Assembly: GCA_030442055.1 (NCBI GenBank)
Contig: JAUJEB010000004.1
Span: forward strand, 620,001 to 684,000
Reading direction: 5' to 3'
From: Agaribacillus aureus
GTDB taxonomy: Bacteria; Bacteroidota; Bacteroidia; Cytophagales; Cyclobacteriaceae
Length of the DNA stretch: 64,000 nt
Shown: one piece after another, positions 1 through 64,000 of the stretch
Layout: each line of letters starts with the position of its first letter
Numbering within the stretch: position 1 is the stretch's first letter
The notes under the pieces: model-generated
Seen by the model: only the letters and a program-made list of their open reading frames with translations
What the model was told of the DNA's origin: nothing
Databases searched by the model: none
Made by a program: the position numbers and the translations under genes

Positions 1-1828
1 GAAAAGAAATTGACGCCGGCTTACCTGTGCGGTGAACGTTATAGTATATGCTCTGATCGTGCAGATTAAAACCAAAATCAGGGTCATATTGATCCCTTGC
101 CTTCTTCAGAATTTCGGACTCCGGTGACTGAAGGCGCAAAGCATCTCTGTTCAAATCAAAGGACCAGGCATTTCTCCTGTTATATTTCTCCGCGCCATCG
201 GGATTGAGCATGGGTATAAAATACAGGGTCAGCTTTTGCAATAGCTTTTTTCTTACAGGATCCATCAGATCGGAGGAAGAAAGGAATCTGAATATCTCAA
301 AAAGTGACCTGGTCGCCGTTGACTCATCGCCGTGCATTTGAGACCAAAGCAGTACTTTTATTTCTCCATCACCGGCCTTAACAAGGTTTATTTCCCTGCC
401 CTCCACGGAGGTGCCCACTTTGCTGACTTCAAAAAGTGGTATCTCTTCTAACCCGGTAATAAAAGGTTCGATATCCCGGCGCTTTATTCTCCGCTTACCC
501 AGTGCAGGAATGTGATAATGTTTATAATTCTGGAACAAATCCACGTGTGTTTCACCTTGCCCTCCCACCGGCTTGTCATAACCCACCATAAATTTAGACA
601 GATCCGGAAGTTGCTTTTTTTGCCTTTTCAATTCATACTGATACACTATCTCACCCAGGTTTTTCATGAAAGGGAGCCCCACTTCATCATACTCATATTT
701 ACCGTCATTATAAATCTTGTTGGCGTTGGTATGAATGACCGCCGATAACATAAACTCCACCTTGTTTTCCAAATCGACGATATAAGCGTTATCGATCAGA
801 TACCCGTAAGCCAATCCAATTTTATTAAATATCCTGATATGCTGCGGAATGGATGTTTTCTCTGAACCATACATCAAAAACTTACTGTAGGTGTCATAGT
901 AATTGGCTGTATCGTAGTCGGGATAGGTGGTTTCCGCCGGTAACTGGGACATGTACCGGTATAAAAATTCATAGTCATCGTTGCTAAGGTTAAAACGCTG
1001 TTTTTGCGGCACGGACTCCGGAAATATAACGGCGCGAAGCATCATTTGCATTTCGTCCAGGGGAATATGGTTCTTTTGGCCAAAGTCCATGGGTTCGTTA
1101 ATAATACGCTCTCCTTTCAAATATCCCACACCTTTTAAAATCTGTCGTTTTTCGGGTAAAGGACCTGTATTGTATATTAAAGGTTGCTGATATACAACAC
1201 TGTCGTTTTCTTTAAAGGTTACAGGATTTGTATGTCGATTTTCTTCCTCACTCAGCGGAATGGAAAGGCGATGGGTAATGCGCGCATTCACATAACCCTT
1301 CTGATGCAGGTTGTCATTGATGGTAGCCTGGCCTAAAAATTCGTAAAGCCGGTTAAAAGCATCATTATCACTCACCAGAAATATTTTCCTGGCGTAATGC
1401 GCTACACTTGGCAGGCCTGAGGCAGCCGTTGTATCCTCGTAAACCGTCGATTGGCCGGAGTAGGCACTATCTGTCAACATAGAAGTATATTTGTTCAGAC
1501 CGTTGATTCCGAGTTCGTTCAGCTTTTCAAGGGCCAGGAAAGCTGCGGGCATTTTTACGGTACTGGCGGGATAGAAATATCGGTCCCGGTCAAAGTTGTA
1601 ATAAAATGATTTGAAGGAGGGAACATTGTTGCTATCACGGTTGATCTGTGTATAGATAATCTGCGTTTCGTACGCTTCCTTATTTTGCAGAACTTCGTCA
1701 AATTGAGCCGGTGCCGTACGCATAAGATTTTCTAAAAAATCCTGATCTTCGATTAATGCACTTTCGTTATTCATACAGCTAGTGAGTATAAAAAAAGCGA
1801 GTAGGGAACATCTTATAAGTGTTTTCAT
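1..1828 (-). CDS. Lipoprotein: class A beta-lactamase-like serine hydrolase fused to M14 zinc carboxypeptidase (3' end outside window)
   Basis: About 609 codons are visible from the ATG at 1826-1828 and the frame stays open to base 1, so the C-terminus is missing. A lipoprotein signal ends in ILTSC (Cys18). Residues about 50-430 resemble class A beta-lactamase/D,D-peptidase folds, with a catalytic STVK tetrad (Ser89, Lys92) and an SDN motif at 153-155. From about residue 470 an M14 metallocarboxypeptidase domain follows, with the zinc motif H499-G-D-E502, then NPDG, LNRD, and a third zinc-ligand His590 in NLHD. I checked by codon arithmetic that the HGDE codons share the frame of the start, so this is one fused gene. 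It is probably periplasmic and lipid-anchored, acting on peptides or peptidoglycan stems. It lies 171 bp downstream of the S66 peptidase and may be the last gene of the SusCD locus. True beta-lactamase activity is possible but less likely. Confidence 0.85.
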   Translation of the reverse strand, partial: MKTLIRCSLLAFFILTSCMNNESALIEDQDFLENLMRTAPAQFDEVLQNKEAYETQIIYTQINRDSNNVPSFKSFYYNFDRDRYFYPASTVKMPAAFLALEKLNELGINGLNKYTSMLTDSAYSGQSTVYEDTTAASGLPSVAHYARKIFLVSDNDAFNRLYEFLGQATINDNLHQKGYVNARITHRLSIPLSEEENRHTNPVTFKENDSVVYQQPLIYNTGPLPEKRQILKGVGYLKGERIINEPMDFGQKNHIPLDEMQMMLRAVIFPESVPQKQRFNLSNDDYEFLYRYMSQLPAETTYPDYDTANYYDTYSKFLMYGSEKTSIPQHIRIFNKIGLAYGYLIDNAYIVDLENKVEFMLSAVIHTNANKIYNDGKYEYDEVGLPFMKNLGEIVYQYELKRQKKQLPDLSKFMVGYDKPVGGQGETHVDLFQNYKHYHIPALGKRRIKRRDIEPFITGLEEIPLFEVSKVGTSVEGREINLVKAGDGEIKVLLWSQMHGDESTATRSLFEIFRFLSSSDLMDPVRKKLLQKLTLYFIPMLNPDGAEKYNRRNAWSFDLNRDALRLQSPESEILKKARDQYDPDFGFNLHDQSIYYNVHRTGKPASISF

Positions 1829-1999
1829 GGCTTCCTGTTTATTTCTCTAAAATGACCAAAAAAAGTCTTATTTGCTATCATTAATTTACCTTGACATCCT
1901 ACTTTTAAAAACAACCGGCCATTTTTAGCCATTGATAATCGGTTACCTGTTAATCTGTCAATCGTGTACATCAGCCATTAGTTCCGTTTTATTAAACCA

Positions 2000-3061
2000 T
2001 CAAATCACCGCGGGTTGTGACAATTGAATAGTGCCTGCCTCTGCATCCATATCTACCTCTAAACCCACCGGCAGGGTAAACTTATCTTTGATGTGTCCGA
2101 TCATAGCGCCACTGAAGGCAGGTATTTTTAAAGGTTTAATATAATGATCCAACAGCTCATCCAGCGTCAGCGATCCATAACCCCGGCCGGGATTACAATT
2201 GGTACACTTGCCCATAATAAATCCTTTAAGCTGCCGGAGTACGCCAGACAGCTGCAGTTGAGACATCATGCGATCGATACGATAAATTTGCTCATCGGTA
2301 TCTTCCAAAAAAAGAATTTTGTCTTTCCAGGAAGGCAGATAATCAGAGCCGACCATACCGCAGAGAACGCTTAGATTTCCACCCACCAGGATTCCGGAAG
2401 TCTTTCCCGGGGTTAGTGTTCTTATCCTGTCATTTACCTGCACCAGGTCATCGGGTGACTTTTCAGGATTCTTAAATAATACCTCCTGTCCTTCAAACAA
2501 CAATCTTTTAAAATAATCATAGGTGAAGGAATTCCAGGAAGATATGGCCACAGGGCCGTGAAAGGTAACCAACCCGGATCTGGCATAGATGGCCAAAAGC
2601 AATGCCGTGATGTCACTATACCCGATAAATATTTTAGGATTCCTGGCTATGGTTTTATAATCAATCTTTTCCAGGATCCTTGCTGCCCCCGATCCACCTC
2701 TCAAACAAATAATGGCGTTCACCGAAGGATCTTTGAACATATTGTTTATTTCCTCAGCCCTGTCATCATCCTGGCCGGCTAGGTGTCCATACCTGTCAGC
2801 AACATGTTTGCTCATCTTCACCCGAAGCCCCATGGCCTGTAAGACCTCTGTCACCAGCTCATAAGGTCCCGCTTCATATAGCGCACCGGATGGGCTGACC
2901 ACACCTATAGTCTGGCCTGCACTTAGTCTATTGGGCACAATCTTTCTTATAATCCCGGGCTTTGATTTACTCGCACCATCACCCACAGTGGTGATTGGCC
3001 CAAGAGGCAAAAAAGAAGCCATGGTCAGGTCCCGAATAAATCTCCTTCTTTGAAGTGGCAT
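2000..3061 (-). CDS. ldcA: LD-carboxypeptidase, peptidase family S66
   Basis: The 353-residue protein belongs to the S66 family (LdcA/MccF). LdcA members cut the L-Lys/mDAP-D-Ala bond of tetrapeptide muropeptides; MccF members cut acyl-sulfamoyl adenylates. The Ser-Glu-His triad is visible: Ser124 in RGGSGAAR, Glu253 in LFLEDTDE and His323 in GHIKDKF. The conserved strand QTIGVVSPSG is at about 50-59. The N-terminus carries RRRFIRDL before a hydrophobic stretch, so a Tat or Sec export signal is likely and the enzyme would be periplasmic, unlike cytoplasmic E. coli LdcA. It follows a SusC-SusD-lipoprotein run on the same strand and precedes the serine hydrolase/M14 fusion, which suggests a joint role in peptide or muropeptide processing. 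The family call is firm; the substrate is inferred. Confidence 0.88.
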   Translation of the reverse strand: MPLQRRRFIRDLTMASFLPLGPITTVGDGASKSKPGIIRKIVPNRLSAGQTIGVVSPSGALYEAGPYELVTEVLQAMGLRVKMSKHVADRYGHLAGQDDDRAEEINNMFKDPSVNAIICLRGGSGAARILEKIDYKTIARNPKIFIGYSDITALLLAIYARSGLVTFHGPVAISSWNSFTYDYFKRLLFEGQEVLFKNPEKSPDDLVQVNDRIRTLTPGKTSGILVGGNLSVLCGMVGSDYLPSWKDKILFLEDTDEQIYRIDRMMSQLQLSGVLRQLKGFIMGKCTNCNPGRGYGSLTLDELLDHYIKPLKIPAFSGAMIGHIKDKFTLPVGLEVDMDAEAGTIQLSQPAVI

Positions 3062-3094
3062 AAACTAAAAAATAAATATCCAATGATTAGTCGA

Positions 3095-3118
3095 AAGGGT
3101 TTGGTATCCCAAACCCTT
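3095..3118 (-). other. Intercistronic hairpin between lipoprotein and ldcA genes
   Basis: A perfect 10-bp inverted repeat (AAGGGTTTGG at 3095-3104, CCAAACCCTT at 3109-3118) encloses a four-base loop. On the minus transcript it lies 34 bases after the lipoprotein stop and about 34 bases before the ldcA start. No T-run follows, so it is not a classical intrinsic terminator. It may stabilise the 3' end of the susCD-lipoprotein message or cause partial read-through. Confidence 0.6.
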
Positions 3119-3151
3119 CCAACCTAAATCTGCTAATTAACTACGCAACAA

Positions 3152-3601
3152 TTATTCAATATTAAAACTATAACCTCTCGCATAAGAAAGCGTGTTTTGA
3201 TTGACCACTTCGAACAGCAATGTTATTCTAGTATCCACAGGAAGCATTGGTACCGTGTAATCAAATACTAAGGTATCCGTGCCGGAGCGCTGAGAAAAAG
3301 CCGGCTCGTAGGGTGTATTTGAAATCAGGGAGGTATCACTTCCGATAATATCATAAACATTTACCTCGTCAATCGGGTCGATCGACCAGTACTGCATCTC
3401 CAGGAAAACCGTCCCTCCCGCCGAAAAATCAACGGTTAAACCCTGGTTTTCCAATGTTCTGATATTGGCTATTTCAGGGTAAAAATTTCCCGACCTATCG
3501 ATCAGATCATCCAGAGGATCCTCCTGATCATAACAGGCACCCAAACCGGCAGTGATCAGTGCCAGCAATATAACTTTTGATGTTAAACTAAATATTTTCA
3601 T
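3152..3601 (-). CDS. Small outer-membrane lipoprotein of the SusCD locus, function unknown
   Basis: The protein has 149 residues, with a lipoprotein signal ending in AGLGAC (Cys about 22). The mature part is acidic and rich in beta-type sequence, with no catalytic motif I recognise. It starts 30 bp after the susD stop on the same strand. That is the usual place for an accessory surface lipoprotein (SusE/F-like in position only; the sequence is far shorter than SusE/F). It may help capture or orient the ligand of the neighbouring SusCD pair. I do not recognise a named family, and the role is inferred only from position and signal. Confidence 0.7.
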   Translation of the reverse strand: MKIFSLTSKVILLALITAGLGACYDQEDPLDDLIDRSGNFYPEIANIRTLENQGLTVDFSAGGTVFLEMQYWSIDPIDEVNVYDIIGSDTSLISNTPYEPAFSQRSGTDTLVFDYTVPMLPVDTRITLLFEVVNQNTLSYARGYSFNIE

Positions 3602-3631
3602 TTTTAAATCATTTAAAATCTTCCTGACAAA

Positions 3632-5107
3632 TTATTTATCCCACCATAACTTTACTTCCAGTCCTTGCTGTACCTTGCTGACCTCTTCGCTGTTTCTGCT
3701 CAACTCATCAAGCGGGTAAAGCACCCGTCTGATCCATTGGCCGTTCAGATCCGGATTATGATTGATGGGTAGTTCCAGGTCTTTAAATACAGCGGGATTA
3801 TGGTCATATCTTCTGAAATCCACCCAGGTTTCAGGATTCAAAAAATTGGCGATATACTTTTCTTTCATGATCAGCTCCAACGTTAGCGCACCGGCACCAA
3901 CCGCAACGGCCGGATCGGCCAGGTAAGCATCCCGTTCTGCCGGATCAACACCCAATTTATCCATATGGGCGCCAATGCCCGCCAGATAGGCATCATAAGC
4001 CTCCTGAGTGCTTCCTACAGATGTTGTGGTGCCACCGTTATTCAAAAAGGTTGCTTCAGCCTCAATAAATTTCGACTCGGCATAGGTCAACATCAGTACG
4101 GGTGCGGTGGCTGTAGAATACCAGGTATCAACGGAAAACTTTGAATTTGAATCTTCACCGGCTTCCGAGCCATTGACAGCGCCCTTGTATTCGGCTTCCC
4201 CATCATTTTCAGCAATGAGCGGAAGTCTGGGATCAAAAACACCATAGTCGGTACCATTCATAGCATCAATAAGCTGTTCGGAAAAAGTAATGGAGGCATT
4301 GCCCGTGGCATTAGCCAGTGCCGGTCTTTTATGCCAGGGGTTTAAGTTACGTTCGTCATATAGAAATTGAAAATCATCTCCATTACCGTCAAAGCCGTTC
4401 GCAATAGCCGTCAACGCTTTGGAAGGAGCCTCCGGGTCAAACTCGCTTAAGTGCAACGCATATCTGGCTTTCAGGGTATAGGCGGCTTTTACCCATTTCG
4501 ACAAATCGCCGCTGTAAAGTACATCATCATCGGCTGGTGAAAAAACTGAATTTTCACTATTCAAGGCTATAATTGCCTCATCCAACAGTTGCTGAATAGT
4601 GGTGTAAATTGCCTCCTGGTTATCAAAGGCAGGAGTCAGGTTTTCATTTGCCTGAAAAGCTTGGGAATAGGGCACGTCTCCCCACGTATCCGTAGCCAGT
4701 CCCAGATTTAAGGCTAGGACCACCTTTGCCACACCTTCATAGTGAGGGGAATTCTCCTCCCCGGATTGTATTGCCAATAAATTGGCATTAGAAAGTGCGC
4801 GCAAATAGATGCCGGTCCAGGTGGTGCCTAACCTTATCTGGTTGTGTGTGTCTGTATCACTGGCAGTGGCGGTAGCGGAAGCCACATATTGTACAATCTG
4901 GGAAGTCCGGAAACCTAGGTTGTAATGATTTAAGGCTGTGGAAGCAGCGATGGTAGGCAACAAAGCCTCCAGGCTCACTTCCCCTACCCTGTTGGGATCA
5001 ATATTGGTGTCGCCTCCAAGGTAATCATCACAGGAAAACGAGGCAATGGCAAATAGCATTGCCAAAAGTATATGTTTGAAATATTTTGTCTTCATCATGC
5101 TAATCAT
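3632..5107 (-). CDS. SusD/RagB-family nutrient-binding lipoprotein (SusD-like_2 type)
   Basis: The protein has 491 residues. A signal peptide ends in ASFSC (Cys about 26), followed by an acidic segment (DDYLGGDTNIDPNR) typical of SusD surface lipoproteins. The middle contains TPR-like helices (ALNLGLATDTWGDVPYSQAF, then KAAYTLKARYALHL), and the C-terminal WVDFRRYDHNPAVF matches the SusD-like_2 subgroup. It forms the lid of the SusC channel and binds the ligand outside the cell. SusC ends only 9 bp upstream, so the two are co-transcribed. Met1, Met4 and Met5 are all possible starts; Met4 or Met5 gives a tighter signal peptide. The ligand cannot be read from sequence. Peptides are possible given the peptidase genes downstream. 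Confidence 0.93.
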   Translation of the reverse strand: MISMMKTKYFKHILLAMLFAIASFSCDDYLGGDTNIDPNRVGEVSLEALLPTIAASTALNHYNLGFRTSQIVQYVASATATASDTDTHNQIRLGTTWTGIYLRALSNANLLAIQSGEENSPHYEGVAKVVLALNLGLATDTWGDVPYSQAFQANENLTPAFDNQEAIYTTIQQLLDEAIIALNSENSVFSPADDDVLYSGDLSKWVKAAYTLKARYALHLSEFDPEAPSKALTAIANGFDGNGDDFQFLYDERNLNPWHKRPALANATGNASITFSEQLIDAMNGTDYGVFDPRLPLIAENDGEAEYKGAVNGSEAGEDSNSKFSVDTWYSTATAPVLMLTYAESKFIEAEATFLNNGGTTTSVGSTQEAYDAYLAGIGAHMDKLGVDPAERDAYLADPAVAVGAGALTLELIMKEKYIANFLNPETWVDFRRYDHNPAVFKDLELPINHNPDLNGQWIRRVLYPLDELSRNSEEVSKVQQGLEVKLWWDK

Positions 5108-5116
5108 TATTAAGTC

Positions 5117-8100
5117 TTACAGGGAAAAATTAAGTCTCACCGTATAGCTTCTTGTATTGGGAATGCTTTGTCCTCCAAATCCAAAAGAATTGGTGCCGGG
5201 ACCGAATTGTGAAGTCTCCGGGTCAAACCCCTGGAATGGCGTGGATAAGAACACGTTGTTCCCGGCAAAAGTGATCCTGGCACTGGAAAACGGCGATTTA
5301 TCCAGTAATTGCGAAGGCAACGAGTATGAAAGGCTTACATTCCTCACCCGAAACCAGGAAGCATCCTGCAACAAAATATCGCTGCTGCCTACAAAAGCAG
5401 ATTCGTTTCTGTAGAGTGCCGGGCTGACATTATTGCCGTAGCCGGTGGGCCTGACAGGTGTCGTATTCACCGCTCCGGATTCGGTTACGCCGCGAAATAC
5501 AATCTGTTCATACCTGAGGCCGGTTCTGGCATCGACGCCGTTCCTCAACCGGTTTCTTAAACCTGTGTCAAGCAGGTCGCCGCCTTCCCTCAATTCCAAC
5601 AGCACCGACAGCGAAAATCCTTTCCAGGTGAACGTGTTCGTCATTCCGCCGGTCCAATCGGGAAATGCATTACCCACCAGCAGGAGCGTATCCAACGCAC
5701 TCATCGGTAATCCGTTGGCATTGATGATCAAATTACCCTGATCATCCCTGATATAAGGGTGACCGTAAAGATCCCCTGCGGACCCGCCTTTAATCAATTT
5801 GTTAACAATTTCAGAAGGCCGGTCTTCGTAAAAAATAATTTCATCAACCAGTGGGGTAATGGACAATACCTCGTTTTTAATTTTTGAAAAATTGAGCGAT
5901 ACGTCCCAGTTAAATCCTCCTACATTTAAGGGGTTGCCTTGCAACAGTAGCTCGACGCCCTTGTTTTCAATTTCGCCGGCATTGGTGATAAAGCGTGACA
6001 GGGAGGTTGTGTTACTCACAGGTACCGGTATGATCTGGTCTTTGCTTGTCTGGCGAAAATAGGTGAAGTCAAGCCCCAGTCTGTTTTCAAAAAACCGGAG
6101 ATCTGCTCCGAATTCTATGGCTGTAGTTCGCTCCGGCTTCAAATTCAGGGAGCCGGCTACATCATCCAAACGAAATCCATTTTGCCCAAGGAATGGGGAA
6201 TTGGGATCATTTTCAAAATAAGTCCCGACCGCATAAGCACTGGCATCCTTTCCTACTTCCGCCCAGGAGGCCCTAATTTTCCCGTAGGTAAATACATCCG
6301 GCAATGGCAGGTGTTCTGAGAATACGTAACCCAGGCTTACACTGGGGTAAAAAAACGACCGGTTATCCTTGGGTAAAGTGGAAGTCCAGTCATTTCTACC
6401 AGTAATACTAAGAAATAGCGTGTTTTGGTAATCCAGCTTAAGCTGTCCAAAAACACCTACCAGTTTTTGTTCCCGGTCATCTTTGACGGTGAATAAATTG
6501 GTAGTATTACTTAAATCAAAAAAATCCGGTAGCGCGAATCCCTCACCCCTGGTGCTGATCAAGCCTGATCTGATGTCAGTAATTTGATTACCTAAGGTAA
6601 ACGAAGCCGATAAATCCTGGCTTAGCGTACGGTTAAATGATAAAAGCAGGTTGGAATTAATTTCCCTGTAATTGGCATTTTCTTCCACGACAAAACCGCC
6701 ATTTTGAAAGGTGATATCAATATTGGGCGGGGCGATCCTGGTTCGTACATCGCTGTAATTATCGATACCCAGCTGATAGCTCAAATCTATCCAGTCGACA
6801 GGCTTAAATTTGAATCCGGCATAACCCACAATGCGATCCACATCATCTTCGTAGGTGCTAAATTCTGCCAGGTATCTTGGGTTATCTATGATCGTTCCTG
6901 CATAGCTGTTTTGTGTGCCGTCGGGATTCAGATAATCATTTACATCAAATGTTGGTGTATGGTAGTTCAGCGTGCTCATAATCGACTTATCTCCCCCCTG
7001 TGACCTGTTGCCCCCTGAGTTGGTGTAGGTCACGGCGCCGTTGATTTCAAACTTTTCTGTGATAGCGGTTGAGCCGGCTATTTTAAAAGACGTTCGATCC
7101 CAATCCGAATTAGGTACCACACCGGTTTGGGTAAGCCGCGAAGCAGAGGTATAGTAAGTAGCCTTGTCGCTTCCTCCGGATAAATTTACGGAAGTTGAAT
7201 ATTTATAACCTGTTTCAAAGAAGTCCTCAAAATTGTCAAACACGCCATCAAACGGCGAAACCGCCGGCCCCAGCGTCTGAAATCTTACGCTTGAGCGGGT
7301 GCCGTCGGAATTTGTTCTTATTCTCCCCTGCCGGCCTTCCCGGTAACGGGTTTGAATATCCGGGGTGGTCACCACGTTATCCCAGCTCACGGAGGTACTG
7401 ACGTTGATCCTCGCCTTACCGGCGGCTCCTTTTTTGGTCGTAATGACCACCGCACCATTGGCAGCTCTTAACCCGTATAGCGCTGTAGCAGCGGCTCCCT
7501 TCAAAATTGATATTGACTCAATATCATCAGGATTTATGTCTGCCGCCCTGTTGGTGTTGGAAAATTGCTCGGCGCTGGCTAAACCGGGCAGGTCCGAGCC
7601 TGACGCCGCATTTGATCCCGCACTTGGAATGACATTTCCTGCCACGGTCTCATTGCTTATGGGAATACCGTCGACTACAAACAGCGGCTGGTTGTTGGCA
7701 CCGGGGCTTAGGGAGGTCAGCCCGCGAATAATAATGCTTGATCCCGCTCCCGGAGCGCCTCCTGAAGAATTGATCTGAACACCAGCAACCCTTCCCTGCA
7801 ATGCATCGATAATGTTGGGCTGATTGGAATCCACTATTTCCTCAGCTTCCAGCTGTTGTACGGCATATCCAAGCGCTTTCTTTTCCTGTTCAACCCCAAA
7901 AGCTGTAACCACCACTTCCTGCAGTTGGGTAATATCGGGCGTTAATTGGTAATTTATAACGTCCTGTGAGCCTATGGCCACTTCGGCGCTGGTATAACCT
8001 ATAAAAGAAAAAACGATTATTTCTGCGTCCTGAGATATTTCAAGACTGTAATCACCATTTGTATCAGTAATGGTGCCTACGCTGGTCCCCTTTATGCTAA

Positions 8101-8230
8101 CCGACGCCCCCGGTAAAGGGGTCCCGGTCTCCGCAGTTACATTGCCTCTTATCGTCCGCTGCTGACCTAGCGCGGAGAACGCCAGGCAGCAAAAAAGACC
8201 CGAGATCAAAAAGGTAAAAAGTTTTTCCAT
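5117..8230 (-). CDS. SusC/RagA-family TonB-dependent outer-membrane receptor
   Basis: The 1037-residue receptor begins with a Sec signal ending in FSALGQ. A CarboxypepD_reg-like domain follows at about 24-110 (GNVTAETGTPLPGASV), then the TonB-box-like EVVVTAFGVEQEKKALGYAV near 107-125 and a plug domain (ALQGRVAGVQI, IIIRGLTSL, PLFVVDGIPI). A 22-strand-type barrel ends in SYTVRLNFSL with a terminal aromatic/Leu pattern. It imports a ligand captured by the adjacent SusD. No STN domain is present, so direct FecR-type signalling is not expected. It is the first gene of the minus-strand locus. GTCAAA-type repeats and a TAnnTTTG element lie just upstream. Confidence 0.95.
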   Translation of the reverse strand: MEKLFTFLISGLFCCLAFSALGQQRTIRGNVTAETGTPLPGASVSIKGTSVGTITDTNGDYSLEISQDAEIIVFSFIGYTSAEVAIGSQDVINYQLTPDITQLQEVVVTAFGVEQEKKALGYAVQQLEAEEIVDSNQPNIIDALQGRVAGVQINSSGGAPGAGSSIIIRGLTSLSPGANNQPLFVVDGIPISNETVAGNVIPSAGSNAASGSDLPGLASAEQFSNTNRAADINPDDIESISILKGAAATALYGLRAANGAVVITTKKGAAGKARINVSTSVSWDNVVTTPDIQTRYREGRQGRIRTNSDGTRSSVRFQTLGPAVSPFDGVFDNFEDFFETGYKYSTSVNLSGGSDKATYYTSASRLTQTGVVPNSDWDRTSFKIAGSTAITEKFEINGAVTYTNSGGNRSQGGDKSIMSTLNYHTPTFDVNDYLNPDGTQNSYAGTIIDNPRYLAEFSTYEDDVDRIVGYAGFKFKPVDWIDLSYQLGIDNYSDVRTRIAPPNIDITFQNGGFVVEENANYREINSNLLLSFNRTLSQDLSASFTLGNQITDIRSGLISTRGEGFALPDFFDLSNTTNLFTVKDDREQKLVGVFGQLKLDYQNTLFLSITGRNDWTSTLPKDNRSFFYPSVSLGYVFSEHLPLPDVFTYGKIRASWAEVGKDASAYAVGTYFENDPNSPFLGQNGFRLDDVAGSLNLKPERTTAIEFGADLRFFENRLGLDFTYFRQTSKDQIIPVPVSNTTSLSRFITNAGEIENKGVELLLQGNPLNVGGFNWDVSLNFSKIKNEVLSITPLVDEIIFYEDRPSEIVNKLIKGGSAGDLYGHPYIRDDQGNLIINANGLPMSALDTLLLVGNAFPDWTGGMTNTFTWKGFSLSVLLELREGGDLLDTGLRNRLRNGVDARTGLRYEQIVFRGVTESGAVNTTPVRPTGYGNNVSPALYRNESAFVGSSDILLQDASWFRVRNVSLSYSLPSQLLDKSPFSSARITFAGNNVFLSTPFQGFDPETSQFGPGTNSFGFGGQSIPNTRSYTVRLNFSL

Positions 8231-8271
8231 ATGTATGATGTTTTTTTGATTTAAAGATCACTCTATTTAGA

Positions 8272-8399
8272 ACAGTCAAATCAAAAATAAAAGAGGGCAT
8301 ATTATATTTTAAGAAATAATATAAAATACTGTTAATCAGATATTTAAACACAAAACCTTTGAACAATACAGTCAAATCCAAGTCAAATGTTTTGACTGT
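8272..8399. promoter_or_regulatory. Repeated GTCAAA elements between susC and the divergent gene (candidate operator)
   Basis: ACAGTCAAATC occurs twice as a direct repeat (8272-8282 and 8368-8378), and AGTCAAATG follows at 8381-8389. The inverted form TTTGACTGT is at 8391-8399, giving a close palindrome AGTCAAA-TGT-TTTGACT. All lie in the 259-bp divergent region between susC and the gene at 8490. The arrangement looks like binding sites for a dimeric regulator. TTTGAC also resembles a -33 promoter box, so some copies may simply be promoter elements. Confidence 0.45.
8282..8289 (-). promoter_or_regulatory. Possible -7 element of the susC promoter (TATTTTTG)
   Basis: On the minus strand, positions 8289 to 8282 read TATTTTTG, which fits the Bacteroidota -7 consensus TAnnTTTG. 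It lies 52 bp upstream of the susC ATG. No clear -33 TTG is found at the right distance. Its 3' edge touches a GTCAAA-type repeat, consistent with repression. The match is short in an AT-rich region. Confidence 0.35.
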
Positions 8400-8489
8400 C
8401 AGGCACTTTTTTTTCCAGACTCCGGGATTAAGCGTTTATTTCTTGATTATTACGCTTTGGTTAAATATAGAAGTAGGTTAATTTGCAAT

Positions 8490-9497
8490 ATGATATCACC
8501 CAAAATCAAGTTGGAAATTGAAAAATCCCCCGCACTCCAAAAGGTTATTAATGCGGGGGAGCACGGTAGGGACTGGTCAAAATTTACCCGGACTTTCTTC
8601 GAAAGGATCGCTAGAAAGATCAACCTGGAGGTTACTAAAAAAGTGGTAGCCTCTCCACTTTTAATTAAAGAGTATTTGCTTTTTGGGGAGGATGAATTTG
8701 AAAACATACTTTTCAAATTCAAATTGTCAGGTATGGATGATTTTATTGAATACCTGCGCGAACTGAATGTCCAAAAGCCTTACCTCTGGATTAGTGGTAA
8801 AACACTACAGAGCTATTGGAATAATAGCAATGCCAAGGATAAAAAACTAAACGTTCTCCTGACTTACCTGAACGTGGACCTGTCCCAGTGGGACAGCTGG
8901 AAAAACTTTAAGAGCGATGACAAAGCCGAACAGGATCGCTTTGGCAGTAATGACAGGCATACCCTACAACTACTAAAAAAGTATTATCTCGGCAATTATT
9001 ACAGGTACTACCAAAAAACCGATAACAGTCCTGTCATGGTAAAAGCACCATTTATTATCAGGGAAGATCCCAAAAAAGTGGCTGTTATTGAGACTAAGAC
9101 CATAGGACACCGCTATATCAACTCGTCGGTAGTTATTCGTGACGGTGCCCTGTACATAGATTGTGAAAACCTGGACTGGAACGAAAAAGAAAGTTATATT
9201 TTAAACATAGGTTTCGAAACAGATCCGGAGCTCATTTTTGGGGTGTCCAATACCTTGGATAAAGGAGGAAAGGCGTTGGCCATCAGGAATGTATTTGTGA
9301 AACAACCCCTAAAATATGATTATGGCGAGGCCAGGGCGCTGGAAATTCCGTTTAGCCAGGAATTTGAAAAACCCTGTACAGACGCCATGTTGCTTGATTT
9401 TTTTAAAAGGAGTTCCAATAATTTAATTATCACTGAGCGTTTTTTCTCCTTTAAAGACCTTGCCTCCCTCCCCGGTGATCAGCTATTACATTCCTAG
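8490..9497 (+). CDS. Unrecognised Bacteroidota protein with a possible N-terminal HTH-like helical region
   Basis: I place the start at ATG 8490, giving 335 residues; a TTG 33 bases upstream would extend it by 11. The N-terminal 120 residues are helical. They contain the stretch GKTLQSYWNN and then LLTYLNVDLSQWDSWKNF, a pattern (TL...fw...L..YL...W..W..f) I associate with small HTH-like domains at the front of Bacteroidota hypothetical proteins. The C-terminal 170 residues look beta-rich and have no motif I know. There is no signal peptide or membrane segment, so it is probably cytoplasmic. It is transcribed divergently from the SusCD locus across the repeat-bearing region, so it could be the local regulator. 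That is position-based inference only. Confidence 0.65.
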   Translation: MISPKIKLEIEKSPALQKVINAGEHGRDWSKFTRTFFERIARKINLEVTKKVVASPLLIKEYLLFGEDEFENILFKFKLSGMDDFIEYLRELNVQKPYLWISGKTLQSYWNNSNAKDKKLNVLLTYLNVDLSQWDSWKNFKSDDKAEQDRFGSNDRHTLQLLKKYYLGNYYRYYQKTDNSPVMVKAPFIIREDPKKVAVIETKTIGHRYINSSVVIRDGALYIDCENLDWNEKESYILNIGFETDPELIFGVSNTLDKGGKALAIRNVFVKQPLKYDYGEARALEIPFSQEFEKPCTDAMLLDFFKRSSNNLIITERFFSFKDLASLPGDQLLHS

Positions 9498-9503
9498 AAG
9501 CCC

Positions 9504-10439
9504 TTAGTGATTTATTAATTTTTTGAATTTCTTTTTAGCCGATCCGTAAATGTAGGTAACATCGGAATAAGCCTTTCCCGGAAAAAATTTACCCTTATAA
9601 TAACGCTTCATCTGTGACTTTGCATCGCCTTGCAAGTGCAGTGCATGAACACGATCTAATTCTTCTTTCCTGTCTTCCTTAAAAAAGAAGGGCCGTTTTT
9701 TTACAAACTTCACCTTTTTCCTGCCAAGCTCAGTAACGTATTGATCAATCTCCGAGTTGGAAGCTGCATTAATATTGTCATCAAATACGTTTCCCTTATG
9801 ACTTCTGGAGAGACTGACAACCCGGCTTGTATTTGCCTGCCAAAACAAATAAAGCGTAGTCATATCACATATCCCACCGGGTTTGTTTTCAGCAACATGC
9901 CAATGCCACTTTTGCCTGTAAAGGTTTAGGTAATCCTTCTTTTGATAGCTATCAAGAATCATTTTACAAAAATCTTCCAGCGCATCGATGGTCCAAAAAC
10001 TAATGTGGCCTGAGGCTGTCCATTTAAAGGAGCTTGAATCCTGCTTTGGAATGGATAAGGCGCACTCCAAAGGCACGTCAGCGTAAGCCTTCTTGATATC
10101 TTCAATCGAACTGTAAAGCATAACATCCGAATCAAGGTGCAGAACGGATTGAACCTTATTTTTCCGCATATAATTTAGCAGATGAAACCATCTCAGCCAG
10201 CAGAATAATTCAAATTTTTCGGAGTTTGTTGACATGTGGGCATAGTGCGCCTTGAATTCCTCAATTTCATCACTATACAGATTATCCAGGTGTTCAACCT
10301 TAATTCCCTTAAAATTCAGTTTATTGCCAATGAATACAATGTCAGTATTGGGAGAGGCGGATTTTGCCTGATAAATCGCATAGGGCAAATAACGGCTATA
10401 ACCCCTATGGATAAATACTATTTGGGTGTTTTGGTTCAA
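9504..10439 (-). CDS. GT-A-type glycosyltransferase-like protein
   Basis: The protein has 311 residues. It starts with a Rossmann-like strand (TQIVFIHRGYSRYLPYAI) and has a DxD-type metal/nucleotide-sugar motif HLDSDVMLY at about residues 101-109, as in GT-A enzymes. The C-terminus is basic (KKKFKKL). No signal or membrane span is seen, so it would act in the cytoplasm on cell-surface glycan precursors. The start codon is TTG at 10439: an in-frame TAA lies two codons upstream, and the first strand would be lost with any later start. The convergent neighbour at 8490-9497 ends 6 bp away. The family is uncertain; donor and acceptor are unknown. Confidence 0.7.
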   Translation of the reverse strand: MNQNTQIVFIHRGYSRYLPYAIYQAKSASPNTDIVFIGNKLNFKGIKVEHLDNLYSDEIEEFKAHYAHMSTNSEKFELFCWLRWFHLLNYMRKNKVQSVLHLDSDVMLYSSIEDIKKAYADVPLECALSIPKQDSSSFKWTASGHISFWTIDALEDFCKMILDSYQKKDYLNLYRQKWHWHVAENKPGGICDMTTLYLFWQANTSRVVSLSRSHKGNVFDDNINAASNSEIDQYVTELGRKKVKFVKKRPFFFKEDRKEELDRVHALHLQGDAKSQMKRYYKGKFFPGKAYSDVTYIYGSAKKKFKKLINH

Positions 10440-10560
10440 GTTTTATGTTCTGATAAACAGGTGCTTACGCAAGTTACCAACAATTAGGCAACAAACCAAA
10501 TTCCCAAAACATTTAACCCAACCGTTTACCAATTTAAGATAGCGGGAGGGCCGGCAAACT

Positions 10561-11064
10561 TTAACCCTGTCTTTTAATCCTGTTTATTACGGACAACGCT
10601 ACCCGCGCTATCGTTACCCGTTTTTCTCCCTTCACAAAAGTATTCACATCCTCAAGGCTTTGAAGAGATCTGAGCTTTTGAACCGCTACTCTTACATTAT
10701 AATTGCCACTGTGATCATCAAATTTATTGGTGCGAGCGCGTGATGCAGGTTTGGCCACCACTTTTTTCTTAGGCGCTCTTTTAATTTTTGGCTGAGCGCT
10801 CTTCGGCGATTTACTATCTTTCTTCGCAGGCTTCTTAGGTTTACTACTGTCCTTCTTAGTAATCTTCTTGGATTTACTGTCTTTCTTTGACTTATTTTTA
10901 CTGGTTATCTTAGCTTTCTTGGCGTCGACAGTTTTTCTTTTTTTCTTGGTATCCTTTTTTGCTTTAACCGCTTTTTGCTTCTTGTTCTTCTTTTGCTCTT
11001 TATCTTTCTTATCCTTTTTTGATGATTTAGCGGCTTTTTTCTTTTCTTCCTTTTTCTTGGCCAT
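10561..11064 (-). CDS. Lysine-rich histone H1-like protein
   Basis: The protein has 167 residues. Residues 1-110 are almost entirely Lys, Ala, Ser and Asp (repeats such as KKDSKSKKITKKDS), like bacterial histone H1-like/Hc1 tails. Residues about 115-167 form a small folded-looking segment (NVRVAVQKLRSLQSLEDV, then RVTIARVALSVINRIKRQG). Such proteins bind DNA or RNA nonspecifically and condense the nucleoid. It is monocistronic, with a long inverted repeat just upstream of its start. The strand composition (TTTCTT runs on plus) follows from the Lys codons and is not a separate repeat element. The nucleic-acid binding role is inferred from composition. Confidence 0.78.
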   Translation of the reverse strand: MAKKKEEKKKAAKSSKKDKKDKEQKKNKKQKAVKAKKDTKKKRKTVDAKKAKITSKNKSKKDSKSKKITKKDSSKPKKPAKKDSKSPKSAQPKIKRAPKKKVVAKPASRARTNKFDDHSGNYNVRVAVQKLRSLQSLEDVNTFVKGEKRVTIARVALSVINRIKRQG

Positions 11065-11080
11065 GATTAAAGCTTTAGTT

Positions 11081-11142
11081 TATGATGCAATTCAATACAA
11101 TATGTTAATATAGCTTTAATATATTAATAACCTTGCATCATA
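11081..11142. promoter_or_regulatory. Inverted repeat upstream of the histone-like gene
   Basis: TATGATGCAA at 11081-11090 is exactly repeated in inverse as TTGCATCATA at 11133-11142, with a 42-bp AT-rich spacer containing a smaller palindromic AT stretch. It sits 17-78 bp upstream of the gene at 10561-11064, within the 294-bp gap 11065-11358. It could be an operator pair or a looping site. Nothing else in that gap looks like a gene. Confidence 0.45.
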
Positions 11143-11358
11143 CCGGTTTAAATTGCAGACTATCAGTATGATGTACCAAATCAATTCGTTTTTACCATTA
11201 CAATGGATTGGGATCTTTTAACTTTCTTTTCAGTTATTTTAATGGCTAAAACTCAAAGCTGCCAGCAAAATGTCAACACCAATCTAAGGAATTATGAGAA
11301 AAGAAATACTCACGGTATGCACCAATGCAGGCTTTCAAAAGATGCGAATACCTAAAAA

Positions 11359-12756
11359 TCAGGCATTATTTACTTCTTCTATCAGTTTTTGAATAGAGCT
11401 TTTGGCATCTCCGAAAAGCATCTTAGTTTTTTCTCCAAAAAACAAAGGGTTTTGAATACCTGCATAGCCGGGATTCATACTTCTTTTCAGGACAATTACA
11501 TTTTTGGCCTGCTCGACATCCAAAATAGGCATACCATAAATGGGGCTTCCCTGATCTTCTTTTGCGGCGGGGTTCACCACATCGTTGGCGCCGACTACCA
11601 AGACGATATCGGTAGAGGGAAATTCTTTATTGGCGTCGTCTAATTCCAGTAGCTTTGGATACGGTACATCTGCTTCAGCGAGCAACACATTCATATGACC
11701 GGGCATTCTTCCGGCTACGGGATGGATGGCGTACTTAACATCTACGCCTTCACCTTCGAGCAAAGACTCCAGCTCATGGCAGGTATGTTGTGCCTGCGCT
11801 ACGGCTAAGCCATAACCCGGCACCACTATTACTTTTTGAGAATATTTTAGCTGGATCGCCAGGTCGTTGTGCATGGCTTCCTTTACGATCTCTTCTCTTC
11901 CATCTCCGGATGAAGACTTGCCGCTACCTGAAAATCCGCCGATGACCACATTAAAAATAGACCGGTTCATGGCATTACACATAAGAATCGTCAAAATGAT
12001 CCCTGCAGCGCCAACCAGAATGCCACCAAATATCATCACCTGATTGCCATAGATAAGTCCTGCCAGGGCGGCCCCAATTCCGGTAAATGAGTTTAAAAGA
12101 GAAATCACTACCGGCATGTCTCCACCGCCAATAGGCGTTACAAACGTAACACCGTAAATGAGCGATAATGCCAGGAGAATAATCACATAGTTAAAATTTA
12201 ATTCCGGCTGTATCAAAGTAAAGACACTGAGACCAACTACTAATATCAGCAGGGCCATGTTGATAAACTGCGGAAAAGGGAGCACCAGGGAATCGCGTAA
12301 AAACCCTTGCAATTTTCCATAGGCGACCATCGATCCCGTGAAAGAGATCGAACCGACAAACAGTGCGAAAACCGTGGTGATCATTTGCCCATTTAAAGGG
12401 CTTTCAGCTATCGGATAATTATAAAACTCTACAAAAGATATCAACATTGTACTGGCACCGCCTAAACCGTTAAAAAGAGATACCATTTCCGGCATAGCTG
12501 TCATTTTTACCTTTTTGGCGACGACAAAGCCTATGCCACCACCAATGATCATGGCAATGATAATCCAGACATAATTATTGTTGGCCCCTTCAATTGGATA
12601 TATCAGCGACGCCAAAATTGCCAGTCCCATACCTGATGCCGCGATTAAATTTCCATTTTTGGCGGTATCCGGATGGCTTAATTTTTTCAGTCCTATTATG
12701 AAAAGAACGATACTGATTAAATAGGTATAGTTAAGTATAATTGTAGTAGTAGACAC
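11359..12756 (-). CDS. pntB: NAD(P) transhydrogenase subunit beta (PntB)
   Basis: The 465-residue subunit has about nine membrane helices over residues 1-270, then a C-terminal NADP(H)-binding domain III. That domain contains VIVVPGYGLAVAQAQH, VAGRMPGHMNVLLAEA, LVVGANDVVNPAA and VLKRSMNPGYAGIQNPLF. It couples proton flow across the inner membrane to hydride transfer from NADH to NADP+, supplying NADPH. The start is GTG at 12756; the hydrophobic first helix begins within ten residues, so a later start is unlikely. It is the last gene of a three-gene operon, 23 bp after pntAB. Confidence 0.96.
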   Translation of the reverse strand: MSTTTIILNYTYLISIVLFIIGLKKLSHPDTAKNGNLIAASGMGLAILASLIYPIEGANNNYVWIIIAMIIGGGIGFVVAKKVKMTAMPEMVSLFNGLGGASTMLISFVEFYNYPIAESPLNGQMITTVFALFVGSISFTGSMVAYGKLQGFLRDSLVLPFPQFINMALLILVVGLSVFTLIQPELNFNYVIILLALSLIYGVTFVTPIGGGDMPVVISLLNSFTGIGAALAGLIYGNQVMIFGGILVGAAGIILTILMCNAMNRSIFNVVIGGFSGSGKSSSGDGREEIVKEAMHNDLAIQLKYSQKVIVVPGYGLAVAQAQHTCHELESLLEGEGVDVKYAIHPVAGRMPGHMNVLLAEADVPYPKLLELDDANKEFPSTDIVLVVGANDVVNPAAKEDQGSPIYGMPILDVEQAKNVIVLKRSMNPGYAGIQNPLFFGEKTKMLFGDAKSSIQKLIEEVNNA

Positions 12757-12779
12757 GTTATTTCAAATTTTGGTTTTAC

Positions 12780-13094
12780 TTAGCTTTTCTTTCTTTTTTT
12801 GAACATTTCGAGCATTCTGTCGGTCACCGCATAACCTCCCACCACGTTGATAGTAGCCAAGATTATTCCCAAAACTCCCAGGATCATTACCACGAAATCG
12901 GTGGGGTCGGCCTGGCGAATTAAGATGATGGCCCCGATGATAACCACACCACTCACCGCGTTAGCCCCGGACATTAAGGGTGTGTGGAGCACCGTTGGCA
13001 CTTTTGAAATAATTTCCATTCCCAGATATGATGCGAAGACTAAAAGATATACCATGGTAAGGTTGTCTCCGAGAAATTGAATGGCTTGTTCCAT
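12780..13094 (-). CDS. pntAB: NAD(P) transhydrogenase alpha subunit, C-terminal membrane part (PntA-2)
   Basis: The small membrane subunit has 104 residues and three hydrophobic helices (MVYLLVFASYLGMEII, VSGVVIIGAIILI, FVVMILGVLGIILATINVVGGYAV). It corresponds to the C-terminal membrane segment of E. coli PntA. Separate pntAA and pntAB genes are common in Rhodospirillum-type and Bacteroidota enzymes. It contributes to the proton channel with PntB. The gene is 56 bp after pntAA and 23 bp before pntB. Confidence 0.94.
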   Translation of the reverse strand: MEQAIQFLGDNLTMVYLLVFASYLGMEIISKVPTVLHTPLMSGANAVSGVVIIGAIILIRQADPTDFVVMILGVLGIILATINVVGGYAVTDRMLEMFKKRKKS

Positions 13095-13150
13095 AATTAT
13101 TACAATTATTAGTTAAGGATTACAATCGATTAAAAATAGCAATTCACCTG

Positions 13151-14254
13151 CTAATTCAGGCCATACCGCACTTCCCCTTCAAACGCTATGCAGCTGGATT
13201 TTATAATTTCATTGTCAAAATCCAGGCTTAGCTGCCCCTCTTTCACAAAAAGTTTGAAGTAATTCTGGATGTTTTTACTAAAGAGCTGGCTGGCATGCAT
13301 GGGCATGCTGGCAGACAAATTGGAATCGCCAATGATCGTCACACCATTTTGGTTGACAGTTTCGTCATTTTTGGTAAGTGCACAGTTACCGCCTGTCGAA
13401 GCCGCCAAATCCACAATCACCGCCCCCGGTTTCATGTTATTAACCGTCTCCTCTGTTATTAACAATGGCGCTGGCTTTCCTCTCAGCTGCGCGGTGGTGA
13501 TAACTACATCGGCCTTGGACGCCTTCTCCTGAATTAAAGCCTGTTGTTTTTGCTTATATTCTTCCGTCTGTTCCACGGCATAGCCCCCGGCGCCTTTATC
13601 ATCAGTAGCGCCTTCTACCTCGACAAACTTTGCACCCAGACTTTCAACCTCCTCTTTCGCCGCCAGCCTGGTATCAAAAGCCTCCACCACGGCACCATTT
13701 CTGCGGCAGGTGGCTACTGCCTGCAATCCCGCTACACCGGCACCAATTACCAATACTTTTGAAGGGGGTATACTTCCGGCAGCGGTAGTCAGCATGGGAA
13801 AATACCTGGGCAGATGATCCATGGCCCTCACCACAGCCTTGTAGCCGGCAACGGATGCCATAGATGAAAGTACATCCATCGCCTGGGCAAGGGTTGTCCT
13901 GGGGATCATATCCAAGCTCATGGCTGTCAACTTGTGACTGGCAAGCATCTCAGCTACAGCCGGGTCGGCGAATGGCTGGAATAATGAAACCACGACAGTT
14001 CCAGGCTTTAATTTGGCATAATCACCTTCTTCTAAAGGATTAATTGTAATTAGAATTTCCGCTTCCTTTAGTGTTTCTTCCCTGGATGCAATGGTAGCAC
14101 CGACCTCTTCAAAAGCCCGGTCGTCAAAAGACGCCAGGTGGCCGGCACCCGTTTCCACCAAAACCTGATTGTTCTCTTCAATAAACTTCTTTGCAATGTC
14201 AGGAATGATAGCCACTTTGGCATCATTCATTTCTTTGAGAACACCAATCTTCAT
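13151..14254 (-). CDS. pntAA: NAD(P) transhydrogenase alpha subunit, NAD-binding part (PntA-1)
   Basis: The soluble NAD(H)-binding domain I has 367 residues and is related to alanine dehydrogenase. Visible motifs are MKIGVLKE at the start, MDVLSSMASVAGYKAV at about 128-143, the Rossmann loop GAGVAG after VLVIG near 173, AFDTR, and the mobile-loop region around 225-240 followed by VVITTAQLRGKPAP. It supplies the NADH site of the proton-translocating transhydrogenase. It is the first gene of the pntAA-pntAB-pntB operon. The promoter should lie in the divergent gap upstream, where a 9-bp inverted repeat is found. Confidence 0.96.
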   Translation of the reverse strand: MKIGVLKEMNDAKVAIIPDIAKKFIEENNQVLVETGAGHLASFDDRAFEEVGATIASREETLKEAEILITINPLEEGDYAKLKPGTVVVSLFQPFADPAVAEMLASHKLTAMSLDMIPRTTLAQAMDVLSSMASVAGYKAVVRAMDHLPRYFPMLTTAAGSIPPSKVLVIGAGVAGLQAVATCRRNGAVVEAFDTRLAAKEEVESLGAKFVEVEGATDDKGAGGYAVEQTEEYKQKQQALIQEKASKADVVITTAQLRGKPAPLLITEETVNNMKPGAVIVDLAASTGGNCALTKNDETVNQNGVTIIGDSNLSASMPMHASQLFSKNIQNYFKLFVKEGQLSLDFDNEIIKSSCIAFEGEVRYGLN

Positions 14255-14578
14255 TTACGAATATTTAGTTGAAAAATAATCACTTTATCACATCAAAAAA
14301 CCCCGTGAAGTTAGGCATCAATAATTTATCCATGCAAACACATCAGACAATTATTAAATATTTTTAATTTATCGGGATTAATTTGACGATTTATTAATAA
14401 TACCGTAATAAATCTAACCAAAAATTTGAGATTTGAAAACCTGAAAGTATTATAATTACGACCATTTAATATTATATTAGAAATAAGTCTGTCGGGTGAA
14501 TAAAATATTCTCCGGGCAAAGCAACCTTTTCCATTACAATCAATCTTATAGGTATATAAAGCTAAATCTGTAATTGCA
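14255..14578. promoter_or_regulatory. Divergent promoter region of pntAA and the GIN-domain gene, with inverted repeat 14388-14414
   Basis: This 324-bp AT-rich gap must hold both divergent promoters. A perfect 9-bp inverted repeat (GATTTATTA at 14388-14396, TAATAAATC at 14406-14414, 9-bp spacer) lies near its centre and is an operator candidate. Because the region is AT-rich, chance is a real alternative. I saw no gene or RNA in it. Confidence 0.35.
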
Positions 14579-15292
14579 ATGAAAGCCATTAAAATGAAAA
14601 CTCCCCTATATGTAATCCTCCTGTTTTTTCTTTTCAGTCTTAGTGCCCAGGGCCAGGAAAGAAAAGAAACACTCAACCTGGGTGACTTTGATGAAGTTCA
14701 CCTTGGCACTTCCGGCAAGGTCTTTATCAAGCAAGGCAATAAAACCGAGGTAATTCTGCAAGCCTCAGAAAGACGGAAAGAAAGACTTGAAATCGAGGTC
14801 AGGGGCCATAAGCTCCATATTGGCAACAAAAGAGGGTGGAGCTGGAAGGGTTGGAACAGTGATGAAGATCTCACCGTGTATGTCACTGTAAAAGAAATCG
14901 ACGCGCTAAAAGTAAGCAGCTCAGGCAAGATCATCGGCCAGGGTATCTTAAGAACAAATGATTTAAACTTAGCCGTCAGCGGATCAGGAAGAATAGACAT
15001 TGAAACAGAGGCCGGTGACATAGAGTCCGCCATCTCCGGTTCGGGAAGGATTGAAGTAACCGGAAAATCCGAATACAACAGTGTCAGGATCAGCGGATCG
15101 GGAAAGCTGATAGCGGAAGATCTTGTTGGCGAAGAATACGACATTGCCGTGAGTGGATCCGGGAACTGCAAAATTAACGTCTCCAAACGCATTGAAGCCC
15201 GCATATCGGGAAGTGGTAAAGTGTATTATCGCGGCAACCCCGACCGGGTAAACAGCAGCGTGTCCGGCAGTGGCTCGGTCAGAAAGATCTGA
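14579..15292 (+). CDS. Secreted GIN-domain (DUF2807) beta-helix protein
   Basis: The 237-residue protein has a Sec signal ending in SAQGQ. The mature protein is a putative auto-transporter adhesin head GIN domain (DUF2807). It shows a repeated unit with VSGSGRI, ISGSGRI, ISGSGKL, VSGSGNC, ISGSGKV and VSGSGSV, six rungs about 20 residues apart, as in right-handed beta-helix folds. No anchor is seen after cleavage, so it is periplasmic or surface-exposed. A second, more distant GIN-like protein is at 33661-34362. Starts at Met1 and Met6 (14594) are both possible. The exact function of this family is not known. Confidence 0.85.
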   Translation: MKAIKMKTPLYVILLFFLFSLSAQGQERKETLNLGDFDEVHLGTSGKVFIKQGNKTEVILQASERRKERLEIEVRGHKLHIGNKRGWSWKGWNSDEDLTVYVTVKEIDALKVSSSGKIIGQGILRTNDLNLAVSGSGRIDIETEAGDIESAISGSGRIEVTGKSEYNSVRISGSGKLIAEDLVGEEYDIAVSGSGNCKINVSKRIEARISGSGKVYYRGNPDRVNSSVSGSGSVRKI

Positions 15293-15318
15293 CTCCTGCG
15301 CCTTACTTCACCGCTGTT

Positions 15319-15368
15319 AACAGGATGAGGAAATCAATACCGTCGGGATTTGCTTTTCTTATCCTGTT
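15319..15368. terminator. Long imperfect hairpin between convergent genes, probable bidirectional terminator
   Basis: AACAGGAT (15319-15326) pairs with ATCCTGTT (15361-15368). Inside it, AAATC and GATTT extend the stem after an internal bulge. It lies between the GIN gene (ends 15292) and the TIR-WD40 gene (ends 15407 on the other strand). T-rich stretches are present within the arms, but no long T-run follows. Confidence 0.45.
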
Positions 15369-15406
15369 GAAATCTGGCTAAAATCTACCTGGTTCTTCCT
15401 GAGTTT

Positions 15407-18133
15407 TCAGTTTTCCACCTCAAAACTGGCCAGCCCTGACATTTTCAACCAATCTGCAATACCTTCAATGGAAAGATAAATTTTCGCGCTATTGTCTTCC
15501 GATGCTGTTAACAAATATTTGTTATCACCTGAAAGCCGCAACCGGTTGATTTGCGCCTGATGCAATTTAATACTTGTGATCAACTCCCCGGAATACCGAA
15601 AGACCAGCAACCTGCCATTTGCCGTGCTGGCAAAAATAATCTGGCGATCGAAATCGCTGGTTGCGGCGGTAATATTTCCAAAACGACGAGGAAAGTGATG
15701 TACCACCTGAAACTTATCGTCGATCAGCAATAATTCTCCGTTACCCTTTGATACCAAATACCCACCCTCTTTTTCTTTATGTATAATTTTTCTTACAGGT
15801 TGATCTTTAAATCCAACCCAGCTCAATTGACCAGGATCACCCAATGTAGCTAATCCCTTGTTGGTGGCCAGGATCAACGTTTTGTTGTCGCTATATTCAA
15901 AGTCATTGATGACCAGGGTTGAGTCTTTGAAAGTGAAGACCGTATCTTTGGGAATAGACAACATCTTCAGTGTATTGTCAGAGGCCAGTGTTGCCATGTT
16001 ATTTTGTCCGGCTGCTACGCGTATCTGCAGGTTATCCGATCCCAGCTGGTTCCATTGGGCTTTCACCTCGCCGGAGGCGCTGAGTCTTTTTACCTGCCCG
16101 TTAATTATCCCCAAAAAGTCGCCATTTTCCATTGTAAAGATCTGAGTAACAACCATCCCATTGAGGAAATTCCCGTTGATCATTTTTCCATTTTTATCCC
16201 ACGTTCTGACGAGGCCTCTGCCCGAAAGCGTGAAGATATTCTTTTCATCCCGCCCATAAAAAACATCTTTCACGCCGCGAGCATGTAAATCCATGGATGT
16301 CAGCAACTTGGAATCAACCGGCCACATTTTGATGGTACCGTCTTTGGCTGCGCTTGTAATCTTTTTGCTATCGGCCGAGAATTGCGCTTTGGTAATCGTT
16401 CCCTGGTGGGCTTTTAATGTTTGCAAATGGTTGCCTTTATTGTCCCAGACCTTTATAGTATTATCCAGTGAAACCGTCAAAATATACAACGAATTTGGAG
16501 AAAAGCTTGCTTCTACCACCGCATCTGCATGACCGGCCATGGTTTTAATAAACCTGCCATCCCAGGACCATAGCTTGGCTGTCTGATCATCGGAGGCCGT
16601 GACCACTTTGGTTCTGTCCGGTGAGAAGGCGGCTACATTGACAATACCATTATGTCCCCGGAGTCTTTTGATCATCTCCCCTTGTTTGGACCAAATAACG
16701 GCTGTACTATCAAAGGAGGCCGATACTATACGACTTCCATTGATGGAGTAACCCAGCTTGATGATTTCATCAGTGTGTCCGATAAATTCCTTTAACGTTT
16801 TTCCCTGAAAATTCAGCAGCTTAATTTTATCTCCAAATGCTGTAACAATAATGGCTTCCACCGGCGAAAATGCTGCGTAGTTGACAATTTCATTTTCCTC
16901 GCCAAGCGTTGAAATCAGGTTTCCGGTGTTATCCCATATTCTTAATGAATCATCAGTGATGGTGAGCAACCTGTTTCCCCGGGGAGATATCATGCCAAAA
17001 GTAACATCATCCTGGTGTCCCGGTAAAGTTTTTATGAGCTCCCCATTGATGGTTAAGAGATTAACCGTATTGTCGTCGGAGGTGGTGAGAATAAATTGAT
17101 TAACCGGAGAATAAGTTACCTGGTTAACTTTACGTTTATGGGCGTCAAAGGTAGTTTCCACCTCTCCGGTTTCATTGACTATCCGGATTTTACCATCATC
17201 GGAGGCCACTAACAGTTTGTTAACTTCCGCAATCTCCTGAAAATCATTAACCGCAGAGGTAAATGCGATATCATTTTGATAAAACGCATATTTGAGAGAA
17301 TAGCTGGTATAGAATGCATCATACATAGAGGACAAAATACTGGAGGGAAAATTTTTGTCTTGCAATCCAAAATTGAGATAGCCCTGCTCCGCATACCTGA
17401 GGGCTTTGGTCGGATCGCTGGCATAAGCATTGTTACTTTTGACAGCCATTTTAGTGGCATAGGCTAATTTACCTTGAACCGTAGCCTCATTTTGTCTTTT
17501 ATCTGTCTCCTCAATGGCCAGCTTTGCATTTTCTCTTTCCTTGCTGACGGTTAACTGAGAAGCATTCACCAATTCCCGGTTGGTCGTAAGTTGATCCGAT
17601 AAATAATAGATATAATAGGAAGCACCCAGTATAAAGAAAATGGAGATCACTACCAGTGAGGCACTGATAAGATTACTTTGTTTTAAAATTTTGTTTTTTA
17701 CCCTAAAAGTCGCCGCACCGGTAACAGCGTCATAAATGGCATTAGACGGTTTGAGACTTTCAAGAAAAGATGGCTTTTCCACTACCTTTTTTTGATTTTT
17801 CAGGAGGTAGTACCACCTGGAATCTTTTAAAAATCCCATGTCAATGGCGACAACGGCTTTTCTGTTTTTAATAAAGGCCTCTATGGTCTTTTCAATAAAT
17901 TCCGACTGCATTCCCTCTTCAGTAGCCAATACTACGAGCAGTGTGCTTCCGTGAATCGTACTTCGAGCGGGTTTATCCCTGATATCCAACCCATTTACCA
18001 GGTGTATATAACATCTGAAATTATCATTGGACAAGTAATTCGCCAATGACTCTACGTAGTCTGAAAACTCATTTCCCGCATGTAAAAAGCAGATATCATA
18101 GCCGAAAATAAGATCTCTTATTCTTGCAAACAT
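15407..18133 (-). CDS. TIR-like domain, transmembrane helix and WD40 beta-propeller protein
   Basis: The protein has 908 residues. Residues about 11-100 look like a TIR fold: first strand YDICFLHAG, helix SLANYLSNDNFRCYIH, strand STLLVVLATEEG, then SEFIEKTIEAFIKNRKAVVAI. In that last segment the usual catalytic Glu of NAD-cleaving TIR domains appears to fall on Thr83. A hydrophobic helix at about 155-177 (LVVISIFFILGASYYIYYL) is followed by a charged, coiled-coil-like segment (180-215) and at least a dozen WD40-type repeats from about 290 to 890 (FSPDRTKVVTASDDQTAKLW is typical). The TIR part is expected in the cytoplasm, with the propeller on the other side if there is only one span. No NTPase module is present. 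The likely role is signalling or defence, which is inference from architecture. Confidence 0.78.
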   Translation of the reverse strand: MFARIRDLIFGYDICFLHAGNEFSDYVESLANYLSNDNFRCYIHLVNGLDIRDKPARSTIHGSTLLVVLATEEGMQSEFIEKTIEAFIKNRKAVVAIDMGFLKDSRWYYLLKNQKKVVEKPSFLESLKPSNAIYDAVTGAATFRVKNKILKQSNLISASLVVISIFFILGASYYIYYLSDQLTTNRELVNASQLTVSKERENAKLAIEETDKRQNEATVQGKLAYATKMAVKSNNAYASDPTKALRYAEQGYLNFGLQDKNFPSSILSSMYDAFYTSYSLKYAFYQNDIAFTSAVNDFQEIAEVNKLLVASDDGKIRIVNETGEVETTFDAHKRKVNQVTYSPVNQFILTTSDDNTVNLLTINGELIKTLPGHQDDVTFGMISPRGNRLLTITDDSLRIWDNTGNLISTLGEENEIVNYAAFSPVEAIIVTAFGDKIKLLNFQGKTLKEFIGHTDEIIKLGYSINGSRIVSASFDSTAVIWSKQGEMIKRLRGHNGIVNVAAFSPDRTKVVTASDDQTAKLWSWDGRFIKTMAGHADAVVEASFSPNSLYILTVSLDNTIKVWDNKGNHLQTLKAHQGTITKAQFSADSKKITSAAKDGTIKMWPVDSKLLTSMDLHARGVKDVFYGRDEKNIFTLSGRGLVRTWDKNGKMINGNFLNGMVVTQIFTMENGDFLGIINGQVKRLSASGEVKAQWNQLGSDNLQIRVAAGQNNMATLASDNTLKMLSIPKDTVFTFKDSTLVINDFEYSDNKTLILATNKGLATLGDPGQLSWVGFKDQPVRKIIHKEKEGGYLVSKGNGELLLIDDKFQVVHHFPRRFGNITAATSDFDRQIIFASTANGRLLVFRYSGELITSIKLHQAQINRLRLSGDNKYLLTASEDNSAKIYLSIEGIADWLKMSGLASFEVEN

Positions 18134-18394
18134 GATGATGGATGGTATCTAACAAACAATTTTAAAGAGGAGGCTTCCGCTTAAAAAATAACCTGGTTTA
18201 TCATTATAAGTCATAAAAATGTCCAGTTTTTCGGAGAAAAAGCAACTTATCCACATGATACTAATTTTCTAACAACTTCTAATTTTATTTTCGATTTGTA
18301 GACCTGCCCATATTCGCAGCTATAATCAAATATACTTATAAATTGTGAAAATGGGTTTCAGTTTGGTAATTGTTATACCTATCTTTATTGAGCG

Positions 18395-18979
18395 ATGAAT
18401 TTTTTAGCACACATATATTTGTCCGGCGAAATGGATGATCTGATGGTGGGTAACTTCATAGGCGACTTTGTAAAAGGCAAAAAATTCGAAAATTACTCCC
18501 AGCAAATGGTAAACGGCATAAAGCTCCACAGAGAGATCGATTGGTTTACTGATAATCACCAAACAGTGGAAAAAAGTAAGGACCGGTTATGGAAAAAATA
18601 CCGCCACTACGCAGGTGTTATTATCGACATGTTTTACGATCATTTTTTAGCCAAAGACTGGGCGGTTTATTCCCGAGAGACACTAGATGATTTTACTCAG
18701 AAAGCCTATAATGTCCTGTTGAAGAAAAAAGCCGTCCTCCCTCAAAAAGCCCAGCATATGTTGCCTTACATGATAAAAAATAACTGGTTGTTAGCGTATC
18801 AGCATGTCGAAGGAATTGAAAAGGCCTTGCAGGGAATGGCCAAAAGAACCACCTTTGAATCGAATATGGAAAAAGCCGGTGATGACCTTAGAGAGGACTA
18901 TGAGCTGTTTGGACAGGAATTTCATGAATTTTTCCCAGAAATCATTGATCACACCACTAACTTCAAAAATAACCTGTAA
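18395..18979 (+). CDS. acpH: ACP phosphodiesterase family protein (AcpH/DUF479)
   Basis: The 194-residue protein is close to E. coli AcpH in length (193). The N-terminus MNFLAHIYLSG, then MVGNFIGDFVKG and the HREIDWFTD region, carries the conserved Asp/His residues of this HD-like family. IDMFYDHFLAKDW is a second family motif. AcpH removes the 4'-phosphopantetheine arm from acyl carrier protein, and many Bacteroidota genomes carry one copy. It is monocistronic and convergent with eboF, 25 bp apart. Biochemical activity outside enterobacteria is assumed from the family. Confidence 0.85.
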   Translation: MNFLAHIYLSGEMDDLMVGNFIGDFVKGKKFENYSQQMVNGIKLHREIDWFTDNHQTVEKSKDRLWKKYRHYAGVIIDMFYDHFLAKDWAVYSRETLDDFTQKAYNVLLKKKAVLPQKAQHMLPYMIKNNWLLAYQHVEGIEKALQGMAKRTTFESNMEKAGDDLREDYELFGQEFHEFFPEIIDHTTNFKNNL

Positions 18980-19004
18980 GCTTTACAGGATTCATTGACT
19001 TTTT

Positions 19005-20393
19005 TTATTTGGCTTTTATGTATTTCAACAGCAGTTGAAATATTTGGTCGGCTTTCAAAGCAGTGTTTTCATGTAGTTGCTCTGACGCGTTAAGAACACT
19101 TCCCGCCAGTATAGGCCAGTCTTCCTGCGATTCGGGGATACGGCCGTGGGAGCCTTTTATAAGCCGGTCATTCAGGGGAATAACATCCATAAGCGTCCTG
19201 AATCCCAGTTTTTTCTTTAACAATTTATAGCCTACGGTTAAAAGTGGGAATTTAATTTCGGGATTCAGCACCATTTCTACCGGGTCATAACCGGGTTTAC
19301 GGTGAATATCGACGGTTCTGGCAAAATCGGGTGCTTTGGCATCTTCCAGCCAATAGTAATAGCTAAACCAGGTGTTTTTATCAGCTACTGCTATCAAATC
19401 GCCTGATCTTGGGTGATTTAGCTGATATTGTGCTTTGTCTTCCCCATCCAGTACCATCTGAATCCCCTGAACGCTACTTAAGATATTTTTTACACCTTGA
19501 ATATCTTCTCTATTCTTTACATAAATGTGAGCTACCTGATGATCTGCCACGGCAAATGCCCGGCTGGCTCCTGCGTCCAAAAGTTCCCTGCCCCTTTCTT
19601 CCCTGATTGTTATCAACCCGGCCTTTCTTAAAACACGATTGAGGGATATGGCCTGATTTACATCTGTGATGCCATATTCCGAGATCAACATCACTTCTGT
19701 TTCCCTTTTTTCATAAAACGTTATCAAATCCTCCAGCACTAAATCAATTTCCCGCAGGTCGTCACTTATTTTTTCAAAATCAATACCATGGCGCTGCAGG
19801 TTATAATCGAGATGTGGTAAATAAATAAGGGTCAGTGTTGGCTGATATTTGGTATCTACCTCCTTGGCCGCGTCTGCAATCCAGCTGCTTGATTTGATGG
19901 ATGTTTTTGGGCCCCAGAAATTGAATAATGGAAATTGCCCAAGCTTGCCTTGCAACGAATCCCTCAGGTCGGCGGGATGGGTATATATATCAGGGATTTT
20001 CCGGCCATCAGCCAGGTAATTTGGCCTGGGGGTAATCGAGAAATCAACTGACGAATACATGTTATACCACCAAAACAAATTGGCACAGGTAAACGACGGG
20101 TCTTCTTCCTTCAACAGCTCCCAGATCTTCGGGGCTTGTACGAGTTTATTTGATTGCCGCCAGAATTTAACCTCACATTCTTCTTCAAAATACCAGCCAT
20201 TACCTACAATACCATGCTCCGCCGGCCATTTTCCGGTGAGATAGGTAGCCTGCGCAGAACAGGTCACGGCGGGTAAGACAGGTTCAATTGTTTTTAGCTT
20301 TACCTTGTTCAGCCAACGCTCCAGGAAAGGTGTATTGGTTCCAATCAGTCTTGAAGTCAATCCGACTACATTAATAAGTACTGTCTTTTTCAT
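19005..20393 (-). CDS. eboF: EboF-like alkaline phosphatase/nucleotide pyrophosphatase superfamily protein
   Basis: The 462-residue protein belongs to the NPP/alkaline phosphatase superfamily. Thr44 in AVTCSAQATYLTG is the expected nucleophile. Asp196, His202 in HLDYNLQRHG and the late SHG (KGSHGRIP) match metal ligands. Two canonical sites differ: the first DG is VG (Val10-Gly11), and the SDHG motif is SEYG (238-241). The protein may therefore bind one metal or act differently from true NPPs. It is last in a six-gene ebo cluster, 9 bp after eboE. The ebo cluster is known from Bacteroidota, cyanobacteria and eustigmatophyte plastids, and is linked in cyanobacteria to export of the scytonemin precursor. 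No enzymatic role of EboF is established. Confidence 0.88.
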   Translation of the reverse strand: MKKTVLINVVGLTSRLIGTNTPFLERWLNKVKLKTIEPVLPAVTCSAQATYLTGKWPAEHGIVGNGWYFEEECEVKFWRQSNKLVQAPKIWELLKEEDPSFTCANLFWWYNMYSSVDFSITPRPNYLADGRKIPDIYTHPADLRDSLQGKLGQFPLFNFWGPKTSIKSSSWIADAAKEVDTKYQPTLTLIYLPHLDYNLQRHGIDFEKISDDLREIDLVLEDLITFYEKRETEVMLISEYGITDVNQAISLNRVLRKAGLITIREERGRELLDAGASRAFAVADHQVAHIYVKNREDIQGVKNILSSVQGIQMVLDGEDKAQYQLNHPRSGDLIAVADKNTWFSYYYWLEDAKAPDFARTVDIHRKPGYDPVEMVLNPEIKFPLLTVGYKLLKKKLGFRTLMDVIPLNDRLIKGSHGRIPESQEDWPILAGSVLNASEQLHENTALKADQIFQLLLKYIKAK

Positions 20394-20402
20394 AGGGTTT
20401 AA

Positions 20403-21617
20403 TCACTGCACATTTTTCAACACCCAGTTTAACTCCCTGGTAATCGATGTGGTTAAATCGACCTGCATGGCTTGTGGCAAAACCTCCCAGGTGTAGGTCT
20501 CCACTTCCAAATGCTGTGTAATCTCGTGCACCTTGTTTAACGCAAATACCTTAAGTATATCTTCCTGGGTAGATTCCAGCTGATCGTATTTATCCAAAAA
20601 GACCGGGACATGAAAATGCGATCGCCATTCCCGAAAATCCCTATCCGGAAAATGCTCGATGGCTGCAGGCAGGTCATTGTACTGGTATTTGACGTCACTG
20701 GCATCTCTTCCTACTACCTGGTGGAGATAGGTGGGTTCATTAAAATGGTGAAAATCTTCCAGGATATGAGCCGTTTTACCGGCATCAGAAGTAAAAAGCG
20801 CTTTCAAAGCTGCGCTGATCTGTATTTTTCCTATCCCAATGCCTGCGGACCTGAAAGCCTGGAATACCTGGTCAGGTTCCTCATACACTACTGCAAAGTG
20901 GCAAACGTCGTAGCAAATCTGCAGGTGTGATTTAATACGGCGCTCCGCTTCCTCAGCTTCAAACCCGAAGTGTTCCTTTAAAAAAGGAGTGCCCATTGGT
21001 ATTAACCATTTTTGAAAATAGGTAAGCACCTCAGCAGTGTTTTCGAGAAGGCCATCGGGCTCGGGTTCAATGTCCAGGTGTAGTTTTTTGCCTGTTTCTT
21101 TCTCCAGCTCAATCAGGTATTTAATCACCTCCAGCAAATGACGGGTTCCCTTTTCCCATATCTCGTTTAAAGCTTGATTATCGTGATTCCACCATAGTTT
21201 ATAAGAAATTGGCGAAGTGGAAATCCCTCCATCCACCCCTTCGGGCAAAATTTCAGCTAATATTTTAAATAAACGCACCGTGTAGTCTACCCGCTCGCGG
21301 GTCGTCCAGTCAGGATGGTGTACCTGGTCTTTAACCCTTTCTCCATGAAAACTCCCAAAGGGAAAACCATTCATCGTAAATACATATAACTCGTTTTCCG
21401 TCAACCAGCTTTTAAAATGATCGAGTGCCTGCCCTTCCAAAAGCTGCTTACTGGCCAGATCCGACAGTCTGATACCTATGCCAAAGGGGCTGTCGGGCGA
21501 TACCTGGGATTTTATCTCAGGGATGTACTGCTTCAGGTAGGTAAACACCTCGGACCAAGACTCCCCCTTGTGAATGTTGGTGCAGTAAGTGAGGTGTTGG
21601 TTATTTTTTAGTTGCAT
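20403..21617 (-). CDS. eboE: EboE-like xylose-isomerase-type TIM barrel protein
   Basis: The 404-residue protein resembles sugar phosphate isomerase/epimerases of the AP endonuclease 2/xylose isomerase fold. Visible metal-site candidates are Glu and Asp in HLDIEPEPDG, Asp and His in ICYDVCHFAVV, and the later FREWRSHFHVPVF. The N-terminus LTYCTNIHKGESWSEVF is characteristic of EboE. It is cytoplasmic by sequence. Spacing to eboD is 31 bp and to eboF 9 bp, so it is co-transcribed. The substrate is unknown, though isomerisation or epimerisation of a sugar or polyol made by EboD is plausible. Confidence 0.9.
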   Translation of the reverse strand: MQLKNNQHLTYCTNIHKGESWSEVFTYLKQYIPEIKSQVSPDSPFGIGIRLSDLASKQLLEGQALDHFKSWLTENELYVFTMNGFPFGSFHGERVKDQVHHPDWTTRERVDYTVRLFKILAEILPEGVDGGISTSPISYKLWWNHDNQALNEIWEKGTRHLLEVIKYLIELEKETGKKLHLDIEPEPDGLLENTAEVLTYFQKWLIPMGTPFLKEHFGFEAEEAERRIKSHLQICYDVCHFAVVYEEPDQVFQAFRSAGIGIGKIQISAALKALFTSDAGKTAHILEDFHHFNEPTYLHQVVGRDASDVKYQYNDLPAAIEHFPDRDFREWRSHFHVPVFLDKYDQLESTQEDILKVFALNKVHEITQHLEVETYTWEVLPQAMQVDLTTSITRELNWVLKNVQ

Positions 21618-21648
21618 TGGTTAAACCGGCTTTGTTGCATCAAGTTAA

Positions 21649-22824
21649 TCAGCACTTTGGTACTGTTTCCTCATCGAATTTCTTTAATTCCAATATGGCA
21701 TGCTGCATTTGTTCATAATCGATATCGTTGACCTCTACTCCTTCGCCAATATCTTTCAATAACATAATGGTCAATTTCCCTCCCAGGTGTTCCCTAAATT
21801 CATTTAGCCCATCCATCACAGGGTTTTTGTGACCTGTGTCAGCCAGCAATTCTGGAACAAAGAGCTTAAATTTCAAATTTTTAAACAGGGTCAAAATCTC
21901 ATGTAGCGCTGCCTGGGACAATAATCCGATTAATTGGGAATAGATACTATCCAGGGCAATACCGATGGCCACTGCCTCGCCATGTCTAAGTCTATAGTCT
22001 GTTAACTGCTCCAGTTTATGCGCTGCCCAATGCCCAAAATCCAGCGGCCGGGAGGAGCCTTTTTCAAACGGGTCGCCACCGCGGGAGATATGATCCAGGT
22101 GGAGTTTGGCACATTGATAGATGAGTAAATCCATGGATGAGGCATCCCGGCTCAGCAAGGTCCCGGTATTTTGCTGGATTTGTTTGAAAAAATCCCGGTC
22201 CTTGATCAACGCTACCTTGATTGCCTCCGTAATTCCGCAACGCCAATCCCGGTCTTCGAGGGTGGAGAGAAAAGCCGAATCATTAATGACGGCAAAAGGT
22301 GGGGAAAAGCAGCCTATGAAATTCTTTTTCCCAAATTGGTTGATCCCGTTTTTAACACCTACTCCAGCATCATTTTGGGCCAATACCGTGGTAGGAACAC
22401 GGATATGCCGTATACCTCTATGGGCAATGGTGGCGGCAAAACCGGCCATATCCAGCACCGAGCCACCTCCGATAGCAATTAAATAAGCATGCCTATCCAG
22501 GCCAAACTCATTGACGGCGTTCAGGATGGTTTTAACATGACGGTTATCATTTTTAACCGTTTCGCCCCCAGGTACTACCAAAGGCGGACACACCAATTTA
22601 ATACCCAGATTGCCATTGTGGGCATAATTGGTAATACCAGTGATCAGTTGGGTGTGGGCGGCTATTACACCTTCATCGACAACAACCAATATTTTGGCCG
22701 TTTTCTGATCCCGGGCGCTGCCTATTAAATCTTTTAAAAGATGGTTATTCTCCGCAAACAGATCGCGGGTAAAATGTACTTCATAAGAAAACGGGACTTG
22801 AAAAGTCTGGCTAATTTTCCTCAT
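21649..22824 (-). CDS. eboD: EboD-like 3-dehydroquinate synthase-family protein
   Basis: The 391-residue protein is of the AroB/sugar-phosphate cyclase superfamily. The NAD-binding GGGSVLDMAGFAA and the zinc ligands are in place: Glu in GITEAIKVALIKD, His in DFGHWAAHKLE and His in LRHGEAVAIG. The catalytic Lys region KVALIKD is present. Family members cyclise seven-carbon sugar phosphates (dehydroquinate, 2-epi-5-epi-valiolone, EEVS-like products). Being inside the ebo cluster and separate from aro genes, it is more likely an EEVS-like or unknown cyclase than the shikimate enzyme. It follows eboC by 23 bp. Confidence 0.9.
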   Translation of the reverse strand: MRKISQTFQVPFSYEVHFTRDLFAENNHLLKDLIGSARDQKTAKILVVVDEGVIAAHTQLITGITNYAHNGNLGIKLVCPPLVVPGGETVKNDNRHVKTILNAVNEFGLDRHAYLIAIGGGSVLDMAGFAATIAHRGIRHIRVPTTVLAQNDAGVGVKNGINQFGKKNFIGCFSPPFAVINDSAFLSTLEDRDWRCGITEAIKVALIKDRDFFKQIQQNTGTLLSRDASSMDLLIYQCAKLHLDHISRGGDPFEKGSSRPLDFGHWAAHKLEQLTDYRLRHGEAVAIGIALDSIYSQLIGLLSQAALHEILTLFKNLKFKLFVPELLADTGHKNPVMDGLNEFREHLGGKLTIMLLKDIGEGVEVNDIDYEQMQHAILELKKFDEETVPKC

Positions 22825-22847
22825 ATTACTTTTCTCCTATCACATAT

Positions 22848-23762
22848 TTATGTTACCGCAAATACCTTTGCCATAGCCATTGAAACCGGTAACAATAACA
22901 AAATTATCACTCCCGGCAACCATCCCCCGTAAGTTGCCGCCAACGCAGCATCCAGCACAATTAAGGCCAATACGCCCGCCTTTACCGCCTTGCCTATTAA
23001 AAGCGGCTCATGCCGCTTCCAGGCACTAAATAAAGGGGGAATGATTAAATATGCAAGCAAGGCCAAAAAAGTTAAACTGTAAAGAAAACTTGCTTCCATG
23101 ATCAGCCCAAGGGATAGAATGAATAAAATTACCAAAATGTAAAACAAGAATCCGATGACGAGGTTAATTTTTTTACCACCGTGTACCTCTCCCTGGCTAA
23201 TCAACGTAATCGCGCCAATGTAAAATATCGGTATCAATATAAGAAACCAACTTACATTGATCATCGCCGGAAATGCGCTGACGCCCAGCAAAAGATTTCC
23301 CCCACGGCAAAGCCCCATCGCTAAAGGTCCTAAAAACGTTTGGTGTTTAGCATATTTATCATAAAACAAAGCCATCAGGCTAATGCCCGCGGCTATAAAA
23401 AGACTAATGGTGCTTACTTTGAAAGCTGCCAGGTTGCCAATGAGCAGCAGCCCTGTCCCCAATAAAGCAGCTTCCAGCTTACTGGTTCTTCCCCCGGGGA
23501 TCGGTCTTTCCGGCCTTTCCACCCGATCTAATTCAGCGTCAAAAAAATCGTTAAAAACTACACCCCCACCGTATAAACCAAAGGTAGCGGTCAATAACCA
23601 AAACAGCTCGTGACTGGCCAGGTAACTTATATTCCAATCGTTAGTGATCCCTGACTGCAATACGTACCCAATCACGTAGCCAGCCACAATATCGGCAAAT
23701 GCGGTGAGAATATTGGCCGGACGCATCAGCTGCAGACAGGCGAATAATTTCGAACTTTTCAA
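22848..23762 (-). CDS. eboC: EboC-like UbiA-family prenyltransferase
   Basis: The 304-residue integral membrane protein has about eight to nine helices. The first Asp-rich motif is NDFFDAELDRVERPERPIP, and the second region DKYAKHQTFLGPLAMGLCRG lies in the matching loop. UbiA enzymes attach isoprenoid chains to aromatic or polyol acceptors in the inner membrane. The start is TTG at 23762: an in-frame TGA lies upstream and no ATG lies between. ATG at 23726 (Met13, before RPANILTAFADI) is an alternative. It lies 53 bp after eboB and 23 bp before eboD. Within ebo it presumably prenylates a cyclitol made by EboD/E, which is inference. Confidence 0.9.
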   Translation of the reverse strand: MKSSKLFACLQLMRPANILTAFADIVAGYVIGYVLQSGITNDWNISYLASHELFWLLTATFGLYGGGVVFNDFFDAELDRVERPERPIPGGRTSKLEAALLGTGLLLIGNLAAFKVSTISLFIAAGISLMALFYDKYAKHQTFLGPLAMGLCRGGNLLLGVSAFPAMINVSWFLILIPIFYIGAITLISQGEVHGGKKINLVIGFLFYILVILFILSLGLIMEASFLYSLTFLALLAYLIIPPLFSAWKRHEPLLIGKAVKAGVLALIVLDAALAATYGGWLPGVIILLLLPVSMAMAKVFAVT

Positions 23763-23815
23763 AAGCTTGAATTTAGATAAAAAAGGTCAAAAAATACCAA
23801 AATTGTGAGGATGGA

Positions 23816-24721
23816 TCACTTAATTATATTGCTGTCAGCTCCTTCTACCAGGGGACTTTGCCCGCCCCTTAGAACAGAATTCCCTTCAAAATTTAGCTTT
23901 TGATCAACGCCATTAGTCATTTCCCAGTCAGACGCATTAAACTGCCCGCTCTTTCCGTAGGCCTCCAATGCATTTTGATAACAAACTTTATGAATTGCTT
24001 CATCCGCCACACCTCGTTCTTTCATCAATGCGGCTGTTTTAGGCACCGCCAGCGGATCGCTGATACCCCAGTCGGCCGAGCTATCAACGATGATTCTTTC
24101 ACTGCCATACTGCTTCACTACCTCTACCATTCGCTCATTGCCCATTTTGGAGTGTGGATAAATAGTAAATGCCGCCCAAAAACCTCTGTCTAAGACTTCT
24201 TTGACAGTCTCTTCATTGTTATGATCAATAATTACCCAATCCGGCTGGGCGCCATGCTCAATAGCCACATCCATACTCCTGGAGGTGCCTGCTTTTTTAT
24301 CGCGATGAGGAGTATGGACCTGGATTGGAAGATTCAGCTCAAGAGCCAGATCAATTTGCTTCCGATAAAATTTGTCTTCCACGGCTGTCTGATCATCGTA
24401 ACCAATTTCTCCAATGCCCACTACCCCTTCTTTACTGGCAAAAAGCGGTAACAAATCCATTACTTCTTCGGCCAGCGCTTCGTTGTTGGCTTCTTTGGAA
24501 TTTAACCCAATCGTACAGTAATGTTTAATACCGAATTGACTGGCCCTGAATCTCTCCCACCCGACAAGGCTGCTGAAATAATCTTTGAAGGTTCCTACCT
24601 CTGTTCTTGGTTGTCCAAGCCAGAATGAAGGTTCAATAATAGCAACAATTCCAGCCTCACGCATGGCCACATAATCATCGGTGGTACGAGAAGTCATGTG
24701 GATATGTGAATCTATAAACAT
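23816..24721 (-). CDS. eboB: EboB-like TatD-family metal-dependent hydrolase
   Basis: The 301-residue protein has a TIM-barrel amidohydrolase/TatD fold. Metal-binding HxH is in DSHIHM (residues 4-9), followed by GIGEIGYD, QVHTPH, IDHNN and a late Asp in VDSSADWG. This is the full set of TatD-type ligands. The C-terminal tail of about 35 residues is low in motif content. It starts 18 bp after the eboA stop. Cytoplasmic; substrate unknown. It is assigned to ebo by order and family, not by activity. Confidence 0.9.
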   Translation of the reverse strand: MFIDSHIHMTSRTTDDYVAMREAGIVAIIEPSFWLGQPRTEVGTFKDYFSSLVGWERFRASQFGIKHYCTIGLNSKEANNEALAEEVMDLLPLFASKEGVVGIGEIGYDDQTAVEDKFYRKQIDLALELNLPIQVHTPHRDKKAGTSRSMDVAIEHGAQPDWVIIDHNNEETVKEVLDRGFWAAFTIYPHSKMGNERMVEVVKQYGSERIIVDSSADWGISDPLAVPKTAALMKERGVADEAIHKVCYQNALEAYGKSGQFNASDWEMTNGVDQKLNFEGNSVLRGGQSPLVEGADSNIIK

Positions 24722-24739
24722 ATTTAATCGTTTTAATTT

Positions 24740-25675
24740 TTATTCGTATAAAGGTTTTTTTTGGTAGCGTCGGTTTTCCCACTGACTACCGATCTGCTTC
24801 CAGTTAATCATTCGGTTTTCAATTCCTTCCCTAAGATCATGGTGATTTAACAACAGGGTCTTTGCCCTTTCCGAACCACTGTTGTAACAGGCCAGCGCTG
24901 CGGCTTGCTGTTGCAATTCGTCAGTGTCGTCGAGCAGGCGGCGCAAATCTGCTAACAACCCATCTGTTACGTAGGGACCTATCCCACACCATAATTCCGG
25001 CATGGTAATCCGGCCTGCTGCCCAACGCTCATGGGCGTAGTCGGCGATCATAGCGGCCAGTTTTTCATTATACCGCTCTTCCATGCCCTGAATCCGGTAA
25101 ACAGGCCTTTCCATAAAAAAGGCTTTCAGCACCATCTGATTCCATGCTACTTCATTGAAATAATCTTTGGGGTATGGGTTGTTGAGAGCCATGGCATCAA
25201 ATACCGCGGTCATATTGGTTCGGATTCCCTCCGCAGCGCGTTGATGTAGCGCTTCGCCTATTGGCAAAAGCGGCAGTCCGGCATATAACGCCACCAGTTC
25301 ATCTACTCCTGCTGTTTCAAAAAGGTTCTTTAGCGTATTTTGGCAAAAGGACTTTTCATCGAACGGCATATATAATAAAATCAAATTACGGCCAACCTGA
25401 TCAATGGTCCAGTGACTAAGATCGAGTCCGCTTCTCAGATTTTGACCCGCTGCTATTTCCTCATCCGTTAGATCCAAAGTCTGTTTTCCAATAAACCTGG
25501 GAACCAAATTAAAAGAAATATAAAAATCCATTTCTCTGGGATCCTTGAGGAGTTGTTCGATTTTCTTATCAAGCCATTGCTGTCCCTTTTCATCGGTTCG
25601 TGAGACGATGATGTTGTAAAGATATTGTTGAGCAAGTTTAATATTCGAGAAAGAAATGAGATTGGAACTTATCAT
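24740..25675 (-). CDS. eboA: EboA-like helical protein
   Basis: The 311-residue protein is all-helical, with no signal peptide or catalytic motif. Visible features are QLLKDPREMDFYISFNLVPRFIG near 43-65 and a C-terminal ARM/HEAT-like stretch (LLADLRRLLDDTDELQQQAAALACYNSG) before the end. EboA has no known activity and defines the start of ebo clusters. It leads the operon here, 83 bp downstream of an unrelated metallopeptidase gene, so the ebo promoter probably sits in that gap or upstream of the peptidase gene. Confidence 0.85.
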   Translation of the reverse strand: MISSNLISFSNIKLAQQYLYNIIVSRTDEKGQQWLDKKIEQLLKDPREMDFYISFNLVPRFIGKQTLDLTDEEIAAGQNLRSGLDLSHWTIDQVGRNLILLYMPFDEKSFCQNTLKNLFETAGVDELVALYAGLPLLPIGEALHQRAAEGIRTNMTAVFDAMALNNPYPKDYFNEVAWNQMVLKAFFMERPVYRIQGMEERYNEKLAAMIADYAHERWAAGRITMPELWCGIGPYVTDGLLADLRRLLDDTDELQQQAAALACYNSGSERAKTLLLNHHDLREGIENRMINWKQIGSQWENRRYQKKPLYE

Positions 25676-25758
25676 AGTCTTAAAGTTACAAAAAGATTTA
25701 TGATCGAAGGACGGAATCGGGGAATAGTCTTCGTTTTGGGCCCTAAAAATTTAAAAAA

Positions 25759-26781
25759 TCAATCAAATTTGCTGGCATAACCACTCAAAACCAGAAAATC
25801 CTGCCCATTTTGGATCTCGAGGATACTTTTTATCGCCGCAGTTTTGTCGCCGGACTGGTTGTAAAAGTGCTCTGCAATTTTGTATCCGACGTAATAACCT
25901 AAATCGCCGGGGCGGTTGCCGGCATTTGCTCCGTTGTAGAGCCAGCGGGTGGTGTTGGTGTTCGACATCTCCGGTTCAAATTCCCGCCAGAGATCTTGCT
26001 CTATAGGATCGGCATAGTCATGAATAAAATCATTAAAAAATTCACCCAGCACCAAATCTGTTATAAAATCTGCGCTCCCTTCGGCCAGTGACAGATCCAA
26101 CAAAGTCCGCCCGGTCAAAATCGAGCTTCCCCGCTCATTGGCTATTCTCATTTGCTGAACATGGACCAATTCGTGTATTACAATTGATGGCAGGAATGTC
26201 CTGTTTCTCACCACCGACCTTTGCCAACTGTTCAAGCCATCCAAAGGGGTGTTGTCATCGATAGCAAACATTTCAGTCCCAATCACCATTTGGCCGTTTT
26301 TCACCACTGTTCCACCCGTGGAAAGGGCTCCGATAACAAAAACGATATCCGAAAATACAGCCTCTTCATACAGCTGTTTCAGTTGGGAAAAGCCCGCATA
26401 AATATCATCGGTGGCTGCCTCTAAATTTTCAGTGTTTTCTCTGATTCCCAAATAATAATCTCTGACACCCGGACTATTGAGGTTATTACTAAGTTTTGAA
26501 GCATTCTTAATTTTTTGTTCAAAAAAAAGGGCTAGGGCTTCGGTGCCAACATCGAAATAATCTTTTTTAAATACCTCTGCGGTAAAACTATTTCCGGCTG
26601 CATCAAAGGTTTTCCAAAATAATGGAATATCGCTGGTTACAATACTGGCGTCGAGAGGGTTATTATAAAACTGGACCGGAGTCGTTCCAGTGTCATCGTC
26701 ACCACAGCCGGTGAGCAACCAAAGCAGTGCCAGGAGCATCAAGCCTGTATTCCGGTACCATTTTAAACGTTTAAAGGCCAT
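25759..26781 (-). CDS. Putative zinc metallopeptidase lipoprotein (HExxH, DUF2268/GldB-like)
   Basis: I place the start at ATG 26781, giving 340 residues; the upstream extension to 26859 lacks signal-peptide character. The signal ends in LLWLLTGC, so it is a lipoprotein. The HELVH motif in SIVIHELVHVQQ is a gluzincin-type zinc site, and the Glu in LAEGSADFITDLV is the probable third ligand. The overall look is that of DUF2268/GldB-related lipoproteins. It would act in the periplasm or on the outer membrane. It lies 83 bp upstream of eboA on the same strand, so it may share a transcript with ebo, though no functional link is known. Confidence 0.75.
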   Translation of the reverse strand: MAFKRLKWYRNTGLMLLALLWLLTGCGDDDTGTTPVQFYNNPLDASIVTSDIPLFWKTFDAAGNSFTAEVFKKDYFDVGTEALALFFEQKIKNASKLSNNLNSPGVRDYYLGIRENTENLEAATDDIYAGFSQLKQLYEEAVFSDIVFVIGALSTGGTVVKNGQMVIGTEMFAIDDNTPLDGLNSWQRSVVRNRTFLPSIVIHELVHVQQMRIANERGSSILTGRTLLDLSLAEGSADFITDLVLGEFFNDFIHDYADPIEQDLWREFEPEMSNTNTTRWLYNGANAGNRPGDLGYYVGYKIAEHFYNQSGDKTAAIKSILEIQNGQDFLVLSGYASKFD

Positions 26782-26915
26782 GGGTAGATGTTTATAGCCA
26801 AATAAAGCCTTGTTACCATCAGTAACAAATATTCGGAAAAACAAGTTTGCAAACTGCAAAAAACATAATGGCGATATGTCACCACAAAGTGAATTCCGGG
26901 AACGGTCACCCCGTA

Positions 26916-27908
26916 TTACGAGAATAAACTGTCAGCTTTTACATATTTTTTCCCTTCCTCGTTATGTAAAGCAAAACCAAATCCCTTTTGCAAACTATAT
27001 CCCCCGTATTCTCCGTTTTTATTCACTGCGACAAAACCTACCTGAAAATCCCGGTAATCAGGATTTTTGCTTTTGATACGTTCAATCGCAAGGCGGCAGG
27101 CTTCTGTGGGTGTATTTCCCTGGCGCATCAGTTCAACCACCAAATAACTGCCAACTACCTTGATGACTTTTTCTCCCAGTCCTGTGGCCGCTGCCCCGCC
27201 GACTTCATTGTCTACATATAATCCCGCACCTATTATCGGAGAGTCTCCTACCCTTCCCCTCATTTTATAGGCGGCGCCACTGGTTGTGCATGCCCCTGCC
27301 AGGTCGCCGGCCTTATCAAGGGCCAGCATACCGATGGTATCATGATTTTCAATATTTATGACTGGTTTGTACTCGGCCTTTTTCAGCCAGGCCTTCCATT
27401 CCTTTTCCGAGGCTTCCGTCAACAGGTTTTCTTTTTTGAAGCCACTTTCAAGGGCAAATTTCAAGGCACCTTCCCCGGCCAGCATAACGTGAGGCGTATC
27501 TTCCATAACTTTTCTGGCTACTGAAATAGGGTGTTTTATATTTTCCAGAAAAACCACTGATCCGCAATCGCCTTCTGGGTTCATAATACAGGCGTCGAGG
27601 GTTACCCTTCCATCGCGATCGGGTCTGCCCCCATACCCCACACTCCGGTCAGCCGGATCCGCCTCCGGGATTTTAACGCCAGCCTCAACTGCATCCAGGG
27701 CATGGCCATCCTGGCTCAATACTGACCAGGCAGCGTCATTGGCCTTGATATTGTTCCATGTCGATATCACCAATGGCTTATCACCTGTATTTTCCGCAGG
27801 TTCCTGTGTGGCCTTATCGGCCTTTGCACAGGATTCAAACACCACGGCAGACCCCAGAAAAGTGGTGCTCATGGCTGATTTTTTAAGGAATTCGCGCCGG
27901 TTTGACAT
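26916..27908 (-). CDS. N4-(beta-N-acetylglucosaminyl)-L-asparaginase (glycosylasparaginase), exported
   Basis: The start is ATG 27908, giving 330 residues. The signal begins MSNRREFLKKS, a good Tat motif, and ends near VVFESC, so it may be a Tat-exported lipoprotein. It is an N-terminal nucleophile hydrolase: the autoprocessing site lies before Thr in ENHDTIGML. The family motifs NPEGDCGSVVFLENIKHPISVAR, RVGDSPIIGAGLYVDNEVGG and AAATGLGEKVIKV are present. It cleaves GlcNAc-Asn left from N-glycans, freeing aspartate and the amino sugar. It lies 38 bp after a ROK sugar kinase. Isoaspartyl peptidase is a less likely alternative. Confidence 0.88.
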   Translation of the reverse strand: MSNRREFLKKSAMSTTFLGSAVVFESCAKADKATQEPAENTGDKPLVISTWNNIKANDAAWSVLSQDGHALDAVEAGVKIPEADPADRSVGYGGRPDRDGRVTLDACIMNPEGDCGSVVFLENIKHPISVARKVMEDTPHVMLAGEGALKFALESGFKKENLLTEASEKEWKAWLKKAEYKPVINIENHDTIGMLALDKAGDLAGACTTSGAAYKMRGRVGDSPIIGAGLYVDNEVGGAAATGLGEKVIKVVGSYLVVELMRQGNTPTEACRLAIERIKSKNPDYRDFQVGFVAVNKNGEYGGYSLQKGFGFALHNEEGKKYVKADSLFS

Positions 27909-27946
27909 GTTATTGATATTTAAGTTTTTGCATAAAATTTCAAAAA

Positions 27947-28915
27947 TTATTTTTGGGAATCCAGTTCGTGCCAAATTAAAGCGGCAGCACCCAACACAGC
28001 CGCATTTTTATTTTGTAATCCGGATGGCAACAATTTGACCTTATTTTTAAAGATGGGCATCATGTGTTCTTCCATATGCCTTTGTGTAGGCTCAAAAATA
28101 AAATCTGCTGCCTTTGCCAGACCGCCTAGTAAGAAAATAGCTTCAGGGCTATTAAGTGCGACGGAATCAGCCAGTTGCATACCCAATATTCTTCCTGTAT
28201 ATTCAAAGGCCTCCATTGCGACTTTGTCGCCATCCTTGGCTGCATTCGTGATCATTTCTGCCGTGAGGTCATTAAAGCTCACGCTGGCCAGCTCGCTTCC
28301 CCCCCCGTTGTAATCGGCCAGCAGTTTATAAATCGTTCTCTTTATCCCCGTGGCGGATACATATGTTTCAAGACATCCTCTCCGGCCGCACCCACAAAAC
28401 CGACCATTTGGCCTGACGGTGACGTGCCCCAGTTCTCCGGCAAATCCATCGTGTCCATAAATTAGTTTGCCGTTTGCCACAAAGCCGCTTCCTAATCCCG
28501 TGCCCAGTGTAACCACGATGAAATCCTTCATGGACTTGGCGCCACCAAAAATCATTTCACCAATAGCAGCAGCGCTAGCATCATTGGTAATGGCCATGGG
28601 CAGTGAATAATACTCCTTTAACAACTCAATAAAATTTACCACGCCTTTCCAATTCAAATTAGGTGCATGTTCGATGGTACCCCTGTAGTAATTGCCATTA
28701 GGCGCCCCAATACCGACACCGATAAGTCGCACGTCTTCCTCGAGGTTGCTCAAACCCTTTTGCACATTATCGGCTAATGAATGCAGATAGGACTCAATGG
28801 TCTGGTGGACCGCGGTGGAAATAGAATAATCACCCAGCAAATTGCCCTCCCGGTCCACAAATCCAAATTTGGTGTTGGTGCCGCCAATGTCTATCCCTAA
28901 TACGACTTCTCTCAT
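27947..28915 (-). CDS. ROK-family sugar kinase (glucokinase or GlcNAc kinase)
   Basis: The 322-residue kinase has the ATP phosphate loop DIGGTNTKFGFVD at 6-18 and the ROK zinc motif GRFCGCGRRGCLETYVSA at about 171-188. The sugar-binding region GAPNGNYYRGTIEHAPNLNW and catalytic Asp in ITNDASAAAIGE are also seen. It phosphorylates glucose, GlcNAc or ManNAc at C6 in the cytoplasm. It is adjacent to glycosylasparaginase and follows a NagB/PIG-L fusion on the same strand. That context favours GlcNAc as substrate, which is inference. Confidence 0.88.
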   Translation of the reverse strand: MREVVLGIDIGGTNTKFGFVDREGNLLGDYSISTAVHQTIESYLHSLADNVQKGLSNLEEDVRLIGVGIGAPNGNYYRGTIEHAPNLNWKGVVNFIELLKEYYSLPMAITNDASAAAIGEMIFGGAKSMKDFIVVTLGTGLGSGFVANGKLIYGHDGFAGELGHVTVRPNGRFCGCGRRGCLETYVSATGIKRTIYKLLADYNGGGSELASVSFNDLTAEMITNAAKDGDKVAMEAFEYTGRILGMQLADSVALNSPEAIFLLGGLAKAADFIFEPTQRHMEEHMMPIFKNKVKLLPSGLQNKNAAVLGAAALIWHELDSQK

Positions 28916-29271
28916 AAATATTTAATTTGAATATACCATTCTCCAATTTCAAAAGTTAAGCTACCGGGAAGCCATTATTTTGAAAATTATCAACTTAATT
29001 TCCCAACGTAACATTTGGTGCTAAAATCTAATTAACGCAAGCTTATGCCGCTATAACTTTTCTCAGCCGTGAAAATGATTAATATTAGCCAGTTTTCAAA
29101 TCTTTCATGAAACAAAACTTGAAAATTAGTGGGCTTTCCCACTTTTCAAAGATATTACAGGCTATTTATATTTCGCCATTCGAAGGGTCACCTAGGCGCC
29201 AACAACTATATTGGACAGCAGCGCGGTGTCCAATCTATTGATCATATTAAAACCTCAATGATTGACAAATT
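28916..29271. other. Intergenic region with two hairpins and the ROK-kinase promoter
   Basis: The 356-bp gap between nagB (ends 29272) and the ROK gene holds two inverted repeats. One is TTGGACA/TGTCCAA at 29211-29233 (7-bp stem, 9-base loop). The other is AGTGGG/CCCACT at 29128-29143, extended by TTGAAAA/TTTTCAA. A 44-codon open stretch on plus from 29107 has no recognisable product and runs through both hairpins, so I do not call it. Confidence 0.5.
29117..29149 (-). terminator. Probable terminator of the nagB fusion gene
   Basis: On the minus strand the stem AGTGGG-AAAG-CCCACT is followed by a T-rich tract, and flanking TTGAAAA/TTTTCAA can extend it with a two-base bulge. It lies about 120 bases after the nagB stop. 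The T-run is interrupted, so termination may be partial. Confidence 0.4.
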
Positions 29272-31182
29272 TTAAAAATGCCACCTGACGAACGCTTCAA
29301 TGGCCTCATATTCAGCCAATCCCAGTGCATCATATTCCATGGCGGTAGCCCGGTTTCTGTCTTCGGCTCTTTGCCAAAATTCGCGGCTGTCGTGACCGGG
29401 AAATAAAGGCCGGTCTTTTTGGGATTGATGTTTAAAAATGGCCCTCCTCTTTCTGTCCAACTCCAGCGGACTGATGGGCACTGCCATTTCTATCTTGTCG
29501 GCTTCCCATTCCTGCCAGGCCCCTCTGTACAGCCAAACCCAGCAGTTTACCATCCAATCCTGATCTTTTAACACTTCTATCGCCCGCATAATAGCGTTCA
29601 GGCAAACGCGGTGTGTGCCGTGGGGGTCTGATAAATCACCGGCCGCGTAAATTTGGTGGGGTCTGATTTTGTTGATGAGATCTACAGTTATCCGGATATC
29701 CTCCTCGCTGAGTGGTTTTTTCCGGACCCGTCCTGTTTCGTAGAACGGCAAATCCATAAAGTGCGCCCTTTCCTGTGGAATACCGCAATAGCGAATAGCC
29801 GATTTAGCCTCGCTTCTTCTGATGAGGCCTTTGATCTTTTGAATATCGGGCGAATCCACCTGCCCGGGTGTTTTGTTTAGAATAAAATCTCTGATGCTTT
29901 TGTTAATTTCTTCTACGGGCTCATTATCCAGGCCAAATTCCTTGTTGAAGTCGAGGTTAAAATCCACAAACCGCACTACGTCATCATCAAAAACAGCAAT
30001 GTTGCCGGAGGTCTGATAAGCCACATGTACCTCGTGACCGTGATCTACCAATCTTATCAGGGTCCCGCCCATCGAAATTACATCGTCATCGGGGTGAGGG
30101 CTAAAAATCAATACCCGCTTTGGAAAGGGCACCATTCGCTCCGGCCTGTGGCTATCGTCGGCATTTGGCTTGCCGCCGGGCCAGCCGGTGATGGTATGTT
30201 GTAATTCATTAAATATTTTTATGTTGACCTTATTTGCCGGCCCCTGCTCGGTGATAAGGTCGCTCATGCCGTGTTCATTGTAATCTTCATCTGTAATTTT
30301 CAGAATGGGCTTATTCACCTTGCGGCAAAGCCAGACTACCGCCTTTCGCCGCAATGTGTCGGTCCATTCACAGGGCCCCACGAGCCAGGGTGTTTTGACC
30401 CTGGTTAGTTCTGCCGCAGCCGCCTCATCAACTATCACTAGGGTATCGGGATGATTTTGCAGAAAGGTGGCCGGCACCATGTCGGTTATCTCTCCTTCCA
30501 CTGCCTTGTGGATAATCCGGGATTTACCTTCTCCCCAAGCCATTAGTATTACTTTTTTGGCATCAATGATGGTGCCAACACCCATGGTCAGGGCTCTTCT
30601 GGGAACGTTCTCCTCGCTAAAAAAATCGCTGGCGGCATCTACCCTGGTAATTTTATCAAGACTGATCAAACGGGTCCGCGAGCTGGCCTGGGAACCGGGT
30701 TCGTTAAAACCAATATGTCCGGTCCTTCCGATACCAAGAATCTGTATATCCAAACCACCCAGTTTAGTGATCTTTTCCTCATACGACTGGCAAAAGGCAT
30801 TGATCTCACTAACGTCCAGCAAACCATCGGGTATGTGTATATTTTCTCTTTTGATATCAATATGATCAAACAGATATTCATTCATAAAGCGCACATAGCT
30901 TTGTAAAGAGTCCGGTTGCATAGGATAGTATTCATCCAGGTTGAAAGTCGCTACATTGGCAAAGCTCAACCCCTCCTCCTGATGCATACGTACCAACTCC
31001 TCATACACCCTGGTAGGTGTTGACCCCGTTGCCAGGCCCAAAACCGCCGTTTTATTATGCTTTTGCTTTTCCAATATTAAATCTCGAATAGATTGAGCGA
31101 CCGAAATAGAAGCTTGCTGCGCATCGGCAAAGATTGCTGTCGGCAGTTTTTCAAATTGTCTTTCTGGATCGTTGTTTAACAT
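29272..31182 (-). CDS. nagB: Glucosamine-6-phosphate deaminase fused to a PIG-L/LmbE deacetylase domain
   Basis: The protein has 636 residues in two parts. Residues about 10-280 are NagB: LATGSTPTRVY (phosphate loop, 50-60), FNLDEYYP (80-87) and GIGRTGHIGFNEPGS (150-164). Residues about 345-560 are a PIG-L/LmbE metal-dependent N-deacetylase: FSPHPDDDVISMGGT near 360-374 and DPHGTHRVC in the later part hold the zinc ligands. NagB turns GlcN-6-P into fructose-6-P and ammonia. The PIG-L part could deacetylate GlcNAc-6-P, replacing NagA, which is absent from the window. This fusion is common in Bacteroidota; the substrate of its PIG-L half is not settled. Confidence 0.93.
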   Translation of the reverse strand: MLNNDPERQFEKLPTAIFADAQQASISVAQSIRDLILEKQKHNKTAVLGLATGSTPTRVYEELVRMHQEEGLSFANVATFNLDEYYPMQPDSLQSYVRFMNEYLFDHIDIKRENIHIPDGLLDVSEINAFCQSYEEKITKLGGLDIQILGIGRTGHIGFNEPGSQASSRTRLISLDKITRVDAASDFFSEENVPRRALTMGVGTIIDAKKVILMAWGEGKSRIIHKAVEGEITDMVPATFLQNHPDTLVIVDEAAAAELTRVKTPWLVGPCEWTDTLRRKAVVWLCRKVNKPILKITDEDYNEHGMSDLITEQGPANKVNIKIFNELQHTITGWPGGKPNADDSHRPERMVPFPKRVLIFSPHPDDDVISMGGTLIRLVDHGHEVHVAYQTSGNIAVFDDDVVRFVDFNLDFNKEFGLDNEPVEEINKSIRDFILNKTPGQVDSPDIQKIKGLIRRSEAKSAIRYCGIPQERAHFMDLPFYETGRVRKKPLSEEDIRITVDLINKIRPHQIYAAGDLSDPHGTHRVCLNAIMRAIEVLKDQDWMVNCWVWLYRGAWQEWEADKIEMAVPISPLELDRKRRAIFKHQSQKDRPLFPGHDSREFWQRAEDRNRATAMEYDALGLAEYEAIEAFVRWHF

Positions 31183-31272
31183 AGGCTGGTTTTTAATTGA
31201 TGATGGATAATTGATAATGGATGATAGATGGTTGACGGATGGACATGCCGGGTTTATTTTTGGATGCTGGTG

Positions 31273-32556
31273 TTAACCACAGGCAAAACTCAGGATATAT
31301 CCGTTTATGTCTCTGATATCAAAATCACGGAGGCCATAATCTCGTTGTTGCGGTTCATTGATAATTTCTACACCATTTGCCTTCAGCTCCTCATAAAGGC
31401 CATCGATATCATACACAAAAATATAATAAGCTGTATGCATTTGTGAAGGTTTGAAGTCATCTCCTTTTTTACTGAAATGAATGCCCACGTTTTGTCGCTT
31501 AACTACCGCGTAAGTGGGAGGATCTTCCCATAAATATTTGACTTCAAATCCGAGTTTATCTCTATAATATTCGACAGTCTGTTTCACATCCTGAACCGGA
31601 AACACAGGAGCCGCATGGGAGAGCTGCTTTTTATTTTCCGCTGAAGTGTATTTATTCAAGAGGTTAATCACTTCATATTCATGAACTTCAACTGCCCAGT
31701 CTATGGGTGTTTTATTGAACTGCGTCTCTACCTGGTCTGGATCGCCCCCATTTGCCAACAGCAACTTCAGTGTTGGTATTTGTCCCGCATAGGCAGCGTA
31801 ATGCAAACCGGTTTGGTTATAAGATATACTACAGTTAGCAGATACCCCTTTGTCAAGCAACGTTTGCACCACCTCCTCGCGTCCGTGCAGGCAGGCGTAA
31901 ATAAAGGCAATTTCCATTGGGTCCTGATCTTTTGGTGGTGGCCAGGAAAAACGTCCCATTTGCGTTTTGTCAGCTACTTTAAATTTTTTGGCCGTTTCCA
32001 GCAAATTACCGCCAGTGTCAAAAAAAGAATCGACTAATGCCGTTTCCCCCAGTGCGGCTGCAAATATGAGGTTATTAAAATCGCCCCCCTTCGACGCCAG
32101 GGTTTCAGCTGCTTCGCGATAGCCGAATCCTATGGCTATTCCCAACGGTGCGCCGTCGTTTAATAAACCGTTAGGATTGGCACCGTGCTCGATCAATAAG
32201 GCTACCAACGCGGACTGCACGCCTGCCTGATAAGGCCCCCAACTGCTTACAAGATTGTTAAGTGGTGTCTGGGCAGGGCCTCCACCATACATTTCTGCCG
32301 TAGCGTCCACCTCTGCCCCCGCGTCCAGTAATATACGGCCAATTTCCACTGCGTTGGGAGGAGTTCTTTGCAGGGTATCTTCTACACCGTTGGCAGCCAG
32401 ATAATGTAGTAAGGTACCTTTATGAGCCAAAGGCGATCGCAGCTTAGGTAGTCCGGGGTTTTGGGCCAACAACTGTTTCAGGAGTTCTTCCTCTCCATCA
32501 ATAACGGCACTGACCGCCTGATAGAAAACTTTATTTTCTGGATTATCTTCACTCAT
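31273..32556 (-). CDS. Ankyrin-repeat protein with C-terminal VOC/glyoxalase domain
   Basis: The 427-residue protein has no signal or membrane helix. Residues about 20-300 carry ankyrin repeats: GTLLHYLAANG, IGRILLDAGAEVDATAEM, LVALLIEHGANPNGLL, VVQTLLDKGVSANCS, TGLHYAAYAGQIPTLKLLLANGGDPD and KTPIDWAVEVHEYEVINLL. Residues about 312-427 are a VOC (glyoxalase/bleomycin-resistance) domain, with FPVQDVKQTVEYYRDKLGFEV, YAVVKRQNVGIHFS and a C-terminal INGYILSFACG. One VOC half usually dimerises to form a metal site. The joining of ankyrin and VOC is unusual. It follows tlpA by 98 bp on the same strand. Function unknown. Confidence 0.85.
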   Translation of the reverse strand: MSEDNPENKVFYQAVSAVIDGEEELLKQLLAQNPGLPKLRSPLAHKGTLLHYLAANGVEDTLQRTPPNAVEIGRILLDAGAEVDATAEMYGGGPAQTPLNNLVSSWGPYQAGVQSALVALLIEHGANPNGLLNDGAPLGIAIGFGYREAAETLASKGGDFNNLIFAAALGETALVDSFFDTGGNLLETAKKFKVADKTQMGRFSWPPPKDQDPMEIAFIYACLHGREEVVQTLLDKGVSANCSISYNQTGLHYAAYAGQIPTLKLLLANGGDPDQVETQFNKTPIDWAVEVHEYEVINLLNKYTSAENKKQLSHAAPVFPVQDVKQTVEYYRDKLGFEVKYLWEDPPTYAVVKRQNVGIHFSKKGDDFKPSQMHTAYYIFVYDIDGLYEELKANGVEIINEPQQRDYGLRDFDIRDINGYILSFACG

Positions 32557-32654
32557 TGCAGGGGAATCATTAAAGTTAACAGGGCTTTACAAGCTCCCTA
32601 AATTTAGTTCTTTTCCCCCAAAAAACAATCGTGATTTATCGGATTAATAATGGT

Positions 32655-33248
32655 TTAGGAATCCGCCAGCGTTATCAAATAGTTTTTAAATTCCTCGGTA
32701 TTATAGGTGGCAAACCCCGTTTTCTTTACGGCTATTTTGCCGTTTTTAGAAATTACATAGGTGGTAGGTATACTTTTGGTAGAAAACACCTCGGGCAGGG
32801 GGCCGTTCAACTGGTAAATAGGAAAGGTGTACTCTTTTTTATCCACATACTGCTTGGCCCTCCCAAATCTGTCATCCCTGGAAATCATCACAAAAGCCAC
32901 TTTACTCGAATCGACGGATTGATACAAATCATGAATATCCGACATTTCCGCCAGGCATGGCGCGCACCAGGTGGCCCATAAATTCATAAAAATGACCTTT
33001 CCTTTTAAATCTTCAAAGCTAACATTTTCTCCGGTGCGGGATTTTAGTGTAAAGTTGTAATCTACCTGTGGTTTGTTATCTAGAACCAAATCCGTCTCAG
33101 GCCTGATGATCCCGGTAGCTACGACCACCCGCTGAAGTCCGGCAGCTATTTGCCGGTGAAGCCCGGTAATGTATAAAAAGCCAAAAATCGCTAACGTCAA
33201 TACCCAGGACAATATTTCTTTTCTTACTTTTTTCGCCTTTTCCGTCAT
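32655..33248 (-). CDS. TlpA/ResA-like membrane-anchored thioredoxin
   Basis: The 197-residue protein has one N-terminal membrane anchor (ILSWVLTLAIFGFLYITGL, about 12-30), then a periplasmic thioredoxin-fold domain of the AhpC-TSA/Redoxin type. The active site is WATWCAPCLAEM (Cys about 91 and 94), and the cis-Pro is in SIPTTYVI. Such proteins reduce cysteines of exported apocytochromes or act in periplasmic redox homeostasis. No cytochrome maturation gene is adjacent. The call is firm; the exact partner is unknown. Confidence 0.9.
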   Translation of the reverse strand: MTEKAKKVRKEILSWVLTLAIFGFLYITGLHRQIAAGLQRVVVATGIIRPETDLVLDNKPQVDYNFTLKSRTGENVSFEDLKGKVIFMNLWATWCAPCLAEMSDIHDLYQSVDSSKVAFVMISRDDRFGRAKQYVDKKEYTFPIYQLNGPLPEVFSTKSIPTTYVISKNGKIAVKKTGFATYNTEEFKNYLITLADS

Positions 33249-33300
33249 AACATGGATTGCCTCAGATTAAATTCAATTAACGGAAAATAAGCGATTTGTG

Positions 33301-33618
33301 TTATCGGTTGTTCAGCTTTTTGAATAAGTTGTCTATGAGTCTTAAATAAATCAGATTAAGCAATAGTAAACAAAAAATCACCACAGAAAAGGCTCCCCAG
33401 GAAAACAGGGACGATAACTCCGTATTGATAATAATAGCCAATAAAATGAGCACAATCGAAACACTCAGTCCTATCCCTACCCCTTTGCAGGCCAGTTTAT
33501 TTTGAGAACATTTCAAATAAGCCCGCTTCAAGGAAGCATTCATCAGCTTAAAAAGAATGGGTTTTGTCGAGAATTTTACCGGCGGCAAATAGCTGCCTTC
33601 AATCGTTGATGATTTCAT
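33301..33618 (-). CDS. Small two-helix membrane protein, unknown
   Basis: The 105-residue protein has a basic N-terminal segment and two hydrophobic helices (GIGLSVSIVLILLAIII near 47-63 and WGAFSVVIFCLLLLNLIYL near 74-92). It is the last gene of the ABC-permease-GntR-GIN run, 42 bp after the GIN-like gene. It could be an accessory of that operon. I recognise no family. Confidence 0.6.
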   Translation of the reverse strand: MKSSTIEGSYLPPVKFSTKPILFKLMNASLKRAYLKCSQNKLACKGVGIGLSVSIVLILLAIIINTELSSLFSWGAFSVVIFCLLLLNLIYLRLIDNLFKKLNNR

Positions 33619-33660
33619 GAAAGATTTGTTTTACCTGACGTTATACAACAGTACCACTAT

Positions 33661-34362
33661 TTAATCCCGCTTAATTATCCTTGCCTTTTTATCCAGATCT
33701 ACATTCAGTTTTGCCGTCCACCCCGAAAGTTGTAGCAGGGAATGTTCCTCCAATGTGCCGGTTATAGATGCGCCGTCCAGGTTGAACAACGCACATTCCG
33801 ACTTATCCTTTAAAATGACTGCCACCTGTTTTATCATACAATTATTGCTCCTTAACCTGGTTTGGGAAGTGGCTTTGACGGCCAGGTAGTCCACGGCAAT
33901 CTCTTTTGCTGTTAATTCAGCCTGATCCGATAAATCAATTTTCAGGCTGTCCTGATCCAGGGTGCGTACGGTTAATCGGGCATTATCTTTGAGTATTATT
34001 TTTTTGACCTTTGGGGTTGTTAATTGAATTTTATGCCGATGACGCTCCTTCCCATAGTTTTCAGGGAATTTAAATTCCAGATTTCCCGCATTTACCTGGG
34101 TGCTGATATTCAGATTTACAGCTTCCAACTTGTGTCCGATAACTTTTAATCCATATGAATCACCTTCGATCAGTATTATCCTGGCATTTTTTTCAATCGT
34201 TACTGATTCAAATGGCTCAACCGGGATCTCAAAAGTTTCAGGTTCTTCTTTAATGGCTGCTTTCACATCTCCTATATCCAATCTGACCGTCACCATCATC
34301 GTTACAATGGAAGCGAAGATCAGAACGAAAATTGACAATAATATCTTGTTACTTAACTTCAT
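33661..34362 (-). CDS. Membrane-anchored GIN-like (DUF2807) protein
   Basis: The 233-residue protein has a hydrophobic N-terminal segment (ILLSIFVLIFASIVTMMVTV) that may be an uncleaved anchor. The rest resembles a divergent GIN/DUF2807 domain: FESVTIEKNARIILIEGD, VIGHKLEAVNLN and then repeating short beta units (LKDNARLTV, LSDQAELTA, ATSQTRL, LKDKSECALF). The strict SGSG rungs seen at 14579-15292 are missing. It lies 7 bp downstream of a GntR gene, so it is very likely in the same operon. Function unknown. Confidence 0.72.
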   Translation of the reverse strand: MKLSNKILLSIFVLIFASIVTMMVTVRLDIGDVKAAIKEEPETFEIPVEPFESVTIEKNARIILIEGDSYGLKVIGHKLEAVNLNISTQVNAGNLEFKFPENYGKERHRHKIQLTTPKVKKIILKDNARLTVRTLDQDSLKIDLSDQAELTAKEIAVDYLAVKATSQTRLRSNNCMIKQVAVILKDKSECALFNLDGASITGTLEEHSLLQLSGWTAKLNVDLDKKARIIKRD

Positions 34363-34369
34363 TTCTTTT

Positions 34370-34738
34370 TCAGTTAGCCTTATTATTATGGGTGTTATAA
34401 TATTCTTTTAGTTCATCAAAATTGATATTCAACAAATCCATGGCCTTAAACATGGAAGGAAGTTCATGTTTAATAAAGTTTTCCTTTTTAAATGATAAAG
34501 TTTTGTCGAAAGCATCGTCAGATACAAAATAGCCGATACCTCTTTTATTATATATGATTTCCATATCTTGTAAGAAATTAAAAGTTCTCATTACCGTATT
34601 TGGGTTTACCTCAATGTTGACCGCCGTTTCGCGTACCGAGGGAATTCGCTCCCCTTCATTCCATTTTTTAAGCAAAATGTTTTCACAAAATATATCCGCT
34701 ATTTGTAAATAGATAGCCTTATTATCTTTAAAGTCCAT
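34370..34738 (-). CDS. GntR-family regulator, YtrA subfamily
   Basis: The short 122-residue GntR protein has a winged HTH at about 8-75 (YLQIADIFCENILLKKWNEG, IPSVRETAVNIEVNPNTVMRTF, GIGYFVSDDA) and a very short C-terminal helical part for dimerisation. That length is typical of the YtrA type, which controls adjacent ABC transporter genes. It begins 2 bp after the permease gene stop, so it is co-transcribed and probably autoregulates the operon from the promoter above 36374. Confidence 0.92.
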   Translation of the reverse strand: MDFKDNKAIYLQIADIFCENILLKKWNEGERIPSVRETAVNIEVNPNTVMRTFNFLQDMEIIYNKRGIGYFVSDDAFDKTLSFKKENFIKHELPSMFKAMDLLNINFDELKEYYNTHNNKAN

Positions 34739-34740
34739 AC

Positions 34741-35532
34741 TTATATCTCCCTTTCTTTAAGCTTTAAATAGGTAATAACCCAGCAAACCGGTGCCAAAAC
34801 ATACCAAAAAACATTTTCTAAAATAACAGGCAGGTCATATTCTATAAAATTTTGAAGATCCTTGGATATAAAATCAGGTACATCAATACGGTTATCGGTA
34901 TGAAAAAACTCCGAAAACATAAAATTTGCTAAGGTAACCGTCAAAATAATTAGTGCAACCGCCGCCAGGAAAATAGTCAGCAGCGTAAAGAGAAACGGAA
35001 ACTTTTTGAAAGCAGCAGCACCCAGCAGAAAAATTGACTGAATGACCAGGTACAGTTTTATAGCCATCACCACCGGTTCTGCGGTGACATCGAACCATCC
35101 AAATTCCCGTGCGGTGATAATCATACCTAATCCATTCAGCAACGTGGAGAACACCATGTAGTAGACAATGAAAAAGATGGTATAAATCACAGTAGTCATC
35201 AACAGCATGCTAAGCGCTCGTTCAAAATTAGAAACCGGCAATGTGAGGTAAGCGTAAGCCTTATTGACTTGTAGCAAATCCTTATAGGCCAGGGAGGTAA
35301 ACAATACCCCAATGATCAAATAAGGTGGAATAAAAAAGAACATATGATTATTCCACAATGAACGATTTAAATATCCGTCATTCTCCCAATCAATAATATC
35401 TACTAAAAATATAATCAGTAAAATTCCGGACATGGCGCCCAGGGCAATTATGAAAAGCTTCAGGTTGGAAAAAACTTCCTTTTTCAGCAAATACCCAAAA
35501 CGTTTTATATCAAAATAACTATCTAATGTCAT
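34741..35532 (-). CDS. ABC transporter membrane subunit (ABC-2-like permease)
   Basis: The 263-residue protein has about six hydrophobic segments, including LFIIALGAMSGILLIIFLV, FFFIPPYLIIGVLFTSLAY and LFTLLTIFLAAVALIILTVTLA. The conserved KRFGYLLKKEVFSNLK start is typical of Bacteroidota ABC-2-like permeases next to YtrA-type regulators. It pairs with the ATPase 5 bp upstream. The substrate is unknown; such systems often answer envelope stress or antibiotics. Confidence 0.85.
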   Translation of the reverse strand: MTLDSYFDIKRFGYLLKKEVFSNLKLFIIALGAMSGILLIIFLVDIIDWENDGYLNRSLWNNHMFFFIPPYLIIGVLFTSLAYKDLLQVNKAYAYLTLPVSNFERALSMLLMTTVIYTIFFIVYYMVFSTLLNGLGMIITAREFGWFDVTAEPVVMAIKLYLVIQSIFLLGAAAFKKFPFLFTLLTIFLAAVALIILTVTLANFMFSEFFHTDNRIDVPDFISKDLQNFIEYDLPVILENVFWYVLAPVCWVITYLKLKEREI

Positions 35533-35537
35533 CTCCG

Positions 35538-36374
35538 TTACTGTTTAAAAATTTGATGGATTTTGTCTTTACTTGAGGTGATGGAGTTAAATAAAATTTC
35601 CAGGTCGATGCTGCCTTCCATGCCTGTTACATTTTCAGTCACCACCGAGTAACCTCCCAACACACTTTGCGAGTAAACCACCTGATCGTCCTCGACCAGT
35701 TCCTTGTGCACCTCAAAAGCCAATTTTTTACTAACCATTTCAAATGTCTGATGAAAGATGATCTCTCCGCGATCCATGATAATAATCGGATCAATAAGGT
35801 TTTCAACATCCTTTACCTGATGAGTGGAAATGATAAAACAACGCTCCTCGGTAGCTGATGAGGCCACAATTTTCCTGAACTGGCTCTTGGATGGAATGTC
35901 CAAACCATTGGTCGGTTCGTCCATCAACAATAAATTGCAGTTGGAAGCCAGCCCAAAACCTATAATTACCTTCTTCTTTTGGCCGTAAGATAAAGCTGTT
36001 AACTTTTCTTTAGGATCCAGCTTAAACTCTTCCAATGAACCATAAAACTGTTCTTTACTAAAACGGGGATAGAAAACCGAATAAATATCCACATATTGGT
36101 TTATTGTAAATGAAGGCAAGCTAAACTCTTCCGGAATAACGTAGGTTTCGCGTAAAACCTGCGGCAACCGCTGATGTGCATGATAACCAAAAACCTTCAC
36201 CGAACCTTGCTTTGGAAATAGCAAACCCGCTATGTTTTTAAGCAAAGTAGATTTTCCCGCTCCATTTTTGCCCAATAATCCATAAATATTGCCCCCATGA
36301 AGTTCCAGGTTTAAATTCTTGATAATGGGTTTCTTTTTGGAATAGCTAAAATTTAAGTTTTTAATTTCAATCAT
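35538..36374 (-). CDS. ABC transporter ATP-binding protein
   Basis: The 278-residue ATPase has Walker A GLLGKNGAGKSTLL (about 32-45), signature LSYGQKKKV, Walker B LLLMDEPTNGLD and the switch His in ISTHQVKDVENL. It is the first gene of a five-gene minus-strand operon (ATPase, permease, GntR, GIN-like, small membrane protein). Energises an exporter of unknown substrate. The promoter must lie in the 36375-36700 gap shared with tex. Confidence 0.95.
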   Translation of the reverse strand: MIEIKNLNFSYSKKKPIIKNLNLELHGGNIYGLLGKNGAGKSTLLKNIAGLLFPKQGSVKVFGYHAHQRLPQVLRETYVIPEEFSLPSFTINQYVDIYSVFYPRFSKEQFYGSLEEFKLDPKEKLTALSYGQKKKVIIGFGLASNCNLLLMDEPTNGLDIPSKSQFRKIVASSATEERCFIISTHQVKDVENLIDPIIIMDRGEIIFHQTFEMVSKKLAFEVHKELVEDDQVVYSQSVLGGYSVVTENVTGMEGSIDLEILFNSITSSKDKIHQIFKQ

Positions 36375-36700
36375 TCTTTAGTGATTTAGTGTACTACTTT
36401 ACTAATACACTACAAATGTAAAATAATTTTTTTAAACTTCAAGGAATTATTATTTTTTTTATTTGAAAAAAGAAAAGCTAGCCGGCTGAATTACAATGTT
36501 TAAAAACAATTGAAGCGCACATAGTCGGCCAAAATCTTGTTTTTCCGATAGTCCGGTTGATCACTTTTCGGAGAAATTTATACGGGATCGACTTTTGGTT
36601 TAAACCTTTTTTAATAAATTTGCCGCCTTTTAATTCACGCCAGGGAATTATTAAATTAGTCAGCGAAAAAGCTCAACAAAACTGTATAATAAGAAATGCG
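36375..36700. promoter_or_regulatory. Divergent regulatory region between the ABC operon and tex
   Basis: This 326-bp non-coding gap separates the two divergent genes. Its left part is AT-rich, and the likely GntR target just above 36374 includes a TAGTG-rich stretch (36378-36412). The right part holds the tex promoter. The frame of tex stays open to 36557, but the promoter position argues that this is not translated. Confidence 0.5.
36594..36622 (+). promoter_or_regulatory. Bacteroidota-type promoter of tex
   Basis: TTTG at 36594-36597 and TAAATTTG at 36615-36622 are 17 bp apart, matching the TTTG/TAnnTTTG consensus. Transcription would start near 36628, downstream of the ATG at 36557. This supports ATG 36701 as the true tex start. 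Confidence 0.55.
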
Positions 36701-38944
36701 ATGAATGAAAATAACCATTACCTGCTAATTGCCGAAGAATTGTCTGTTGCCACCAATCAGGTGAAAGCCACCGTGGCATTATTAGATGAAGGCGGAACTG
36801 TTCCTTTTATTTCCAGGTACAGAAAAGAGGTGACCGGAAGTTTGGATGAGGTGTTTATTACCAAAATAAGAGACCGGATTTTGCAATTAAGAGATCTGGA
36901 CAAACGCAGAGATGCCATTATCAAATCCCTGAAGGACCAGGAAAAGCTAACTGAGGCATTAGAAAAAAAAGTAATGGGCGCACAGACCATGGCGGAACTG
37001 GAAGACATTTATTTACCTTACAAACCAAAAAGAAGAACCAAAGCTACCGTTGCCCGCGAAAAAGGGCTTGAGCCACTGGCGAAAAAAATATTTGACCAGG
37101 AGCATTTTGATTTGGAAACCTTTGCGGCTGGCTTTGTGGACGAAAAAAAGGAGGTAAAAACGGTCGAAGAAGCTTTGCAGGGTGCCAGAGATATTATAGC
37201 CGAGTGGATAAACGAAGACCAGGAGATCCGAACCCGGATGCGAAAGCTTTTTCTGGAAACAGGTACCTTCAAATCCAAAATAATTACCGGGAAAGAAGAA
37301 GAGGGGCAAAAATACAAGGACTATTTTGAATGGGAGGAAAAAATCAAAACCGCTCCCTCGCATCGGATATTGGCATTGAGAAGAGGCGAAAAGGAGTTAA
37401 TCCTGACGCTGGATACCGGTCCGGAAGAAGAAGAAGCACTTTTTTTGATCGAGAAATCGGCCATAAAGGCAAATCATGAGGTTTCTGCCCAGGTGAAGAT
37501 GGCTATCAAAGACTGTTACAAGCGGCTGTTAAAACCGTCCATTGAAACAGACATCCGGATGTTAACCAAGAAACGGGCGGATGAAGAAGCTATCAGGGTA
37601 TTTGCTGAGAATTTGCGACAACTATTGTTAGCCGCACCGCTGGGACAAAAAAATGTGCTGGCCCTGGACCCTGGTTTTCGAACCGGGTGTAAGGTGGTGT
37701 GCCTGGATAAGCAGGGTAACTTATTGGAAAATACTACTATTTTCCCCAATGAACCTCAGAAAAAAACCATGGAATCAGCTGCCATTATCAAGATGTTGGT
37801 TGAAAAACACAACATTGAATCCATTGCTATCGGCAATGGCACTGCCAGCAGAGAGACCGAGGCTTTTGTGAAAACCATTGGGCTGGATCCGGCGATAATG
37901 GTAGTAATGGTAAATGAAAGCGGGGCTTCGGTTTATTCGGCTTCCGAAGCTGCCAGGGATGAGTTTCCCGATTATGATGTCACTGTAAGAGGTGCCGTTT
38001 CCATTGGTCGCAGGTTAATGGATCCACTGGCTGAGCTGGTCAAAATTGACCCAAAATCTATTGGGGTCGGCCAATACCAGCACGACGTTGATCAAACCGC
38101 CTTGAAACAGGGATTGGACGATGTGGTGATGAGTTGTGTTAATGCCGTAGGGGTTGAGGTGAATACAGCCAGTAAGCAACTATTGACTTATGTCTCAGGC
38201 CTGGGCCCGCAATTAGCCCAAAACATTGTTGACTACCGCCAGACATATGGTCCCTTTAAAAGCAGGCAGGACCTCAAAAAGGTGGAGCGACTGGGGGAAA
38301 AAGCCTTTGAACAGGCCGGCGGTTTTCTGCGAATAAGGAATGCGCATAACCCGTTGGACAGCAGCGCCGTTCACCCCGAAAGCTATTCGGTCGTTAAAGA
38401 CATGGCCACCCGCTTAAAATGTGATATCAATAATCTGATAAAAGACCAAGGGCTTAGAAATCAAATCAACCTGCCTGACTACGTTTCAGAAACCGTTGGG
38501 CTACCTACCCTGCAGGACATCCTGGAAGAGCTGGCCAAACCCGGCAGAGACCCAAGGGATACCTTTGAAACGTTTGCCTTTCAGGAGGGGATCAATGAAA
38601 TGGAGGATCTAAGGCCCGGAATGAAATTGCCGGGGATTGTAACAAACATTACCAACTTCGGCGCCTTTGTAGATATTGGCGTGCATCAGGACGGGTTGGT
38701 GCATGTCAGCCACTTGTCGGACAGTTTTGTCAGCAATCCCGCCGATGTTGTCAGTGTACAACAAAAGGTAATGGTAACAGTGCTTGAGGTAGATATCCCC
38801 AGGAAGAGAATTTCCCTGTCGATGAAAGACGGCGGTCAGGCACGAAAAGATAAAAAGCAGGTGAAACGAAAAAACACAACAAAACCACAACAAGAGGGTG
38901 ATTTGCAGGCCAAGCTATCGATGCTCAAAAACAAGTTTAAATAA
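36701..38944 (+). CDS. tex: Tex-family RNA-binding transcription accessory protein
   Basis: The start is ATG 36701, giving 747 residues; an upstream ATG at 36557 would add 48 residues of non-family sequence. Domain order is as in Pseudomonas Tex. The N-terminal helical HTH region includes GGTVPFISRYRKEVTGSLDE. A YqgF-like RNase H fold follows with NVLALDPGFRTGCKVVCLD. Next is a helix-hairpin-helix (LGPQLAQNIVDYRQTYG, FKSRQDLKKVERLGEKAFE). The C-terminal S1 RNA-binding domain has GIVTNITNFGAFVDIGVHQD and VHVSHLSDSFV. A basic tail ends the protein. Tex binds nucleic acids and affects transcription and stress tolerance. The length is within the usual 700-790. Confidence 0.96.
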   Translation: MNENNHYLLIAEELSVATNQVKATVALLDEGGTVPFISRYRKEVTGSLDEVFITKIRDRILQLRDLDKRRDAIIKSLKDQEKLTEALEKKVMGAQTMAELEDIYLPYKPKRRTKATVAREKGLEPLAKKIFDQEHFDLETFAAGFVDEKKEVKTVEEALQGARDIIAEWINEDQEIRTRMRKLFLETGTFKSKIITGKEEEGQKYKDYFEWEEKIKTAPSHRILALRRGEKELILTLDTGPEEEEALFLIEKSAIKANHEVSAQVKMAIKDCYKRLLKPSIETDIRMLTKKRADEEAIRVFAENLRQLLLAAPLGQKNVLALDPGFRTGCKVVCLDKQGNLLENTTIFPNEPQKKTMESAAIIKMLVEKHNIESIAIGNGTASRETEAFVKTIGLDPAIMVVMVNESGASVYSASEAARDEFPDYDVTVRGAVSIGRRLMDPLAELVKIDPKSIGVGQYQHDVDQTALKQGLDDVVMSCVNAVGVEVNTASKQLLTYVSGLGPQLAQNIVDYRQTYGPFKSRQDLKKVERLGEKAFEQAGGFLRIRNAHNPLDSSAVHPESYSVVKDMATRLKCDINNLIKDQGLRNQINLPDYVSETVGLPTLQDILEELAKPGRDPRDTFETFAFQEGINEMEDLRPGMKLPGIVTNITNFGAFVDIGVHQDGLVHVSHLSDSFVSNPADVVSVQQKVMVTVLEVDIPRKRISLSMKDGGQARKDKKQVKRKNTTKPQQEGDLQAKLSMLKNKFK

Positions 38945-39010
38945 TTTAGTCATGTAGTGACCACATGTCTGGCGTCCACATCGGCTGTAAAGTTGCATTA
39001 AAAGGGCATA

Positions 39011-39045
39011 AAAAAAGACCAATGCTATTTGGCATTGATCTTTTC
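39011..39045. terminator. Bidirectional intrinsic terminator between tex and the gene at 39091
   Basis: AAAAGACCAATGC pairs with GCATTGATCTTTT across a short loop (12 of 13 pairs), flanked by an A-run on the left and a T-run on the right. It is therefore U-tailed on both strands. It serves the convergent tex and 39091-39540 genes. Confidence 0.75.
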
Positions 39046-39090
39046 ACCTTTAAAACGAGAATATAAAAAGAGTGTAGAATATTACGCTAT

Positions 39091-39540
39091 TTATTGGATT
39101 ATTTTTTTCCAGTCTTCAAAACGTTCCGTAATCTTTTTGGTCATAGTTTCATAATTATCCCATGAATCCGTAACATGATAAATTGATGGCAGATCCTGTG
39201 CCAGTAAATTTTCATAATCCTTTTTATATATGCCTCCACCATAATAATAGTAGGTAAACATATTTCCTTCCTTATTAAAAAATTCATACCCCAGGTATCC
39301 GTCCCAAAGTTCACTTAAAATGGTAGGACTCAATTCTTTTCTTTTAAAACGTAACATTTGTACTTCCGCCTCATCTTCAAAAAATTCGGAATATAATTCA
39401 TTCTCAATAATCCATCCAAGGTAAATACCAATATGAACGTAAGCTTGTTCAATAGGGAGGGACTCGGGAAAATTTCCCAAGAAGTGTGTTTTGGCATTAT
39501 CATAAATAGTCTTTTCCCGTGCCTGATTCAGTAAGCCCAT
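39091..39540 (-). CDS. Small cytoplasmic protein, possibly DUF7832-like or immunity-like
   Basis: The 149-residue protein is acidic, with no signal or membrane helix. The middle segment AYVHIGIYLGWIIENELYSEFFEDE and then ELWDGYLGYEFFNKEGNMFTYYYYGGGIYKKDYENLL remind me of small proteins (DUF7832 type) found in immunity-gene neighbourhoods. No toxin gene is adjacent. It is flanked by a terminator on its 3' side and stands alone. The recognition is weak and function unknown. Confidence 0.55.
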   Translation of the reverse strand: MGLLNQAREKTIYDNAKTHFLGNFPESLPIEQAYVHIGIYLGWIIENELYSEFFEDEAEVQMLRFKRKELSPTILSELWDGYLGYEFFNKEGNMFTYYYYGGGIYKKDYENLLAQDLPSIYHVTDSWDNYETMTKKITERFEDWKKIIQ

Positions 39541-39738
39541 AATTTGATTGTTTGCTAAAAAATTTGGAATCTTTGTTTTTCAATGATCTAAAAATACAAT
39601 TAGCAATAGTAAAAGGTAGGGACAAATCCAGGGATAAAATACCCTTGTAATATTTAACTATTTGTTTAAACTTTATTTCAAGAATTGTTACTTTGAAGTT
39701 CGAGAATATTGACTATTTGCCTAATCAGGGTGATTTTA

Positions 39739-41022
39739 TTAATGATAGAAAAACAAATAGCAAATGAAGATAGCAGCGACAACTCCCGCTAAATCGGCTA
39801 TCAATCCCGCTCCAACGGTATACCGGGTTTTTTTAATATTCACCGCACCATAATAAACAGCCAGGGTATAAAATGTGGTTTCTGTTGAACCTTGAAAAGT
39901 AGATGCCAGCCTGCCCACAAAAGAGTCTGCCCCATAGTTTTGCATCGTTTCGATCATCAATCCCCGGGCTCCTGAGCCACTTAATGGTTTCATAAAAGCT
40001 GTGGGTAGTGCCGGCACAAAATCCGTATTAATACCCAGTAAACCAAATAGTTCCGCCAAAAGGGATATAACCAGGTCCATGGCCCCAGAGGCGCGAAAAA
40101 CACCAATACCAACTAGCATGGCAACCAGATAGGGGATAATCATTACAGCGACTTTAAAACCCTCTTTGGCCCCATCGATAAAAGTTTCGTAAATATTAAT
40201 CTTACTCCTGATGCCCAGAATAATAAACGATGTAATTACCCCCATGATAATGAAAGTGCTGGCAAAGGTAGTCACAACTTCCAGTCGCTTTTGATCCATT
40301 TGAGACAGGAGATAGATGATACCTGCGACCAAAAATGTACCGCCGCCCAGGTAAGCCAGTATGGTTTTATCAAATAAATTAATTTTTTGTTTGATGGCCA
40401 CTGCTATCAAGCCGGCCAATGTGGAAAAAAAGGTAGCCAGTAAAATGGGAATAAATATATCTGCGGGGTTTGCGGCACCCTCCGCTGTCCTGTAAGCCAT
40501 CACAGTGACAGGAATGACGGTCAGCCCCGAGGTGTTCAATACCAAAAACATAATTTGAGCGTTGGAGGCGGTCTCTTTATCGGGGTTAATCTCCTGTAAC
40601 TCCTCCATAGCCTTAATACCCAACGGTGTCGCTGCATTGTCCAGACTCAGCATATTGGCAGATATGTTCATCATCATCGAACCAAAAGCCGGGTGATTTT
40701 TGGGGATACCCGGAAACAGCTTCCCAAAAAACGGGTTGACCAGTCTTGATAAAATACCAACCGCACCACCTTTCTCGGCGATATTCATAATGCCCAACCA
40801 AAGGGTCATCACCCCGATCAACGTAATTGCAATACTTACGCTGGTTTCCGCCATGTCAAAAGTGCTTTGGAACATATCGCGAAAAATAAACAGGTCGGTC
40901 TCATTGAAAATAACCTGAAAAGTTTCGGCAAAAAAATCACGGTAGTAGTAGCCTATTACCCTAAGTAAGCCTACCACAAAAGCCACAAGAAAAAATCCGA
41001 TCCAGATATAATTTAGTGCCAT
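39739..41022 (-). CDS. SpmA-SpmB-type fused nucleoside-recognition (Gate) membrane protein
   Basis: The 427-residue protein has about ten to eleven membrane helices. The N-terminal half looks like spore maturation protein A (GVMTLWLGIMNIAEKGGAVGIL, HPAFGSMMMNISANMLSLDNAATPLGIKAMEELQ). The C-terminal half looks like SpmB (GAKEGFKVAVMIIPYLVAMLVGIGVFRASGAMD, PTAFMKPLSGSGARGLMIE, STFQGSTETTFYTLAVYYGAVNIKKTRYT). Fused SpmAB proteins occur in Bacteroidota, which do not sporulate, so the role here is a transporter or membrane-stress function rather than sporulation. It is monocistronic and divergent from the FtsX-like gene. Confidence 0.9.
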   Translation of the reverse strand: MALNYIWIGFFLVAFVVGLLRVIGYYYRDFFAETFQVIFNETDLFIFRDMFQSTFDMAETSVSIAITLIGVMTLWLGIMNIAEKGGAVGILSRLVNPFFGKLFPGIPKNHPAFGSMMMNISANMLSLDNAATPLGIKAMEELQEINPDKETASNAQIMFLVLNTSGLTVIPVTVMAYRTAEGAANPADIFIPILLATFFSTLAGLIAVAIKQKINLFDKTILAYLGGGTFLVAGIIYLLSQMDQKRLEVVTTFASTFIIMGVITSFIILGIRSKINIYETFIDGAKEGFKVAVMIIPYLVAMLVGIGVFRASGAMDLVISLLAELFGLLGINTDFVPALPTAFMKPLSGSGARGLMIETMQNYGADSFVGRLASTFQGSTETTFYTLAVYYGAVNIKKTRYTVGAGLIADLAGVVAAIFICYLFFYH

Positions 41023-41203
41023 ATATTTTCAATTTTAAGCTAAACAACATTAATTTCCGTAATTATGAAAATGATAACCACACTTTTTGGTAAAGCCGGA
41101 CAAATATTCCTTTAAACAGCTATTTGTCTTATTGTGGACCTAATTTTTAAAAGTGTTTGTTTTATTTACCATCCAGATGATGGCACAAGGTTAACCCCAA
41201 GGC

Positions 41204-43771
41204 ATGGATAGAATCGTAAGCGTAAAAAAACCAAATACTAATCTCATCAGAGATCATTGGATATGGAAGTTAGCCTGGAAAGATGCCAAAAATAATTGGC
41301 TTCGGCTGTTGTTATTTATTTTCTCTATCGTCATCGGTATTGCGGCACTCGTGGCCGTCAATTCCTTCAACGATAATCTGTTGAAAGATATCGACAATCA
41401 GGCCAGGGCCTTTTTGGCGGCTGATGTAGTATTATATGCCAACGAGGATTTTACCGCTGCCGACTCATTATTCTTCGATTCTATTTCGAATGAACAGGCC
41501 AATGATGCCAGATTATCTTCCATGATCTCATTTCCAAAAAGCGGCGCCACCCGACTCGCCCAGGTAACAGCCATTCAGGGAGACTATCCGTTTTACGGCC
41601 CTTTTGAAACAACTCCTGAAAATGCCTTACAATATTATCGCCAGGGCCAATGTGCCCTGGTAGATGAAAACATGGCGCTTCAGTACAAACTCGCTGTTGA
41701 TGACACGCTCAAGGTGGGTGACCTGATGTTACCCATCGCTGGATTTGTCACCAAAATACCGGGTAATGTCAATATAAGCGCCTCATTTGCCCCCTCTGTT
41801 TACATTCCATTAGACAGCCTGGAAAAAACCGGCCTGGTTCGTGCCGGAAGCAGGGTATACTACAGGAAATATTTCAAGGCCCTCAACAACCAGTCTGAAA
41901 AAAGCATCTTAACCAGCATTCGTCCGGCCATAAAAACCTTTAACCTGAGCTGGGAAACAGCTGCATTCAGGAAAGAAAACCTGGGTAAAGGGTTTGAGAA
42001 TATATTTCGTTTTCTAAACCTGCTGGGATTTATGGCCCTTATTTTAGGAAGCATCGGGTCGGCCAGTTCAGTCGTAATTTACCTGAAAGAAAAGCATAAC
42101 ACCATTGCGATTCTTCGTTGTCTTGGCATCTCGTCGGCCGAAGGGTTTCTGATCTTTTTTATACAAACCGTTGCTCTCGGCCTGATAGGCAGTTTGCTGG
42201 GAATAGTTTTTGGACATTATCTCCAAATGTATATCCCCTTTATGCTGGCCGATTTCATCCCTATAAAATTTAATTTTGGCATTTCATGGAAAGCCGTGTT
42301 ATTAGGTCTTGGCACAGGACTCACCTCTACATTGCTTTTTTCTTTTTTGGCGCTGCGAAACATTAAATACATCTCCCCTCTCAAGGCACTTCAGACAGGG
42401 CAGAACGTTAGCAGCCCCGGATTATTGAGTAAGATAGGAATTATTGCCATAACCGTCATTGCGACACTCATTTTGGCGATCATACAATCTAAAAGCGCAC
42501 TGGTTGGGAGCGGTTTTATGGCAGGCATCACTGTAACCTGTCTGGTGATGTACCTGATAGCAAAGCTGTTAATATTCACTATGGGTACTTTATTCCTTAG
42601 AAAATCCGGTTTTGTATGGCGGCAGGGAATGATAAACTTATTCCGGCCAAATAACCAAACCATGGTCCTGGTAATTGTGCTGGGCATGAGCACTTTCCTG
42701 ATGGCCACCTTAAACCTTGTTCAAAACAACCTGATCGAACAGGTGAATATTATCGGCAATAAGAGTAAGACAGACCTGGTTTTGTTTGATGTCCAGCCCC
42801 ATCAACTGAAGCAGGTGGATAGTATGGTTATACACCATAATGTCGCCGTTAACCGCGTGGTGCCTATTATCACCCTCAGGTTTGAAAAGATAAGGAACAA
42901 GCGACTTGGGGCCTTAAAGGATGACAAGGAAGGCGCTATTCCCAATTGGATCCTCTACATGGAGCACCTGGTAACTTACAGGGATGAGTTACTTCCTTCC
43001 GAAAAAATAATTGAAGGTGAGTTCGTACCTGTCAAGGCGCATGAAAATGACAGCACCTTTATTTCCATTACCAAATCGATGGCGGAGCAATTACATGTCG
43101 GCATCGGTGACGCTATTGATTTTAACGTGCACGGATTATCTTTAAAAACCTACGTTGGCAGCATCCGGAAGCTGGACTGGCAAAGAATTCAAAACAACTT
43201 TATGTTTGTATTCCCAAGCGGCGTGTTGGAAAAAGCGCCACAGCATTACGCCTACCTGATTGACTCGCCGGATAAAAATGCCACGGCTCAATTACAAGCT
43301 GCACTCAGCGATGAAATACCCAATATCTCCTCTGTTGACCTGCAATTAATCCTGGGCACGCTGGACACCGTCATCGACAAAACGGCATTTGTCGTCCGCT
43401 TCATGGCATTCTTTTGTATCATCACAAGCCTGATAGTTTTGGGGGCCACTGTTTTGAATACCAGGCAGGCAAAAATCAGGGAAAACATTTTGTTACGTAC
43501 GCTAGGTGCCAGCGAAAAGCAGGTAAATGGTATATTGTTGCTGGAATATGTGTTCATCGGTCTATTCGCAGGGTTGACAGGTATTATACTTTCTATCCTG
43601 TCCGGCTGGGGATTAACCGCCTATTTTTTTGACTTGTTATTTATCCCTGATTTCAAACGCATTTTTGTTTTATTACTGGCGACGATCACAGTTACCGTTG
43701 TGATTGGGTGGCTTCACAACAAATCCATACTAAATCAATCGCCAATGGAAGTTTTAAAGCAACAAAAGTAA
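41204..43771 (+). CDS. FtsX-like (ABC3/YbbP-type) permease, large
   Basis: The 855-residue protein has eight to ten membrane helices in the MacB/YbbP arrangement. There is one helix near 30-50, three in the middle (IFRFLNLLGFMALILGSIGS...), a second set (MVLVIVLGMSTFLMATLNLV) and a final set of three (FMAFFCIITSLIVLGATVLNT). Two large periplasmic domains lie between. FRFLNLLGF and VVIYLKEKHNTIAILRCLGIS match the FtsX coupling-helix region. YbbA-type ATPase partners normally sit next to such genes, but none is found here. The cognate ATPase is presumably encoded elsewhere. Substrate unknown; lipoprotein or lipid export is typical of the family. Confidence 0.9.
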   Translation: MDRIVSVKKPNTNLIRDHWIWKLAWKDAKNNWLRLLLFIFSIVIGIAALVAVNSFNDNLLKDIDNQARAFLAADVVLYANEDFTAADSLFFDSISNEQANDARLSSMISFPKSGATRLAQVTAIQGDYPFYGPFETTPENALQYYRQGQCALVDENMALQYKLAVDDTLKVGDLMLPIAGFVTKIPGNVNISASFAPSVYIPLDSLEKTGLVRAGSRVYYRKYFKALNNQSEKSILTSIRPAIKTFNLSWETAAFRKENLGKGFENIFRFLNLLGFMALILGSIGSASSVVIYLKEKHNTIAILRCLGISSAEGFLIFFIQTVALGLIGSLLGIVFGHYLQMYIPFMLADFIPIKFNFGISWKAVLLGLGTGLTSTLLFSFLALRNIKYISPLKALQTGQNVSSPGLLSKIGIIAITVIATLILAIIQSKSALVGSGFMAGITVTCLVMYLIAKLLIFTMGTLFLRKSGFVWRQGMINLFRPNNQTMVLVIVLGMSTFLMATLNLVQNNLIEQVNIIGNKSKTDLVLFDVQPHQLKQVDSMVIHHNVAVNRVVPIITLRFEKIRNKRLGALKDDKEGAIPNWILYMEHLVTYRDELLPSEKIIEGEFVPVKAHENDSTFISITKSMAEQLHVGIGDAIDFNVHGLSLKTYVGSIRKLDWQRIQNNFMFVFPSGVLEKAPQHYAYLIDSPDKNATAQLQAALSDEIPNISSVDLQLILGTLDTVIDKTAFVVRFMAFFCIITSLIVLGATVLNTRQAKIRENILLRTLGASEKQVNGILLLEYVFIGLFAGLTGIILSILSGWGLTAYFFDLLFIPDFKRIFVLLLATITVTVVIGWLHNKSILNQSPMEVLKQQK

Positions 43772-43922
43772 AACTTCCTAAAATACTTTCAGACGATCCG
43801 GCGCTCAGGAGGGTTACTACCTGCGAGGCACTTCATTTAATAGTAAGATAATAATTTTATAACCCGGATAATTTTTGGGTTGATTGATGATGTCTTAAAC
43901 TTGAACAAAAAGTCCCGTTTAC

Positions 43923-44897
43923 ATGAAACTTCGCGTAGCAACCTTCAACCTGGAAAACCTTGACGACATAGTAGATCAGAGCCCTTCCCTGGCGGAAAGA
44001 ATTAAAGTACTGGCCCCCCAGCTGGAAAGACTGCGGGCGGATATCCTCTGCTTTCAGGAGGTACACGGCCAGGAGCAGCAAAACGAAAAAAGGCAATTAC
44101 TGGCTTTGCAATCTCTTCTGAATGCCACCTCCTATGCTACCTATCATGTTCGCCATGTTAAAACCAGCAATGACGAGGCTTATGATCAAAGAAACCTGGT
44201 AGTGGTTAGCAGGTTTCCTATCACCGAGGTTGAACAATACCATCACGACTTGACCCCTGCTCCTGCTTATCAAAAAGTAACTGCGATACCCGATGAAACC
44301 GAGGCAAAACCTGTAAAATGGGAAAGGCCTATTCTGTACACCAAAATTGCCGTAAGGGAAGGGTTTGAACTACATCTGATTAACCTACACTTAAAATCCA
44401 GAATCCCCAGCAATATTAGCGGGCAAAAGATCAATAACTATACGTGGCGGGAAGCCTATGCCTGGGCTGAAGGCTTTTTTATATCCTCCATGAAACGTGT
44501 TGGTCAGGCATTGGAAGCCAGGGTTTTGGTAGACCGGCTGTTTGATGCCGATGCTGCGGCTAAGATTATTGTCTGCGGTGATTTTAATGGCCACCCCGAT
44601 GAGGTACCGGTGGAGGCGATCCGGGGAAGGGTTGAAAACACCGGCAACCCGGACCTCATACACCGGGAAATGGTGCCAGCTGAAAATACCATTCCGGACT
44701 CTGCAAGATACACCTACTTATACAACGGCCGCAAAAGATTACTGGACCACATGCTTATTTCCAAGACTTTAATCCCCTACTACCGGAACGCCGAAATTCA
44801 TAATGAAGTGCTGCATGATGAAACCATTGCTTTTGCGCTGGATACAAAATTTCCCGAATCAGATCACGCGCCATTTGTGGTTGAATTTGAAATTTAG
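43923..44897 (+). CDS. Endonuclease/exonuclease/phosphatase (EEP) family protein
   Basis: The 324-residue protein has no signal peptide. The EEP signature residues are visible: Asn in TFNLENLDD, Glu in LCFQEVHGQ, HLKSR, Asp/Asn in CGDFNGHPDEVPVEAI, and the C-terminal SDHAPFVVEFE. The set Asn-Glu-Asp-Asn-Asp-His matches the metal/catalytic constellation of DNase I-like enzymes. The substrate may be nucleic acid, phosphoinositide or another phosphodiester. It stands alone between the FtsX-like gene and an intergenic gap. Confidence 0.88.
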   Translation: MKLRVATFNLENLDDIVDQSPSLAERIKVLAPQLERLRADILCFQEVHGQEQQNEKRQLLALQSLLNATSYATYHVRHVKTSNDEAYDQRNLVVVSRFPITEVEQYHHDLTPAPAYQKVTAIPDETEAKPVKWERPILYTKIAVREGFELHLINLHLKSRIPSNISGQKINNYTWREAYAWAEGFFISSMKRVGQALEARVLVDRLFDADAAAKIIVCGDFNGHPDEVPVEAIRGRVENTGNPDLIHREMVPAENTIPDSARYTYLYNGRKRLLDHMLISKTLIPYYRNAEIHNEVLHDETIAFALDTKFPESDHAPFVVEFEI

Positions 44898-45285
44898 TGC
44901 TGTTTTTTGTTTTGTAGTGGTTTCTTCTTGCCCCTCACAGCCGGGATGTTTTACATTAAATTTGAGCAAGTCTCCTATTCACAAGAGATGTAAAAAAGAA
45001 TATTATATTAATCTCAATATTTAGCATAATTCAGATGAGGCCCCTATGGAGCTAATCTGAAATCAAAACTACCCTTTCTAACGGCAGTAGCTTATTAAAA
45101 ATACATAAATTTGCCAAAAAAATACACATCGGTTACTAGGTGCCCTTCTTAAATTTGTTCCCTGTTTATATGAAGGTCTCTTTTTGGTTTCTTTTGATAT
45201 AAATAACGAAACCTAATTATCAACAGTATTTGTCATTTTTAGATAAACAATGTGGAATTCGTACAGTTAATTATAAACATAGGTT
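44898..45285. other. Intergenic region marking the left edge of the AT-rich segment
   Basis: This 388-bp stretch has no gene. A 7-bp inverted repeat, TTCAGAT/ATCTGAA, spans 45030-45061 with partial pairing inside. A TAAATTTG -7-like element lies at 45150-45157, about 130 bp before the next gene, without a clear -33. The sequence becomes AT-rich from about 44990 onward. Confidence 0.5.
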
Positions 45286-46341
45286 ATGAAAAGAATAATA
45301 GTTTTTTGTTTAATAAGTTTTACATTATTAAATATTAATGCGCAGGAATGGATAACTTTTGAAGGAAAAAAAGGTGCTGGAAATGGTAAGCACATTGTCC
45401 TGATATCTGGAGATGAAGAATACCGATCGGAAGAATCTTTACCCATGTTAGCAAAGATTCTTGCCGAAAGACATGGTTTTAAGTGTACAGTACTTTTTGC
45501 AATCGATCCTGCTACAGGGAATATCAATCCTGAGGTTAATAACAATATTCCCGGTTTACACTTCCTTGAGTCAGCTGATTTAATGTTGATTAATACCAGG
45601 TGGAGGAAGCTCCCGGATGATCAAATGAAATATTTTGATGATTATTTACTTTCAGGAAAACCCGTACTTGGGTTGAGAACCTCCAATCATGGGTTTAAAA
45701 ATGAAACCGGCAATTATGTTCATTATAGTTCGGTTTATAAAAAGGAAGACCCGAATCACCCCTGGTACCGGGGATTTGGAGGTTTACTATTTGGAGACCA
45801 TTATGTGAAACATCATGGAAGACATAAACATGAATCAACTAAGGGGATATTTGCGAAAAATGCCTCTGAACATGAAATATTAAGAGGAATTAAAGATGGG
45901 GAAATCTGGGGCCCCACAGATGTTTACGGATGCAGAGTTGCGCATTTACCAATTACACCGCTTGTTATGGGACAAGTATTAAAAAGAGCCGGGGAATATG
46001 ATAAAAATGATCGCTTTTTTGGAATGCGACCAACAGACAAACCGTTAGAGGGGCCTAAAAACAACCCGATGATTCCGGTAGCCTGGCTGAAAGATTATCA
46101 ACACCCGGATGGAGGTGTTAAAGGTTTAGCTTTTCATACGTCCATGGGTTCCTCAACCGATCTGGAAAATGCAGGATTAAGACGGCTGGTAGTAAATGCA
46201 GCGTATTATTTACTGGATTTAAAAATCCCCAAGAAAGGGACAAATGTTAATTACATCGGGGCATACAAAACGACAGCCTATGGTTTTATGGGTAAAGCTT
46301 TCTGGGATGACAAAGGCTTAAAACCAGCAGATTTAAAATAG
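45286..46341 (+). CDS. Secreted ThuA-like protein
   Basis: The 351-residue protein has a Sec signal ending near LNINAQ. The body is a ThuA-type (trehalose utilisation/class I glutamine amidotransferase-like) domain: HIVLISGDEEYRSEESLPMLAKIL at about 36-59, SADLMLINTRWRKLPDDQM, GKPVLGLRTSNHGF, and later IWGPTDVYGCRVAHLPIT and VKGLAFHTSMGSS. ThuA domains accompany PVC-type dehydrogenase/cytochrome c proteins in Planctomycetes and Bacteroidota, where they are thought to act on sugars. Here the partner is 56 bp downstream. Composition is AT-rich. Function in the pair is inferred. Confidence 0.85.
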   Translation: MKRIIVFCLISFTLLNINAQEWITFEGKKGAGNGKHIVLISGDEEYRSEESLPMLAKILAERHGFKCTVLFAIDPATGNINPEVNNNIPGLHFLESADLMLINTRWRKLPDDQMKYFDDYLLSGKPVLGLRTSNHGFKNETGNYVHYSSVYKKEDPNHPWYRGFGGLLFGDHYVKHHGRHKHESTKGIFAKNASEHEILRGIKDGEIWGPTDVYGCRVAHLPITPLVMGQVLKRAGEYDKNDRFFGMRPTDKPLEGPKNNPMIPVAWLKDYQHPDGGVKGLAFHTSMGSSTDLENAGLRRLVVNAAYYLLDLKIPKKGTNVNYIGAYKTTAYGFMGKAFWDDKGLKPADLK

Positions 46342-46397
46342 GAGATTCGAAATAAGTTTGCCTTGATAGATTTGATTTTTTTAAGTTGTAAATATTT

Positions 46398-49300
46398 ATG
46401 ATACAGGACATGAATACTTCTGAAAAAATGCGTAATAAAAAAACGTTTAAGTTCTTAACCGCGATATTCCCAATCATCTTTCTGTTAAGTTCCGGTTGCC
46501 TACAGGATGCGGAAGTATCAGGACTTAAAAAAGGCTCTCATATCGTCCTGATCGGAAATAATTTAGGCTCGCGAATGATGAATTTTGGACATTTTGAAAC
46601 CGAGATGCATTTGCGTTATCCCGATAGTTCGCTTTATATAAGAAATATGTGTGATGGCGGAAACACGCCGGGATTTAGGCCGAATCCATCTCGAAAATCT
46701 CCTTGGGCATTTCCTGGAGCAAAGAAATTTGCCAAGGAATCCATAGTAGAACATTTTGAAATATCTACCGGCTGGCTCAAGACGGCTACGGAGGGACATT
46801 TTGAGACTCCAGATCAATGGCTTGCCAGGCTCAAAGCAGATATTATTATCGCTTTTTTTGGCTATGGCGAATCTTTTGAAGGAAAAGAAGGATTAGAAAA
46901 TTACAAAGCAGAACTGCAAGCTTTTATTCAACATACCTTAAAACAGAAGTATAATGGCACTAGTAACCCGCAATTGGTTTTGGTATCTCCCATAGCTTTT
47001 GAAGACCTCTCCACGGTAATGGATTTACCGAATGGTATTAAGGAAAATACAAATCTGTCCATGTACACCCAAGCCATGAAAGAAGTTGCGACAGCAAATA
47101 ACGTAGCTTTTGTTGATGCTTTCGGACCTTCAAAAAAATGGTTTGATACCGAAAATGAAAATCTGACCAATGATGGATTTCAATTAAATGATTTGGGGTA
47201 CCAGAAATTTGCGATACTACTAGCAGATAAGATATTCGGAAAAGTAAAGGCCAAAGCCGAAACTCATCGTAAACCGGTACATGATGCTGTTATGGAAAAG
47301 AATTGGTTTTGGCATAACGACTTTAAAATACCCAATAGCGTGCATGCCTATGGAAGGCGATATAAACCTTTTGGACCTGAAAATTATCCGGCCGAAATTG
47401 AAAAAATTCGCGAGCTTACATCCATTAGAGATCAGGCCATTTGGCAAGCTTCCAAGGGACGTAAAATGGATCTGGCAGAAGCCGATAAAAAAACAAAAGT
47501 GCTTCCTGAAATAAAAACTAACTATAAGCAAAGTAATAAAAATGGCAACCCGGAATATTTATACGGAAATGATGCCTTAGAAAAAATAAAAGTAGCACCT
47601 GGGTATAAAATTGAGCTTTTTGCATCAGAAAAAGAGTTTACAGATTTAGCAAATCCCGTACAACTGTCTTTTGATAATAAAGGACGGCTTTGGGTAGCAG
47701 TAATGCCAAGTTATCCGCATTATAAAGCTGGAGATAGTAAACCAAATGACAAACTTATTATTCTTGAAGATACAGATAATGACGGTAAGGCAGACAAGCA
47801 GATAACATTTGCGGATGGGTTACATTTAACTATCGGATTTGAATTTGCACCGGAGGGCGTTTATGTATCTCAGGGAACTAATCTTGTTCTTTTAAAAGAC
47901 ACGAATGGCGATGATAAAGCGGATGAGACTGAAATTGTTTTAAGCGGCTTTGATGATCATGATACCCATCATGCGATAAGTGCTTTTTGTGCGGACCCAT
48001 CTGGAGCAATCTTAATGGGTGAGGGCGTTTTTCTTCACTCTAATATAGAGACAGCATATGGCACCATGCGCGGCACCAACGGAGGGTTTTTCAGGTATAA
48101 TCCACAGCGACATCATTTAGAGCGTACGGCGCAGTTGCCAATTCCCAATCCCTGGGGAATTGCCTTCGATGAGTGGGGGCAAAATTTCTTTGCCCACACT
48201 TCGAATCCTAACATGTCCTGGATGGCCCCGGGTTCTATCAAACCTCGTTATGGGGAAGGATCTCCATTGCCAAGAAACTTAATTGAAGAAAAACATCTTG
48301 TACGTCCAACTTCCGGTCTTGAATTTATATCCAGTAGCCATTTTCCTAATGATGTCCAGGGTGATATTTTAATTAATAATACCATAGGCTTCTTAGGGAC
48401 CAAACAGCATACCATAAAAGATGACCCTGAGTCGGCAGGGTATAATAGTAAACACAAGCAGGATCTTATTGTTGCTACAGATAAGAATTTCAGACCTGTA
48501 GATATGGAATTTGCTCCGGATGGATCATTATATGTTATAGACTGGCATAATGTACTTATTGGCCATATGCAGCACAATGCCCGCGATCCTTTACGAGACC
48601 ATGCTCATGGTAGAGTATATAGAATAACCTACCCTTCCAGACCGCTTGTAGAACCGGCAAAAGTTGACGGTGCAACTATAGATCAATTATTAAATAATTT
48701 AAAGCTACCTGAATATCGCACGCGATATAGAACAAAAAGGGAATTACGTGGACGAGACAAAGACGAAGTGCTATCTAAATTAAAGGTATGGGTTAATGAT
48801 TTAGATAAAAATGACCCTAAATATGAGCATCATCTATTGGAGGCACTTTGGACAACCTGGGGCCTAAACAAAATTGACGACAGTTTATTAGGGCAATTGT
48901 TAAATGCTAAAGACTACAGGGCAAGGGCTGCGGCCGTTAGAGTATTAAGATATGCGGGCCATCAAATATCTAATCAAGCGGCGTTATTATTAAATGCCGC
49001 CCAGGATGACAGTCCCCGTGTTAGACTAGAGGCATTTGTGGCAGCTTCCTGGTTAGAAAAGGAAATAGGACTTCCGATTGTGGAAGCAGCCGGAGAAAAG
49101 CCTTTAGATCATTGGATGAAAAAACCTTATGAAGCAGTACTGGCACATTTTAATAATGAAAGACATAGTGAAGATTACGCTGCAGATAAGATAAAGACCC
49201 ATTTAAAAGGAAAAGAAAAAGAACTATTTGTTAAAGGAGCTTCGATTTATGCAAAAGAAGGATATTGTGCTACTTGCCATCAAGAAAATGGGAAGGGTCT

Positions 49301-49625
49301 TGAGGCTTCAGGATTCCCACCGTTAAACAATTCTAAATGGGTAATAGGGAATCAGGATCGACTTATTAAGCTTACACTTAAAGGACTAATGGGACCTATT
49401 GAGGTGAAAGGTAAAAAATATCCGGGACAGGTGCCAATGACCCCGTTTGAAGGCATGTTGAATGACGAAGAGGTAGCGGCGGTATTAACCTATGTACGTA
49501 ACTCATTTGGTAATAAAGCCCCTGCGATATATCCGGAAAATGTTAAAGAAATTCGTAAACAAGCCAGGGAACAACAAGGTTTCTATACTCCCGAAGAACT
49601 ACTTAAAGAATATCCCCTTGAATAA
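46398..49625 (+). CDS. Lipoprotein: SGNH-like + PVC-type membrane-bound dehydrogenase propeller + HEAT + cytochrome c
   Basis: The 1075-residue lipoprotein has a signal ending in LLSSGC; starts at 46410 and 46428 are also possible. Residues about 45-280 resemble an SGNH hydrolase but lack its Ser and His (HIVLIGNNLGSR; end motif LTNDGFQLND). From about 395 to 770 a PVC-type membrane-bound dehydrogenase beta-propeller follows (VAPGYKIELFASEKEFTDLA, LIILEDTDNDGKADK, DMEFAPDGSLYVIDWHN). A HEAT-like region lies near 800-930. A C-terminal cytochrome c domain has the heme site CATCH at 957-961 and a likely distal Met in GQVPMTPFEGM. It would be a periplasmic or surface redox enzyme acting on a sugar or alcohol. 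It pairs with the ThuA-like gene. Confidence 0.9.
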   Translation: MIQDMNTSEKMRNKKTFKFLTAIFPIIFLLSSGCLQDAEVSGLKKGSHIVLIGNNLGSRMMNFGHFETEMHLRYPDSSLYIRNMCDGGNTPGFRPNPSRKSPWAFPGAKKFAKESIVEHFEISTGWLKTATEGHFETPDQWLARLKADIIIAFFGYGESFEGKEGLENYKAELQAFIQHTLKQKYNGTSNPQLVLVSPIAFEDLSTVMDLPNGIKENTNLSMYTQAMKEVATANNVAFVDAFGPSKKWFDTENENLTNDGFQLNDLGYQKFAILLADKIFGKVKAKAETHRKPVHDAVMEKNWFWHNDFKIPNSVHAYGRRYKPFGPENYPAEIEKIRELTSIRDQAIWQASKGRKMDLAEADKKTKVLPEIKTNYKQSNKNGNPEYLYGNDALEKIKVAPGYKIELFASEKEFTDLANPVQLSFDNKGRLWVAVMPSYPHYKAGDSKPNDKLIILEDTDNDGKADKQITFADGLHLTIGFEFAPEGVYVSQGTNLVLLKDTNGDDKADETEIVLSGFDDHDTHHAISAFCADPSGAILMGEGVFLHSNIETAYGTMRGTNGGFFRYNPQRHHLERTAQLPIPNPWGIAFDEWGQNFFAHTSNPNMSWMAPGSIKPRYGEGSPLPRNLIEEKHLVRPTSGLEFISSSHFPNDVQGDILINNTIGFLGTKQHTIKDDPESAGYNSKHKQDLIVATDKNFRPVDMEFAPDGSLYVIDWHNVLIGHMQHNARDPLRDHAHGRVYRITYPSRPLVEPAKVDGATIDQLLNNLKLPEYRTRYRTKRELRGRDKDEVLSKLKVWVNDLDKNDPKYEHHLLEALWTTWGLNKIDDSLLGQLLNAKDYRARAAAVRVLRYAGHQISNQAALLLNAAQDDSPRVRLEAFVAASWLEKEIGLPIVEAAGEKPLDHWMKKPYEAVLAHFNNERHSEDYAADKIKTHLKGKEKELFVKGASIYAKEGYCATCHQENGKGLEASGFPPLNNSKWVIGNQDRLIKLTLKGLMGPIEVKGKKYPGQVPMTPFEGMLNDEEVAAVLTYVRNSFGNKAPAIYPENVKEIRKQAREQQGFYTPEELLKEYPLE

Positions 49626-49710
49626 GGCGGTACACCTAAATAGCATATTCCATTAAAAAAGGTATAAAGGAAAAAGAGTTGTGTAGTGAAAATTACGGAA
49701 CGCTTGTTTT

Positions 49711-50619
49711 CTAAAAATACCCTACATTTTTTCGAAATATTGCCGGAGATATTTGTTTAGCTTTTGAAAATGCTTTAGTTAAATGATGGCGATCTGAAAA
49801 GCCACATTTATCTGCGATTACATCAATGGTAAAATCACTGTATAGTAGAAGATCGCTGGCTTTTTCTATTCTTATCTGACTGATATAACTTTTGGGGCTT
49901 TTACCTGTATAGGTTTTAAATGTCTTAAAAAGCGCATTTGGAGATAAAAAAAATGTTTTTCCTAATACCTCATTAGTTAATTTTTTATTTATATTTTTTT
50001 CAATATAATCAATAATAGATAAGATTTTGGGAGTTATTCTTTTTTCAATAGATATGTCTGGCAAAATGTCCAGCATAGAAGATATAATAAGATTGTATAA
50101 ATGTAAACTCTCTTCCAGCTGAAACACCTTCGAATCGGACAATAAACAATCCAACACTTTATCCAAATTCTTTTTTTTACGCTTATTTAAAGCGATAGAA
50201 AAGATTCCTGGTTTTACACTATCATAATTAATACCTAAAGTGAAGTGGGTGAAATAATGTAATATTCTTCCATTACTTCGATGAAGCCTTTCTTCTTTTT
50301 TAGAGTTTATTCTTCCACATTTAAAAAAGTACTCATTTTGGACTGTGTGATTTTGATTAATAATACCTGTCGAATAGGGTGTATGCGGTGCAATGAGATA
50401 AATATGATCAGGTAATAAATTAATTCTTTTCTTTAAATGAATATATGCTCCTTCATTTTTGTTCCAATACAGCCGCCAGTAAGGGAAAGACATTCGGTGC
50501 CCCTTCCATATTTCAAACCACCAGTACCTGCTACAATATACTTTAAGTTTTAAGCTCTCAAACTTTTGAATATCAGTAGAAGGATCGCCATTGTCTGATA
50601 TTTTATCGGTTATTAGCAT
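49711..50619 (-). CDS. AraC-family transcriptional regulator
   Basis: The 302-residue regulator has a C-terminal AraC/XylS double HTH at about 205-300, with LGKTFFLSPNALFKTFKTYTG, KSYISQIRIEKASDLLLY and IAIDKC-like DVIADKCGFSDRHHLTKAF. The N-terminal half is a cupin-like sensing region (YLIAPHTPYSTGI). It is convergent with the ThuA/PVC pair and shares its low G+C (16 of 60 in the line at 50041). It probably controls that pair in response to a sugar, which is inference from proximity. Confidence 0.88.
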   Translation of the reverse strand: MLITDKISDNGDPSTDIQKFESLKLKVYCSRYWWFEIWKGHRMSFPYWRLYWNKNEGAYIHLKKRINLLPDHIYLIAPHTPYSTGIINQNHTVQNEYFFKCGRINSKKEERLHRSNGRILHYFTHFTLGINYDSVKPGIFSIALNKRKKKNLDKVLDCLLSDSKVFQLEESLHLYNLIISSMLDILPDISIEKRITPKILSIIDYIEKNINKKLTNEVLGKTFFLSPNALFKTFKTYTGKSPKSYISQIRIEKASDLLLYSDFTIDVIADKCGFSDRHHLTKAFSKAKQISPAIFRKNVGYF

Positions 50620-50941
50620 ATCATAAATTTAAATATATATAAACTTAGCAGGATATAAAACCGTCCCCATACACTAATGTATACGAGGCAGTTTCATTTG
50701 TGATTTAAATAGTCATCCGAGGCTTTTAAAATATGAGATAAAAAAGCTTTTACGTATCGGGGGGGCGACCGGATAGTTTTTAAGGGTTGACACTATTTAA
50801 TATGACCTCCGTTGGGATGCTTTAACGAAAACCCGGGTATTGACACCCTCATACTTTCAAATAACGCAAAACTGGTGGTTTGGCCTGGTATTTGTGTTTT
50901 ATCCAAATATTAAAATGCAATAGACCAAACCTTAATCACCC
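50620..50941. other. Intergenic region at the right edge of the AT-rich segment
   Basis: A 322-bp gap between divergent genes (AraC on minus, lipoprotein on plus). Composition rises toward the right. CGAGGC is repeated near 50684 and 50719. I found no gene, RNA, att-like repeat or transposase remnant. Confidence 0.5.
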
Positions 50942-51442
50942 ATGAAAAACCTGTACATAAAAATCGGCCTGAGATCCCTGTTGATAATACTAACAATTTC
51001 TATATTCTCTGCCTGCCAGGATATAGATCATATTTTCAGCAATTTTCCCAATAGAATTGAAGGCAGCTGGAAATTTGACCGGGTCAAATTCAGGGAAAAC
51101 TGGGCCATTGACGGAGACGAAATTACAAGCGACTATCGCAATCTGGTATTCAACTTCTACCAGGACGGTTTTTTGACGTTGGAATACGCTGACAGTCAGG
51201 GAAACTTAAAACTCGATGAAGGAGAATGGGATACTGAATTGGACAGAGATTGTTATTATGATGACGATGGAGATAATTGCGAGCGTACCCGGTATTTTTA
51301 TATCACATTATATGAACCGGAAAATGGAATTTTCGATCGCAATAATATATGGGAAATCACCTATCTGGGCACCCGTAAATTAAAAGCCAGGCAAAATGCG
51401 GGGGGTGGCATATTTAAATACAAGCTGGAGCAAAGATATTAA
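50942..51442 (+). CDS. Lipoprotein, possibly lipocalin-like, unknown function
   Basis: The 166-residue protein has a signal ending in SIFSAC (Cys about 25). The mature part IEGSWKFDRVKFRENW followed by NLVFNFYQDGFLTLEYADSQG and ITYLGTRKLKARQ has the layout of a lipocalin-like/META-type fold used by many Bacteroidota lipoproteins. There is an acidic stretch (YYDDDGDN). It is probably in the outer membrane. It is monocistronic. I recognise no specific family. Confidence 0.75.
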   Translation: MKNLYIKIGLRSLLIILTISIFSACQDIDHIFSNFPNRIEGSWKFDRVKFRENWAIDGDEITSDYRNLVFNFYQDGFLTLEYADSQGNLKLDEGEWDTELDRDCYYDDDGDNCERTRYFYITLYEPENGIFDRNNIWEITYLGTRKLKARQNAGGGIFKYKLEQRY

Positions 51443-51584
51443 CCGGAGGAAATTGCGTCAGTAACAAAAGTCCTTCGCAGTTTAGGTGCAATTGTTTGTC
51501 CGGGACATGAAATAATGATCTGCATTAATAGTTATTTATAGGTATTTATCATTATTTTGTTTCCGTGTGCAAATGTGATGGACA

Positions 51585-52271
51585 ATGGTTAAAAACGCTT
51601 TTGTGGTTCTGCTGTTAATCTATGTCAAAATTGGTAGCGCCCAGGAGTTGGCGCCAACTTTAACCGAGGCCCTGCTGAAGGTAAAAGTGACCGACCTCAA
51701 CGATATTCCCAGCCAGGGTGAGATTATTACTTTCATCAACAAACAAAATCAACGCACCTATGAAGGCATTACAGACACCGACGGGATGTTTCAAATTTTG
51801 ATCCCCAAGGGCTGTACCTACATTGTACAATACAGAAATTTTGGCTACGATCATCAATATGCCGAACATGAGATACCGAGTTATGAAGGGAAACTGGTAT
51901 CAAAAATAAACATCAAGTACCGTCTCCCTTCCAAAACAGTGCTGGAGGGCGTTTCATTTGAGTCCGACAATATTACCTTATCTTCCCAATCCTTTGGTAC
52001 CTTGAATAAGCTGGTAGAGCTTCTGAAGGTCAAGCAACATATGTCTATCCGGTTGGCCGCCCATAATGATGGCAAGGGCGGTGTCAAAGCGAGCCAGCTG
52101 CTGACCGAAAAACAAGCCGTGAGTGTAAAAAATTACCTGGTGTCGGAGGGGATTGCAGCCGATAGACTGGCGGTAATTGGCTATGGTGGAAAATTTCCTA
52201 TGGCTAGTAACCAAACACCTCAGGGCCGGGCAAAAAACCGCCGGATTGAGGTCGAGATAATAAAAAAATAA
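51585..52271 (+). CDS. Secreted OmpA-C-terminal-domain protein
   Basis: The 228-residue protein has a Sec signal ending in IGSAQE. A CarboxypepD_reg-like beta domain (about 30-105, with GEIITFINKQNQRTYEGITD) precedes an OmpA-type peptidoglycan-binding domain at about 125-228. Its typical residues are in AAHNDGKGG, SQLLTEKQAVSVKNYLVSEGIAADRLAVIGYGG and TPQGRAKNRRIEVEII. The conserved Asp-Arg pair for mDAP binding is at least partly kept. It would link the outer membrane or periplasmic face to the cell wall. Confidence 0.85.
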   Translation: MVKNAFVVLLLIYVKIGSAQELAPTLTEALLKVKVTDLNDIPSQGEIITFINKQNQRTYEGITDTDGMFQILIPKGCTYIVQYRNFGYDHQYAEHEIPSYEGKLVSKINIKYRLPSKTVLEGVSFESDNITLSSQSFGTLNKLVELLKVKQHMSIRLAAHNDGKGGVKASQLLTEKQAVSVKNYLVSEGIAADRLAVIGYGGKFPMASNQTPQGRAKNRRIEVEIIKK

Positions 52272-52466
52272 GCAAACCTCCTAACACCAGTTGGAGGCTC
52301 CCAACAATTAAGCATTTTCCTGTCAAATTCCATTCCCAATTTTTTACGCTCCAAGACGGTTTCAACCATATTTTCTGTGGAAATCCAAAGAAAATTTTCA
52401 AAAAAAGTAGGGGGAAGCATTGAACGCTTGTATTAATAATAAATTGCTTAGAAGCATATATAAAAG

Positions 52467-53357
52467 ATGGAAAGTGGAAGAAAAAACATAAGGTTTGAAT
52501 TATTGGGCAAGGGTGAAGAAAAAATAATGCAATTGATGTCTCAGCTATCTATACCTGAGGGAAAAAGTAAAATTCAGGTATGGGAAACGCTGGAACAAGC
52601 CATTCTCGCACGTGACCGGAAAAAGGCTAAAATTTTTCCAATGTGGTCTAAATGGCAGGTTGGTGTAGCGGCATCACTGGTATTGTTAATAGGTGTATAT
52701 TTTGTATTTAATCAGGTTACCAATAAAACAATTGAAACTTTAAAAGGGGAACAGGTAGTTTTCTATCTCCCCGACAGTTCCAAGGTAACGATGAATGCGG
52801 ACTCCAAAATCACTTACAATACCATGTTTTGGAAAAAAAACCGGAAGATACAGTTGGAAGGAGAAGCGTTTTTTGAAGTAAAAAGAGGTAAAGACTTTCA
52901 GGTAACTTCAAGGATCGGTATAGTGGAAGTGCTGGGAACAAGTTTTAACGTATTTGCGCGGAAAGACAGATATATCGTTGACTGCATGACCGGTAAGGTC
53001 AAAGTGAGCAACAAGAATTATGATGATTTTAAAATTTTAACGCCTGGCCTGTCAACCAGGATCGAAAATAATCAGGTACAATTGATTTCCAGACGTAACC
53101 CCGATAAAGTATACACATGGGCTAAAGGAGAATTTTACTTTGAAATGACTCCTTTGGGCGAGGTTATAGAAGAATTGGAAAGACAATATGATGTGAGAAT
53201 ACAGCGGGACAATGTAGTTGACCGCCAGTTATACACTGGATTTTTCTTCCGTCATGATAACCTGGAAGAAAGCCTGGAATTGGTATTTTCACCGATGGGT
53301 TTAAAGTATGAAATCTTTGATGAGAAAGAAATAAAGGTTTCCTCTGAAAATATTTAA
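52467..53357 (+). CDS. FecR-family anti-sigma/regulatory protein without adjacent sigma factor
   Basis: The 296-residue protein has a short N-terminal cytoplasmic part (1-64), one membrane helix (VGVAASLVLLIGVYFVF, about 68-84) and a periplasmic FecR domain: LKGEQVVFYLPDSSKVTMNAD, LEGEAFFEVKRGKDFQV, GIVEVLGTSFNVFARKD and TGKVKVSN. A DUF4974-like tail follows from about 220 (FEMTPLGEVIEELERQYDVRIQR). FecR normally relays a signal from a TonB receptor to an ECF sigma factor, but neither is adjacent. The N-terminal part is also atypical. A strong terminator follows, so the gene is monocistronic. Confidence 0.9.
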   Translation: MESGRKNIRFELLGKGEEKIMQLMSQLSIPEGKSKIQVWETLEQAILARDRKKAKIFPMWSKWQVGVAASLVLLIGVYFVFNQVTNKTIETLKGEQVVFYLPDSSKVTMNADSKITYNTMFWKKNRKIQLEGEAFFEVKRGKDFQVTSRIGIVEVLGTSFNVFARKDRYIVDCMTGKVKVSNKNYDDFKILTPGLSTRIENNQVQLISRRNPDKVYTWAKGEFYFEMTPLGEVIEELERQYDVRIQRDNVVDRQLYTGFFFRHDNLEESLELVFSPMGLKYEIFDEKEIKVSSENI

Positions 53358-53422
53358 CAGATGGAAAATGAATAAAATGTGCTTTTATAACAGAATTTAA
53401 CTATTCCTTAACACCTCTCCTC

Positions 53423-53468
53423 TAGCCGGTAGACGATTCATAGGCGCGATTCTACCGGCTATTTTTTT
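53423..53468 (+). terminator. Intrinsic terminator after the FecR gene
   Basis: An 11-bp perfect stem (TAGCCGGTAGA at 53423-53433, TCTACCGGCTA at 53451-53461) with a 17-base loop is followed by seven T. It lies 66 bases after the fecR stop. Confidence 0.85.
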
Positions 53469-53578
53469 ATCGTTTAATTCAAAACGAAATTCTACTAATA
53501 ATCTTATTTTATATAAGGATTATTTTATTGGATCTTGAAAAAATTTAATAAAGTTATACAGTTCCGAAATTTTAATAT

Positions 53579-53586
53579 TACATTTG
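53579..53586 (+). promoter_or_regulatory. Possible -7 element of the RRM-protein gene (TACATTTG)
   Basis: TACATTTG fits the Bacteroidota TAnnTTTG consensus about 100 bp before the ATG at 53688. No good -33 TTG is visible at 17-20 bp. Confidence 0.35.
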
Positions 53587-53687
53587 ACACCAACAATTAA
53601 AAAGGAATATCAGGTTTAGACTGAAATTTTTAGCAACGCACCTTTTCTTTCCAAACATGAATCCTTTCTTATTAAACCTTTTGTAAT

Positions 53688-53933
53688 ATGAATATTTTTG
53701 TAGCAAATCTTGATTTTAATTTCAAGTCTGAGGGATTAAAAGAACTCTTTGAAGAATACGGAGAAGTGTCCTCTGCTAAAATAATTATGGATTTTGGTAC
53801 TGGCAAATCAAAAGGATTCGGTTTTGTAGAGATGCCCGATGACAACGAAGCTCAACTAGCCATCAATTCCCTTAATGAACATGAAATTAATGGGCGGCCA
53901 ATAGTGGTAAAAGAAGCAAAGCCCCGGTCGTAA
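53688..53933 (+). CDS. Small RRM RNA-binding protein
   Basis: The 81-residue protein is a single RRM domain, with RNP2 IFVANL at 3-8 and RNP1 KGFGFVEM at about 43-50. The usual beta-alpha-beta order is visible (FNFKSEGLKELFEEYGEVSSAKII between them). Bacteroidota commonly carry such stand-alone RRM proteins, which bind RNA and may affect mRNA fate or cold response. It is monocistronic, with its own terminator 28 bases after the stop. Confidence 0.95.
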   Translation: MNIFVANLDFNFKSEGLKELFEEYGEVSSAKIIMDFGTGKSKGFGFVEMPDDNEAQLAINSLNEHEINGRPIVVKEAKPRS

Positions 53934-53960
53934 CAATTGATAATCAAAAAATTAAGACAA

Positions 53961-53988
53961 AAAAAGCAGCTGTTAGCTGCTTTTTTTT
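53961..53988 (+). terminator. Intrinsic terminator after the RRM-protein gene
   Basis: AGCAGC (53965-53970) and GCTGCT (53976-53981) form a stem around TGTTA, extended by an A-run on the left and eight T on the right. Confidence 0.88.
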
Positions 53989-54013
53989 ATAGTACGGTAA
54001 TTTAAAATTACAC

Positions 54014-54529
54014 ATGAAAATCGGCTTACTTTCAGATACCCATGGCTACCTGGACAAAAAAATCTTCCCGTATTTCGAAGCGTGTGATGAAATCTGGCAT
54101 GCCGGCGACATTGGTACCCTGGAACTATATGATCAGTTGTGTGCGTTCAAACCGGTTAAGGCCGTATTTGGCAACATCGATGGGCGGGAAATTCGTCAGC
54201 ATTGCCCCGAATGGCAACAGTTCGACTGCGAAGGGCTGAACGTATGGATGACGCATATCGGTGGGTATCCGCCCAAGTACAACCGGCGGGTTTACGGTAT
54301 GCTGAAAGAAAATACACCAGATATTTTTATCTGTGGTCACTCCCATATACTGAAGGTAATGACCGATCCCCGGCTAAACAACCTTTTGTATTTGAATCCC
54401 GGCGCAGCGGGAAAGCATGGGTTTCACAAAGTAAAAACCCTGATACGATTTGATATCAACGAAAAGAATGTGGAAAATATGCAGGTGATAGAGTTGGGAA
54501 AAAGGGCAGAAAAAAAGCAAGGCGATTAA
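54014..54529 (+). CDS. YfcE/MJ0936-type metallophosphodiesterase
   Basis: The 171-residue protein is a calcineurin-like phosphoesterase with SDTHG (7-11), AGDIG, FGNIDGR, THIGG and ICGHSH, the full set of two-metal ligands, and NPGAAG near the end. Members cleave phosphodiesters such as bis-p-nitrophenyl phosphate or 2',3'-cyclic nucleotides; the natural substrate is unclear. Its last codons hold a hairpin that serves as terminator for the opposite gene. Confidence 0.93.
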   Translation: MKIGLLSDTHGYLDKKIFPYFEACDEIWHAGDIGTLELYDQLCAFKPVKAVFGNIDGREIRQHCPEWQQFDCEGLNVWMTHIGGYPPKYNRRVYGMLKENTPDIFICGHSHILKVMTDPRLNNLLYLNPGAAGKHGFHKVKTLIRFDINEKNVENMQVIELGKRAEKKQGD

Positions 54530-54535
54530 CCTTGC
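54510..54535 (-). terminator. Terminator of the Lys/Ala-rich gene, inside the 3' end of the convergent gene
   Basis: On minus, GCAAGG (54535-54530) pairs with CCTTGC (54522-54517) around a 7-base loop, followed by six T or more. It overlaps the last codons and stop of the phosphodiesterase gene on plus (stop at 54527-54529). Confidence 0.7.
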
Positions 54536-54566
54536 TCCTTATATCCATAATCAATATCAGACGCAG

Positions 54567-55028
54567 TTACGCTTCCTTGGTCTGATCTTCTTTTGATGCT
54601 TTTTCTTTTTTTGCTGCAGGTTTTTTAGCAGGAGCCTTTTTCGCTTTGGGAGCTTCGGCTTCTTCTACCTTATCAGCCTCTTTCTTATCTGCTTCCTTTT
54701 TAGCCTTTGCTGGGGTTTCTTTTGTTGCCTTGGCAGCTGGCTTTGCCGCAGTTTCGCTCTTAGCAGCCGGCTTCTTTGCCTTGGTAGCCTTGGCTGCCGC
54801 TGTTTTCTCAGCAACAGGGGCTGCTTCTTTCACGACTTTTTCTTCGGCACCAGCCTCTTTAACAGCAGCAGGTTTTGCCTTGCCGGCCTCCTTAAATTCT
54901 TCCTTGATTTTCTCTACATCGACCTTTTTCATCACCGGCTGCTTGTTCAAAATCTGAATTTTGTTGATTTTATTGGTAGCCCGCGCTTTGTTCTTTCTGT
55001 CTTTTCTTTTTAGTCTGGTAACTGCCAT
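54567..55028 (-). CDS. Lys/Ala-rich histone H1-like tail protein
   Basis: I place the start at ATG 55028, giving 153 residues; a TTG start 30 bases upstream is unlikely. The N-terminal 35 residues are highly basic and conserved-looking (MAVTRLKRKDRKNKARATN). Then comes VDVEKIKEEFKEAG and a long low-complexity tail of Ala, Lys, Glu and Pro (AAKPAAKATKETPAKAKKEA). It resembles histone H1-like C-terminal tails and would bind nucleic acids. It differs from the protein at 10561-11064 in having more Ala, Pro and Glu. A terminator lies downstream. Confidence 0.75.
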   Translation of the reverse strand: MAVTRLKRKDRKNKARATNKINKIQILNKQPVMKKVDVEKIKEEFKEAGKAKPAAVKEAGAEEKVVKEAAPVAEKTAAAKATKAKKPAAKSETAAKPAAKATKETPAKAKKEADKKEADKVEEAEAPKAKKAPAKKPAAKKEKASKEDQTKEA

Positions 55029-55103
55029 CGCTATAATTTTTACTAAAATGAGCGGCAAATTTAATGGAATAGTTTGAATAATCTAAGTATTTATTTAATA
55101 ATT

Positions 55104-56000
55104 TTATCTGACCGTAATTACTTCTTCTGTTTGATTATATCCCGCAAAAATGCCAAATCCGTTTTGGATATTGTTATGAACGAGGACTGGTTCAGCAAAG
55201 GGATCACCGTCCACCCAGTCCTGTAGCAACCGGCTTCTCTTATATAAAAAATAATCCTTATTCACATTTCTTAAGACAACCGTTACTGTGGTGAATTGTG
55301 GGGTGCTGGTATCATAAATGAAAATTCCCGGGTCTATAGAAAGAGAATATTTTTTCCCTTCAAAAAAGTTATCGCTAAACACATAATCCAGGTTGGTGCC
55401 CTCCCTTTGAAACTCATCTATAATCAAATCTTCCGTTTCGGACCAGATCGGTATATTGACACTATCGATCAATAGATACGTTCCAGTTTCCTCGTTAAAT
55501 TCATAATTTCGATTATATCCAAAGATTATAAACTCATAGTAATCTTCTCCCACCCGATCATCTATTTCCACTTTAAATTTTAATCTTTTAATCCCATCCG
55601 AAAGAATCGTATCAATCTTAATCTTTGATATCAAGGCTGGTCTCTGTGGAATCGTTGCCTCACTAAAAATGTCTTCATATCCCTCTTTGCTAACTTCAAT
55701 TCTATAATTCCCCCCTTTTTTGGGTACCAAATTGCTATTGGTATAAACTCCAAAACCATCATGATCCAACTGGCCTAAGTATTTATCCTCCTCATAAATG
55801 TCGATGGTTGCACCTTCAATAAATTGCTCGCGCTCATCCAACAGAACATACCAGCTTTTTGATAAATTTACTTTTATCACACTATCAGGGTTTATTATAC
55901 TATTCAAAACCAAACTTGCGTCGTCGGGCTCAATACCGGGATCTACCACAGTTTCACAACCCCAGCAAACCATGAATATAATAACAAGCAACTTTTTCAT
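55104..56000 (-). CDS. DUF4249-family lipoprotein
   Basis: The 298-residue protein has a signal ending in FMVCWGC. DUF4249 features are VVDPGIEPDDASLVLNSIINPDSVIKVNLSKS and GATIDIYEEDKYLGQLDHDGFGVYTN. DUF4249 lipoproteins pair with TonB receptors carrying an N-terminal CarboxypepD_reg domain, as here: the receptor gene stops 2 bp upstream of this start. Role unknown; a ligand-binding surface partner analogous to SusD is plausible. Confidence 0.9.
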   Translation of the reverse strand: MKKLLVIIFMVCWGCETVVDPGIEPDDASLVLNSIINPDSVIKVNLSKSWYVLLDEREQFIEGATIDIYEEDKYLGQLDHDGFGVYTNSNLVPKKGGNYRIEVSKEGYEDIFSEATIPQRPALISKIKIDTILSDGIKRLKFKVEIDDRVGEDYYEFIIFGYNRNYEFNEETGTYLLIDSVNIPIWSETEDLIIDEFQREGTNLDYVFSDNFFEGKKYSLSIDPGIFIYDTSTPQFTTVTVVLRNVNKDYFLYKRSRLLQDWVDGDPFAEPVLVHNNIQNGFGIFAGYNQTEEVITVR

Positions 56001-56002
56001 TT

Positions 56003-58357
56003 CTAAAATTTAAAACTATAACTTATAGATGGAATGATAGGAAACAGACTATATTGAATAAATTTCTTTCCACCGTTTTTGTGGTATCCTATATCAATAA
56101 AAAATGGATTTCTTGTACTATAGGTATTGTAAGTACCGATGGTCCATTTCCGGGTTCCCCATTTTTTCTGTTTTGAAAAGCTAATACTAAAGTCCAGCCT
56201 GTGATAAGAGCGCATTCTATATCCGTTTCTTTCACCATGGTAGGTAATGGGATTGCCACCCCGAAACCAAAAATTACCTTCATACCTAAACCCATTGTAT
56301 TTTGATATAGGCAATGTTATTGAATTACCTGTGCCATATACCCAGGCGCCCGAAATATCAATGCGGTCATTCACCTTATACACCCCGGTTATACTTATGT
56401 CATGGCGGCGATCATATTTGTAGGGGAATGATCGCCCAAAATTAAGGTTATCAAATTGTCTGTTTGACCATGAAAGCGTGTAACCAACCCATCCGGTAAA
56501 TTTGCCGGTTTTCTTTTGGACAAATAGTTCCGCACCATAGCTTTCTCCCCGCCCGGTTTCGACTTTTTCCTGCCAGTCTTCATCAATATTCAGAAAGCTG
56601 GCTCCCTCCTTGTATTCGATCAAACCATCCATTTCCTTATAATAAGCCTCAACACTGATCTCGTATTGTTTTTTAATGGTTTTTGCCAATCCAAATGCGA
56701 ATTGGTGAGATTCCTGCGGCGCCACTTTTCGGGTAGAAGGAAGCCAAAGATCCGTTGGCAGACCAATACCGCCATTAGTTAGCAGGTGGATAAATTGGGT
56801 CATTTGCGCATAGGAGCCTTTGATAGAAAGGCCATTGCTTAACAGATACCGAACCGCCAGTCGTGGCTGAAAGGAGGTATAAAGTTCGTCTTCAACATCA
56901 AAGGCCGAAATATGGATGCCTGCATTTACTTTTAAGTGATCGGTTACTTTGATATCGTCTTCCAGATAGGCCGCGAATTCATTGGCGCTGGTTTTAAATG
57001 AGCCTAGCGTAGTATCGCTCTCCAACGTTGATTTATAGGAAAGAATTCCGGGATTAAAAGTATGGTTGATCCCATTGATACCAAAACGGATATAATGATT
57101 AGGATTAGGAATAAACTCAAAATCCATTTTCGCTGCAAAATCACGGATCCCGGAAAAATACGAAATAGACTCGTCCTCATTATCGACGCCATTGGGCGTA
57201 GTTCGTTCCTCCTTATAATTTTCAAAAATATCAAATCGATAGCGGCTATAGGTCAAGGTAAGGTTGCTGAAAAATTTAGGATTGAATACGTGATTCCAGC
57301 GCATTGCGGCTATAATATTTCCCCAATCCAACCCAAATTCATCTTCATAGAATACTTTTTCAACACCCGTATCATAGTTTTCCTTGTATCTGCTATAGGC
57401 ATCATCATTTCCAAAATAGCCACTTAAATAAACCCTGTCTCTATTTGAAAATTTATGATTAATCTTTGCATTGAGGTCATAAAAATAATATCCGGCAACC
57501 TCATCACCCTCTGTCGCCGCCTTGATCAATGGCCTGGCCAATAAGTCTATATAGGTTCTTCGCCCGGAAAAAAGGAAGGTAGTCCGTTCGTTAATAGGCC
57601 CTTCCAAAGTCAATTTAGATGAGATTAATCCTATGGCCCCCTCGCCACGAAGTTTTTCGTGATTGCCTTCTTTCATGGTTATGTCAATGACCGATGACAG
57701 GCGGCCTCCATACCTTGCCGGAAACCCACCTTTAATAAGATCTACATTGTTAATCGCATCGGCATTGAAGACAGAGAAAAAACCGAAAAGATGAGAGGCA
57801 TTATAAATGGGTACACCATCAAGTAAGATCAAATTCTGGTCCGGACCACCACCTCTTACATAAAGTCCGCTGCTCCCCTCGGTACCGGATTGTATGCCCG
57901 GAAGTAATTGCAAAACCTTTAGCACATCCACCTCTCCTAGCAAAGCCGGCATCGCTTTAATTTGAGCAATTGGCACGTTGATTTTACTCATTTGAGTGAC
58001 TTCCTGGATCTCTTCCCTGCCGGAAATTACAATTTCATCCAGTGCCACCACGTCCTCCAGACCAATATTTATCTCTGTGTCTTTATCCAGGTTTAAAGTC
58101 ACTTCTACGGATTGATAACCCACATAAGAAAACATGAGCTTCATGGAATCGGCAGGCAAGGTGAGGCTATAAAAGCCGTAGTTGTTGCTGGTAGTACCCT
58201 GATAGTTCTCTTTGTTGTAGATATTGGCACCTATGAGTACTTCGCCCGTATTTTTATCCTTAATATAACCGCTGATGGTAAATTTTTGAGCATAAAGTTC
58301 CTGAAAAGCGGACAACAAGCAGATGCCTAGAAGCGTGGCTCTGAAAAAATTTTGCAC
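56003..58357 (-). CDS. TonB-dependent receptor with CarboxypepD_reg-like domain
   Basis: The 784-residue receptor has a signal ending in ELYAQ. A CarboxypepD_reg-like domain lies at about 24-110, then the plug (VLQLLPGIQSGTEGSSGLYVRGGGPDQNLILLDGVPIYN) and a beta-barrel ending in SLFPIIPSISYSFKF. The start is GTG at 58357, since an in-frame TAA lies seven codons upstream and no ATG follows before the signal. It pairs with the DUF4249 gene (2-bp gap). No STN domain exists, so it is not the partner of the FecR at 52467-53357. Ligand unknown. Confidence 0.93.
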   Translation of the reverse strand: MQNFFRATLLGICLLSAFQELYAQKFTISGYIKDKNTGEVLIGANIYNKENYQGTTSNNYGFYSLTLPADSMKLMFSYVGYQSVEVTLNLDKDTEINIGLEDVVALDEIVISGREEIQEVTQMSKINVPIAQIKAMPALLGEVDVLKVLQLLPGIQSGTEGSSGLYVRGGGPDQNLILLDGVPIYNASHLFGFFSVFNADAINNVDLIKGGFPARYGGRLSSVIDITMKEGNHEKLRGEGAIGLISSKLTLEGPINERTTFLFSGRRTYIDLLARPLIKAATEGDEVAGYYFYDLNAKINHKFSNRDRVYLSGYFGNDDAYSRYKENYDTGVEKVFYEDEFGLDWGNIIAAMRWNHVFNPKFFSNLTLTYSRYRFDIFENYKEERTTPNGVDNEDESISYFSGIRDFAAKMDFEFIPNPNHYIRFGINGINHTFNPGILSYKSTLESDTTLGSFKTSANEFAAYLEDDIKVTDHLKVNAGIHISAFDVEDELYTSFQPRLAVRYLLSNGLSIKGSYAQMTQFIHLLTNGGIGLPTDLWLPSTRKVAPQESHQFAFGLAKTIKKQYEISVEAYYKEMDGLIEYKEGASFLNIDEDWQEKVETGRGESYGAELFVQKKTGKFTGWVGYTLSWSNRQFDNLNFGRSFPYKYDRRHDISITGVYKVNDRIDISGAWVYGTGNSITLPISKYNGFRYEGNFWFRGGNPITYHGERNGYRMRSYHRLDFSISFSKQKKWGTRKWTIGTYNTYSTRNPFFIDIGYHKNGGKKFIQYSLFPIIPSISYSFKF

Positions 58358-58591
58358 TTTGGGACAGTGTTTTAGTTAAAAACTATTAAACGAAATGCGG
58401 CAAACAATATTATGGTTGCCTTCGAGCGCTCTGATAAGACACAGTTTTTTACAAAAAAGTTAAAATGTAGATCTTTTTTCTCTCTAACTGTCAGGATTCA
58501 CAGCTGATTATGATTAAAAATCCACCTGTTATTGCCCAATACAAGGGCCATCCCCTGAGAAAAAACTATAGGCGATCCCTGTTTTTTTTAA

Positions 58592-58599
58592 TAGTTTTG
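58592..58599 (+). promoter_or_regulatory. Possible -7 element of hisS (TAGTTTTG)
   Basis: TAGTTTTG matches TAnnTTTG 27 bp before the hisS ATG, giving a leader of about 20 bases. No clear -33 box. Confidence 0.35.
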
Positions 58600-58625
58600 G
58601 CAAGCGAATAAAACACTGAATAAAT

Positions 58626-59999
58626 ATGAGTATGCAAAAACCAGGTTTACCAAAAGGGATGCGGGATTTTGGGCCTGATAAAATGGCAAAGCGAAATTTT
58701 ATCTTTAGCGCCATCAGAACCACCTTTGAAAAGTTTGGTTACCAGCCCCTGGAAACACCAAGTATGGAAAATCTTTCTGTACTTACAGGTAAATATGGTG
58801 ACGAGGGAGATCAGTTGCTGTTTAAAGTGCTTAACTCAGGAGACTATCTGGCCAAAACCTCTCAGGATGATTATGATGCCGGTTCCAAACAACTGTTACA
58901 CAAAATTTCTGAAAAAGGGTTAAAGTATGACCTGACTGTGCCTTTTGCAAGATATGTTGTCATGAACCGGCATGAACTAACTTTTCCATTCAAACGCTAC
59001 CAGATTCAGCCGGTATGGCGCGCTGACAGGCCACAAAAAGGCCGCTACAGAGAATTTTATCAATGCGATGCGGATGTGATCGGTACGAATTCCTTAATCT
59101 GCGAAATGGAAATCGTGCTGATGATCAACGAGGTCTTCGACAAGTTAGGTATCGAGAATTACGATATTAAGGTGAATAACAGGAAAATATTGGCTGGTAT
59201 CACCGAGGCCATTGGGGAAGCGGATAAACTCAGTGAATTATGCACATCCATTGACAAATTGGATAAAATTGGAAAACAAGGAGTGATCGATGAGCTTGGA
59301 TCAAGATCCTTTGCTTCCGCCGCCATAAATGCTTTAGAACCTTTCCTGAATATTGAAGGAGATAATGACCAAAAACTGAAGACCATTAAAACACTTCTTG
59401 CGGACGCTGCCTCAGGATTGGAAGGGATCAGTGAATTTGAAGAAATCCTGAATTATCTGGCTCAGTTTGGTATCAAAAATCACCACATAGCATTTGATCC
59501 GATGCTGGCAAGGGGATTGTCTTACTACACAGGTACCATACTGGAGGTGAAGTCCAACGACGTTAAAATCGGGAGCCTGAGCGGCGGAGGCAGGTACGAC
59601 GATCTGACCGGCGTTTTTGGTATGCCGGGAATTTCGGGCATAGGATTTTCATTTGGTGTCGATCGTATTTATGATGTCATGGATACCCTGGGTTTGTTTC
59701 CGGAGGAAGCGATCATATCGACTACCGCCCTGGTGACAAACTTCGAGCGTAAAACCGAGCCATATGCCCTAAAAGTGCTGAGCGAGTTACGAAATGCACA
59801 AATCAAGAGCGAAATCTATCCGGAACCTGCCAAGCTTAAAAAGCAAATGAATTACGCCGACAAAAAAAACATCCCCTACGTTTTATTGGTCGGGGAAGAT
59901 GAAATGGAAAGTCAGCTGGTTACTTTGAAAAATATGCAAACCGGTCAGCAAACCAAAATAACCATTTCCGAGGGTATCGAGATTTTAGCAAAGCATTAG
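58626..59999 (+). CDS. hisS: Histidyl-tRNA synthetase
   Basis: The 457-residue class II synthetase opens with the typical KPGLPKGMRDFGPD. Motif 2 is FKRYQIQPVWRADRPQKGRYREFYQCDADVIG in two parts near 120-150. The histidine-binding loop GLSYYTGTILEV is at about 297-308, and motif 3 GGGRYDDLTGVFG follows. The C-terminal anticodon-binding domain spans about 365-457 (YALKVLSELRNAQIKSEIYPE, KKNIPYVLLVGEDEM). It charges tRNA-His in the cytoplasm. It is monocistronic and divergent from the TonB receptor. Confidence 0.97.
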   Translation: MSMQKPGLPKGMRDFGPDKMAKRNFIFSAIRTTFEKFGYQPLETPSMENLSVLTGKYGDEGDQLLFKVLNSGDYLAKTSQDDYDAGSKQLLHKISEKGLKYDLTVPFARYVVMNRHELTFPFKRYQIQPVWRADRPQKGRYREFYQCDADVIGTNSLICEMEIVLMINEVFDKLGIENYDIKVNNRKILAGITEAIGEADKLSELCTSIDKLDKIGKQGVIDELGSRSFASAAINALEPFLNIEGDNDQKLKTIKTLLADAASGLEGISEFEEILNYLAQFGIKNHHIAFDPMLARGLSYYTGTILEVKSNDVKIGSLSGGGRYDDLTGVFGMPGISGIGFSFGVDRIYDVMDTLGLFPEEAIISTTALVTNFERKTEPYALKVLSELRNAQIKSEIYPEPAKLKKQMNYADKKNIPYVLLVGEDEMESQLVTLKNMQTGQQTKITISEGIEILAKH

Positions 60000-60170
60000 A
60001 ATTTCCTGGTCTCTATCCGGGTGCCGTTGGGTTGAGTTTTCAAAGGCAATGGCTTGAATAATGGATAATTTTACTCAAAATGCATCGTTTATAGAAAATG
60101 GATGGGTTTTGTATGTTTACATTTTGCTAACCATTGTAATTTTACGTCAAAAGGCCTCTGAATTAAAAGT

Positions 60171-62072
60171 TTGAAGTTAAATTTTTTATATAGCTTACTT
60201 TTCATTTTGTTATGGTTACCCCATCATAACACACTGGCACAACACGCCAGTGCCGGCGGACGCTTTGAAGCCGATTACATTAAAGGTTGCGCGCCTCTTA
60301 CTGTGAACATAACCCAGGTGGGTCTTCCGGGGCTTACCAGAACTTACGATTATGACAGGGACGGATTGTTTGAAGGAAACCTTACCACCTATACTTTTAC
60401 CGCTCCGGGTACTTATACCATTCTGGAAATTGTAGCCAATCAAATACCCCGTGCCGATAGTATTACCATAGAAGTTATTGAGCCGCTGGAACCCGAATAT
60501 ACCGTTAGAAATTGTGCTAACAACAATGTCAAAATTGATATTACCGACACCTACTATGATCGTTTTTTCATCGATTTTGGCGACGGCACCAATTTGACCG
60601 TCAACCGGGGAGATAATGTACCACCACATAATTATGGTGTACCCAATAGCTACACTATCACCGTCAGAGGTATTATGAACGGCGCCAACGACAATTGCGC
60701 AGAAAGGATCGTAAACATCAATACGGTCAATAACCTGGTGCCAGCTTCCATCAACTCGCTCAATGTCACCACGATCGATCCCGGAACAGGAAGTCTTGTG
60801 CTGTCTTACAGCCTTAATCCCGATATAGTTTATGAACTGGAACAGGCGGTCAATGAAGCGCAAAATTTTCAAATGGTGGAAGTGCTAACAGAGCCTACCC
60901 TGAAAATAGTTGAAAACCTGAATACCCAGGATAATTATTACTGTTACAGAATTAGGGCAACGGATGTCTGCTCCGCAACAACAATTTACTCCGATACCAT
61001 TTGTAGTATCGTACTTGACGCTGTTGCCCAGGACAATAATAATAGCATATCCTGGACCACCGAGAATTTAAATTTTTCCAATTACACCGTAATCAGAGAC
61101 AACAATCCTATTAGCGTAATTAACAATGCTGCGCAGACGCGGTATGATGACAGCAATGTGATTTGCAATCAGGACTACTGCTACCAATTGGTTAACAATT
61201 ATGCCAACGGGCTGATCTCCACCTCCGGCCAACAATGTGTCACAGCTTTCAGTACGGATATTCCTGACCCGATCCAGGAGATTACAAGTTCGGTTGTCAA
61301 TAATGAAATTAATATCACGTGGGATATTCCCGCCAATGAAACACCGGCTCGTTACTTCATCCGCAAGTCCGTCAATAATGAGCCTTCCGCGCCTGTAGAT
61401 ACTGTAGACAGCAATAATTATATTGACAATGACGTCAACATCCCGGCTAACACTTACTGTTACAACATTAGTTACGAGGATCAATGTGGCAATACTTCCC
61501 TGTTAAGCCCGGCGACTTGTCCAATAATACTTACGGGAAGCCTTGAGTCAAATAACCAGGTTTCTCTGACCTGGACCGACTATCAGGGTTGGTCCATGGG
61601 TGTCAATCAGTATTTTGTTGATGTATTTGATAACGAGGGAAATTTACTGGGGTCAGTCCCTGTGGGCAATACATTATCCTTTCTCGATGACGCCCTGGCC
61701 AGGGGTTCTCAAATATTATTTTATCAAATCAGGGCTGTCTCCAACGACGCGACGCCGAGGGAAAGTGTTTCCAACATATTCAGGGTTCAACTGGAAGTAT
61801 TGATCTTCTTACCCAATGCCTTCACTCCTAACGGAGACGGTTTAAATGATTTTTTTGAAGCCAAAGGCCTTTTCTTCCAAAGTTTTAGCATGAAAATTTT
61901 CAATCGTTGGGGAGAATTAATCTTTGTTTCAGACAATGCCGATGTAGGGTGGGACGGCACCTTTAATGGTAAACTCATGCCTGAGGCCACCTATGTTTAC
62001 CGGGTGGATGTAACGGATTTCACCGGGCTTAAATCGTCCAGGTCAGGTGGGGTATTATTATTGCGTAAATAA
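60171..62072 (+). CDS. Secreted PKD/FN3-like protein with gliding-motility CHU_C domain
   Basis: The 633-residue protein has a Sec signal ending in HNTLAQ. A PKD-like domain at about 30-105 (GCAPLTVNITQ, YTFTAPGTYTILEI) is followed by repeated FN3-like units with Cys pairs (NYYCYRIRATDVCS, CYNISYEDQCGN). A C-terminal CHU_C domain lies at about 543-633 (FLPNAFTPNGDGLNDFFEA, KIFNRWGELIF, GWDGTFNGK). CHU_C marks type IX secretion cargo or gliding proteins. The start is TTG at 60171: an in-frame TGA at 60159-60161 and the signal peptide leave no other choice. It stands alone. Confidence 0.93.
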   Translation: MKLNFLYSLLFILLWLPHHNTLAQHASAGGRFEADYIKGCAPLTVNITQVGLPGLTRTYDYDRDGLFEGNLTTYTFTAPGTYTILEIVANQIPRADSITIEVIEPLEPEYTVRNCANNNVKIDITDTYYDRFFIDFGDGTNLTVNRGDNVPPHNYGVPNSYTITVRGIMNGANDNCAERIVNINTVNNLVPASINSLNVTTIDPGTGSLVLSYSLNPDIVYELEQAVNEAQNFQMVEVLTEPTLKIVENLNTQDNYYCYRIRATDVCSATTIYSDTICSIVLDAVAQDNNNSISWTTENLNFSNYTVIRDNNPISVINNAAQTRYDDSNVICNQDYCYQLVNNYANGLISTSGQQCVTAFSTDIPDPIQEITSSVVNNEINITWDIPANETPARYFIRKSVNNEPSAPVDTVDSNNYIDNDVNIPANTYCYNISYEDQCGNTSLLSPATCPIILTGSLESNNQVSLTWTDYQGWSMGVNQYFVDVFDNEGNLLGSVPVGNTLSFLDDALARGSQILFYQIRAVSNDATPRESVSNIFRVQLEVLIFLPNAFTPNGDGLNDFFEAKGLFFQSFSMKIFNRWGELIFVSDNADVGWDGTFNGKLMPEATYVYRVDVTDFTGLKSSRSGGVLLLRK

Positions 62073-62157
62073 CGCTGTCGCCTTCCATCAACCTTATTAA
62101 CTAATAGATTTAAAGAATACTGCGCTCCCTGGAATATGAATTCACCCATAAATAGAA

Positions 62158-62165
62158 TACTTTTG
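62158..62165 (+). promoter_or_regulatory. Possible -7 element of ybaB (TACTTTTG)
   Basis: TACTTTTG matches TAnnTTTG, 23 bp before the ybaB ATG. No clear -33 box is visible. Confidence 0.35.
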
Positions 62166-62187
62166 TGATTAAAAATAATAGAGCAAT

Positions 62188-62520
62188 ATGTTTGACATGA
62201 TGAAAATGATGGGTAAGATCAAGGAGGCCCAGGAAAAAATTCAGGAAGCCCAAAAAGCTTTGACAAAGCTGGAAATTACAGCTGAGTCCGGCGCGGGGAT
62301 GGTAAAGGCTACTGTAAACGGAAAAAAACAATTGATTGATCTGGACATAGACAACTCCCTCGTGAAACCCGGTGACGAAGACATGTTGAAAGATTTAATC
62401 ATTGCGGCTGTCAATAAGGCCATTGAAGATGCGGATGAACTAGCCAAGGAGGAAATCAAAAAATCAACGGAGGGAATTATACCCAACATTCCGGGGATGA
62501 ACCTCGGTGGGCTTTTTTAG
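62188..62520 (+). CDS. ybaB: YbaB/EbfC-family nucleoid-associated protein
   Basis: The 110-residue protein is YbaB/EbfC: MFDMMKMMGKIKEAQEKIQEAQKAL as the first helix (given here as 1-25, typical of the family), then TAESGAGMVKATVNGKKQL, DIDNSLVKPGDEDMLKDLI and AAVNKAIEDADELAKEEI. It forms a tweezer-like dimer that binds DNA. It usually sits next to dnaX and recR, but not here. The glycosyltransferase gene starts directly after its stop. Confidence 0.95.
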   Translation: MFDMMKMMGKIKEAQEKIQEAQKALTKLEITAESGAGMVKATVNGKKQLIDLDIDNSLVKPGDEDMLKDLIIAAVNKAIEDADELAKEEIKKSTEGIIPNIPGMNLGGLF

Positions 62521-63537
62521 ATGAGCAGGGTAGCCATAGTCATTCTTAACTATAATGGTAAGAATTATTTAGAGCAATTTTTACCTACCTTAAAAAAATA
62601 CAGCCGGGGACACACCATTTTTGTGGCGGATAATCATTCCACCGACGACTCTGTGGATTTTCTTACCAAACACCACCACGATGTAGAAAAGATCCTTTTA
62701 TCTCAAAACTATGGCTTCAGCGAAGGGTATAATCAGGCACTGCAAAAAATAGAAGCTGATTATTATATATTGATTAATTCAGACATAGAAGTTACCGAGG
62801 GTTGGATAGCGCCTATCATAGCCCTGATGGATCAGAACCCTGAAATAGCGGCCTGTCAGCCCAAGATCCTCTCCTTTGAAAATAAAGACAAATTTGAATA
62901 CGCCGGTGCCGCCGGTGGGTTTATTGACACATTAGGTTACCCGTTCTGTCGGGGGCGTCTTTTTGAAACAATCGAAAGTGACACCGGTCAATACGACGAT
63001 AACCGCGAAATATTCTGGGCTACCGGCGCCTGCCTTTTTGTGAGGGCTGAGGCTTATGTCAAGGCAGGGGGGCTGGATAAAGACTATTTTGCACATATGG
63101 AAGAAATAGACTTGTGCTGGCGGCTGAAACGGATGGGATATAGTATATTTTATTGTGGAAACAGTCAGGTTTATCACATCGGGGGTGGAACCTTACATAA
63201 AACCAATAGTTTCAAAACCTATCTGAACTTCAGAAACAGCCTTGTCACGCTTTATAAAAACACACCCTTCAGCCAATTATTGTGGAAAATGCCATTGCGC
63301 TGGATTTTGGATGTACTGGCGGCCTTTCGGTTCCTGACCCAATGGTCATTTGACAACTTTTGGGCCATAGGCAAAGCGCACACTGCTTTTTTAAGAAACC
63401 TGCTAAAAATCGAGGCGAAACGCAAAAAAGTATTGAAATTGGGCTCAAAAACACAATTTAAGGAAATCTATAAAGGATTAATTGTGGTGGCTTATTTTCT
63501 GAAAAAAGTGCGGATATATTCCCATTTGAAACACTAG
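62521..63537 (+). CDS. Family 2 glycosyltransferase
   Basis: The 338-residue protein is a GT2 enzyme: VAIVILNYNGKNYLEQFLPTL at the start, ADNHSTDDSV, the DxD-type INSDIEV (about 90-96), ATGACLFVRAEAYVKAGGLD and a catalytic-type EEIDLCWRLKRMGY. It resembles rhamnosyl/dTDP-sugar transferases (WbbL-like). No full membrane span is evident, though basic and hydrophobic parts near 255-290 may contact the membrane. The ATG directly follows the ybaB stop, so the two are translationally coupled. Its stop overlaps the PspC gene by four bases. Confidence 0.93.
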   Translation: MSRVAIVILNYNGKNYLEQFLPTLKKYSRGHTIFVADNHSTDDSVDFLTKHHHDVEKILLSQNYGFSEGYNQALQKIEADYYILINSDIEVTEGWIAPIIALMDQNPEIAACQPKILSFENKDKFEYAGAAGGFIDTLGYPFCRGRLFETIESDTGQYDDNREIFWATGACLFVRAEAYVKAGGLDKDYFAHMEEIDLCWRLKRMGYSIFYCGNSQVYHIGGGTLHKTNSFKTYLNFRNSLVTLYKNTPFSQLLWKMPLRWILDVLAAFRFLTQWSFDNFWAIGKAHTAFLRNLLKIEAKRKKVLKLGSKTQFKEIYKGLIVVAYFLKKVRIYSHLKH

Positions 63538-63752
63538 AAATACCAAACCCTGTTATTTCTCCTTCTCAGGTGCTTCCTGAAGTTAATGATAAAAGCAAGC
63601 GTCAGGTAGATGATAATTGGCGACCCAAAGGTTAAAAAAGAAGCGTAAACAAAAAATAATCTAATGCTGGCAATAGGTATTTTAAGTTTTTCTCCTAACT
63701 TCGTGCAAACACCAAAAGCTTGTGATTCGAAGAAATATTGAATTTTACGCAT
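63534..63752 (-). CDS. PspC-domain membrane protein
   Basis: The 72-residue protein is essentially a PspC domain: FGVCTKLGEKLKIPIASIRLFFVYASFL, then one or two hydrophobic segments (PIIIYLTLAFIINF) and a basic end. PspC proteins sit in the inner membrane and take part in envelope-stress responses. It is convergent with the GT2 gene, with a 4-bp overlap. Confidence 0.85.
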   Translation of the reverse strand: MRKIQYFFESQAFGVCTKLGEKLKIPIASIRLFFVYASFLTFGSPIIIYLTLAFIINFRKHLRRRNNRVWYF

Positions 63753-63835
63753 TGTATCTTTTAAAGAAAGATTTGCAAATATAATAAAGAAAATAAGGAA
63801 TTATTTCGAATATTAAAAGATTTTTTCACTTAAAA

Positions 63836-63866
63836 TTGCATTCGTAATTTTATAAATATAGTTTTG
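63836..63866 (+). promoter_or_regulatory. Bacteroidota-type promoter of the terminal lipoprotein gene
   Basis: TTG at 63836-63838 and TAGTTTTG at 63859-63866 are 20 bp apart, fitting the TTG/TAnnTTTG pattern. Transcription would begin near 63873, about 21 bp before the ATG at 63894. Confidence 0.55.
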
Positions 63867-63893
63867 CACTTCGACACAACCAAAATTTTAAAT

Positions 63894-64000
63894 ATGACTT
63901 TTATGAAAAAATTAGTTTATGCGTTATTCCTAGTTGGGATTTTATCTTTTTCAGGATGTTCATTGAGCCAAATGGTTAAAATGGCCGATCAACAACAACT
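63894..64000 (+). CDS. Lipoprotein, N-terminal fragment only (continues outside window)
   Basis: Thirty-five codons are visible. ATG 63894 (or 63903) is followed by a lipoprotein signal, LVGILSFSGC, then SLSQMVKMADQQQL. The rest lies beyond the window, so the family cannot be assigned. It has its own promoter, divergent from the PspC gene. Confidence 0.8.
   Translation, partial: MTFMKKLVYALFLVGILSFSGCSLSQMVKMADQQQ

What the first reader, a model, noticed from the sequence alone, without database searches (positions are those of the whole stretch)
19005..25675. Complete six-gene ebo cluster (eboA-B-C-D-E-F) in order and tightly packed
The gene order and families (EboA, TatD-like, UbiA, AroB-like, TIM-barrel, NPP-like) match the ebo operon of Bacteroidota, cyanobacteria, algal plastids and endosymbionts. 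Gaps are 18, 53, 23, 31 and 9 bp. The product is unknown; by enzyme type a prenylated cyclitol is a reasonable guess. In scytonemin-producing cyanobacteria ebo genes are needed for moving the precursor to the periplasm.
Basis: partly seen in the sequence, partly recalled or inferred. Interest (0 to 1): 0.7.

Follow-up and report, generated by a model that had tools for sequence, protein, structure and literature searches.

The report
A complete ebo cluster, probably making prenyl-cyclitol
A six-gene bacterial cluster of a known but unexplained kind is really here; comparison with other microbes suggests that it makes a greasy ring-sugar molecule, and points to sister clusters in which that idea can be tested.

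Summary
Confirmed. Window 19005-25675 (minus strand) holds eboA-B-C-D-E-F in order, with the stated gaps. NCBIfam models for EboC, EboE and the EboA domain pass their cut-offs. The cluster is ordinary for its family: EboE is found in 70 of 196 genomes.

New evidence bears on function. (1) Of 47 plasmid records with EboE, 15 carry EboD beside it and 29 carry inositol-3-phosphate synthase instead, none both, 3 neither. The second form occurs in Actinomycetota and Gemmatimonadota; two haloarchaeal plasmids pair the same enzyme with EboB, C and F. A known cyclitol-forming enzyme in EboD's stead supports a cyclitol product. (2) EboF, called a phosphodiesterase, has four of six metal ligands of its superfamily replaced in 82 of 82 related and 12 of 12 diverse sequences, so that name is doubtful. 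(3) EboD departs from AroB at two active-site positions in 84 of 84.

Best explanation: a pathway making a prenylated cyclitol in the membrane, used to move an aromatic metabolite outward. Inferred, not shown.

The parts
24740..25675 (-). eboA, 311 aa, all-helical protein, no Pfam family
   Evidence: NF035938 over cut-off, NF035937 under; no Pfam match; model pLDDT 93.9, all helix; no PDB match at E<=0.001
23816..24721 (-). eboB, 301 aa, TatD/amidohydrolase-type metallo-enzyme with its presumed metal ligands intact
   Evidence: PF01026; H6, H8, E105, H136, H167, D217 invariant in 12 of 12; their roles recalled
22848..23762 (-). eboC, 304 aa, UbiA-superfamily prenyltransferase, TTG start
   Evidence: NF035940 380 bits; then the SCO3242 model, then geranylgeranylglycerol-phosphate geranylgeranyltransferase; N71, D72, D75, D79 invariant in 11 of 11
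21649..22824 (-). eboD, 391 aa, sugar phosphate cyclase, not the genome's AroB
20403..21617 (-). eboE, 404 aa, xylose-isomerase-like TIM barrel (the barrel from a sub-threshold Pfam match and the model's name)
   Evidence: NF035939 502 bits; PF01261 18 bits, cut-off 31; E184-P187, C235.D237..H240, H334.H336, E371.E373 invariant in 12 of 12
19005..20393 (-). eboF, 462 aa, alkaline-phosphatase-superfamily fold with most of the canonical di-metal site replaced
   Evidence: (PF01663)

Best explanation
This is a genuine ABCDEF-type ebo operon. I think it makes a prenylated cyclitol in the cytoplasmic membrane. EboD cyclises a sugar phosphate (most likely sedoheptulose 7-phosphate) to a keto-cyclitol. 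EboE, and perhaps EboB, reshape the ring (isomerisation, epimerisation or dehydration). EboC attaches a prenyl chain, probably farnesyl. EboA is a helical scaffold. EboF is a repurposed alkaline-phosphatase-fold protein that no longer has the standard two-metal site. The prenyl-cyclitol then acts as a membrane carrier or cofactor by which an aromatic metabolite reaches the periplasm. Shown here: gene identities, the order, a separate aroB, the alternation of EboD with inositol-3-phosphate synthase in other ebo clusters, and the conserved active-site changes in EboD and EboF. Inferred: every substrate and product, the order of steps, and the link to export in this organism.
For: Family and order. 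Separate AroB. Alternation: of 47 plasmid records with EboE, 15 have EboD beside it (E<=1e-40), 29 have inositol-3-phosphate synthase within 5.2 kb start to start (E<=1e-30), 0 have both, 3 neither. The synthase is real (PF07994 and PF01658 over cut-off in 3 of 3 tested). The 7 such loci examined hold EboB, C, E and F homologues but no EboD. On quick trees of EboB, EboE and EboF the head enzyme changes twice each. Two haloarchaeal clusters pair the synthase with EboB, C and F. EboD: His at the DHQS Lys250 place and Asp at the Asn268 place in 84 of 84, E194, K197, H271, H275 and H287 kept; ValA, a C7-cyclitol synthase, aligns Met and Asp there, the own AroB Lys and Asn (residue numbers and roles recalled). 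EboC's next models after the SCO3242 one are enzymes that prenylate a polyol phosphate. [quoted passage not shown] three EboC homologues farnesylate in vitro (PMC9235831, part 1 of 4 and passages).
Against: The EboC acceptors assayed were aromatic: 14 tested, 6 farnesylated, quinolines best; no cyclitol is mentioned in what I read. Heterologous expression of the Pseudomonas EDB cluster, which contains ebo, gave indoles (review passages). No pigment or exporter gene is among the neighbouring genes that I annotated; I made no genome-wide search for one. Inositol-3-phosphate synthase keeps the phosphate whereas EboD-type cyclases eliminate it (recalled), so the two heads would not be identical. 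Most of the 29 synthase records are closely related Streptomyces. 8 of the 40 synthase records show no EboE or EboF in the same record, among them 2 Halomarina. PMC5133447 reports ebo operons without eboD in Leeuwenhoekiella and two Planctomycetes; I did not check these for the synthase.
Confidence: 0.57

Rival explanations
1. The product is a prenylated aromatic, such as a farnesylated quinoline acid, and EboD supplies an aromatic or aminoshikimate-like precursor.
For: EboC homologues farnesylate 8-hydroxyquinoline-2-carboxylic acid and quinaldic acid in vitro (PMC9235831). Ebo is tied to an aromatic metabolite in Nostoc, and a lone eboE sits beside a type II PKS in one Streptomyces.
Against: 29 of 47 plasmid ebo records have inositol-3-phosphate synthase and no EboD; that enzyme makes a cyclitol phosphate. 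EboD lacks two AroB active-site residues. By family none of the six proteins is an oxidase or aminotransferase.
Confidence: 0.16
2. The Ebo proteins form a membrane-anchored traffic complex that moves small molecules directly, and the enzyme-like folds are not catalytic.
For: Each single deletion made in Nostoc blocks export alike. EboF has 4 of 6 canonical metal ligands replaced. EboA is an all-helical model with weak HEAT/ARM-type resemblances.
Against: EboB keeps six presumed metal ligands in 12 of 12. EboD keeps its presumed metal ligands in 84 of 84. EboC homologues are active enzymes. A different cyclitol-forming enzyme can be present instead of EboD. Loss of one shared pathway explains equal phenotypes as well.
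Confidence: 0.15
3. Inositol-3-phosphate synthase is only a frequent neighbour, not a functional stand-in for EboD.
For: Most of the 29 records are closely related Streptomyces. The synthase comes with an extra sugar phosphate isomerase (7 of 7) and is the first gene of the row, not in the position that eboD has in the window. The synthase also occurs without ebo genes in 8 of 40 plasmid records.
Against: The same pairing occurs in Gemmatirosa, whose EboB, EboE and EboF do not group with the actinobacterial ones, and with EboB, C and F in Halobaculum and Natronococcus. No EboE record has both enzymes at the thresholds used. The ebo-linked synthases form one clade apart from the 4 unlinked ones in the tree (97/98), but the 2 Halomarina synthases, unlinked and about as similar, were not in that tree.
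Confidence: 0.12
4. EboD is a second 3-dehydroquinate synthase that boosts the shikimate pathway.
For: Database models name it so (PRK06203) and the solved relatives are mostly DHQS.
Against: The genome has its own aroB over the equivalog cut-off and EboD falls below it; two active-site changes in 84 of 84; the published phylogeny places EboD apart from DHQS (PMC5133447, section 3.4.2 read).
Confidence: 0.04

Closest known systems
ebo operon, ABCDEF type, of Bacteroidota and eustigmatophyte plastids (PMC5133447)
   Same: Same six families, order and single strand.
   Different: Nothing of substance seen; the flanking genes match only the same-genus locus among 80 loci compared.
ebo cluster of Nostoc punctiforme needed for scytonemin-monomer export (PMC6282210)
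   Same: Same protein families (names from the paper's passages; sequences not compared here).
   Different: In Nostoc eboD is not in the cluster proper; no pigment genes were recognised among the annotated window neighbours.
Actinobacterial clusters with inositol-3-phosphate synthase and an SCO3242-family prenyltransferase
   Same: EboA, B, C-like, E and F homologues in a tight row.
   Different: No EboD found; inositol-3-phosphate synthase and an extra sugar phosphate isomerase instead. The EboC homologue passes the SCO3242 model, not the EboC cut-off.
Haloarchaeal clusters of TatD, UbiA and NPP proteins with inositol-3-phosphate synthase and two isomerases (Halobaculum, Natronococcus)
   Same: EboB, EboC and EboF homologues, with the same EboF site changes except Leu for Gln at one place in Halobaculum.
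   Different: No EboA or EboD found and no clear EboE.
[quoted passage not shown]
   Same: Sugar phosphate cyclase; Asp where DHQS has Asn268.
   Different: EboD has His where ValA has Met (Lys250 place) and keeps His where ValA has Pro (His275 place).
Xanthomonas NPP (2gsn) and phosphonoacetate hydrolase (1ei6)
   Same: EboF's fold and the Thr nucleophile.
   Different: Metal ligands D54, H214, D257 and H258 (numbering recalled) are V, Q, E and Y in EboF.

Membership tests
ebo cluster (ABCDEF type) | EboA, EboC and EboE family proteins | tested here: met
   EboC, EboE and EboA-domain models over cut-off; the longer EboA model NF035937 under its cut-off (267 of 320)
ebo cluster (ABCDEF type) | EboB, EboD and EboF in their superfamilies | tested here: met
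   PF01026, PF01761 with PRK06203, PF01663 over cut-offs
ebo cluster (ABCDEF type) | Gene order A-B-C-D-E-F, one strand, short gaps | tested here: met
   83 of 99 related loci show the same order
ebo cluster (ABCDEF type) | EboD distinct from the genome's AroB | tested here: met
ebo cluster (ABCDEF type) | Role in moving a metabolite across the inner membrane | not testable with these tools
   needs a deletion mutant; published for Nostoc
3-dehydroquinate synthase (AroB) | Curated aroB equivalog score (TIGR01357) | tested here: not met
   227 bits, cut-off 305; it does pass PRK06203, which NCBI also names 3-dehydroquinate synthase
3-dehydroquinate synthase (AroB) | Lys250 and Asn268 (A. nidulans numbering, recalled) | tested here: not met
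   His and Asp in 84 of 84; Lys and Asn in the own AroB
NPP-type phosphodiesterase | Fold and Thr nucleophile | tested here: met
NPP-type phosphodiesterase | Six metal ligands of the di-metal site (NPP numbering recalled) | tested here: not met
   2 of 6 kept in 82 of 82 and 12 of 12 sequences; one PF01663 protein from L102 used as control has the canonical residue in 5 of 6 columns, the sixth column did not align
UbiA superfamily, EboC subgroup | EboC equivalog score and first Asp-rich motif | tested here: met

The most novel reading that the evidence does not exclude
Ebo is one version of a prenyl-cyclitol pathway found in Bacteria and Archaea, with an interchangeable head enzyme (EboD or inositol-3-phosphate synthase) on a shared EboB-EboC-EboF core, and EboF is a repurposed alkaline-phosphatase-fold enzyme with a new active site. 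In the synthase-type clusters the head group should derive from inositol, so its chemistry can be found by labelled-inositol feeding.
Probability: 0.53. Interest if true: 0.65.

Novelty: new member of a known kind. Interest (0 to 1): 0.5.

Why it matters
The product of ebo is unknown in the papers I could read, although the cluster is widespread and needed for a sunscreen pathway in Nostoc. If inositol-3-phosphate synthase stands in for EboD, the chemical class of the head group is nearly fixed, and the question moves to organisms where inositol labelling is simple. The window cluster itself is ordinary for its family.

Tried and rejected
Neighbour genes as a clue in Bacteroidota: 80 loci (the five duplicates and loci with fewer than four ebo genes left out), 649 neighbours; no family is beside ebo in more than 13 loci (an M28 peptidase), so the neighbourhood says little. 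Weak hints of sugar or cyclitol chemistry (Gfo/Idh oxidoreductases in 8 loci, a 3-keto-disaccharide hydrolase in 9, a xylose-isomerase-like barrel in 5) were seen.

EboE against the PDB by profile: no useful match. EboA by fold: no match at E<=0.001. EboF by plain sequence against the PDB: no match; the profile did match.

Considered and dropped: a chance ORF arrangement (scores too high); EboD as the only aroB; an inositol-3-phosphate synthase elsewhere in the own genome (0 of 11 genomes searched, G000 included).

Limits. The trees are quick trees with one support value. The synthase tree has 9 linked and 4 unlinked sequences, and leaves out the 2 Halomarina records. Haladaptatus has an archaeal EboF but is not in the synthase list. 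Of the 5 haloarchaeal synthase records I read 2 with their surroundings (L163, L164) and in Halocatena saw only the adjoining NPP gene. The 82 EboF and 84 EboD sequences are those left after dropping short, over-long and identical ones. In one search, 16 of 99 loci do not show all six genes: some end at a contig edge, some have the genes dispersed (EboC and EboE on different contigs in G016). Plasmid records may not represent chromosomes.
Full report
What is there. Six ORFs on the minus strand at 19005-25675 match the finding's coordinates, with gaps of 18, 53, 23, 31 and 9 bp. Curated models identify EboC and EboE well over their cut-offs, and EboA by its domain model, though the longer EboA model falls short (267 of 320 bits). 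EboB is in PF01026, EboD in PF01761 and EboF in PF01663, each over cut-off. The window is contig C31:620001-684000 of a 9.39 Mb genome. Judged from equal contig lengths, its family includes Aquiflexum lacus and its genus a MAG called Cytophagales bacterium MAG.99.

How common. EboC passes its cut-off in 20 of 59 genomes of the relatives sample, G000 included, and EboE in 69 of 196 genomes of the family, 70 counting one partial match, in 34 of 84 genera. In 9 of 9 EboC-positive genomes that I chose, EboE is also present; in 2 of 2 EboC-negative ones it is absent. Of 99 related loci, at least five of them duplicates, 83 show A-B-C-D-E-F on one strand. Of the window's flanking genes, the ACP phosphodiesterase, asparaginase, ROK kinase, WD40 protein and DUF2807 gene have matches beside ebo only in the same-genus locus L045 among 80 loci. 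The cluster is therefore an ordinary, patchily distributed ebo operon.

EboD is not AroB. The genome has one other PF01761 gene. It passes the aroB equivalog (330 bits, cut-off 305) while EboD does not (227); EboD does pass PRK06203, a model that NCBI also names 3-dehydroquinate synthase. In 84 of 84 EboD sequences from the window and related loci the residues at E194, K197, H271, H275 and H287 (A. nidulans numbering and roles recalled) are kept, but the Lys250 place is His and the Asn268 place is Asp. The own AroB has Lys and Asn there; ValA, a C7-cyclitol synthase, has Met and Asp. Lys250 is recalled as a carboxylate-binding residue of DHQS, so the change fits a substrate without carboxylate. 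Yurchenko and colleagues placed EboD outside DHQS by phylogeny (PMC5133447, section 3.4.2 read).

A second head enzyme. I searched plasmid records with EboE: 47 of 72,556 match. EboD (E<=1e-40) is found in 20 records and lies beside EboE in 15; the other five are four Acinetobacter records (one annotated aroB) and Gloeothece, which has eboB and eboD but no EboE nearby. Inositol-3-phosphate synthase (E<=1e-30) is found in 40 records and lies within 5.2 kb of EboE, start to start, in 29: 25 Streptomyces, 2 Embleya, Nonomuraea and Gemmatirosa. No record has both beside EboE; three Streptomyces records have neither (NBC_01562, NBC_01244, NBC_01340). In two of those three EboB and EboF are present, in the third only EboE, beside a type II PKS. 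In seven loci examined in detail EboB, C, E and F homologues are present, no EboD is found, and the synthase and an extra sugar phosphate isomerase are present in 7 of 7. Relatives of that synthase and isomerase (phmmer E<=1e-10) occur in none of the 99 loci and none of the nine EboD-type plasmid loci. Three of three synthases tested pass both Pfam models. Of the 11 synthase records without EboE, three haloarchaea carry EboF; eight, among them two Halomarina, show neither.

How deep the alternation goes. On quick trees of EboB, EboE and EboF the head enzyme must change twice each, because Gemmatirosa does not group with the actinobacteria. The ebo-linked synthases form one clade apart from four unlinked ones (97/98), so transfer of the synthase as a module is possible; the Halomarina synthases were not in that tree. 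Plasmids of Halobaculum and Natronococcus carry EboB (316-349 bits), EboC (175-191) and EboF (335-348) homologues beside the synthase and two isomerases, with no EboA or EboD found and no clear EboE. An archaeal EboF used as query finds 51 plasmid records (E<=1e-30): 46 of the 47 EboE records, four haloarchaea, and one Streptomyces with the match at the record's end. On plasmids EboF thus goes with ebo; PMC5133447 reports EboF homologues on their own in some eukaryotes.

Is this in print? The held texts of PMC5133447, PMC6282210 and PMC9235831 have no occurrence of 'inositol'. Two full-text searches combining inositol-3-phosphate synthase with ebo terms or with UbiA and TatD listed no paper holding both that enzyme and ebo; one listed paper (PMC3610822, listing only) holds SCO3242 and SCO3243. 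The library lacks most subscription journals, so this is no proof of novelty. PMC5133447 does mention actinobacterial fusions of EboA with a xylose-isomerase-like region; Nonomuraea L147 has such a fusion. It also reports ebo operons without eboD in Leeuwenhoekiella and two Planctomycetes, which I did not examine.

EboF. The model (pLDDT 87.9) matches phosphonoacetate hydrolase and NPPs (best E 8.3e-20). The profile aligned to Xanthomonas NPP 2gsn places the six metal ligands (the last lies in a weak piece of the alignment). In EboF four are replaced (V, Q, E, Y) and two kept, with the Thr nucleophile, in 82 of 82 sequences from the window and related loci and 12 of 12 diverse ones. The two archaeal ones agree except Leu for Gln in Halobaculum. 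A PF01663 protein from L102 aligned as control shows canonical residues in five of the six columns; the sixth did not align. Substitutions this strictly kept argue for a new function rather than decay. A word search of PMC5133447 for zinc and residues, and of PMC6282210 for zinc and catalytic, gave none on EboF's site.

Other parts. EboB keeps six presumed ligands in 12 of 12 (roles recalled). EboC keeps N71, D72, D75 and D79 in 11 of 11; after the SCO3242 model its next models are geranylgeranylglycerol-phosphate geranylgeranyltransferases, which prenylate a polyol. EboA is an all-helical model (pLDDT 93.9) without a confident PDB match; many of the weak top hits are HEAT/ARM-type helical repeats, in keeping with the TPR-like prediction in PMC6282210 (passages).

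Mechanism and doubts. A cyclitol head, prenylated by EboC, fits the alternation of EboD with a known cyclitol-forming enzyme, the TIM-barrel isomerases, and the loss of export when single ebo genes are deleted in Nostoc. Against it stand the aromatic acceptors seen in vitro and the indoles found with the Pseudomonas EDB cluster (review passages). In three Streptomyces loci a ScyD/ScyE-family gene and a multicopper oxidase lie near ebo, which suits export of an aromatic monomer for oxidation outside the cell. I hold the prenyl-cyclitol reading at 0.57. On checking, I lowered it by 0.01 and the novel case by 0.02, because the Halomarina synthases without ebo and the published eboD-less operons had not been weighed.

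Noticed in passing
L132:1064-4124, L136:4072-7090, L162:10855-14136: A pair of genes, a protein of about 590-660 aa (no Pfam match for the one tested, L136) and a PF12902 ferritin-like protein, lies beside ebo genes in Aureibacter, Mycetohabitans and Gloeothece, three phyla. Among the other loci searched it was found only in L050, the same Aureibacter replicon.
   Followed up: partly
L140, L143, L144: A ScyD/ScyE family gene directly before the synthase-type ebo cluster and a multicopper oxidase a few kb after it in three Streptomyces plasmids.
   Followed up: partly
L145:8968-10146: A lone eboE between type II PKS genes and FAD monooxygenases in Streptomyces sp. NBC_01244.
   Followed up: no
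L163:6106-12656 and L164:5945-12618: Haloarchaeal plasmids with an ebo-like core plus inositol-3-phosphate synthase; in Halobaculum next to trehalose synthesis genes.
   Followed up: partly
window 15407-18133 (-): A 908-aa protein with WD40 repeats; the N-terminus looks TIR-like by eye only. PADLOC's one hit is a HEAT-ARM_XIII model over the WD40 stretch (E 3.9e-19).
   Followed up: partly
window 25759-26859 (-): A GldB-like lipoprotein gene 83 bp before eboA, without a match among the ebo neighbours of 80 loci, L045 included; a different GldB-family gene lies after eboF in 5 of the 80.
   Followed up: no
window 29272-31182 (-): Fusion of a glucosamine-6-phosphate isomerase domain with a PIG-L deacetylase domain.
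   Followed up: no
window 31273-32556 (-): Ankyrin repeats fused to a glyoxalase-like domain.
   Followed up: no
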